IMG/VR virus record: IMGVR_UViG_3300044941_000114
Coordinates: 1-31,171 of that record
DNA: 31,171 nt
Strand: one strand, 5' to 3'
Source of the DNA: a virus
The position numbers and the translations under genes are program-made. The notes under the pieces are model-generated. The model did not search any database. It saw nothing but the letters and a program-made list of their open reading frames with translations, and was not told the DNA's origin. The first letter of the stretch is position 1. The number at the start of each line of letters is the position of its first letter. Below, piece by piece: positions 1 through 31,171 of the stretch.

Positions 1-120
1 AACGCCCCCTATCCCGCGCCGCGGATTACCCGCTTGCTTGGGGGCACGGGAGTACCTTTTGCTGGCCTGATGAGAGTTTTTTTTCGAATGCCAACATCAC
101 AAAAGGGGGAGCGGGGTTTT
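1..120. other. Left edge, no gene assigned
   Basis: No gene can be supported here. On the minus strand a short reading frame starts just downstream of the gpZ-like gene (ATG near 97) and passes through a run of eight A residues, after which one frame stays open to position 9. Its codon pattern is not convincing and no family is recognisable. It could be the start of another small gene or a non-coding spacer. Confidence 0.4.
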
Positions 121-858
121 TCATTTGGCAGAAGAGAGCGCGGCGTTAAGCGACTGGTTGAAAATGGTTTGGAATTCGCGGGCAACAACAGACTTCGCAA
201 GCCTTGGGAGATCGATTCGTTTTCTGTAACTGGTGCGAGAAACGAAGATGAATACAGGGACGGCTGCTTTCTCGCCTTGTGCGTCCAGAATTCGGCGGTA
301 GATTCCGGGCGCTTTGAAATGGGATGTCTTGTTTGTTCGTTGCGGCGAGACAATGAAGTAACCCTGGCGCGTGGCGCGCTTGCCCTTGCCTTTGAAAAGG
401 CTCATGCCAGTCTTGAGCGCCCCCAGTATTTCCTGCACCGTGGCGAGCTTGGGATTGCCGTAGCGGTCAGTGGACATGCCTTCACCCGTCGAGAGCGACC
501 AGCCTGCCGGGAGAATTCCGCGCTGACGGAATATCTTTTCCAGCGGTTTCGTACCTCTGGCCCCGCCCTCGAAATGCGCCGCGAGGATGTTGGCAGGGGA
601 TCGTCCGCGCGCAGGCGCTTTGTCCTTGATTCCAACCGTGGCGGCCAGGCTGGTTTTGGTGGCGGGCGCCACGAACTGCGCGCGCGCGGTGTAGGGGCTG
701 GCCGACTCGAACGCGCTGGCCATGGCGTTGCGCAGTTCGGTTTCGACGCGCTTGGCGGTTTGGGTGAGCGCACGGGCGGTGGCGAACGGCACCTGTCTGC
801 GCTGCACGTTGTCGAGTTCGCGCACGGCGGAACGGGTATCGACGTTGATGGTGATCAT
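121..858 (-). CDS. Minor tail protein Z-like
   Basis: A 245-residue protein resembling the prophage minor tail protein Z family (lambda gpZ is about 192 residues), which acts near the tail terminator during tail completion. The N-terminal part (MITINVDTRSAVRELDNVQ, then a run rich in ARALTQTAKR) is the recognisable portion; the C-terminal half is basic and less conserved. The start at 858 is chosen over longer forms because a GGAG lies about ten bases upstream and the ATG overlaps the stop of the 55-residue gene before it. Its location is odd: it follows a CII-like gene in the early leftward operon, far from the other tail genes at 8-28 kb. Family assignment is by sequence pattern only. Confidence 0.65.
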   Translation of the reverse strand: MITINVDTRSAVRELDNVQRRQVPFATARALTQTAKRVETELRNAMASAFESASPYTARAQFVAPATKTSLAATVGIKDKAPARGRSPANILAAHFEGGARGTKPLEKIFRQRGILPAGWSLSTGEGMSTDRYGNPKLATVQEILGALKTGMSLFKGKGKRATRQGYFIVSPQRTNKTSHFKAPGIYRRILDAQGEKAAVPVFIFVSRTSYRKRIDLPRLAKSVVAREFQTIFNQSLNAALSSAK

Positions 859-1022
859 TTTTTTGTCTCGCTCCGGCTGTTGTGGATGGTGGTAGAGAGC
901 AGGGCCCGCGCTTCTGCAAACCACACGTCTGCGGCACGCGGACGGCGCGGGATGACATAGGCCAGCGCCCACATGCGGCGCAGGTGCGGGTTGGCAACTG
1001 AGACTGACGCGTGTTTCCGCAT
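855..1022 (-). CDS. Small hypothetical phage protein (55 aa)
   Basis: A 55-residue reading frame beginning MRKHASVSVANPHLRRMWAL. Its ATG overlaps the stop of the CII-like gene by one base (TGATG), and its TGA overlaps the ATG of the gpZ-like gene (ATGA). Overlaps at both ends are strong evidence that it is translated as part of the operon. It has a hydrophobic-aromatic middle (MWALAYVIP) and is otherwise basic. No function is recognised. Confidence 0.7.
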   Translation of the reverse strand: MRKHASVSVANPHLRRMWALAYVIPRRPRAADVWFAEARALLSTTIHNSRSETKK

Positions 1023-1423
1023 CAGCGCACCACGCGCAGGCTGGCCTGAGCTTCGAGCGATTCGATGCGCTCGGCCATCTTCATCAACCGGCGGGTCGCC
1101 TCGATGTATTCGCGGCGCAGTTCCGCTGCGGCGTCGATGGGATCGGTGGGTGCGGGGACGGTGTAGCCCAGGTCGGTGCAGATATACTGCATAACGCAGT
1201 GCACGCCGGCCTGGCGTGCGATACGCATCAGGTGCATGAGCTGATCGGGGTTGAGATTTTCCCGGCGGTCGGCGTTCAAACAGTCCATCAACCAGCGCGC
1301 GGCGTGATCTGGCTTGAGGTCTGGCCTCATCTGAGTGGCGACGGCCTTGGGGCCGCCGCAGGCGGCAATGGCATGGCGGGCGGCGTCACGCCAATCGTCG
1401 AAAAATAGCGGTTCCTGAGTCAT
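1022..1423 (-). CDS. CII-like phage regulatory protein
   Basis: A 133-residue protein resembling the phage CII/CP76 regulatory family. The N-terminal half (DDWRDAARHAIAACGGPKAV, followed by a DHAARW segment) reads as a helix-turn-helix region for DNA binding. A segment ending LNPDQLMHLMRIARQAG follows, and the C-terminal end (about residues 95-130) is a charged helix that could mediate oligomerisation. In lambda-type phages CII lies just after cro and biases the decision towards lysogeny, and this gene has that position. The start at 1423 is preceded by a strong GGAGGG site that lies in the loop of a hairpin, so initiation is probably structure-controlled. The call rests on context plus weak similarity. 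Confidence 0.6.
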   Translation of the reverse strand: MTQEPLFFDDWRDAARHAIAACGGPKAVATQMRPDLKPDHAARWLMDCLNADRRENLNPDQLMHLMRIARQAGVHCVMQYICTDLGYTVPAPTDPIDAAAELRREYIEATRRLMKMAERIESLEAQASLRVVR

Positions 1424-1451
1424 GTCCGACGCCCTCCGATTTTGTCGGACA
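1423..1451 (-). promoter_or_regulatory. Hairpin enclosing the Shine-Dalgarno of the CII-like gene
   Basis: On the minus strand TGTCCGAC and GTCGGACA form a perfect 8-bp stem around a 13-base loop that contains CGGAGGG, the ribosome binding site. The last base of the stem is the A of the start codon. A further TGTCCGA copy lies just upstream (about 1456-1462). This could control translation of the CII-like gene, or be a DNA site for a dimeric regulator. Confidence 0.55.
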
Positions 1452-1520
1452 GCCTCGGACACGCTTGGCGCGGACGTGCGGCTACGATTCGGCGCATGGC
1501 AAACCTCATCAGTCAATCGG

Positions 1521-1552
1521 AAAAAAATGCCGCCCCCGTACAGGCGGGCGGC
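1521..1552 (-). terminator. Rho-independent terminator between cro-like and CII-like genes
   Basis: On the minus strand a GCCGCCC / GGGCGGC stem with a 10-base loop is followed by A and seven T. It lies after the tRNA and before the CII-like gene, the position of lambda tR1, so it probably attenuates the leftward early transcript and may be subject to antitermination. Confidence 0.75.
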
Positions 1553-1602
1553 GAAGTGGGGAGGAGACGGCATACATGCCCGGTATGCCAGCAGGTAAAG
1601 GG

Positions 1603-1673
1603 TTGCGCTGGCAGGATTCGAACCTGCGACCTCCGGCTTATGAGGCCGGCGAGCGCCGCTGCTCCACCACGCG
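1603..1673 (-). tRNA. tRNA with CAU anticodon, initiator-like (fMet type)
   Basis: A complete cloverleaf can be drawn. The acceptor starts CGCGTGG, the D stem is GAGC/GCTC, the anticodon arm is CCGGC-CTCATAA-GCCGG, and the T arm is GCAGG-TTCGAAT-CCTGC. The 3' end reads A then CCC, so CCA is not encoded. Two hallmarks of bacterial initiator tRNA are present: an unpaired C1xA72 and an A11:U24 pair. The third hallmark is only partial (GGC:GCC in the anticodon stem, not GGG:CCC). The D loop is short (6 bases) and the acceptor stem has one G-A mismatch and one T-G wobble, so it may be degenerate. It starts 6 bases after the Cro-like stop and is co-oriented with it. Confidence 0.75.
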
Positions 1674-1679
1674 AAATCA

Positions 1680-1874
1680 TCAGACGGCGTCCTTCTCTCG
1701 TATCTCGGGCTGATACGGAAACAGGTCAGGCCGCTCCAGCTTCACCTTCGCCGGGATGCCGCGCACTATCCAGTTCTGGACGCGCTGAACCCCGCCCTGC
1801 TTTGGAATGCCAAGAAGCTCGGCGACCCTTGCCGGGCCACCGAGCTCTGCGATGCGTTTCTGATCTGTGTTCAT
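1680..1874 (-). CDS. Cro-like repressor
   Basis: A 64-residue DNA-binding protein. The segment LGGPARVAELLGIPKQGGVQ followed by RVQNW is a lambda-repressor-like helix-turn-helix of the kind found in Cro-type regulators; RGIPAKVKLERPDLF is the usual continuation. It would bind the TAAAC-N5-GTTTA operators and shut down early transcription. The start MNTDQ at 1874 is preferred to the upstream ATG at 1883 because that ATG overlaps the -10 box; transcription should begin at about 1874-1875, making the mRNA leaderless. Confidence 0.75.
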   Translation of the reverse strand: MNTDQKRIAELGGPARVAELLGIPKQGGVQRVQNWIVRGIPAKVKLERPDLFPYQPEIREKDAV

Positions 1875-1881
1875 GCAGCAC

Positions 1882-1910
1882 ATTAAACACCACGTTTACT
1901 ACGTTGTCAA
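1882..1910 (-). promoter_or_regulatory. Leftward early promoter (PR equivalent)
   Basis: On the minus strand TTGACA (1910-1905), a 17-base spacer and TTTAAT (1887-1882) form a good sigma-70 promoter reading into the Cro-like gene. The operator at 1884-1898 covers the -10 box and part of the spacer, so binding there would block RNA polymerase. Confidence 0.8.
1884..1898. promoter_or_regulatory. Operator 1 (TAAAC-N5-GTTTA)
   Basis: The sequence TAAACACCACGTTTA has perfect 5-bp inverted half-sites. It matches the operator at 2055-2069, read on the other strand, in all but one base. It is the likely binding site of the Cro-like protein and of any CI-type repressor. Confidence 0.75.
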
Positions 1911-1972
1911 TCACTGCGCGCTTGCTGAATGTGTCCCGGCAGACGATCACCAATTGGGAATGCCTGGGCATA
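1904..1972 (+). pseudogene. Helix-turn-helix fragment, possible cI remnant
   Basis: One plus-strand frame between the two divergent promoters encodes ITARLLNVSRQTITNWE, which has the pattern of a helix-turn-helix recognition segment. The only plausible start is TTG at 1904, and the frame runs into the terminator at 1989-2012 with no further recognisable domain. In lambda-type phages this is where cI lies, read in this direction. I infer a repressor reduced to a stub, but chance similarity in a short sequence cannot be excluded. Confidence 0.35.
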
Positions 1973-1988
1973 TCGAATTCGCTGACAC

Positions 1989-2012
1989 AAGCCCGCTTCG
2001 GCGGGCTTTTTT
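1989..2012 (+). terminator. Rho-independent terminator in the immunity region
   Basis: AAGCCCGC, a TTCG tetraloop, GCGGGCTT and further T residues form a textbook terminator. It lies between the two divergent promoters and would end any plus-strand transcript from the expected cI position. Confidence 0.85.
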
Positions 2013-2031
2013 CGCCCGCTGGAAAAATAAT

Positions 2032-2046
2032 TAAACGTGATGTTGA
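2032..2046. promoter_or_regulatory. Operator 3, degenerate half-site
   Basis: TAAACGTGATGTTGA shares the first half-site and spacing of the two better operators, with one mismatch in the second half. It overlaps the -35 box of the rightward promoter. Likely a weaker site for the same repressor. Confidence 0.45.
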
Positions 2047-2071
2047 CTTATTTATAAACATGGTGTTTAAT
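2043..2071 (+). promoter_or_regulatory. Rightward early promoter (PL equivalent)
   Basis: TTGACT (2043-2048), a 17-base spacer and TTTAAT (2066-2071) give a promoter with the same spacing and -10 box as the leftward one. It drives the plus-strand early operon that begins at 2113 and ends with int. It is covered by the operator at 2055-2069. Confidence 0.75.
2055..2069. promoter_or_regulatory. Operator 2 (TAAAC-N5-GTTTA)
   Basis: TAAACATGGTGTTTA has perfect 5-bp inverted half-sites and overlaps the spacer and -10 box of the rightward promoter. It mirrors the placement of operator 1 on the leftward promoter. Confidence 0.75.
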
Positions 2072-2112
2072 TGCTCCATGCCGCCCGTCATGCGGCCAGG
2101 AGACCACGAGCG

Positions 2113-2553
2113 ATGGAAAAGATCAGTACCTACACCCCCGGCAAGATTGTGGCAGACCCGTGTACCGGGCGCGTTCACCCATGGAACCGCCCGCGTTGCG
2201 TGGTCGAGGTCGCGCAACCCAAACCCGGCATCCCGCTGTACCGCCTGGCGCACTATGCCAGTCTCGGTGCGCGCCAGCCGAACGCCGCGGCCGCGTATCG
2301 CAACCTCACCGTTCGCCTGCACGGCGGCTACAGCGGCGACCTCAAGTGGGCGCTGCGCATGTGTAAGCTTGAGCGCGAGCACCGCATCGCGCGCCGCAGA
2401 TATGCGCCGAAATATCTCGCCAGACTGCCGTTCGACGAGCACGTCGCCCGTGAATCGCGCGTGCGCGCCGGTCTGTACATCACCCGCGATGGCGACACAC
2501 TCGTTGCGCCTCGCGCCGAGCCGGGTTGGGTTGAGGTTGGGGTGGCAGCATGA
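2113..2553 (+). CDS. Hypothetical early protein (146 aa)
   Basis: First gene of the rightward early operon, starting MEKISTYTPGKIVADPCTGR. The start at 2113 is chosen because AGGAG lies about ten bases upstream; a longer frame would start at or before the -10 region of the promoter. The protein is rich in Arg and Tyr, with a basic middle (CKLEREHRIARRRYAPKYLA) that could contact nucleic acid. The stop overlaps the next start (ATGA), showing translational coupling. No family is recognised. Confidence 0.7.
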   Translation: MEKISTYTPGKIVADPCTGRVHPWNRPRCVVEVAQPKPGIPLYRLAHYASLGARQPNAAAAYRNLTVRLHGGYSGDLKWALRMCKLEREHRIARRRYAPKYLARLPFDEHVARESRVRAGLYITRDGDTLVAPRAEPGWVEVGVAA

Positions 2554-2789
2554 TTTACACATCCACCATCGACGGCGTTCCAGCCATGCTGATCGAGCGC
2601 TGGAAGTACGCCCACGCCGTGCCCACCATTGCGCGCTGGCGCGCGCTGTCGCAATTGTGTGCCAGCCAGGCCATGCTGGACTTCGTTGCCGGCAAGATCG
2701 AGCAGCACGACGATCTCGCCCTGCTTGCAGACGTGGCTCACCGCCATGGGCTGATGATGCAGCCCATACGCTGGGAGGCCGCCGCATGA
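2550..2789 (+). CDS. Hypothetical early protein (79 aa)
   Basis: A small protein beginning MIYTSTIDGVPAMLIERWKY. ATGA overlaps with both neighbours place it firmly in the operon. It reads as mostly helical and soluble, with no membrane segment or known motif. Function unknown. Confidence 0.65.
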   Translation: MIYTSTIDGVPAMLIERWKYAHAVPTIARWRALSQLCASQAMLDFVAGKIEQHDDLALLADVAHRHGLMMQPIRWEAAA

Positions 2790-2914
2790 ATCACCGAGAG
2801 CCCAGCGATGAAATCAACTCTCGCCTCGCCGAACTGGGCGACCGCATCGTCGCCATGTTTAGCTGCGCGGCACTTGTTGTACTGGTCGTTTTAATCGCCA
2901 CCGGCACCCTCTGA
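2786..2914 (+). CDS. Small single-pass membrane protein (42 aa)
   Basis: A 42-residue protein with a charged N terminus (MNHREPSDEINSRLAELGDR) followed by one hydrophobic segment (roughly residues 23-39, CAALVVLVVLIATGTL). Its ATG overlaps the preceding stop. Such one-pass peptides are frequent in phage early operons, but nothing here shows the target. Confidence 0.6.
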   Translation: MNHREPSDEINSRLAELGDRIVAMFSCAALVVLVVLIATGTL

Positions 2915-2931
2915 CTCTGACGGAGAAACGT

Positions 2932-3132
2932 ATGAACACCCTGCTCGTTTCGCACCCAGCGCCCGCCTGCATCCTCCCCATCGACCACCCCGCGCGGGCA
3001 GTAATCAACTCCACCAAAACCGACATCCGGCAAACCTTCAACCTGCACCGGCACGCGCCATACCCAACGGGCGACGACCACGACCGCATGCAGGCCGACG
3101 ACTGTCTCAGCGCGCCTGGAGGCTGGGAATGA
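2932..3132 (+). CDS. Hypothetical protein (66 aa)
   Basis: A short frame starting MNTLLVSHPAPACILPIDHP, with a GGAG site seven bases before the ATG. It is proline- and histidine-rich and has no recognised motif. It is kept because of the ribosome binding site, its position in the operon and the lack of a better frame; it could still be non-coding. Confidence 0.45.
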   Translation: MNTLLVSHPAPACILPIDHPARAVINSTKTDIRQTFNLHRHAPYPTGDDHDRMQADDCLSAPGGWE

Positions 3133-3171
3133 CCGGCGACTTTGATACCCATCTCCATTTGGTTGAATGAG

Positions 3172-3516
3172 ATGGCAACAGATATTGATCTGCTGAAAGC
3201 GGCTGCCAAAGCGGCTGGCATCGAGGCCGAATGGCATTACGGATGCGGTGATGCGCTGCACCTGACTGCAACCGATGCACCCACGATCTACTGGAACCCG
3301 CTGCGCGACGATGGACAGGCATTCCGGCTCGCCAATGCTCTGCGTCTAACTGTGTATCACGCCGAACTGGCCGTTGTAGTCAGGCACAAACAGCATTCGT
3401 GGGAGTGCACGTGGGAGTTGATGGGCGAAAGCGAGAACGAAAACAACATGGACAGAAACGCCTTGACGCGCCGCGCCATTGTGCGTGCCGCCGCTGCAAT
3501 GGCTGTAGCCAGATGA
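3172..3516 (+). CDS. Conserved phage hypothetical protein (114 aa)
   Basis: A protein with an N-terminal helix (MATDIDLLKAAAKAAGIEAE) followed by a WNPLRDDGQAFRLANALRL segment. This resembles a type of small phage protein with a 'WNPL-DDG-A-RLA-L' core that I associate with phage early operons; no function is known to me. The start at 3172 follows a weak ribosome site; an ATG at 3142 in the same frame adds ten residues. The stop overlaps the next ATG. It has lower GC than the structural genes. Confidence 0.6.
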   Translation: MATDIDLLKAAAKAAGIEAEWHYGCGDALHLTATDAPTIYWNPLRDDGQAFRLANALRLTVYHAELAVVVRHKQHSWECTWELMGESENENNMDRNALTRRAIVRAAAAMAVAR

Positions 3517-3857
3517 AGATGACTCCGCACAGGGTACAACTCAGCAACAAAAAGGACTGGAAGATGCCGGAAAACACGGTGAACGTTGACCGCGAAACAA
3601 AATGGTCAAACCCATTCATCGTCGGGAAACACGGCACACGTGCCGAATGCGCCAACCTGTTTGAACTGCTGCTTGGCGGCCTAATATGCGCGTCAAAGGA
3701 TAACATCTTGGAACAAGAAGCCTATCTTGAAATGGCTAAGCGTGATATCTGGCAACTGCGCGGGAAAAACCTTGCTTGCCGGTGTCCAGAAAACGTTTCA
3801 TGCCATGCCGATACGTTGCTTGTCGCTGCAAACTTTATAAAGGACAAGAATGAATGA
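3513..3857 (+). CDS. DUF4326 family protein
   Basis: A 114-residue protein matching the DUF4326 pattern: RVQLSNKKDWKMPENT, then KWSNPFIVG, and near the C terminus LACRCPENVSCHADTLL with a Cys/His group that could bind metal. The family is common in phages and mobile elements and is of unknown function. The ATG at 3513 overlaps the preceding stop (ATGA). The frame is open further upstream, but that part is an antisense-like shadow of the preceding gene. Confidence in the family is good. Confidence 0.8.
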   Translation: MKMTPHRVQLSNKKDWKMPENTVNVDRETKWSNPFIVGKHGTRAECANLFELLLGGLICASKDNILEQEAYLEMAKRDIWQLRGKNLACRCPENVSCHADTLLVAANFIKDKNE

Positions 3858-4068
3858 GTTGGCTTTATTCGCGGGCGTTGGTAAGACGGCGATTGCCGAG
3901 AAACCAGAAATGGTGCGGTCGGTGTATTTCGACCAGACAGAAATACTGCGCGGGATTATGAAGCTGCACAGCCCGGAAGGGTTTGACTGTGAGAAGCCTT
4001 CTAACGCCATAGCTCAGGGGCGCGAGCCGGGCCTTTCCGGCGAAGCGTCCCTTGGAGCGGAGGGTTAG
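3850..4068 (+). pseudogene. Truncated DNA methyltransferase-like gene running into attC
   Basis: Starts MNELALFAGVG, the opening typical of phage cytosine-methyltransferase genes, after an AAGGA site. It continues into SVYFDQTEILRGIMKLHSPE, which resembles the N-terminal part of another phage methylase type. Coding similarity stops near residue 50 (GFDCEKPSNA), and the remaining residues are translated from attC A. No catalytic motif is present, so the product cannot be an active methyltransferase. Removing the cassette block (4006-5448) would make this frame end in SNAK and a stop at 5455-5457. Confidence 0.55.
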
Positions 4069-4073
4069 AAGGC
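3996..4073 (-). repeat. Integron attC site A
   Basis: A 78-base imperfect palindrome bounded by GCCTTCTAAC and GTTAGAAGGC. Read on the minus strand it has the attC layout: outer core CTTCTAAC, inner box GCTCCAAGGGACGC, a loop region, inner box GCGCCCCTGAGC, outer core GTTAGAAG. The inner boxes pair except for extra bases on one side, the feature that marks an attC. The placement of the extra base gives a right-to-left orientation. Confidence 0.8.
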
Positions 4074-4526
4074 ATGGACAACGGAGCGACGTGCACGATG
4101 TGCGGAAGATACACAAGCAACAAGGACGGCACGCCAGACGGCGGGTGCTTGCTCTGCGGAGATGACGACGAAGCGCCAAACCTGCGGGAGATTTGGGCCG
4201 CTGCCGACAAGAAGGCAAAAGACTGGCGCGAGGCCGGCGAGGAAAAGCTGCTGCGGCAAATGCTCGACGCACGCGAAGGGTTGAAGTCGCTCGGCTGGCG
4301 CGACGGCAAATACGCGCCGAAGGACGGCACGCGGTTTCTGTCGATTGAGGATGGCAGCACGGGCGTTTTTCCGTGCTACTGGATGACCAACAAGCACATG
4401 GCGGAAGGCGGTGGATTCTGGAGCGAGGCGCATGGCGATTTGTGGCCGACGAACCCAACGCTGTGGAAGCCGATGCCTTCTAACGCTGAGGTAAGCGGCG
4501 GAGCTGCTTTTCCGCCGTCCGCTTGA
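4074..4526 (+). CDS. Cassette a: hypothetical protein with Cys-rich N terminus
   Basis: A 150-residue protein. The N-terminal 30 residues contain TCTMCGR and a later CLLCGDDDE, four cysteines in two CxxC pairs that could form a zinc site. The middle (GWRDGKYAPKDGTRFLSIED, then FPCYWMTNKH) resembles small phage proteins with a WxxG-APKDGT core. The ATG directly abuts attC A, and the last 14 residues are translated from attC B. The ORF is bounded by GTTAGAAGGC and GCCTTCTAAC, exact reverse complements. Its strand is opposite to that expected from the attC orientation. Function unknown. Confidence 0.75.
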   Translation: MDNGATCTMCGRYTSNKDGTPDGGCLLCGDDDEAPNLREIWAAADKKAKDWREAGEEKLLRQMLDAREGLKSLGWRDGKYAPKDGTRFLSIEDGSTGVFPCYWMTNKHMAEGGGFWSEAHGDLWPTNPTLWKPMPSNAEVSGGAAFPPSA

Positions 4527-4540
4527 CCTAATTGTTGGGC
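4475..4540 (-). repeat. Integron attC site B
   Basis: A 66-base element from GCCTTCTAAC to GTTGGGC. Inner boxes GGTAAGCGG and CCGCTTGACC pair around a CCGCC/GGCGG extension, with one extra C on the GACC side. On the minus strand it reads GCCCAAC-AATTA-GGTCAAGC ... GCTTACC-TCAGC-GTTAGAA, very close in layout to the attC of aadA cassettes (an AATT spacer and an extra C in the first inner box). Confidence 0.85.
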
Positions 4541-4561
4541 ATGACAACTTTGGAGAATGAA

Positions 4562-4810
4562 ATGGACGAAATGCATGACCTTTTTGGAGTGTTTGATGAC
4601 CCCATTACGGAAGCAGCGCGAATGCTGGCGACACACGATCTTGTCGTTGTTCCCGGCAGCGTGATGCGTGACTGCCTGGATGTTTTGCACATCTTGGTAT
4701 GCGATTCCGAAAGCGTGGAAGAAGCGATGTTGACGCAGGCATTGATCCACAACATTGAGGCGGCCTGGGCGCAAAGCATGACGCCCAACGCTGAGGTAAC
4801 AGGCGCATGA
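4562..4810 (+). CDS. Cassette b: hypothetical protein (82 aa)
   Basis: An acidic, helical protein starting MDEMHDLFGVFDDPITEAAR. The start at 4562 is chosen because GGAG lies six bases before it; an ATG at 4541 would add seven residues. The last residues (NAEVTGA) are translated from attC C. The cassette is bounded by GTTGGGC (4534-4540) and GCCCAAC (4783-4789), exact reverse complements. No known domain. ORF strand is again opposite to the expected cassette direction. Confidence 0.6.
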   Translation: MDEMHDLFGVFDDPITEAARMLATHDLVVVPGSVMRDCLDVLHILVCDSESVEEAMLTQALIHNIEAAWAQSMTPNAEVTGA

Positions 4811-4861
4811 CAGCAAGCGAAGCGCCGCTGGCAGGCGTCCGTGTTGACCGTGGTGTTATGC
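4783..4861 (-). repeat. Integron attC site C
   Basis: A 79-base element from GCCCAAC to GTTATGC. Inner boxes GGTAACA (4795-4801) and TGTTGACC (4842-4849) pair with one extra C, on the same side as in site B. The two outer cores do not pair with each other (GCCCAAC against GTTATGC), as expected at a junction between two different cassettes. Confidence 0.8.
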
Positions 4862-5457
4862 GCGTGGCCGCACTATTTGTGCAGCCTGACGGATGCTACG
4901 CGGGACTGCCGGACGTTGATGCTTGGCCGGAGCAACGGGACGCAAGGCGCTACTCCGGGCCGCTGCCCGTGGTGGCGCACCCGCCGTGCCAGTTGTGGGG
5001 CGCGATGGCGGTTGTGAACTATGCCCGGTGGGGCGGCGAGCACAATAAGCCAGGGAACGACGGCGGCTGTTTTGCGGCGGCGCTTGAAAGCGTGCGGCGG
5101 TTTGGCGGGGTGCTCGAACACCCGGCGAAAACGAAAGCATGGTCAGCGCACGGACTGGCGAAACCGGCGGCGATTGGCTGGCATATGACCATCGATGGCG
5201 GATGGGTGTGTGAGGTTTGGCAAAGCGCTTACGGGCACCGCGCCAACAAAGCGACGTGGCTTTACTACCACGGCACGAACCCGCCGTTTGAACTGCGGTG
5301 GGATCGCCCGGAAGGAACGCACCAGATCGGGTTTCACGACCAACGAGGGAAGGCGGCGAACAAGCCGACCCTAGGTAAGCGAGAGGCGAACGCCATGCCT
5401 TTGGAATTTCGGGATGAACTGCTGCGCCTGGCGTTGATGGCGCATAACGCGAAATAG
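4858..5457 (+). CDS. Cassette c: phage protein with VAHPPCQLWG motif
   Basis: A 199-residue protein beginning MRVAALFVQPDGCYAGLPDV; the start codon lies inside the core of attC C. Key segments are VVAHPPCQLWG (near residue 40), GGCFAAALESVRRFGGVLEH (about 63-82) and YGHRANKATWLY (about 124-135). I recognise this as a conserved phage/prophage protein of unknown function. The PPC and E-H elements recall parts of cytosine methyltransferases, but the cofactor motifs are not evident. The gene is bounded by GTTATGCGC and GCGCATAAC, exact reverse complements, marking it as a cassette. Confidence 0.75.
   Translation: MRVAALFVQPDGCYAGLPDVDAWPEQRDARRYSGPLPVVAHPPCQLWGAMAVVNYARWGGEHNKPGNDGGCFAAALESVRRFGGVLEHPAKTKAWSAHGLAKPAAIGWHMTIDGGWVCEVWQSAYGHRANKATWLYYHGTNPPFELRWDRPEGTHQIGFHDQRGKAANKPTLGKREANAMPLEFRDELLRLALMAHNAK
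5440..5448. other. Right boundary of the cassette block (unpaired core site)
   Basis: GCGCATAAC is the reverse complement of GTTATGCGC at 4855-4863, the other end of cassette c. No inner boxes follow it, so there is no attC here. Read right to left, this is where the block joins phage DNA, as expected if the first cassette entered a non-attC target. Confidence 0.6.
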
Positions 5458-5476
5458 ACAATCACAGGAATCACGA

Positions 5477-5731
5477 ATGACCGAATTCATCCTCTTCTGC
5501 AGCGCCTTCACCACCGTCTTCGCGCTCGGCTTTCAGCAGCAGAACGTCATTCATCGGCATTTCCGGTCGGCAGCGCTCACCAGCTTCGCCATCGGCGCCA
5601 GTCAAATCTATCTCTGGCGCACTCTTCCGGATTCCAACTGGAGCGAGATTATCGCCACCCTGATGGGCGGGCCGGTCGGCATCATCGCGGCCATGTGGCT
5701 GCACCCCAAAATCCTCAAGCACAAAAGGTAA
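5477..5731 (+). CDS. Small membrane protein (84 aa)
   Basis: Starts MTEFILFCSAFTTVFALGFQ after an AGGA site. Two to three hydrophobic stretches (about residues 3-20, 32-46 and 61-75) suggest an inner-membrane protein. It sits immediately before ssb. The size would allow a holin-like or superinfection-exclusion role, but no family motif supports either. Confidence 0.65.
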   Translation: MTEFILFCSAFTTVFALGFQQQNVIHRHFRSAALTSFAIGASQIYLWRTLPDSNWSEIIATLMGGPVGIIAAMWLHPKILKHKR

Positions 5732-5734
5732 AAA

Positions 5735-6169
5735 ATGGCATCAGTCAACAAGGTGATTCTGGTAGGCAACCTCGGGCGCGATCCGGAAATCCGCTATTTG
5801 CCGAGCGGCGACGCGGTTGCAACATTGAATATCGCCACCACCGAAACCTGGAAAGACAAAAACGGCGAGAAACAGGAAAAAACCGAGTGGCACCGCGTGT
5901 CCATGTTTGGCCGGCTGGCCGAGATTGCCGGTGAATACCTCAAGAAAGGCAGCCAGGTCTACATCGAAGGACGCATCGAAACCCGCAAGTACACTGACAA
6001 GGATGGGGTAGAAAAATATGCGACCGAGATCAAGGCCAGCGAAATGAAAATGCTGGGCGGCCGCGCGCAATCCGGCGATAGCGCGGCCAGCGGATCAGAT
6101 TCATCCCCCGCAAGAACCCCTGCCAGTGCACCGCCCAGCGGCCTGGAAGAAGACGACATTCCGTTCTGA
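5735..6169 (+). CDS. ssb: Single-stranded DNA-binding protein
   Basis: A 144-residue SSB that coats single-stranded DNA during replication and recombination. The N-terminal OB-fold (about 1-110) is clear: [60 protein letters not shown] low-complexity Ser/Ala/Pro linker follows, and the acidic tip EEDDIPF is the usual site for docking partner proteins. The length is normal for phage SSBs. It lies upstream of xis and int in the early operon. Confidence 0.97.
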
Positions 6170-6176
6170 GGACGAC

Positions 6177-6596
6177 ATGCCAAGATCAGCCAAACCCAAG
6201 CGCGCCTACAAGCCGCGCCCCATCGTCAAGCCTCTCAAGGCTCGCAACGACTGGGTGATGGAAGGCGAAGTCCATGCCGCCCTGCTTGCGCTGCAGGCCG
6301 ACCAGGTGCAAGAAGAACACCTCGCCATGCTCGCCAGCCACGCCGACCTTGTGCGCCGGCTGGACACCGCACCCTTCCACGCCAAGCGCCATGCACAGAC
6401 CATCGTGCGGATTCTCGCCGCGATCATGCAGCGGCCAGGCCATCCCGTCACCCAGCTCGAACAAGCCGCCATCCGCGCCGCCATTCAGGTCACCCTGCCC
6501 GTCATGCGGCAGGCAAGCAACTACGCCGTCGAACGAGCTGCGCGAGCCGCATGGCACGCATTCAACCGGGACGGTGGGTTAAAAGTGGACATCTGA
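6177..6596 (+). CDS. Hypothetical early protein (139 aa)
   Basis: Starts MPRSAKPKRAYKPRPIVKPL after GAGGACG; the basic N terminus (about 20 residues) is followed by helices (VHAALLALQADQVQEEHLAM) that look like a compact all-alpha domain. It lies between ssb and xis, only 7 bases after ssb, so it may act in DNA metabolism. I recognise no motif or family. Confidence 0.65.
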   Translation: MPRSAKPKRAYKPRPIVKPLKARNDWVMEGEVHAALLALQADQVQEEHLAMLASHADLVRRLDTAPFHAKRHAQTIVRILAAIMQRPGHPVTQLEQAAIRAAIQVTLPVMRQASNYAVERAARAAWHAFNRDGGLKVDI

Positions 6597-6597
6597 C

Positions 6598-6870
6598 ATG
6601 CCCCTCATCACGCGGCAACAGCTCTGCGTCGAACTCGCCACCAGCGAATCCACCATTCGCAGGCTCGAACTCTTTGGGCTACCATTCACCCTCGTCGGCA
6701 TCCGCGCCAAGCGCTACGACCTGGACGAATGCCGCAACTGGCTGAGGGAGCATCAATGTCAACCTGGATCGACAAAAACGGCCGCCGCCATGTCGGCATC
6801 ATGGCCGGGGGCAAGCGAATTCACCGAATCCTGCCGCAAGGTGCAACTGCGGGTGATGCCAAGCTCATAG
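6598..6870 (+). CDS. Excisionase-like small DNA-binding protein
   Basis: A 90-residue protein. Residues 1-50 form a MerR/AlpA-like winged-helix pattern: MPLITRQQLCVELATSESTI, RRLELFGLPF, then KRYDLDECRNWL. That is typical of excisionases, which bend DNA at the att site to favour excision. It immediately precedes int. Its 3' end overlaps the int reading frame by 115 bases, and the C-terminal 38 residues look like a by-product of that overlap, so the functional part is probably the first 55 residues. Confidence 0.7.
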   Translation: MPLITRQQLCVELATSESTIRRLELFGLPFTLVGIRAKRYDLDECRNWLREHQCQPGSTKTAAAMSASWPGASEFTESCRKVQLRVMPSS

Positions 6871-7703
6871 AAGCCGAGTTGCGCGGCGCCATCGCCCGGC
6901 AAAAAACCGTCAACATCCCCGGCGACCCGCCCCTGACCGACATCATGGGCCTCTACATCCTGCACGCCGACACCCTGCGCAGCCCGACCAGCGCAAAACA
7001 GCACGCCGCCCGCATCGGACGATGGCTCGAGCCCTACCGCGCCAGCCAGTCCAGGCAAGCCGCCGCGCACATCGTCAAGGACATGACTGGGCACTATGCC
7101 GCCGGCACCATCAACCGCAGCCTCGGCACCCTTAAAAAAGCCCTTCGCCTGGCCTGGGAGCACGGCCACATCCCCATCGACTACAGCACACACGTCAAGC
7201 GGCTACCAGAGAACAACGCCCGCAGCACCTACCTCACCATCGAACAGGTCAAGAAACTCGCCGACAAAGCCAGCGAGAACACCCGCGCCGCCATCTGGAT
7301 CGCCATGCTCACCGGCGCCCGGCGGGGCGAAATCTGCAAGCTGCGCCAGGAAGACATCGGCCGCGACAGCCTCCTCATCCACGCCGGCAACACCAAAACC
7401 CTGCGTACCCGCACCGTTCCAATTGTCCCGGCCCTGCGGCCTTGGCTCAAATACATCCCCTTGCAGATCAACTGCGAAGGCATCAAGACCGGATTCCGAC
7501 GCGCGCGCGAAGCCGCCGGCATGGAACACGTCAACTTCCACGACCTTCGTCATAGCTGCGCCAGCGTGCTGATTGAAGCCGGCGCCGACCTCTACACCGT
7601 TGCCAAAATTCTCGGACACGCCAGCGTTAAAACCACCGAGCGTTACGCACACATGCAGATCGAACGCCAGCGTCAGGCCATGTTAAAAGCGTTCAAGAGA
7701 TAG
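6756..7703 (+). CDS. int: Phage tyrosine integrase
   Basis: A 315-residue site-specific tyrosine recombinase. The N-terminal part is arm-binding and core-binding; the catalytic set is visible: R189 (LTGARRGEI), H262 and R265 (FHDLRHS), H288 (ILGHASVKTT) and nucleophile Y297 (TERYAH). The start MSTWIDKNGRRH is chosen because AGGGAG lies six bases upstream. It lacks the extra insertion of integron integrases, so it is not the enzyme for the cassettes at 4-5.4 kb. It ends 28 bases before a tRNA-Val gene and the attP-like repeats, so tRNA-Val is the likely attachment target. Confidence 0.95.
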   Translation: MSTWIDKNGRRHVGIMAGGKRIHRILPQGATAGDAKLIEAELRGAIARQKTVNIPGDPPLTDIMGLYILHADTLRSPTSAKQHAARIGRWLEPYRASQSRQAAAHIVKDMTGHYAAGTINRSLGTLKKALRLAWEHGHIPIDYSTHVKRLPENNARSTYLTIEQVKKLADKASENTRAAIWIAMLTGARRGEICKLRQEDIGRDSLLIHAGNTKTLRTRTVPIVPALRPWLKYIPLQINCEGIKTGFRRAREAAGMEHVNFHDLRHSCASVLIEAGADLYTVAKILGHASVKTTERYAHMQIERQRQAMLKAFKR

Positions 7704-7708
7704 ATAGA

Positions 7709-7734
7709 CCATTTTGCCAACACCGGCAAAATGG
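7709..7734. terminator. Perfect 10-bp inverted repeat between int and tRNA-Val
   Basis: CCATTTTGCC and GGCAAAATGG flank a 6-base loop. It lies just after int, and its right arm includes the CCA end of the tRNA. There is no T run for int on the plus strand, so it may be a weak terminator for both converging transcripts, or part of the recombination site. Confidence 0.5.
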
Positions 7735-7806
7735 TGGGCGCGACAGGGTTCGAACCTGTGACCCCTACCGTGTGAAGGTAGTGCTCTACCACTGAGCTAC
7801 GCGCCC
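7732..7806 (-). tRNA. tRNA-Val (anticodon CAC)
   Basis: A complete, well-formed tRNA with encoded CCA. Acceptor GGGCGCG pairs with CGCGCCC; the anticodon arm is CTACC-TTCACAC-GGTAG; the T arm is ACAGG-TTCGAAC-CTGT. Anticodon CAC reads GTG codons. It sits between int and the tail genes, where phage attachment sites in tRNA genes occur. It may be phage-borne or a host attB half. Confidence 0.93.
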
Positions 7807-7810
7807 GGAT

Positions 7811-7984
7811 TGCACCGGAAATTACACAGGGCCAGCCGAGAACCGCTAAAACACAGGGTAAACCCCTGCCGTGTGAAGGCAGTTGAAGCCTCCTGACAGG
7901 CTTTGAAGGCGCGTGGTTGACGCCTATGCGCGGCTGTGGTGGCCTGTAGTAGGCAGCAAATTACACCGGAATTACACAGGGCCA
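7811..7984. other. Probable attP region: tRNA anticodon-arm copy with flanking direct repeats
   Basis: At 7866-7882 the sequence CTGCC-GTGTGAA-GGCAG repeats the tRNA-Val anticodon arm 101 bases away. The loop is identical and the stem differs at both partners of one pair, so pairing is kept. Direct repeats flank it: CACCGGAAATTACACAGGG at 7813-7831 and CACCGGAATTACACAGGG at 7964-7981, with ACACAGGG also at 7851-7858. This fits a core site in an anticodon loop with integrase arm sites on each side. Confidence 0.6.
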
Positions 7985-8048
7985 ACCCTACCGGGAGTGA
8001 CGAGCGCGTTATACAGTAAGTTTTGCATCACGTTGCCTCTAACCTGGG

Positions 8049-8399
8049 TTAGAGCGCGATGCCGGCGCTCCATGCGCTGCCTGTCCTGACGCACAGTTTC
8101 GACTCGGACTCGACCCACGCGAGCCAGCCTGTCTGTGGTGCATAGAAAACCCACGCAGCGTCGATCCAGATGGCGACGTTGCCAGCCTGCCCCGACCATG
8201 CGCCGGTCGGTGCGGTGCCAACGATGTAGCGGTCGCCGTTGGCCGGGCTGACAGGCGGGGTATCGAGGGTGCGGCTGATGACGGACAGCCCGACGATCGC
8301 ACCCAGCATGACCAGATTGGCGTCCATTTCGGTTTTATACGGATCGCCGAGCGTCCAGTTGTAGCTGAGCGGCAGGTTTGGGTGAGTCGATGCGGGCAT
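8049..8399 (-). CDS. DUF2793 tail-associated protein
   Basis: A 116-residue protein matching DUF2793, a small domain found next to phage tail tip genes. Diagnostic segments are SRTLDTPPVSPANGDRYIVG and AWVFYAPQTGWLAWV. Family members may bind a surface ligand or cap the tail fibre; their role is not established. It is the last gene of the late operon, 2 bases after the tail tip gene and before the attP region. Confidence 0.85.
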   Translation of the reverse strand: MPASTHPNLPLSYNWTLGDPYKTEMDANLVMLGAIVGLSVISRTLDTPPVSPANGDRYIVGTAPTGAWSGQAGNVAIWIDAAWVFYAPQTGWLAWVESESKLCVRTGSAWSAGIAL

Positions 8400-8401
8400 G
8401 G

Positions 8402-10627
8402 TCAGAGTCCTCCGTAGTGTTGGCCGTAGGCAACGCCGTACCCGGCGCGGTAGACGGTGATGCGGTGTTTGCGCCAGCTGTCGAATGTGCCGCGCTTGCT
8501 GTAGAGTTCGAGCGTGAGGTTCATGTTCAGCCGCCCGCCGGGCAGGCTGGAATCGGCGGCTTCAGTGGCGGTCGTGTACGTCTGGCCGGTGCCCACAATG
8601 CCGCTGTAGGCGCGCAGCAGCGGGCCGCTGCCGGGCGGGAAGCTCTCACCGTAAATGTTCAGGGTATAGGTCACGCCCGGCTCGGGGCCGATATTGCCCT
8701 CGTCCTGGTGGACGATGTAGCCGGTTTGCGTGAGGCGGTCGCGGTGCGCCCAGGTCACGGCCACGTCGCCGGTGATGGCGAGCGGGTAGGGCGTCCCGTT
8801 GATCTGTACATTGCCAGGCGGATAGGGCAGCCCCTGCCGCCCGGTGAGCGTGACCGCCGGGCCATTTGACACAGCTACCTGCGCCCCTTCGCCCAAACCA
8901 GCCACTGGCGCGATATAGGCGTGCACGGTTTCACCTGGCGCGCGTATGATCCCCTCCGGCGCGGCGAACTCGTTGACGATGATCAGGCGCCGCCCGGCCG
9001 GATGCGCCACCGGAACGGTATCGAGCACGCCGCGCGCGAGGTTGATCGTGCCTGCCGTGGTATCAATGGCCAGCACCTCGACGGCCTCCGCAACATTTCC
9101 GGAGGAATCGAGGATGTAGCCATAGTCGCCTGCCGCCACGGGCGCGAGGTCATGCCCGCCAGTGTAGCCGATGGCGCCGGTATCCGCCGCCGCTTGTGGC
9201 AGCGCGGGCAGCGTCATGGCCGGCGCATAGTCGTCGGTGGCGCGGTAAACAGGCTGGGCGATGCCGTCGCCAGTGTAGAGATTGAAATTGAGCTGGGTGT
9301 CGTTCGCCACCACCGCCAGCGCGGCAGTAAACGTGTCACTTGCCTGCGTGTAGGCCAAATCGGCTGGGCTAGAATTGCGCGCCACCTCCCAGTATGGCAC
9401 CTCGAACAAGAGCGATGCGTCTGGCGGCACGGGGGCAAGCGAGGGTGGAATAAAGCCAGGCTGCGTCAGAACAAGAGGCTGATCGTCAAACGCGAACACA
9501 TCCTCCACGGCCTTGATGGTCACGTAGCCGGACTCTAGCGTGCCGTAATCGATGTCTGCCACCCGCATGATAATGCCGGTATCCAGGCCGAGTTCCGGCC
9601 ACGTCAGCCGGAAAACGTCGCCTGGGTACAGCATCGCGCCATCGCGCAGCACCTTGAGCGTTGCGCGCGCCAGCGGCGTGCTGAAGATGCGCAGATCGCG
9701 CGCCGCCACGCGGGCGGCAAGGTCATCATTGGTAATACCTGGGTATTCCATCTTGCGTGTCACGACGCCGCCCTGCGCCTGGATATTGGCCAGATTCTGC
9801 ACAGAGACCGTTTTCGGCTTCCAGGTGGCACGGTCGGTGTAGACCACACTCACCTCGTTGACGGTCTCGCCCAGCCCGGCGCGCTCGAACGATTCGAGCG
9901 CGTGCACATTGTGCGGCCCAAGCCACGGCAGCGCGTTGATGTCGTAGTCGCCACGTAGCAGGCGCAGTTTAAATACGCCACCTACGCCCATGTCCTGATA
10001 CAGCACACCGCCGATGTGATCCAGTACGATCTGGATGAAATCTCGAATCGGTTGTTGCCTGGTAAAAATAAAATTTAAACAGAACGACTCGTTGTATAAC
10101 TGATTTGCGGCTTCAGTGAACGATTCGTCATCGATCTGGCTATACGGATAACCCATGCCCCATTCTGTATCGGTGAGGCACTCAAAAATTATCCCTACTG
10201 GCGACGCGCCGTCGCCATAGCATGACCCCTCATTATTGCCATGCGTTTGAACCTTTCTAAAGACCCTCACCGCGATGGGCTTGATATAAGGATTGTTCGC
10301 ACTCAGCATCGGCCTGCGTGCCACCAGCGAGACGACATTTCTGAATGCTGGCACAGTTCCCAGCTTACCGGCCAGGTAGTCATTGACACCCTGGTCAGGC
10401 CCGCCCATCAAAACATCAAAATAGCCTTTAATTCCCCCCTCGCGCTTGTCTCCTCCCCACAGCTTCGGCGCGTCAACAAAAATTTGTTCGTCTGCCGCAC
10501 CACCCGTCCACGCTGTGCGTTCTCCGTATTGAATCTCTCTTATTGCATCCGCTTTTCGGCACAGCACAAGGTGCATGCCCATGTAATAACGGTAGCCGGT
10601 GGTGCTGGATTTTTTTTTGCTACCCAC
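8402..10627 (-). CDS. Tail tip / host-specificity protein (gpJ-like, phage-tail_3 type)
   Basis: A 741-residue tail tip protein that should form the distal tail hub and carry fibre attachment. The N-terminal part (GYRYYMGMHLVLCRKADAIR, then GGIKGYFDVLMGGPDQGV) matches the phage tail protein type often annotated as 'phage-tail_3'. The middle (about 195-300) has hub-like segments, and the C-terminal third is beta-rich, as expected for fibronectin-like or jelly-roll domains. It is shorter than lambda gpJ (1132 residues). The start overlaps the stop of the preceding 69-residue gene by 8 bases. Confidence 0.85.
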   Translation of the reverse strand: MGSKKKSSTTGYRYYMGMHLVLCRKADAIREIQYGERTAWTGGAADEQIFVDAPKLWGGDKREGGIKGYFDVLMGGPDQGVNDYLAGKLGTVPAFRNVVSLVARRPMLSANNPYIKPIAVRVFRKVQTHGNNEGSCYGDGASPVGIIFECLTDTEWGMGYPYSQIDDESFTEAANQLYNESFCLNFIFTRQQPIRDFIQIVLDHIGGVLYQDMGVGGVFKLRLLRGDYDINALPWLGPHNVHALESFERAGLGETVNEVSVVYTDRATWKPKTVSVQNLANIQAQGGVVTRKMEYPGITNDDLAARVAARDLRIFSTPLARATLKVLRDGAMLYPGDVFRLTWPELGLDTGIIMRVADIDYGTLESGYVTIKAVEDVFAFDDQPLVLTQPGFIPPSLAPVPPDASLLFEVPYWEVARNSSPADLAYTQASDTFTAALAVVANDTQLNFNLYTGDGIAQPVYRATDDYAPAMTLPALPQAAADTGAIGYTGGHDLAPVAAGDYGYILDSSGNVAEAVEVLAIDTTAGTINLARGVLDTVPVAHPAGRRLIIVNEFAAPEGIIRAPGETVHAYIAPVAGLGEGAQVAVSNGPAVTLTGRQGLPYPPGNVQINGTPYPLAITGDVAVTWAHRDRLTQTGYIVHQDEGNIGPEPGVTYTLNIYGESFPPGSGPLLRAYSGIVGTGQTYTTATEAADSSLPGGRLNMNLTLELYSKRGTFDSWRKHRITVYRAGYGVAYGQHYGGL

Positions 10628-10829
10628 CGCGCGCCTCCCGTGCCCGTGCGGCCTCTACCGCGCGCGCTGCCATCGCGTCGCCGGTGGCGAGGATTGCCGA
10701 TGCAGGCAGCCCTTCGCGCAGGAATGCCATCCAGTCGAGACCGTGCCGCGCGAACCAGTCGCGCGCGCCCTGCGCGCATAGACGCGCCGCGCGCATGTCG
10801 TTCACCGTAACGATGGTCTCGCCGCTCAC
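10620..10829 (-). CDS. Small tail-operon protein (69 aa)
   Basis: Starts MSGETIVTVNDMRAARLCAQ, with a WFARHGLDWMAFLREGLPAS segment. Small proteins of this kind are conserved between tail tip genes in phages with this tail module; they may chaperone the tip complex. Both ends overlap neighbouring genes, which supports translation. No function is established. Confidence 0.7.
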   Translation of the reverse strand: MSGETIVTVNDMRAARLCAQGARDWFARHGLDWMAFLREGLPASAILATGDAMAARAVEAARAREARGG

Positions 10830-11062
10830 TTTTTACCGCCCTTGGTCTTGATCGGCTGGGCGTAGAGATCGCCGTACCACACACAGTTCGCGCCGGTAAT
10901 CAGCACCTCTCCAAAAACCACCGGAATCTCGCGTCCTTCTTCTGCGGTAGGCACATCGAAATCAGAAATCGACGCGGGTTTGGGAGACGGCGGCTTGGGC
11001 GCGAGCGCAGCCTGAATCAGACTGCTCACGACAAAAACCAGCAACTGAACTAAAAAATTCAT
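10826..11062 (-). CDS. Tail assembly protein with hydrophobic N terminus (78 aa)
   Basis: The N terminus MNFLVQLLVFVVSSLIQAAL is hydrophobic and is followed by a Pro-rich linker and the segment REIPVVFGEVLITGANCVWY, with a GDLY continuation. This pattern is conserved in a group of tail assembly proteins encoded just before the tail tip gene. The hydrophobic start resembles that of lambda gpI-type proteins, which are needed to build the tip. Confidence 0.7.
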   Translation of the reverse strand: MNFLVQLLVFVVSSLIQAALAPKPPSPKPASISDFDVPTAEEGREIPVVFGEVLITGANCVWYGDLYAQPIKTKGGKK

Positions 11063-11063
11063 G

Positions 11064-11879
11064 TTAAAAAATTCCAGCGTTGAAAGGGTTTTTTTGCGGA
11101 ATAAACGGAAAACCTCCGTAATTATCTAAATTGTTGAACCGGCTCTGGCAGGTCTCCATCGTTTTATCGCAGCCGCGGTAAAACCGCACCGCATCGCCAG
11201 GTGCGAATGACTCCGGCATCATCAGTGTAGCCATTTCGGCATCGTTTGCGACGATCATTGCCATCTTGTCGCCTGAAAGCGATTCCACCCATCCACCTGC
11301 CAGTTCGCCTGCTGGCAGCGTGCCAGGTGTAACGGCGATTTGTCTTCCAGAAACTGCCGTGAGCGCGGTGACAATAGGCACCGGCAGCGCCCTGCACAGA
11401 TTGTCGTAAAGCACATGCGTGCATCTGCGCGCGTAGAGCTGACGCAGCGCGTTGCGTGCAAGACTTGCGGACGACGGCTCGCATTCAAGCCGTGCGCCAT
11501 CTGCCGTCCATGCCACGCCAAGCACGCGCCCGCTCCAGAGCGTAGTGATTTGCGCCTCATCATCAAGCCGTTGCAGCCGAAAAACCGTCACAGCCATAAC
11601 GCCAGGAATAGACAAGTCGCGAAACACGGCCAGCAACTCCAAGTCTCTTGCAACTTCCAAAGACAACGAGTTGCGCGAAGGTTCAGAAGACTGCGCAACC
11701 GCGCCACGCCTGATATAGCGCGCACTGTACACGCCATCAAATGGCTCATCAATCATGCCTGATGTATCGAAATCGTGCGATGCAGACGTGTAGCGCCAGA
11801 TGCTTGTGCCGCGCGCGAAGCAATATAGCTCTACCGGATTCCCGTCTGCTTCAGATGTCTCAACTGATGAATAGGTCAT
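11064..11879 (-). CDS. Phage BR0599 family tail protein (DUF2163-like)
   Basis: A 271-residue tail hub/baseplate component. The C-terminal signature is clear: a YRGCDKTMETCQSRFNN segment followed by YGGFPFIPQKNPF, the Cys-containing end of the phage BR0599/DUF2163 family. The N-terminal part (VELYCFARGTSIWRYTSASH) is the beta-rich DUF2163-like domain. Gene transfer agents and many siphoviruses encode this protein just upstream of the tail tip gene, as here. The four cysteines near 146-249 may bind metal in the assembled tip. Confidence 0.85.
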   Translation of the reverse strand: MTYSSVETSEADGNPVELYCFARGTSIWRYTSASHDFDTSGMIDEPFDGVYSARYIRRGAVAQSSEPSRNSLSLEVARDLELLAVFRDLSIPGVMAVTVFRLQRLDDEAQITTLWSGRVLGVAWTADGARLECEPSSASLARNALRQLYARRCTHVLYDNLCRALPVPIVTALTAVSGRQIAVTPGTLPAGELAGGWVESLSGDKMAMIVANDAEMATLMMPESFAPGDAVRFYRGCDKTMETCQSRFNNLDNYGGFPFIPQKNPFNAGIF

Positions 11880-11896
11880 GGCCTAGGTGCTTGTGT

Positions 11897-13036
11897 TTAT
11901 TTTTCAATAACGCGGAAAATTAAATTGATCTCCAGCACGCCATCGGTATGCCAGATCAGATCCACCGCATCGTGATCCAGCCGCGCGCGCAGCAGCCGTG
12001 TAACGCACGCGTCAACAGGCAGGCTGGCGGTCGCGGGGGCAGCGAGATGTACGCGCGCCACGCCAGCCGATTGCGTGCTGATTCCCGCATATGCCAGGTT
12101 ATGGCCATCGATGCTGAGCACTCCCGGTGTGCGCGCGAAATACGGCAACGTGCCGCGTACCATGTCGATATGGATATCTCCTGCCGCCACCGGCGCGGCC
12201 AGCGCCATCCCAGAGAGCGCATCGTCCAACCAGACCGGCTGCTGGCGTCCGCGCAGGTAATCGACCAGACCCAGCGCGTGTTCGATGGCGGCCTCTTCCG
12301 CTACCAGAATCCGGCGGCGCAGGGTGTGCCCTGGGTTGTCCGACACGCGCGCTACCCACGGCACGGCGGCCTCGTTATCCAGCACCTCGACCGTGGCCGA
12401 AAATTCGAAGCCCTGATCGTCCCACGTGCCGCCAAACAGCCGCGCGGAAAAAACGGGCAACCCGTCCCACGTTTCCTGTGGCAGCCAGCCCCCATCCTCT
12501 ACCCGGCTGAACGGGCACGGCGCGAGCTCGATGTCCAGCACGGTATCCGTCACCCGCCCGGCCAGATGATCGAAACGCGCCGCCTGCCTGAGCGTGCCTG
12601 CAACCAGCGGATAGACGGCACTGCCGGCGCTTACCGGGCGTGCCAGAGGCTCAGTGATGGTCAACGTGTCCTGCCCGGAAACAGACGCATACACGACCTG
12701 ATGTCCGTTGACGGGATCGGCAATGAGGATGACGCTTCCGGCAGATGGCTGGATGACGCCGGAATTAAATGTTGTCAAACCAGGCTCCAGTGGTTGCATG
12801 GCGCGCTGGAAGCGGCCCTGCACACCAGTGACTGTCAGCGTTGCAGCGCCCTTCGCTGATGCACCTGCGCGCCGTTTGAGATGCGGCAGCGGAATCAGCG
12901 CCTGACGGCCCTGGTTGCGGGCCACCCAGTCTGCCAGCACCACCGCATCGCTCCCTTCGCCTCTGGTCAGGCGCATCGTGAGCGTGCGGCGCGGGCGCAG
13001 CCGCAGCGCGTGGCGTTGTTCGGGCACGCCGTTCAT
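11897..13036 (-). CDS. Tail tip component, large part (379 aa)
   Basis: Starts MNGVPEQRHALRLRPRRTLT at an ATG overlapping the stop of the 85-residue ORF before it (ATGA). In related tail proteins the segment EQR-ALRL-PRR directly follows a 'LEW-TDV' segment in one continuous chain; here LEWRTDV is at the end of the previous ORF. The rest (about 60-379) is beta-rich with a DNPGHTLRRRIL segment and ends INLIFRVIEK. It is probably a hub or distal tail protein. The pair may be a single gene split by a frameshift, or a coupled two-gene arrangement. Confidence 0.7.
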   Translation of the reverse strand: MNGVPEQRHALRLRPRRTLTMRLTRGEGSDAVVLADWVARNQGRQALIPLPHLKRRAGASAKGAATLTVTGVQGRFQRAMQPLEPGLTTFNSGVIQPSAGSVILIADPVNGHQVVYASVSGQDTLTITEPLARPVSAGSAVYPLVAGTLRQAARFDHLAGRVTDTVLDIELAPCPFSRVEDGGWLPQETWDGLPVFSARLFGGTWDDQGFEFSATVEVLDNEAAVPWVARVSDNPGHTLRRRILVAEEAAIEHALGLVDYLRGRQQPVWLDDALSGMALAAPVAAGDIHIDMVRGTLPYFARTPGVLSIDGHNLAYAGISTQSAGVARVHLAAPATASLPVDACVTRLLRARLDHDAVDLIWHTDGVLEINLIFRVIEK

Positions 13037-13290
13037 GCGTTGCGCCTCGGAACCATCACATCGGTGCGCCACTCCAGCCGTTCGCGCACTTCGGCGACCC
13101 AGTTGTGTGGCCAGATGAAAACATCGGGCGTTGCATGTTCGCGCCACAGCACCTCCACGGCCTGGTGCGCCATACGTACCTGTGCCGCTGCTGTTTCCAG
13201 CACCTCCACGGCCTGGTGCGCCATACGTACCTGTGCCGCTGCTGTTTCCAGCGCCTCCACGGCCTGCTGATCGAGCCTGGTATCTGCCAT
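13033..13290 (-). CDS. Tail tip component, N-terminal part with tandem repeat (85 aa)
   Basis: Starts MADTRLDQQAVEALETAAAQ. Residues about 10-50 are a repeated 17-residue helical unit (AHQAVEVLETAAAQVRM), present twice exactly and once in part. The C-terminal end WPHNWVAEVRERLEWRTDVM matches the N-terminal segment of the larger tail proteins whose remaining part is encoded by the next gene. The frames differ by one base and overlap ATGA, so this is either a coupled pair or a recently split gene. Confidence 0.65.
   Translation of the reverse strand: MADTRLDQQAVEALETAAAQVRMAHQAVEVLETAAAQVRMAHQAVEVLWREHATPDVFIWPHNWVAEVRERLEWRTDVMVPRRNA
13147..13266. repeat. 51-bp tandem repeat in a tail gene
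   Basis: Two identical 51-base copies (13147-13197 and 13198-13248) are followed by a third partial copy matching for about 18 bases with one mismatch. The period is 17 codons, so expansion or loss keeps the frame. Perfect identity suggests recent slippage or recombination. Confidence 0.95.
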
Positions 13291-14343
13291 TTAAGCGCTC
13301 TCCACACCGAATTCTGCGTTGTTCACAGCAGATTCCGTCCAGGCCACGTTACCGTTCGGGTTGCGCTCCCACAGCGTGAGATACGCCCCCGCCAGTTGCA
13401 GCAGCGGTTGCGCGGTCGCGTCCGGATAGTTTATCGACCCCACGCGCACCACATGCTTGAGGTTAGCCGCGCCCGCATCGGTTTTGCGGGCGATGCTCAC
13501 CGCCTGCACGCCCAAGATCGATGGTGTCGCCATTGCGGGCAGGTCGGCGTAGGCGTAGGTGTCGCGTTGCCCGGTCGCGGTGGACTGTACGTAATCGGTG
13601 AGGTCGGTATCTGCCTCATCCACGTTCTGCCAGTTCGCACCTGCCGGCGTTGGCGTGAACCCCGTGTTCGCACCTGGCCCGGTTGGGCGCAGTGTGTCCA
13701 CCCGCGCATCGCCGATCCAGGTGTTGTTCATTGTGCCTGCCGCATTGGCGATATAGAAATCGTCGAAATCTGCGGCGAGACGGTTGCGCTCGATAAACGG
13801 CGCGCCTATCCCATAGCTCTTGAAATCGCCGCCCAGCAAGCGCGTGTTCACGCCTGCCAGCGACAGCCAGCCGACGCCATTGACGCGCACCTCGATAATG
13901 CCGGCGCTGGTTGAATTCAGCAGCCGCCATTCGACGTGATTCCACACCACGGCCGCAATCGCTTTCTGTGTGGCGCCGATGCTGATGCTATTGCGCAGCA
14001 CGTCCAGCGTGCCGTCACTGCGCACCACCAGCTCGATGATCACGTTCGTCGTCGTGTCGCGCACCCAGAACACAGGCACATTGTCGGCCCCGATCACCGG
14101 AGCGCGAAACGCCGCGCCCATGAAAACCTGCGTTTGCGCAGCATCGAGCGTTTTTCCGTAGCCGCCATCGGCGGCATTGTTTACGGCGGGCAGCCGGATC
14201 GCATCCGACCCTGCGCGCCGGCCAGCGATTTTCTGCGCGCCCGGATTGACCTGTGTGGCCTTGCCGAAGCCAAGCGCAGGCTGCATGTTCTCGTTCAGCG
14301 TCTGCGGATTCCACTCGAAACCGTCAATAAAAAGCAGGCTCAT
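13291..14343 (-). CDS. Structural tail protein, lectin/LamG-like (350 aa)
   Basis: Starts MSLLFIDGFEW and contains the alternating beta pattern of concanavalin-like jelly rolls: VIIELVVRSDGTLDVLRNSI, IIEVRVNGVGWLSLAGVNTR and DFDDFYIANAAGTMNNTWIG. Such proteins occur between the tape measure and hub genes in this tail type and may decorate the tail tip or bind a surface sugar. It starts 9 bases after the tape measure stop and abuts the next gene. Structural role inferred from position and fold pattern. Confidence 0.7.
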   Translation of the reverse strand: MSLLFIDGFEWNPQTLNENMQPALGFGKATQVNPGAQKIAGRRAGSDAIRLPAVNNAADGGYGKTLDAAQTQVFMGAAFRAPVIGADNVPVFWVRDTTTNVIIELVVRSDGTLDVLRNSISIGATQKAIAAVVWNHVEWRLLNSTSAGIIEVRVNGVGWLSLAGVNTRLLGGDFKSYGIGAPFIERNRLAADFDDFYIANAAGTMNNTWIGDARVDTLRPTGPGANTGFTPTPAGANWQNVDEADTDLTDYVQSTATGQRDTYAYADLPAMATPSILGVQAVSIARKTDAGAANLKHVVRVGSINYPDATAQPLLQLAGAYLTLWERNPNGNVAWTESAVNNAEFGVESA

Positions 14344-14352
14344 GACCCATCC

Positions 14353-17091
14353 TCACAGATTGAGCGCCGCGCGGAAGGTTCCGGCGTTGCGGCGCACGAT
14401 GTTTTCGATGACCTTTTCCCCGGCCGGCGTGGCGAGATGTTCATGCGTGACTGCCGGATCGACGGCGTTGACGATGGTCACGCCCATCGTGCGCAGCCCC
14501 GTGTTTCCGGCGGCAGGCGCCGGCAGGTTCACCAGCCCACCATCGGCATACGACAGGCGCGGCATCGCCGGCACGAACCCGCCGGTGGCAAAGCGGTGCA
14601 GGTTGGCGAGCGCCGTCACGCCAAGCCGCCGCACGGCCTCTTGAGGAAACACGTACTCGCCACGGTGTACCACGCCCGCTGGCTCGTACTTGCCGCCCGC
14701 GCCGGTGTAGCCGCCTGAGGCGAAGCCGAATAGCTTGAAGAAACCGGAAAACAGCGAACCCAGCCCGCCGCTACCAGACCCGCCAAACAGGCCTGAGAGC
14801 GCATTGCCAAGCCAGGAGAACAGGCTGGAAAAGCCGTTTTTCAGGTTATCGAATAATGTCGATATCTGACCGAAGAGGCCACCGAACAGCCCGCCTTCAG
14901 CATTCAGCCCGGCGGCATCGATCTTGAGCGGATCGCGGCTGATGGTGTAGACCGGATTGGCCGCGGTGCCGTCCGGCTTGCCGCTTCCGCCACCAATCAG
15001 GCCGGAAATGAACCCGCCCAGCCCGCCGGTTGCGCCGGCCTGCCCGGTGGGCAGGATCGCGCCCAGAATCTGCTGCGAGAGGTTTTTCGCCACTACCGCC
15101 TGCACTTCGGACACGATCGAGCGCAGGAAGGCGCGCAGCGCGTCGGCTGCCGTGGCCGCGCCGCTTCCGATGTCCGCAAACAGCTTTTCGAATGCTGTCG
15201 ATACCGCGCTGTTGATGCGCGTGGCCACCGAATCGACCACCACGTTCAGCTCTGCCAGCCCGGTTTTGTACTGCGCAATCTGCGCCAGCGCTTCCGCCCC
15301 GAACAACTGCGGGTTCAGCCGCGCCAGCTCTTCCAGCTTCGCTACCAGTGCCGTGGTCGTGGCGAGCGTCTCGCGCCGGGCGGCGTTGATCTGTGCCTCG
15401 GCGGCGGCCTGCGGCAGCCCGAGGTCGATCTGGTTTTTCAGCGCCTGCTCTTTCTCGCGCAGCGCAGCCAGTTGCGCATCGATCTGTTTTTCCAGCGCGG
15501 CAAACTGCGCCCTGATCTTGTCTGCCTGCGCTTGTGCCAGCCCGGCGGCGGCCTCGCGCTTGAAGTCGTCCAGCTTCGCCTGCGCCAGTGCAATGTCGGT
15601 ATTGAGCTTCGCCACCTCGCCAGTGGCTTTCAGCACCGCCGCCTGGTCGCCTTTCTTCGCGGCATCCGCCGCAGCCTGCGCGGCGGCGTTGCGCTGGCGT
15701 TCCAGCGCCGCGATTTCGGCGGCGGCCAGCGTCTCCTGCAACTGCACGAGCCGCGCGTAATAGGCCTCTGCATCGATGCGCTTCGCCTCGAACGCCTCCC
15801 TGTTCAGCGCGATGTCGCGGCGAATGCCGTCTTCAGCCAGCCGGTCGGCCTGCGCGGCCAGGGTTTCTTCAAGTTCCAGGCGGGCTCTGGCTTCTGCTTC
15901 TGCTTTTCGCCGCGCTTCTTCCTCTTTTCGTCTGGCTTCTGCTTCTGCTTTTCGCCGCGCTTCTTCTGCTTTTCGTCTGGCTTCTGCTTCTGCTTTTCGC
16001 CGCGCTTCTTCGGCTTTTCGTTTGGCCTCTTTGGATTGCTCTGATTCCTCTGTTTCTCCAGGTAGCGGGGTTTTCCTGTTCTGGCCCGGCTGCGGTTTGG
16101 GCGGATTGAGAATGCGCTTTTCGAACGCCTCAAGGTCTGCACGTGCCCGTTTGTTGTCTTCGACCAGCGCCTGCCCAATGGCGCGCACGGCAGCAAAATC
16201 GCCGCGCGCGATGGCTGCAGCCTGTTTGGCGCGCGCACTCAGTTCGCGTCCGATGCCCTGGAACACGAAGACCACGTTGCGCCCAAGAATGAGGATGGTT
16301 TCCAGCGCAATGCGGATGGCCTCTCCGAATGGCGAAACCTTCTTTTCGGCACCTGCCGCGCTGGTGCCGGTTTCAACCAGGCTTTTGCTGAATTGTTCCA
16401 GAATGGGCAAAACAGGCGTCAGCGCCTGCACCATCAACCCGCTGATGCCTTTGTTGAGACGGGTGAGGTTGTCGTTGAATTCCTGTGCGGCGTCGGTGGC
16501 TGTGGTGTCGAATGTCACCCCCAGCCGGCGCGCTTCCTCTTCAAGTTTCCGGATGCCTTCTTCGCCCGAATTCAGCAGCGGAATGAGTTCTGCGCCAGAC
16601 TTGCCGAAAATCTGCATGGCAAGTGCTGTTTTCTGCGCGCCATCAGGCAGCTCTGCAAACCGTCCGGCCAGCGCACGCAATGCGTCGGTCGGGTCGGCAA
16701 ACTGTTTCGGGTCGATACGCAGCCTGGTAAAAGCCTCTGCGGCCTCACCGCTGCCTTTTTTTGCCTCTTCCAGATTGCGGGCCAGCCGGATCAAGCCGGT
16801 TTGCAGTTGGCCGGTAGATACGTCCGCCAGTTGCGCCGCGTATTCCAGTGCAGACAGGGCCTCGCTGGTCGTGCCGACTTTTTGCGCGGCCTTGCCAACG
16901 CGATCCATTTCGGCGGTGATGTTTTTAATACCGGCGATGATCGCGCCAGTGGATACCCCGGCAAACGCCAGTCCGATCACGCGGCTCAGGCCCGCAGCGC
17001 GGGTATTGAGGTCAGCCAACTGGCGGCGGACGGAATCGAAGGCCGCGCGCGTGCGGTCTTCGCCGCTGATGATGACTTTTGTTTCAGCCAT
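14353..17091 (-). CDS. Tail tape measure protein
   Basis: A 912-residue protein that sets tail length and is fed through the tube during DNA ejection. Evidence: position right after the tail chaperone pair; an N-terminal helical region ([20 protein letters not shown] typical of tape measure head parts); long Ala/Lys/Glu/Arg coiled coil (about 350-610); a Gly/Leu-rich hydrophobic region (about 725-830); and the C-terminal segment [20 protein letters not shown] followed by [15 protein letters not shown], the classic end of lambda gpH-type proteins. The start [18 protein letters not shown] at 17091 overlaps the stop of the T-like frame. A 15-residue repeat is embedded near residue 360-400. Confidence 0.95.
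15887..16021. repeat. 45-bp tandem repeat inside the tape measure gene
   Basis: Three near-identical 45-base units begin at 15887, 15932 and 15977. They encode a 15-residue Arg-Lys-Ala-Glu coiled-coil unit ([15 protein letters not shown]). In-frame changes in copy number would alter tail length by a fixed step. Confidence 0.85.
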
Positions 17092-17350
17092 CCGTCCACT
17101 CCTCGATGATCTTTTTCCAGCCGCGTTCATCTGCCTGCGCAGCGCGCGCGGCCATGGCGGCAAGCACCAGCGCGGCGCGTTCTTCGCGTTCGATGGCGGC
17201 ACCGAACCCGCGAAGCTGGGCGAGCGTCATGTCCATCACGTCTCCGAACCGGTGTCCGTGGGAGATGAGCCGCTGGATGAGATCGAACCAGCCACCCTGT
17301 CGCTCATTGCCTGTGTGGCCTGGGCGAGAGCGGGCATCACCCGCCGGGCG
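17084..17350 (-). CDS. Tail assembly chaperone, T-like frameshift extension
   Basis: This frame continues from the G-like protein after a -1 shift at 17350-17356 and stays open for 88 residues to the stop at 17084. It contains [20 protein letters not shown] followed by [13 protein letters not shown] and a basic helical end [10 protein letters not shown]. The translation reads like a protein, whereas the unshifted G frame ends in a Ser/Gly/Thr-rich tail. An internal ATG at 17236 could also give a separate 50-residue protein. The fusion would be about 190 residues. By analogy with lambda gpGT it should bring the tape measure and tail tube proteins together during tail assembly. Confidence 0.75.
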
Positions 17351-17655
17351 AAAAAATCTGCATTGACCTCCGCTACCACCCCCGCAGCGCGGGCAAGATC
17401 GTCAAGCGCCCAGTCGTCCAGTTCTGCGCGGTCAATCCGCAGGCCGATTGCTGTGGCTGTCACGATGTCGGTGGCGTGATCCGTCAGCATCTCGACGATG
17501 TTTGCGCCCGAGGCCAGTGCATCCGCAATCGGGCGGATGGCCGCCATGAATGCGCCCAGCTCGCGCACGCGGATCGGGGTGACCTCGAACGTTCGGCCTG
17601 TGCTGAGCGTAATGTTTTGTACAGCAGGTGAAAGCGCGGAAAGATCGTTATCCAT
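17236..17655 (-). CDS. Tail assembly chaperone, G-like
   Basis: A 139-residue protein starting MDNDLSALSPAVQNITLSTG. The segment FEVTPIRVRELGAFMAAIRP is typical of tail assembly chaperones encoded just before the tape measure. It lies in the lambda gpG position and is made in excess over its frameshifted form. The codons GAT TTT TTC at residues 100-102 form a T TTT TTC heptamer in the correct phase for a -1 slip. The unshifted end ([16 protein letters not shown]) is low complexity. Confidence 0.85.
   Translation of the reverse strand: MDNDLSALSPAVQNITLSTGRTFEVTPIRVRELGAFMAAIRPIADALASGANIVEMLTDHATDIVTATAIGLRIDRAELDDWALDDLARAAGVVAEVNADFFARRVMPALAQATQAMSDRVAGSISSSGSSPTDTGSET
17350..17356 (-). 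promoter_or_regulatory. -1 ribosomal frameshift heptamer TTTTTTC
   Basis: On the minus strand T TTT TTC follows the X XXY YYZ rule in the G reading frame. A slip here opens a frame of 88 further codons with a conserved-looking T domain. Confidence 0.75.
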
Positions 17656-17666
17656 GAGTATTATTT

Positions 17667-18083
17667 TCAGCCCTGGTTGATTGATGAAACAGCACTCGTT
17701 GCCAGAATCTCTGCCGCGCGGCCAGCGGCAATACAGCCTTTGGCTGTCAGGTACGCCAGACCGGATTCAACCTCCGGCGAATCGAGGTCGATTTCCGTGC
17801 TGGTCTTAAGTTTCAGCAGCAACATGGCCGCGGTCACATCGCCAGCGCCGCTGTAGGCAAATTGCAAAATCGCGGCCATCTCCGCCGTGGTAAACCTGGC
17901 GCGGAATTCTGCACATGTAACCAGGCGCGGCAAGGGCGCTGGTGTGCTATCCACATCCGGCGCGTTGCCCTTGGCCAGCCAGGCGGCGTACTCGCGAAAT
18001 TCATCCAGCCGGTCGTCCGCCGAAAACCGGAATCCGTCCGCATGCCGCGTGATGGTGCCGTCTGAGTGAATCGTGTAGCTCAT
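17667..18083 (-). CDS. Hypothetical tail-fibre-associated protein (138 aa)
   Basis: Starts MSYTIHSDGTITRHADGFRF with a YAAWLAKGNAPD segment, a pattern seen in small proteins encoded after phage tail fibre genes. The C-terminal half (about 70-138) is helical. It overlaps the end of the receptor-binding-type gene by 4 bases. It may be a fibre chaperone or an accessory subunit; no motif decides this. Confidence 0.6.
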   Translation of the reverse strand: MSYTIHSDGTITRHADGFRFSADDRLDEFREYAAWLAKGNAPDVDSTPAPLPRLVTCAEFRARFTTAEMAAILQFAYSGAGDVTAAMLLLKLKTSTEIDLDSPEVESGLAYLTAKGCIAAGRAAEILATSAVSSINQG

Positions 18084-18979
18084 ACGAACGTCTCCGTGTA
18101 CAGCGTGCCAAAGTCTATGCCGACTGCTGACGCCGTTGCGCCGTTGTTACGCCAGAGTTGCCATGCGAGCATTTGCGTTGCATCAGGCAGGTCTGTGCTG
18201 ATTTCACCCCGTGCGCTTGCCGGGAAAAACGATACCGCGCCGCTGTTGTCCACGCGAATCATCTGGTAATAAACCTTGTTGTGGTTCGGTGGGCAATACA
18301 GCAGCAACTGATACCAGTCTATGTTTACTGTATTGGCAGGCATGCCGGTATCAATCTTGGTCGCCGTGCCGCTGCCGTCGTTGTGCATGATGGACAGGGT
18401 CGTTTCACCGGCATCGGCGCCAACGCCGATGATGCCGGTGAGCGTCGATGGATTGACGTTGCCGATTACTGCCGTGCCTGAATACAATCCTGCAAACAGT
18501 CTGCTGCCTGAAACGTATGCGGCATCTGAAATGCCAAAGCAGGTAGAAATAAAAAACCCACCAAGATTTGCAGCATTGCCGCGGAAAAATTGCGCGACGT
18601 TTACCCGCGCACCCGCGCTTGATCCAGCCGTCGCGGCAGATACGTAACCAATACGCCGGGCCGCATTGAATACGTTGCCGGTAGAAACGTTGCGCGCCGT
18701 GGACGTGCCAACCGCGGATGTAATGGTTGGTGAAACAATACCAATTGTTTGTATGGTTGTGCTGTTGCCAGCAGCCGTAATCATCCCCAGTTTGCGAAAG
18801 CCGATGTGCGGCTGCATAACGAGCGTTTCGCCAAGGCTGTTCTTGACGAATGGCATTCCCATGCCAGAAAAGTCTGCCGTGCCAAACAACAGGCTGCCAG
18901 CGGATGGCGAGGCGAGACCAGGCAGGTCTTGCGCCTTGGCCGTTGGCAAAAGCAGGCTATTTTGCCACTGGATGGGCAT
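18080..18979 (-). CDS. Putative tail fibre / receptor-binding protein (299 aa)
   Basis: Starts MPIQWQNSLLLPTAKAQDLP. It is rich in Gly, Ala, Ser and Thr with many short beta stretches (for example STTIQTIGIVSPTITSAVGT) and only a few charged residues, as in phage receptor-binding proteins. It follows a fibre shaft protein and precedes a small accessory protein. No catalytic signature is visible. The identity as the adhesin is inferred from composition and context. Confidence 0.6.
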   Translation of the reverse strand: MPIQWQNSLLLPTAKAQDLPGLASPSAGSLLFGTADFSGMGMPFVKNSLGETLVMQPHIGFRKLGMITAAGNSTTIQTIGIVSPTITSAVGTSTARNVSTGNVFNAARRIGYVSAATAGSSAGARVNVAQFFRGNAANLGGFFISTCFGISDAAYVSGSRLFAGLYSGTAVIGNVNPSTLTGIIGVGADAGETTLSIMHNDGSGTATKIDTGMPANTVNIDWYQLLLYCPPNHNKVYYQMIRVDNSGAVSFFPASARGEISTDLPDATQMLAWQLWRNNGATASAVGIDFGTLYTETFV

Positions 18980-18982
18980 GAA

Positions 18983-19774
18983 TCAAGCCATTACCACTAC
19001 GCGGTAAGCGTTGCTTGCCGGCGCATTGTCGAACACAACTGTCACCGCATTGACGCTGGTGCGGCGCACCTCGGCCAGCACGGTGTCGAAGTTGCCGCTG
19101 TTACGGTATATCTCGACGGTCACATCTCGGGTGTTGAGGTTGTGCGTGACGGTGTAGCTGGTGGCACTGCCATCGCCGATATTCTGCGTGAACTGGCGCT
19201 TGGCATATACAGAAGATGCCAGCTTGAGCGGCGTGACGATGCGCTGATCATCAGTGCCTGCATCGGTCTCGGCCTGGGTGGCGATTTCCGCGATACCTGC
19301 AGAGGTTTCGGTCGCTTGCCCGGCGCTGGAACCGAATACCGTCCAGTTCACCGCGTCAGAACCGAGAGTGAAATTGACGCTGGTCTGTCGGTAGGTGACA
19401 CCCGCAGATGTTCCTTCTTCAACGGTGCTGGTAGCTTGTTCCAGCTCGTCGGCCGTGTTGGCATCCAGCGCGCGTGTCATGGCCACAGCCGCGCCGTTCC
19501 AGATGTAAATGCCGTTTTCCAAAGAGGTGGTCTGTGCCCGCACCAGCACACGGTCGCCCGATGTCATGGTGATGCCGTCGATAGTGGCACCTGGGCTGGA
19601 TAAATTGACGTTTCCCTGCGTGGCAACGCGGCAGGAGTCTTTCCAGTTGATCCCCTCGATGGCCGCGTCGACATAGGCACGTGTGGCGGCGTCCTGCGCA
19701 TTGGTTGGGTTGGGCAGGTTGATGATCTTGCGGGCGTTGCCGAAGTCGAGCGTGGTCTGAATGTCGATTGCCAT
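18983..19774 (-). CDS. Tail fibre protein (263 aa)
   Basis: N-terminal segment IQTTLDFGNARKIINLPNPT followed by DAATRAYVDAAIEGINWKDS is the common start of phage tail fibres and 'stabilisation/adhesion' proteins. The middle carries SGDRVLVRAQTTSLENGIYI, a repeated fibre element. The C-terminal end (YTVTHNLNTRDVTVEIYRNS) resembles the tip domain with an HNLN motif. It probably forms the trimeric fibre shaft. Confidence 0.85.
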   Translation of the reverse strand: MAIDIQTTLDFGNARKIINLPNPTNAQDAATRAYVDAAIEGINWKDSCRVATQGNVNLSSPGATIDGITMTSGDRVLVRAQTTSLENGIYIWNGAAVAMTRALDANTADELEQATSTVEEGTSAGVTYRQTSVNFTLGSDAVNWTVFGSSAGQATETSAGIAEIATQAETDAGTDDQRIVTPLKLASSVYAKRQFTQNIGDGSATSYTVTHNLNTRDVTVEIYRNSGNFDTVLAEVRRTSVNAVTVVFDNAPASNAYRVVVMA

Positions 19775-19786
19775 GTTTGAAATCTC

Positions 19787-20122
19787 CTATGTGCAGATGG
19801 CGTAACCAGAGAATGGGTCGTCGAAATACACCAGCGCCTGGTTATCGCTGGCGTGTATCACCTCGGCCAGCGCCTCCCGCCCACCGGTGCTGAATAACTG
19901 GATTGCAGGACGCAGCCCGAGATTGTGGTTGATCGTCCAAGTCGAGGCTGGCGTGGCCTGATCGTGCCTGTAATATGCCTCGCTGCCGCTACCGCCGCCT
20001 GTTCCTGCAGGGCCGCGCGGCCCAGGCGCGCCGACCAGCGAGACGAGCCCGCTCTGGCCATCGGTTTTTTCCAGCACGCTGACCATGCCATGCACAGTCA
20101 AATGAGTATTGATCTGGCTCAC
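19787..20122 (-). CDS. Tail fibre-type protein with collagen-like stretch (111 aa)
   Basis: Start is GTG at 20122, overlapping the preceding stop (GTGA); no closer ATG gives the full domain. A short Gly-X-Y run (GAPGPRGPAG) is followed by a C-terminal domain containing WTINHNLGLRPAIQLFSTGG, which matches the terminal HNLG-type domain of small phage fibre proteins. The collagen-like piece is typical of trimeric fibre proteins. Confidence 0.75.
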   Translation of the reverse strand: MSQINTHLTVHGMVSVLEKTDGQSGLVSLVGAPGPRGPAGTGGGSGSEAYYRHDQATPASTWTINHNLGLRPAIQLFSTGGREALAEVIHASDNQALVYFDDPFSGYAICT

Positions 20123-20445
20123 AGAGTCACGTCTTTCAATACCCGCACCAACACCGTCTGGGTGCTGCGGCGCGTGCCGCCCGGAAATGTGAACTCGATG
20201 TCGAGAGACAGACCCTTGACCGGCCAGCTTTCCGTGTCGGCGTATGGTTTGGAAAGGCGGTATTTGCCTTGCGGCGCGTCGGTGATGGCGGTATCGAGCA
20301 CGGCTACCAGTGCATCCCCATCGCGCAGGTGGGCACGGATGGATGCGCCGGTGAGGTCTACAGGCGGCCCGCCCGTTTCCTCCAGCAACTGCCCGGCCAG
20401 GTCGAAGCTGTCGCCGCGCTTGTGTTCGAAAACAGCGCAGTTCAT
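20119..20445 (-). CDS. Hypothetical tail-operon protein, beta-rich (108 aa)
   Basis: Starts MNCAVFEHKRGDSFDLAGQL at an ATG overlapping the DUF1353 gene's stop. The protein has the pattern of a small immunoglobulin-like or baseplate accessory domain (GDSFDLAGQL, VDLTGASIRAHLRDGD, LDIEFTFPGGT), as seen in phage proteins that precede fibre genes. No catalytic residues. Role inferred only from position. Confidence 0.65.
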   Translation of the reverse strand: MNCAVFEHKRGDSFDLAGQLLEETGGPPVDLTGASIRAHLRDGDALVAVLDTAITDAPQGKYRLSKPYADTESWPVKGLSLDIEFTFPGGTRRSTQTVLVRVLKDVTL

Positions 20446-20840
20446 TCGATGCTCCATGCGCTGCCACGGCGCGGTTCGCCAAACCATTTCACGGCGCGGG
20501 TCATGAGCGCGCGCCGCCAGGCGGGCACGCCCTCTGCGCGCATGGCCTCGTTGAAAATATCGGCTGCACGCGCCCAGGTGATCTTTCCAGCCGGATACCA
20601 CTCGCGGCAAAGGTAATCGTGGATCACCGCGCTGGCGTGGGCAGTGTCGCCCGTCAGCCAGTAGGCCAACGGCAGGCGCGGCACGCTGGCGAAATCGGTC
20701 TCGAAGCCTTCCGGCACGGTGATGATACGCACGCTTGCGGATTCAAAGGCAAGCGGCGCAGTCAGCCGCCAGCGGGCGCGGCCGGTGCTTCCGGCCTCTG
20801 CGATCTTGTGGACTTCAAGTTCGGTCAGGAACATCGTCAC
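20442..20840 (-). CDS. DUF1353 family protein
   Basis: A 132-residue protein with the DUF1353 core: GFETDFASVPRLPLAYWLTG and ASAVIHDYLCREW. The family is common in siphovirus genomes near lysis and tail genes; its function is unknown. The ATG at 20840 overlaps the endolysin stop; a second ATG at 20834 would remove two residues. Confidence 0.9.
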   Translation of the reverse strand: MTMFLTELEVHKIAEAGSTGRARWRLTAPLAFESASVRIITVPEGFETDFASVPRLPLAYWLTGDTAHASAVIHDYLCREWYPAGKITWARAADIFNEAMRAEGVPAWRRALMTRAVKWFGEPRRGSAWSIE

Positions 20841-21280
20841 CCCCAGGGTTTATAGCACACGCCGCCGCCTTCGCGGCGGGCGATGAGGTACTCGCCGCGT
20901 TGCTGCCCATTTGCGGCGTGACTGATGTGCACCCAGCGCCCGAATTCGTCGATGCACTGGTCGACGGGCAGTTTGAGTTTGCGGACGATACCGATCACGT
21001 CTGCCACGGGCACGCCGGGCACGATGATGTCGGCTGCTTCGCCGCGCGTGTGCTGGCTGCGGTCGGAGCCGCCAACGATGCGGTTTACCAATGGCGAGCG
21101 AAAGCCGCTGCTGATGACGATGGGCTGGTGCAGCCGGGCGCGCAGGGGTTCGAGCACGTTTGTGCACAACAGCCGCAGCGCCTCGATATGCGTGGCGTTC
21201 GGTTCATTGCGCAGGCCCTTGCGGATGGCAGCCTGGCTGACGGTGAATTCGTCGAGGGTGAAGTTTGGCGAGAGCTTCAT
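20837..21280 (-). CDS. Peptidase M15-type endolysin
   Basis: A 147-residue protein resembling the M15 family of D-Ala-D-Ala/L-Ala-D-Glu peptidases that cut peptidoglycan cross-links in late lysis. The N-terminal NFTLDEFTVSQAA region is the usual opening. The zinc site is suggested by SQHTRGEAADI (H, D ligands) and VHISH near the C terminus. ISSGFRSPLVN is also characteristic. It starts at 21280, overlapping the lipoprotein gene, and lies in a lysis block with the holin. Confidence 0.85.
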   Translation of the reverse strand: MKLSPNFTLDEFTVSQAAIRKGLRNEPNATHIEALRLLCTNVLEPLRARLHQPIVISSGFRSPLVNRIVGGSDRSQHTRGEAADIIVPGVPVADVIGIVRKLKLPVDQCIDEFGRWVHISHAANGQQRGEYLIARREGGGVCYKPWG

Positions 21281-21519
21281 TGCGGCGCGGCCTCGGGTTG
21301 CGCGCAGAGTTTTTTCCAGCCATCGGCACGCGCGGGATCGCCGGCATAAGCGCGCCGCCAGGCGCCCACGCTGATGGCATGGCATAGCGTCCACTCCGCT
21401 GTTTCGCGCGCTTCGTCCGCCGCTTGTGCGCTGCGCTGCGCGACTATGGCCTGCGCGGCATCGTAGGTGGCGCAACCAGTCAGAAGCCAGGCAAGAAAAA
21501 TGGCAAAAAGCGTTTTCAT
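21277..21519 (-). CDS. Small lipoprotein, spanin-like
   Basis: An 80-residue protein with a short lipoprotein signal: MKTLFAIFLAWLLTGCATYD, lipobox LLTGC with the lipidated Cys at residue 16. A helical, charged remainder follows. Position next to the endolysin suggests an outer-membrane spanin subunit (Rz1-like) or a unimolecular relative, but there is no partner inner-membrane spanin visible. The ATG overlaps the zinc-finger gene's stop. Confidence 0.6.
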   Translation of the reverse strand: MKTLFAIFLAWLLTGCATYDAAQAIVAQRSAQAADEARETAEWTLCHAISVGAWRRAYAGDPARADGWKKLCAQPEAAPQ

Positions 21520-21728
21520 GCGCCGTTTCTCCGCCGGTTATCGGTGTAATCTGCGGCGCAGATGGCATCGCAAAACACCTGTCCTGCTAGGCGCAGGGGT
21601 TCATGACACCAGTAGCACACGCCGCAGGGTTCGAGTTCGCGCGATCTGAGCGCAGTGCGGGCGCGAGCAATCCCGGTTTTAATTGTTGTTTCAACAACCA
21701 GGCTGGCGCGGTCGATTTCGTCAGGCAT
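21516..21728 (-). CDS. TraR/DksA-type zinc finger protein (70 aa)
   Basis: Starts MPDEIDRASLVVETTIKTGI; DEIDRA is the usual opening of phage TraR/DksA-like proteins. A four-cysteine zinc finger follows: CGVCYWCHEPL (the two Cys near 39-45) and FCDAIC. In the family this binds the RNA polymerase secondary channel and mimics DksA/ppGpp effects. The start at 21728 overlaps the preceding gene. Its function in this phage is unknown. Confidence 0.75.
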   Translation of the reverse strand: MPDEIDRASLVVETTIKTGIARARTALRSRELEPCGVCYWCHEPLRLAGQVFCDAICAADYTDNRRRNGA

Positions 21729-21963
21729 TGTCGTTCCAAGGGCTGCTGACACGTTTGAAATGCGCGGCATACACATCGCCGACGCGATATTGGCTCGCGT
21801 CCATGGCGTTGACGATGATTTTGATTTCACCTTGCACCTCGCTGCGGTTGTTGATTTCCAATGTGATCTCGACCTTGCTCCGGCAATCAAACGGTGGGCT
21901 GATGGCACGCACCATGGCATGGATTCGCGGTTCGCCGTCTGGCCAAAAACATTTCCATGTCAT
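21721..21963 (-). CDS. Hypothetical protein (80 aa)
   Basis: Starts MTWKCFWPDGEPRIHAMVRA with a hydrophilic, beta-strand-like C-terminal half (KVEITLEINNRSEVQGEIKI). No recognised family. Its ATG overlaps the stop of a short hydrophobic frame and its stop overlaps the start of the zinc-finger gene, so it is part of the lysis-region chain. Confidence 0.6.
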   Translation of the reverse strand: MTWKCFWPDGEPRIHAMVRAISPPFDCRSKVEITLEINNRSEVQGEIKIIVNAMDASQYRVGDVYAAHFKRVSSPWNDNA

Positions 21964-22049
21964 TTCAGTGCCGAAACCAGAAACGTGAGCGCAATAAATG
22001 CGATGGCGCTGAGGCCTGCGCAGGCAACCAGAACAGGGTGAGCTTTCAG
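21960..22049 (-). CDS. Possible small membrane peptide with CTG start (29 aa)
   Basis: A frame with a single hydrophobic segment (HPVLVACAGLSAIAFIALTF) ends in a TGA that overlaps the next gene's ATG. There is no ATG, GTG or TTG; a CTG at 22049 overlaps the holin stop (CTGA), matching the spacing of the operon's ATGA junctions. Alternatively it is read as a frameshifted extension of the holin. Translation unproven. Confidence 0.35.
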   Translation of the reverse strand: MKAHPVLVACAGLSAIAFIALTFLVSALK

Positions 22050-22369
22050 CCGCCATGTTGTCTGCGTTCGACGATCTGCATGGCCAGCCGCACGCTCTGC
22101 CGCAGGCCGATATGCGCTACCATGCCGCTGATCCCGATAAGCCCTAACGGCGGCAGTGTCACGCCAAACACTGCCGGCAGCACTGAATGCAGGATCAGGA
22201 AGGTGACGATCGTGACGAACAGCGCCGTCGCGCCTTCCAGAATGCCAACAATCAGGCGCTCCGCCCTCGATTGCATGGCGTACCCACGCAGGGCATTCAC
22301 CGCCCCGGCCAACAGGCCAACCAGCAGCAACAGGAGCCAATTCTCCGTGCCCGGTGGGTCGATATTCAT
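22046..22369 (-). CDS. Holin-like membrane protein (LydA/phage_holin_3 type)
   Basis: A 107-residue protein with three hydrophobic stretches: WLLLLLVGLLAGAVNALRGY, ILEGATALFVTIVTFLIL and PPLGLIGISGMVAH. The GLIGISG segment and short charged tail (MQIVERRQHGG) match LydA-type superfamily III holins that form membrane lesions at the end of infection. It lies first in the lysis block. No second holin or antiholin is certain. Confidence 0.75.
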   Translation of the reverse strand: MNIDPPGTENWLLLLLVGLLAGAVNALRGYAMQSRAERLIVGILEGATALFVTIVTFLILHSVLPAVFGVTLPPLGLIGISGMVAHIGLRQSVRLAMQIVERRQHGG

Positions 22370-22388
22370 TCGTCATTATCGCTACCGA

Positions 22389-23174
22389 TCAGGCAGGCAG
22401 CCCGTCAATCAGGATTGCTGGAGCATTGGCCGGTTTGAGGATTTCGACCGAGAGCGCGAGTGTGCCGACCGTGGGGTTTTCGCCGCCGCCCTTGAATTGA
22501 AACGATCCGGACGGTGTGATGGAGACTGACGGAAAATAATAATCGCGGTTCGTCCCGGATATATTGTTGGCAATAAACCGCATGCGACCTTCTGCCGTGA
22601 CTGCGCTTCCGGTCGTCAAGCGTGTGCGTGTGTTGGCGGGGCGCGTGTAGCTCACCAGAATGGTGGAACCTGCAGTGATGGTGCCGCCAGGCTGAATGTA
22701 GACACGGCCACGGGCAAGGTCGAGCAAATAATCGGTGTTAATCACCTTGGTTGATGTGCCCACCTTGACTGTGACGGCACTGATGGCGCGTACGCCTGTC
22801 AGGTTCGTTGGCGACACCCCGATCTGGTAATACCGACCGGGCTGCACGTTATCGATAGCCTCATCTGTGACAGAGCCCGCGGTTTGCGAAACCGTCGCCG
22901 AGTCGGTGCTGAAAAAAAGACTGAGGTTTTCGACGCTCATTTCGTCCAGTGTCAGCGTCATCCTGCGATCAACGCGGGTAGCGAACGAGAAATCCTTCGA
23001 CACCTCGTTCGTGTCGGCATCGTAGTGATCCAGCTTCTGGGCCTCGATGGAAAGCTCGGCGCTGGGCGCGTTGCCGAGGTAACGCTCGCCCATGTAAATG
23101 CCGCCAACCAGCGGTTCGAAATACATCTCGCCAGATAAAATGCTGTACTGTTTGGTGTGCGCATGAATTGGCAT
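22389..23174 (-). CDS. Major tail tube protein
   Basis: A 261-residue protein with the pattern of siphovirus tail tube proteins: MERYLG and AELSIEAQKLDHYDADTNEV near the start, then DRRMTLTLDEMSVENLSLFF, and at the C terminus SITPSGSFQFKGGGENPTVG. It should polymerise into the non-contractile tail tube. It lies immediately after the connector genes, as gpV does in lambda. The N-terminal MPIHAHTKQYSILSGEMYFE follows a good ribosome site (GGAG). Confidence 0.85.
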   Translation of the reverse strand: MPIHAHTKQYSILSGEMYFEPLVGGIYMGERYLGNAPSAELSIEAQKLDHYDADTNEVSKDFSFATRVDRRMTLTLDEMSVENLSLFFSTDSATVSQTAGSVTDEAIDNVQPGRYYQIGVSPTNLTGVRAISAVTVKVGTSTKVINTDYLLDLARGRVYIQPGGTITAGSTILVSYTRPANTRTRLTTGSAVTAEGRMRFIANNISGTNRDYYFPSVSITPSGSFQFKGGGENPTVGTLALSVEILKPANAPAILIDGLPA

Positions 23175-23186
23175 GGGATTCTCCTG

Positions 23187-23603
23187 TCAAAAATCTTCGT
23201 GATAGCGGGCAACCAGTCGCAACTGGCAGGTGCCGATGGATGATCCGTCTTCACGCGGGAATACGCGCCGCCCCGTGATTGTCAGATCGATGAAGCTGTT
23301 GCCATAGGTGTAATCGCAGTCGGCAGGACAAATCGCGGACTGAAAAGATGCAAGCAACGCGTTACCCGGAGTGAGGAAGTCTCCATCAATGGCATTGAAA
23401 ACACCTTCGACAACATAGGTTTCTGTGACCACATGCGTGGTGCATGAACGCCGTTCCAGTTCGCATTCGATACTGGTTACCGTGGCAAGCGGCAGCGGAT
23501 GCTGTGGCTGGTAATGCGCATCGCCCAGCTTCACGCGACCGGCCAGCGCTGTGATCGCAAGCAGGCGGTTGCGCAGAAAGTCGGCAACGGTCTGGGCATT
23601 CAT
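23187..23603 (-). CDS. Tail completion / terminator protein (gpU-like)
   Basis: A 138-residue protein. N-terminal MNAQTVADFLRNRLLAITAL, a middle DAHYQPQHPLPLATVTS, and an ending FPREDGSSIGTCQLRLVARY. Its place between the FII-like gene and the tail tube gene is that of lambda gpU, the tail terminator. The ATG at 23603 overlaps the stop of the previous gene. The family call is by position and weak pattern. Confidence 0.65.
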   Translation of the reverse strand: MNAQTVADFLRNRLLAITALAGRVKLGDAHYQPQHPLPLATVTSIECELERRSCTTHVVTETYVVEGVFNAIDGDFLTPGNALLASFQSAICPADCDYTYGNSFIDLTITGRRVFPREDGSSIGTCQLRLVARYHEDF

Positions 23604-23929
23604 CGCAACCACCACGAAACCAGATGCCCGTCATCTTCCGCCATGCGATCCAGTGCCCACGCCAGACGCGGCATGGCCAGTATTGCATCGGCGCTGTAGC
23701 GGTTTTCGTCGATCACCACCGGCATCCCGCTGGCGAAGCATTCCGCGTCAGCGCGCATGACGGTGATGCGGTCGCGCGCTTCGCCAAGCGCGCCGAATTC
23801 GCCAAGCGAATCGAGCCCACGGTCTAGCACGGCGCGCACGGCCTGACCGCCCACGACCAGCCACACGTTGCCGAACACGCGGACAACGGTGGCGGAAAGC
23901 CTGGATTCGAGGGCGGCAAAGTCGCGCAT
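23600..23929 (-). CDS. Head-tail joining protein (FII-like)
   Basis: A 109-residue protein with FAALESRLSATVVRVFGNVW and VRAVLDRGLDSLGEFGALGE, the layout of phage attachment protein FII, which caps the filled head and accepts the tail. Located just after the cement protein, as in lambda. Clear but not high-identity match. Confidence 0.7.
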   Translation of the reverse strand: MRDFAALESRLSATVVRVFGNVWLVVGGQAVRAVLDRGLDSLGEFGALGEARDRITVMRADAECFASGMPVVIDENRYSADAILAMPRLAWALDRMAEDDGHLVSWWLR

Positions 23930-23935
23930 GGCCGG

Positions 23936-24262
23936 TCAGACGTTGAGCTTGATGGCGACGGTGGTTGTGGATGCCGCCGCGGCCTCGATCACGTTGCCGG
24001 CCAGCGTGTTGCCGGAGGCGGTGAGCGTGAGGCGCTTGTTGGTGTCATCCCAATAGACAGGCGCGCCCTGCGTCATGTTGTCGGACGCGAGCTTGGGCAG
24101 ACGCCAGACGCCATCGATGGCGACGGAGCCGGTTTCGCCCGCCGCAAGGTTGACCAGTGACACGCCGATCAGTGAGCCGATCTTGACGCCCGCGCCCGCA
24201 GCAGTGGCGGCGGTGGCGGTGTAGGTGATGACTTCGCCGGGCTGGATGTGATTGCTTGCCAT
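23936..24262 (-). CDS. Capsid cement / DUF2190 protein
   Basis: A 108-residue protein starting MASNHIQPGEVITYTATAAT and containing GVSLVNLAAGETGSVAIDGV and GAPVYWDDTNKRLTLTASG. This is the DUF2190 pattern, a trimeric capsid-decorating protein family in lambdoid phages. It follows the capsid gene, as gpD does in lambda. Confidence 0.85.
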   Translation of the reverse strand: MASNHIQPGEVITYTATAATAAGAGVKIGSLIGVSLVNLAAGETGSVAIDGVWRLPKLASDNMTQGAPVYWDDTNKRLTLTASGNTLAGNVIEAAAASTTTVAIKLNV

Positions 24263-24289
24263 GATGTTTCCTTTCAGTTAAGCCTGGGA

Positions 24290-26308
24290 TCAGGCGCCGT
24301 TGTTCTTGACTGCGCCGCGATAGTCACGCGGGGCGACGCCGAAATCGAGGCGCACTTTCCACGCGGTGCCGTCGACGGTGAAGCCGTTTTGTGATTCGAG
24401 ATAGGGTTCGCTGTTGCCGTCGAGGAAGGCCACTTCGAACACCGGCGCATCCATCGGGTCGGCAAACATGTAGTAGGCCGTGCCGGTGAGGCGGGCAGTA
24501 TCGACGATGTCACGCACCAGACCGCGCACCTTGTTCGCGCGTTGCAGCTTGTTGCTGGCGTCCGGATCGTACTCGCTGTCGTTGACCACGCGCGCGGTGC
24601 CGCCAAGCCCCTTGGGGCCGAGCCAGATGGCGGGAACGAGATCGAGGTAATCATTGCCGCCGACATCCTTCTGTGCGGCCATGAGCACGCGCATGGCGTC
24701 GAACTGTTCGACCGACGGCGCGGCACCGCTGGCCACGAGGTTGTTGTGGGATGCGTGAAACAGCGGATTGCCGTCTTCGAGCAGCGGGCCGTTGCCGCTG
24801 TTTTCAGCCAGCATGGCGTACACGGCGGCTTCGATGGTACGCTTGGCCGCGCGGCCTGCGCCTACGGCGAGGCTGGTGAACGCGCCCAGGTCGTCGTTGA
24901 TGATGGTCTGGCGGCTGATGTTGATGATGTTGCCGCGCGTGCCGATGGCAACGGTGTCGGATTCGCCATCCGGGATCGTCTTGGTCTTGAATTCGCCCAG
25001 TTCGGTGACGGTATCGAGGTTGCCGATGCTGCCGACGCGGTAGCGTTTGTGCGGGCGGAAGTCGGACACCGAGCCGGTGACGCAGAAACGCGACCAGGTG
25101 TCCGGCGCGGTGGCGTAGGCGTTCTGCAGGGTTTTGTGCAGCACGTTTTCGAGCAGGATCTGGAAATCGGACGTGCCCTGGGTGAAGGCCATGCCGGCGA
25201 TGGTCATGCGATCGAGGCCATCGGTGCGGATGCCGGCACGGCTGAGCGATGCACGGGCAATGTCCATGAGGGTGTGCCCGCGCCATGGGTTGCCCTGGTG
25301 CTTGGCACGGGTTTCACGGTCGGCCACACCGGCGCGGATCATGATGGCGGCAGCCATGGCTTCGCGGCGCTTGTCGGTTTCGTCCTCCAACGTCACCACG
25401 CTGGTGCCAGCAATGGGTTCGCTGCGCTGGCCGATGTGGTCGAGCAGGCGGGCGCGCGCGGTATCGATGGTGACGGCGGGATCATCGAGCAGGGCATCGG
25501 TGAGCGCGGGCACGCCATCATAATCTTTGAAACGTGCGCACAGAGCACGGATTTCGGTGCGGCGCGCGGCTTCGTCCTTGAGCGCCTGGGCGCGGATGGA
25601 TTCGGCGTCCGGCGCGGCGGGGGTGTTGTCGGTAACGGTTTCTGGAACGGACATGGGATTTCCTTTCTGGACGGGGTTGGAGTGGGCAAGAGGCCGCTGA
25701 AGCTGACGCGGCGCGTAGTTGATGCGCGCGCCTGGCGCGAGCGCGGCCACGGCCTCGACGCCTTCGGTGATTGCAGTGAAATAACCTTCGGCGAGCGCTT
25801 CATCCGCGCTCATCCAGTGGTCTTCGCCATCCGAGAGCAGCGCGCGGATGTCTTCGACGGGTTTGCCGCTGGCGCTGGCGTATGCGCTGACCATGCTGGC
25901 GGTGTGCAGGTCGAGCAGGTCGGCGGCTTCGCGCAGCTTTTTGCTGGGGCCGGCGGCTACCGTCCACGCGCCGTGCATCATGTAGAGCGCGTTTTCGGCG
26001 ATGAGGCGTTCGTCTCCGGCCATGGCGATGTAGCTGGCAATGGACGCCGCCACGCCTTCGACGCGGGTGGTGACGGTAGCCGGGTGACGGCGAATGGCGT
26101 TGTAGATGGCCAGGCCATCCACCACGCTGCCGCCGTGACTGTTGATGCGGACGGTGAGGTGATCTGCATCAACGGCGGCGAGATCGCGCACGAATTCGCG
26201 CGCAGTGACGGTTTCTTCAAACCAGCTTTCGCCAATGTCGCCGTAGATCATCACTTCGGCTTCGCGCGGGGCATCTGCCCGCGCCCTGATTTCATAGTGC
26301 CAGCTCAT
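24290..26308 (-). CDS. Prohead protease fused to major capsid protein
   Basis: A 672-residue chain. Residues 1-210 are a ClpP-type serine protease: SHGGSVVDGLAIYNAIRRHP, GVAASIASYIAMAGDE with the catalytic Ser, and NALYMMHGAW with the His. A charged helical linker (about 225-335) acts as scaffold-like delta domain. Residues about 335-672 are an HK97-fold capsid protein (for example AVGAGRAAKRTIEAAVYAML and LHASHNN-like LFHASHNNLV). Fusions of this kind exist in phages; an internal start at 25654 could make the scaffold-capsid part alone. It begins overlapping the portal stop. Confidence 0.92.
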   Translation of the reverse strand: MSWHYEIRARADAPREAEVMIYGDIGESWFEETVTAREFVRDLAAVDADHLTVRINSHGGSVVDGLAIYNAIRRHPATVTTRVEGVAASIASYIAMAGDERLIAENALYMMHGAWTVAAGPSKKLREAADLLDLHTASMVSAYASASGKPVEDIRALLSDGEDHWMSADEALAEGYFTAITEGVEAVAALAPGARINYAPRQLQRPLAHSNPVQKGNPMSVPETVTDNTPAAPDAESIRAQALKDEAARRTEIRALCARFKDYDGVPALTDALLDDPAVTIDTARARLLDHIGQRSEPIAGTSVVTLEDETDKRREAMAAAIMIRAGVADRETRAKHQGNPWRGHTLMDIARASLSRAGIRTDGLDRMTIAGMAFTQGTSDFQILLENVLHKTLQNAYATAPDTWSRFCVTGSVSDFRPHKRYRVGSIGNLDTVTELGEFKTKTIPDGESDTVAIGTRGNIINISRQTIINDDLGAFTSLAVGAGRAAKRTIEAAVYAMLAENSGNGPLLEDGNPLFHASHNNLVASGAAPSVEQFDAMRVLMAAQKDVGGNDYLDLVPAIWLGPKGLGGTARVVNDSEYDPDASNKLQRANKVRGLVRDIVDTARLTGTAYYMFADPMDAPVFEVAFLDGNSEPYLESQNGFTVDGTAWKVRLDFGVAPRDYRGAVKNNGA
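25654..25669 (-). promoter_or_regulatory. Internal ribosome binding site and start in the protease-capsid gene
   Basis: On the minus strand AAAGGAAATCCC precedes an in-frame ATG (25652-25654) that would give a protein starting MSVPETVTDNT. It is close to a consensus site at a good distance and lies just after the protease domain. Separate production of the capsid part from this start is likely, as in lambda C/Nu3. Confidence 0.6.
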
Positions 26309-27819
26309 TGCGGCGGCTCCTCTTTAGGCTGCGCGGGCGCAGCGGGGTTGGGGGAAGGCATCTGGCTGCTGAAGGCCAGGCCGCGTGCGGCGACATCGCG
26401 CCGCCACGCGGCAATCTGTTCCAGCACGTCGCGCGGGTTCGCGCCCCGGCGGCGGATGGCCTCTGGCTCGCTGGCAAATCCGGCCTGCACCAGCGACAGC
26501 CAGGCTTCCGCTTCGCGCATGGGGTCGATCCACGGCATGGACTGGCCGATGAAAAGTGCGTCATCCTCGCTGTTGGGCACGAGGTCGGGCGGCGGCACGA
26601 TCACGCCCGAAGCAATGGCGGCGCGGACGAAGTTTTCCCACACCGGGCGCACGAACATGCCGACGAATTCGTCGGTCAGCACGGCGTAGTTCACCCACTG
26701 CTCGACCAGCTCCTGACGCTGCGCGGAATAGGTGCCGTTGTAGTCCCGCGCGATGCTGGAATAGCTCGCACCGATGCCTGCGGCAACGGCGCGCAGTTGC
26801 CCCTGACGCCAGGCCACGGCGTTGACGTTCGGGCGCTTGGTGTCGATGATGCCCACCTCCTCGCCCGCCCCGAGGTTATCGAGGATGGTGCCGGCTTCCA
26901 GGCCGATTTCGCGCGGCATCCGGTTGCCGTTGGCATCGATGGGGCGCGGATCATCGTCGGGGTTGTAGGCGTCAGGACTGCCGCGCCGCACGTACATGGT
27001 GAGGCGGGCGGCGAGCTTGGCCGCCACGCGCTCGGATTCTTCGTAGTCGCGCACATCTTCCAGCCGGTTCAGCACGCTGGCGAATTCGGACACGCCGCGC
27101 CGCTGGTGCAGACGGTCGCTGTCGTACAGATGCAGTACGCGGGACGCCGGCACGACCCGGTAGCCGCCGCGCGTGGCGGTCAGCCCGTCCTGCGGATGGG
27201 TGCGGTAGAAGTGATAGTTGCGCGGCCGCCCCCAGGCGTTGAGTTCGATGCCCTGACGCAGGTTTCGGCCGGGGTCGTCGAGGTCGAGCGGGAGCATGTC
27301 CGGCTCGAAGATTTCCAGCGAAAACGGCACTTCGGTGCCGTGATCGAGCAGCGGCACTGCGCCGGAAAGCATTTGCGCGAAGGCCTCGCCATCGCGCAGC
27401 CAGGTGCGCGCCATGGCGCGCTGCACCTTGGAAAACGGCATCCGCCACGTCACCTCCGGCTTCATGCACCAGTCGCGCCACAGCTCGCGCAGGCGCGCGG
27501 CGAATTCGTCGTGGATGCTGCCGTCTTCGCGGCGCGGCTGCGGCTCCACGCCGATTCCGGACGCGCCGACGATGTTGTTGGTGAGGGTGCGCAGGATGCC
27601 GCGCGCCAAATCGTGATTGCGTTCGAGGTAGCGCGCCTGATCGCGCAGCGCACGCGCGCCCTGCCGCACCAGTTCATCCGGATGCCCGCCGCCCTGGTGC
27701 AGGATACGGAACCGCGACTCGCGCGCCGCTTCGTAATACGCGCGCGGGGAATGTGTGGCTGACTCCGCGCGGGAATTCGCGCGGGCGCGGGCGCGGGCGA
27801 GTGATGACGCTACCGGCAT
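26305..27819 (-). CDS. Portal protein (lambda family)
   Basis: A 504-residue portal forming the dodecameric DNA channel at one capsid vertex. Recognisable parts: LERNHDLARGILRTLTNNIV near residue 70, HLYDSDRLHQRRGVSEFASV, YSSIARDYNGTYSAQRQELV and the C-terminal GQSMPWIDPMREAEAWLSLV, followed by a Pro-rich tail. The length is typical. It precedes the protease-capsid gene and overlaps its start. The start at 27819 overlaps the end of the 74-residue gene by 10 bases. Confidence 0.96.
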   Translation of the reverse strand: MPVASSLARARARANSRAESATHSPRAYYEAARESRFRILHQGGGHPDELVRQGARALRDQARYLERNHDLARGILRTLTNNIVGASGIGVEPQPRREDGSIHDEFAARLRELWRDWCMKPEVTWRMPFSKVQRAMARTWLRDGEAFAQMLSGAVPLLDHGTEVPFSLEIFEPDMLPLDLDDPGRNLRQGIELNAWGRPRNYHFYRTHPQDGLTATRGGYRVVPASRVLHLYDSDRLHQRRGVSEFASVLNRLEDVRDYEESERVAAKLAARLTMYVRRGSPDAYNPDDDPRPIDANGNRMPREIGLEAGTILDNLGAGEEVGIIDTKRPNVNAVAWRQGQLRAVAAGIGASYSSIARDYNGTYSAQRQELVEQWVNYAVLTDEFVGMFVRPVWENFVRAAIASGVIVPPPDLVPNSEDDALFIGQSMPWIDPMREAEAWLSLVQAGFASEPEAIRRRGANPRDVLEQIAAWRRDVAARGLAFSSQMPSPNPAAPAQPKEEPPQ

Positions 27820-28034
27820 CGTCCGTGCGAGATGTTGATCCCGCCCAAGGTAGGAATGCCAGCCGCGCGGGCTTTTTCAGTGCCGGCCCGCGCTTCCCAT
27901 TCGCGCCGCCCGGCGCGGATTTCGGCCAGGTTGGCCATGGTGAGCGAACGCCCGCCCATGGCGAACGACTGCCCGGCCAGCACGGCCTGCTCCGCCTCGA
28001 TATACAGCGCCAGCATGTCGGTTGCGATACTCAT
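27810..28034 (-). CDS. gpW / DUF6148-like head completion protein
   Basis: A 74-residue protein: LALYIEAEQAVLAGQSFAMG and a LTMANLAEIRAGRREWEARA segment, the pattern of small head-joining proteins (gpW-like, DUF6148) encoded before the portal gene. It is the first gene of the visible late operon. No terminase is found upstream, so the normal TerL-W-portal order is broken here. Confidence 0.75.
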   Translation of the reverse strand: MSIATDMLALYIEAEQAVLAGQSFAMGGRSLTMANLAEIRAGRREWEARAGTEKARAAGIPTLGGINISHGRCR

Positions 28035-28174
28035 GGCGGCGAGTATGGCGGCGCGGATGTCCGGTTTTAAGGGACGGCGTGGACGGGATCGGGGGGCGAA
28101 AACCGCGTCAGATGGCGCGGCGCGCGTGATTATGTATTTTTTTGCCCGTTATTAAAAAATTTTATAAAAAAAAC
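28035..28174. other. Intergenic, AT-rich spacer
   Basis: About 140 bases between the start of the late head genes and the plus-strand accessory operon. It becomes A/T-rich from about 28130. A late promoter for the minus strand probably lies here, but no convincing -35/-10 pair was found. Confidence 0.5.
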
Positions 28175-28202
28175 TTGACAATAGCGCCAAAGGTGCTATT
28201 AT
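28175..28202 (+). promoter_or_regulatory. Promoter with palindromic operator for the accessory operon
   Basis: TTGACA (28175-28180) and TATTAT (28197-28202) are 16 bases apart. Almost filling the spacer, AATAGCGCC-AAA-GGTGCTATT (28180-28200) is an inverted repeat with 9-base arms and one mismatch. A dimeric repressor bound there would block the promoter. Confidence 0.75.
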
Positions 28203-28256
28203 AACGACATGGACGCAGCAATCCCGCGAGCGTCCGCAGCCTCGAAGGAGAAGATC

Positions 28257-28514
28257 ATGAAGCTCGGAATCTGGACGAAGCCAAACAGCAACGACACCCG
28301 CATCTATTTCAACGGCCTGCACGACGCCACCGCCAACGGCATCAAGGTCTTTGCCGTCGAAAGCGAGGGCGACCGCTTCGAGATCAAGTTCTCCGGAAAG
28401 CTCTATACCAGTCAACAGGATTCAATTCTCGACAGGATCGATTTCGAACTTGAAACCATGAACGGCGGCGAGCGCGTGCTTCGCTTTTCCGAGCTGGTGA
28501 GGCTCGCAGCATGA
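28257..28514 (+). CDS. Hypothetical protein (85 aa)
   Basis: Starts MKLGIWTKPNSNDTRIYFNG with AAGGAG seven bases upstream. Contains KVFAVESEGDRFEIKFSGKL, beta-strand-like, and a helical end. First gene of a plus-strand accessory operon; the stop overlaps the next start (ATGA). No family is recognised. Confidence 0.65.
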   Translation: MKLGIWTKPNSNDTRIYFNGLHDATANGIKVFAVESEGDRFEIKFSGKLYTSQQDSILDRIDFELETMNGGERVLRFSELVRLAA

Positions 28515-28774
28515 AATTCAAAACATGCCAGGTCAACGGCACCGGATGGGCGGCCGTCGTTGAAAACAGCGCGGGCGAACGCGCTCTTTTGAGTGAATAC
28601 ATCGGAAGTAGCCACGTGGCCGCGGTGATCGCGGACAACGAACGCAGATTCCGACGCAGGCAGATTCATGATGCCGCGGCAGAACTACGCGACGAGGTGT
28701 GGTTCGCCACCTTGCCGCGCCTCTCGCGGCGCATCACGCGGCGCGGCAGAGTAGTCTGGGAGTCGCAACGATGA
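28511..28774 (+). CDS. Hypothetical basic protein (87 aa)
   Basis: Starts MKFKTCQVNGTGWAAVVENS and ends in an Arg-rich stretch (LSRRITRRGRVVWESQR). The C-terminal third could bind nucleic acid. It overlaps the first gene of the operon by ATGA. No family is recognised. Confidence 0.6.
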   Translation: MKFKTCQVNGTGWAAVVENSAGERALLSEYIGSSHVAAVIADNERRFRRRQIHDAAAELRDEVWFATLPRLSRRITRRGRVVWESQR

Positions 28775-28869
28775 CCAGCACGGCCGACATGCCAACTCAT
28801 CCGCGCTTGGCTGGCGCGGATCAACAGCAACCCTGCCGCAGTTCGCCGCGCGAAGTGAAAGGAGAGACC

Positions 28870-29223
28870 ATGAACCATTTTCCAACAGTCGAATCCCGCA
28901 TCAAGCAGTACCCAGCCTGCGCCGCCATCAACCTGATGGAGTCAGAAAAAGACCTCTACACCGGGGCCGGATGGAAGCTCGCCCGGTTCGAGGACGGCAC
29001 GCTGGTCGAGTTTTTCGACCCGATCGAGCGGCCGGAAAAAACCGCGCTCGCAGAGGCTACCGCCTGGCTCGCCCGCCACCACGGGCGCAGCGAGACCTGG
29101 CTGGTGATGTGCAGTTGCTACCAGCTGTGCGAGCCGCGCCGGATCGCCATCACCGATGCCGCTGCGCTCGCGCACATGGCGCGGGTGTTTGGCGAGCAGT
29201 TCGCGCGATGGGAGCGCGAATGA
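28870..29223 (+). CDS. Hypothetical protein (117 aa)
   Basis: Starts MNHFPTVESRIKQYPACAAI. The start at 28870 is chosen because of the GGAGAG site; a possible longer form from 28771 would add 33 weakly protein-like residues. The middle (GWKLARFEDGTLVEFFDPIE) is beta-rich and the end (ITDAAALAHMARVFGEQFAR) is helical. It has a Cys pair (MCSCYQLC). Function unknown. Confidence 0.65.
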   Translation: MNHFPTVESRIKQYPACAAINLMESEKDLYTGAGWKLARFEDGTLVEFFDPIERPEKTALAEATAWLARHHGRSETWLVMCSCYQLCEPRRIAITDAAALAHMARVFGEQFARWERE

Positions 29224-29468
29224 AAAACACGTCCCCCACGCCCGCGCAGGTGCGGGCGTTCCTGAAGGCGCACGGCCTCACCGGCTCGCGCGCCGCCGAA
29301 CTGGCGGGGTTGTCCGGCTCCGCCCAGGTGCGCAAATACACCGGCGGCGAAAACCCGCACCGCATGAGCTACGCGATCCAGTTTACCCTGGCCGCGAAAT
29401 GCGTGCTCGATGCCGACACCATCGCCCGCATCGAGGCGGCGATGCCGGTGAACCTGCCAGACGGCTAG
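29220..29468 (+). CDS. Helix-turn-helix-like regulator (82 aa)
   Basis: Starts MKNTSPTPAQVRAFLKAHGL and contains TGSRAAELAGLSGSAQVRKY then TGGENPHRMSYAIQF, a compact XRE-like helix-turn-helix pattern I associate with small phage proteins. It overlaps the preceding gene (ATGA) and is the last gene of the operon. It may regulate its own operon by binding the palindrome at 28180-28200; this is inference from proximity. Confidence 0.65.
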   Translation: MKNTSPTPAQVRAFLKAHGLTGSRAAELAGLSGSAQVRKYTGGENPHRMSYAIQFTLAAKCVLDADTIARIEAAMPVNLPDG

Positions 29469-29477
29469 ACGCGCGTC

Positions 29478-29576
29478 TCAGCTCTTATAGGGAACTGACT
29501 TCTTGCGAACGATGTTGCCCTTGAACATCCGGTATTTGCCGGAGCCAAGCTGGCGCGCGCCTGAATTTTCAGCCAT
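29478..29576 (-). CDS. 32-residue basic peptide encoded after the radical SAM gene
   Basis: A short peptide beginning MAENSGARQLGSGKYR and ending VRKKSVPYKS, with 9 basic residues among 32. The ATG overlaps the end of the radical SAM gene (the two frames share 8 bases) and has GGAGAG five bases upstream. Its stop faces a converging gene. Size and placement next to a radical SAM enzyme recall a modified-peptide precursor, but it has no Cys-rich core and could be an unrelated small protein. Confidence 0.55.
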   Translation of the reverse strand: MAENSGARQLGSGKYRMFKGNIVRKKSVPYKS

Positions 29577-30792
29577 GATGTCTCTCCACTTTATCAACGT
29601 AAACGCAGGCATCGGCCGGGATGGATGGGGTTGCGAATCCGTCTGCCGATACCGCCATGAGTGGAACGCCGTCATCGTCTGAAGCGTACCCTCCAAGATA
29701 GTCTACACGGGCAAAAGCGTTTAGTCTAAACGGGGTCGGTAAATCTTCCATACGCCAGAAAAAACCATGCACGTCGCGCATGGTTTTGGCGGTTTCGGTT
29801 TTTTCGCCCAGGTTGCGAATGTTGCGACCGAACTTGACCAGGAACTCCTTGTAAACCGAGCGCGTGCCCGTGTGGATGGTCGCCCATCGATCAAAGGCGT
29901 CGAATGGCAGCATCGCGGGTTTTCCGCCTGCGGCGAGACGGCAGTCCCGAACGAAGGCATCCAGCGTGGGCACAAACGGAAAGCCGAGTTTGAAGTAATC
30001 ATCCCAGAATCCCTGCTCGGGGGCTTCGCTCACGCCCATGCGGATGATGTTGATGCCGCACGCGAGCGCATGGTCGAGGGCGGCGCGGTAGGTGTGCTCG
30101 TGCGGTTCGATGCGCTTGCGGCTGTATTCGATGAATTCGGTTTCGCTGTTTTTGAAGCGCTCGGACAGGTTGGCAATCTGGAAGCGTGAGAGGTGCAGCG
30201 GCTGGTGCCAGATGTGGCGCACCCCGGCTTCGGCCAGCTTGCTGATTTCTGCCTCGATGTCATCCCACCAGGGCGGGATCAAGGGATTGAGCCCGACGAT
30301 GACCATGTGTCCGCACGCTTTCAGCCGCCGGATGAATTCCATGCGCTGTGCGTGTGGCGGGTTGCCTGGTTCGTAGGTGCGGGCGATGGCTTCGCGGTTG
30401 GTGGTGAGGCTGACATAGACCAGGGTGGGCGGGCTGTTTTCGATGAGCGCTTCGGCCTCCGGCACGCCGCCGCGCGTCTGGTAGACCAGCCGGAATCCAT
30501 GACGCTGGCTGGATTCGTGCAGCGCCTGGAAAGTCGGGTAGTTGGACTTGGCGCACGGGTCGCTGTCGTTGGCGGTCATCACCGGGTGGCCGGCCTGCAG
30601 GAGTTCGTACTCGATGCAGGTCGAGCCGCGTTCGTACCAGCCGGCAATGCGTAGCAGGTCGGCGGCTTCGGTTTCGCGGTCTGGTTTGTTGAGGTTGGCG
30701 AAGCAGTACACGCAGCCGTGCGAACAGCGGTTCATGCCGAAATGGAGGACGAAAGGCGAAATGAGGTATTCGCCCGTGTAGAGGCGGATCAT
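29569..30792 (-). CDS. Radical SAM enzyme (SPL-like)
   Basis: A 407-residue enzyme with a classic [4Fe-4S] motif, C23-SHG-C27-VY-C30 (NRCSHGCVYCFAN), that should bind S-adenosylmethionine and generate a radical. The barrel continues with VMTANDSDPCAKSNYPTFQA, VYVSLTTNREAIARTYEPGN and HMVIVGLNPLIPP, resembling spore photoproduct lyase-like proteins (SplB family) that act on DNA bases. The C-terminal half (about 240-407) has no domain I recognise. It lies directly after a ParB-like gene. Which substrate it acts on is not shown. Confidence 0.85.
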   Translation of the reverse strand: MIRLYTGEYLISPFVLHFGMNRCSHGCVYCFANLNKPDRETEAADLLRIAGWYERGSTCIEYELLQAGHPVMTANDSDPCAKSNYPTFQALHESSQRHGFRLVYQTRGGVPEAEALIENSPPTLVYVSLTTNREAIARTYEPGNPPHAQRMEFIRRLKACGHMVIVGLNPLIPPWWDDIEAEISKLAEAGVRHIWHQPLHLSRFQIANLSERFKNSETEFIEYSRKRIEPHEHTYRAALDHALACGINIIRMGVSEAPEQGFWDDYFKLGFPFVPTLDAFVRDCRLAAGGKPAMLPFDAFDRWATIHTGTRSVYKEFLVKFGRNIRNLGEKTETAKTMRDVHGFFWRMEDLPTPFRLNAFARVDYLGGYASDDDGVPLMAVSADGFATPSIPADACVYVDKVERHHG

Positions 30793-31171
30793 GGCAGGGT
30801 CTCCACGAGTTTTGCAAAGGCCTCGGACAGGCTGGGTTTGCCGAGCGTTTTACGGTAGGCCTCGAATTTCAGCCATTGCGGACGGGTGAGGTAGGCCAGC
30901 ACGGGGTAGATGGTTTTTTCCCTGGACGGCGCGCCCGCTTCGCCGCTGGCCTGCTCCGTATCATCACTGCTCTGCGCCTGGTGGGCGTCGTTCTCTGGTA
31001 TGTCAGGGCTGCCGGTGAAGTCACCCAGCAGCTGGTCGAGTTCGTCGGCGCTGAACCCGGTGCTTTCAATGTCCCATCCCAACTCTTCCAGCGCGGCGAT
31101 TTCTTCCGCGAGCAGGGCTTCGTCCCAGCCGGAATTGAGTGCGAGCTTGTTGTCCGCGAGGATGTACGCGC
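30789..31171 (-). CDS. ParB-like domain protein, C-terminal part (cut by window edge)
   Basis: The reading frame is open to the right edge, so the start is outside. The visible segment AYILADNKLALNSGWDEALL then GFSADELDQLLGDF is the conserved C-terminal part of the ParB-like domain of phage DNA modification methyltransferases. After it a low-complexity acidic linker and a basic helix end near the stop. It overlaps the radical SAM start (ATGA). The missing N terminus is likely ParB/Srx. Whether a methyltransferase domain is present cannot be seen. Confidence 0.8.
   Translation of the reverse strand, partial: AYILADNKLALNSGWDEALLAEEIAALEELGWDIESTGFSADELDQLLGDFTGSPDIPENDAHQAQSSDDTEQASGEAGAPSREKTIYPVLAYLTRPQWLKFEAYRKTLGKPSLSEAFAKLVETLP

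Follow-up and report, generated by a model that had tools for sequence, protein, structure and literature searches.

Inverted attC-bounded gene cassettes in a phage early operon and a clade of integron integrases among related phages

Introduction

The viral record IMGVR_UViG_3300044941_000114, analysed over its whole length of 31,171 bases and referred to below as the window, carries three short elements among the genes of its early operon. A preliminary description interpreted them as attC sites delimiting integron-type gene cassettes, and saw in them a possible route for cassette spread between hosts. Cassettes of this type serve bacteria in spreading resistance genes. This raises the question of whether these elements are genuine attC sites and, if so, whether they are pieces of a bacterial integron captured by chance or parts of a system that belongs to phages.

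The window belongs to a phage: genes for portal, head protease/major head, tape measure, tail and endolysin proteins occupy its minus strand, and an early module on the plus strand ends with a tyrosine integrase gene beside a tRNA-Val gene. A gene for a DUF4326 protein (PF14216; 3564-3857) stands in the early operon directly before the cassette array. A second tRNA gene, for tRNA-Met, is found at 1600-1674. At 29569-30792 lies the gene of a 407-aa protein matching phrog_13321 which, by eye, resembles radical-SAM/spore-photoproduct-lyase proteins and is an odd neighbour for phage packaging genes.

Results

Identification of attC sites

attC sites were sought in two ways: a blind scan of both window strands for the attC layout, and a covariance model whose training set was 18 attC sites, taken from class 1 plasmid integrons and from the chromosomal integrons of bacterial MAGs and none of them from phages. 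Both approaches returned the same three sites:

3996-4073, canonical on the minus strand: attC A; model match 3999-4070, crossover between 4004 and 4005; 33.1 bits, E 3e-7; blind scan 11.8
4475-4540, canonical on the minus strand: attC B; model match 4478-4540, crossover between 4483 and 4484; 46.0 bits, E 5e-11; blind scan 12.7
4783-4861 (outer box to 4863), canonical on the minus strand: attC C; crossover between 4788 and 4789; 36.0 bits, E 4e-8; blind scan 12.5

Outer and inner boxes, spacers of about 5 nt and an extrahelical base on one inner box are present at all three. In the 31 kb window the covariance model found these sites and no others, all on the minus strand, with the next best match at 12.1 bits. 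The blind scan found them alone at a score of 10.5 or more; in 155 kb of shuffled control sequence it gave one match at 11.0-11.4 and zero at 11.5 or above. The outer cores are GCCTTCTAAC (3996-4005) and GTTAGAAGGC (4064-4073) for attC A, GCCTTCTAAC (4475-4484) and GTTGGGC (4534-4540) for attC B, and GCCCAAC (4783-4789) and GTTATGCGC (4855-4863) for attC C, and a further core, GCGCATAAC, closes the array at 5440-5448. The cores bounding each ORF are exact reverse complements (GTTAGAAGGC/GCCTTCTAAC, GTTGGGC/GCCCAAC and GTTATGCGC/GCGCATAAC) and the partners at cassette junctions are unlike, which is the arrangement that the preliminary description had reported for all three cassettes; its coordinates and cores for the elements likewise agree with both searches. 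It had named failure of an attC model at every site as one result that would speak against it, and every site passed.

Folding as single-stranded DNA, which it had also proposed, gave a more divided answer: at each site the plus strand gives the better fold of the two strands, with a strong z-score for attC A (-5.2) and modest ones for B (-1.4) and C (-1.7). Folding as the sole test of attC identity was rejected, being weak for B and C and not decisive. Rfam searches of the window at gathering thresholds returned two tRNAs only, with the attC family absent from the matches.

Inverted repeats lying between operon genes, two of them with modest folding z-scores, could also be read as transcription terminators or chance palindromes devoid of any role in recombination. 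We give this reading practically no chance of being right, as it is already refuted by the model scores, obtained with boxes, spacers and extrahelical base all in place, and by mobility that is exact to the cassette edges (see below). The three elements are thereby confirmed as genuine attC sites of integron-type cassettes.

Cassette boundaries and gene orientation

The orientation reference was the attC of aadA1 in R100 which, read with its gene, has an 8-nt L'' (GTTCAAGC) and a 7-nt L' (GCTTAAC). This asymmetry sits on the minus strand of the window attC sites and the ORFs are on the plus strand; the genes hence do not run along their attC, a usual trait of cassettes that is not an absolute requirement. 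Since attC is canonical on the minus strand here, the ORF at 4074-4526 goes with attC A, that at 4541-4810 with B and that at 4858-5457 with C. The earlier assignment, which had put each attC with the wrong ORF, is therefore corrected: attC lies upstream of its own ORF, not downstream. Each window cassette is an attC followed by its ORF, with crossover at the plus-strand AA/C. This position follows from the orientation and has two independent confirmations: the attC interior before the cassette-3 ORF is common to the window and loci L002, L003, L105 and L117, among which the left outer box and the interior after the ORF vary, and the breakpoints between two near-identical phages (L169 and L170, see below) fall at the same position. 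The cassettes and their surroundings are consequently delimited as follows, with cassette bounds taken from the attC positions:

3850-4068, plus: remnant ORF at the upstream array edge, reading into attC A; match to phrog_24333 DNA methyltransferase (0.0035)
4005-4483, plus: cassette 1, attC A and ORF 4074-4526, whose last codons lie inside attC B
4484-4788, plus: cassette 2, attC B and ORF 4541-4810, whose end lies inside attC C
4789-5447, plus: cassette 3, attC C and ORF 4858-5457, with its start codon within the box GTTATGCGC; phrog_12600 (5.7e-68)
5477-6596, plus: holin-like gene, SSB gene and one further gene, in the place occupied by attI and intI in the related loci L102 and L179
6729-7703, plus: phage tyrosine integrase (PF00589), not IntI, followed by tRNA-Val at 7732-7806, which adjoins the integrase as in L102 and L179; module 75% identical to that of L102 and L179

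ORF 1 and ORF 2 run over the cassette junction, so that their final residues are supplied by the next attC. ORF 3850-4068 begins like the Dcm-like methyltransferase cassette of L179 and ends like another methyltransferase; judged from these matches, it looks like a decayed promoter-proximal array end made of two methyltransferase remnants.

The same inversion runs through the related arrays. At 27 related loci the model detected about 143 attC sites, all but a few weak matches being opposite to the reference gene. ORF length was rejected as a measure of gene strand because GC-rich DNA makes it misleading (57 plus, 27 minus, 25 ambiguous), and codon scoring with a bacterial control was substituted for it. 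This caller, whose codon model had few training genes, places the gene against the direction of attC in 84 of the 86 phage-type cassettes, including a few arrays from bacterial MAG contigs, versus 2 of 22 cassettes of bacterial chromosomal integrons, the other 20 having the gene along attC; cassettes are not independent of one another and the p-value of this comparison is indicative only. Genes that are antisense in their cassette are unlikely to be expressed from a bacterial integron's own promoter, which makes easy spread to bacterial integrons less credible. These observations suggest that inverted cassettes form a pool largely closed to bacterial integrons.

Cassette cargo and mobility

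The cassette-3 protein, a member of phrog_12600, has many relatives among viral contigs. In the closest ones, nucleotide similarity sets in at 4793 to 4854, the exact point varying with whether the relative has the attC interior in common, and stops at 5448-5450, with unrelated flanks on either side; attC sites are found on both sides of the relatives in L007, L011, L103 and L105. Cassette 3 moves as a unit among differing neighbours in unrelated phages, the opposite of a single sequence repeated without variation in many related phages, which the preliminary description had singled out as adverse to its proposal. Its central claim, integron-type gene cassettes within a phage early operon, is supported by this mobility together with the attC model.

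Relatives of cassette 1 occur in the inverted attC arrays of L255 and L257 and, lacking attC, in L256, and cassette 2 has one weak relative among viral contigs. The phrog_12600 family is present in phages both with and without attC, and attC-free copies are widespread. Its gene tree contains at least five switches between attC-flanked and free states on well-supported branches, and 13 on the best tree, a rough count in which the attC state was called by a pattern scan at a lenient threshold. Since the same gene family is found with and without attC in phages, the long-standing question of cassette origin becomes testable. The cargo of related arrays includes a PAPS-reductase-like protein, a Lar-like restriction alleviation protein and a DHH phosphoesterase; judged from the minority of cassettes with a recognised function, it is consistent with accessory or counter-defence genes.

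Integron integrases and attI sites in related phages

A contig of a Thiobacillus MAG (L102) contains an attC array with cassette 3, an integron integrase scoring 476.7 bits (cut-off 265) and then the phage integrase-tRNA-Val module. The viral contig L005, which also encodes terminase, portal, major head, tape measure, tail and primase proteins, has the same order: cassettes, cassette 3 among them, then attI, intI and phage integrase. A search with the L005 IntI yielded 22 viral loci, including the query itself. Most of those whose upstream sequence is long enough have an attC array immediately 5' of intI, in the same transcriptional direction. Between array and intI is a conserved attI-like element, composed on the minus strand of TGTCGTtGAATTTAA-GTT and repeated GACAT boxes, whose pattern matches 26 stretches of viral DNA.

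In a tree of 57 IntI sequences, from which the virus records L170, L171 and L185 were excluded as near-duplicates, 15 virus IntIs group with those of Thiobacillus and of a gammaproteobacterial MAG (L137), the latter adjoining a phage-type integrase, in one clade with support of 99/99, separate from the other 37 bacterial IntIs and from class 1. Those of the phage clade are full-length proteins that retain the IntI insert as well as the conserved residues of tyrosine recombinases. In total, at least 18 IMG/VR records carry an IntI of this clade, mostly with an attC array and the conserved attI directly upstream. Zero matches above 60% identity to the L005 IntI were found among 50,697 phage records. 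A terminase of phrog_2 was matched in 2 of 24 records, which we do not interpret as a lack of terminase because other terminase families apply, as in the L005 contig.

The IntIs of L183 and L160 fall outside the phage clade. L160 (virus record G024, 27085-28017) is a divergent IntI that scores 354 bits, above the cut-off, on a long branch. The virus record L183, with ten attC sites and an IntI grouping with bacterial IntIs, is probably not a phage integron but a chromosomal one adjacent to a prophage. Virus Rctr41k (KX853513.1; L259, 4680-5678) has an IntI-like gene of 48% identity, and the model finds no attC in the surrounding 10.6 kb. Nine attC sites in two blocks (6997-11644) were observed in L087, a phage contig related via the holin-like gene; no IntI was found in this 18.9 kb record.

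Cassette turnover between near-identical phages

All relatives are metagenomic, and the metagenomes that yielded L169 and L170 are different ones. These two loci are 99.9% identical over 4 kb containing attI, intI and downstream DNA, and 98.5% identical in the left flank. Their arrays differ by several insertions, deletions or replacements of whole cassettes, and at the aligned junctions, that at attI included, identity ends or begins at AAC. L171 matches L169 at 100% identity, and on its contig are genes for head, tail and integrase proteins. The pair L184 and L185 differs by about 51 bp, which we do not count as a cassette difference. L172 and L173, which have related IntIs, share individual attC sites of about 95% identity inside arrays otherwise different, a further hint of cassette exchange.

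A host IntI, instead of that of the phage, could be responsible for the cassette differences that separate L169 from L170. A wider rival reading is that phage cassettes in general move solely through host integron integrases, with the phage IntI being incidental or decayed. An IntI above the cut-off is indeed found in five of six bacterial genomes with cassette-3 relatives (although one copy in G001 and one in G004 are themselves phage-type), and phage arrays without IntI exist, such as those of the window and of L121. We nonetheless hold this to be unlikely: the full-length phage-clade IntIs with their conserved residues and IntI insert, the conserved attI beside them, and array differences that extend to the attI-proximal cassette all argue against it.

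Missing integron parts in the window

The window contains neither of the two elements that, in relatives, make the integron complete. No intI was found in its 31 kb; the tyrosine integrase scores 62 bits with TIGR02249 (cut-off 265) and is without the IntI insert. The phage attI motif was not found at the array end (5448). With three attC sites within 0.9 kb and no intI, the window classifies as a CALIN, with the qualification that the record is a fragment and an IntI is possible elsewhere in the genome. An empty site in a close relative, sought via the holin-like gene and the tail protein, was not found; the closest tail-gene relative, L118, stops short of the early region. Another tail-gene relative, L121, has an inverted array too, and a true IntI is absent from its contig. 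Cassettes and the integrase module link the window to the IntI-bearing phages, and most of the remaining phage sequence differs. Our reading is that the window phage lost its integrase, or took over the array from a phage that had one; the array may be inert because intI and attI are absent from the window.

A rival account would make the window a CALIN fragment captured by chance from a bacterial chromosomal integron, with no phage-specific system involved. Capture of such pieces by prophages is documented in a previous study (PMC9892861), the window has no IntI, and the Thiobacillus MAG carries more IntI copies beyond the L102 contig. Against this account stand the orientation of the arrays' genes, opposite to attC where 20 of 22 bacterial chromosomal cassettes have the same direction, the separate clade formed by the phage IntIs, and the wide occurrence of the phrog_12600 cargo in phages without attC, and we regard it as very improbable.

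Discussion

Our results indicate that the window genes are, with high probability, cassettes of a phage-borne integron lineage with inverted genes. Intact members have a single transcription direction through phage early genes, cassette array, attI, intI and phage integrase. IntI, attI and attC keep their normal geometry to one another, and nearly every gene is antisense in its cassette. We infer that a phage early promoter would read through the cassettes toward intI, and that IntI would recombine the folded attC strand (here the plus strand) with attI at the plus-strand AA/C, so that new cassettes would enter at attI, the promoter-distal end. In the window, holin-like and SSB genes stand in place of attI and intI, and its cassettes would therefore be either fixed or mobilised by the IntI of a host or a co-resident phage. 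The identity and orientation of the attC sites, the IntI and attI of relatives and the cassette-exact differences between near-identical phages are direct observations; the phage IntI as catalyst of these differences, the transcription and the fitness role are inferred.

Some viruses thus appear to run their own gene-swapping system. If true, viruses possess a site-specific exchange platform of their own for early genes, and the speed with which phage accessory genes turn over at exact boundaries would be explained. A bolder version, in which an integron lineage dedicated to phages has a cassette pool of its own, the inversion makes genes useful in phage operons but not in bacterial integrons, ordinary phage genes are repeatedly converted to cassettes and back, and early operons are a cassette birthplace, is put forward tentatively, as an idea we would rather doubt than adopt at present.

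Our search of the open-access literature turned up no description of an IntI/attI lineage that is specific to phages and has inverted cassettes. attC cassettes in phages had been called little described, a statement that must be tempered, as attC clusters in phages were already published in 2023: Qi et al. (PMC9892861) present 17 phage CALINs and a few captured integrons, and several of the phage attC sites recombine with IntI1. As here, those CALINs consist of attC-bounded cassettes, in virulent and temperate phages, some with methyltransferase cargo; unlike here, the main text is without a phage IntI clade, a conserved phage attI, gene inversion or turnover in near-identical phages.

The same source describes a Vibrio prophage array as a subset of the host chromosomal integron. 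Prophages of Vibrio anguillarum and Shewanella (MK672802, MK672805 and MZ568829) resemble the phages described here in that the records bear an IntI gene, but these IntIs have only about 45% identity to a phage-clade IntI. The reverse integrons of Treponema and other bacteria (PMC3607928, PMC6557892) similarly have intI and cassette genes transcribed one way; however, in those it is intI that is flipped and reads toward attI, whereas the intI of the phage relatives, located 3' of attI, is read in the direction leading away from attI, the window being without intI, and it is the cassette genes that are flipped. Finally, class 1 integrons (IntI1 of R100) and the chromosomal integrons of bacterial MAGs share with the phage systems the attC architecture, the IntI family and the geometry of intI, attI and attC, and differ from them in that their genes run along attC and away from attI, whereas those of phage arrays run against attC, toward attI and intI.
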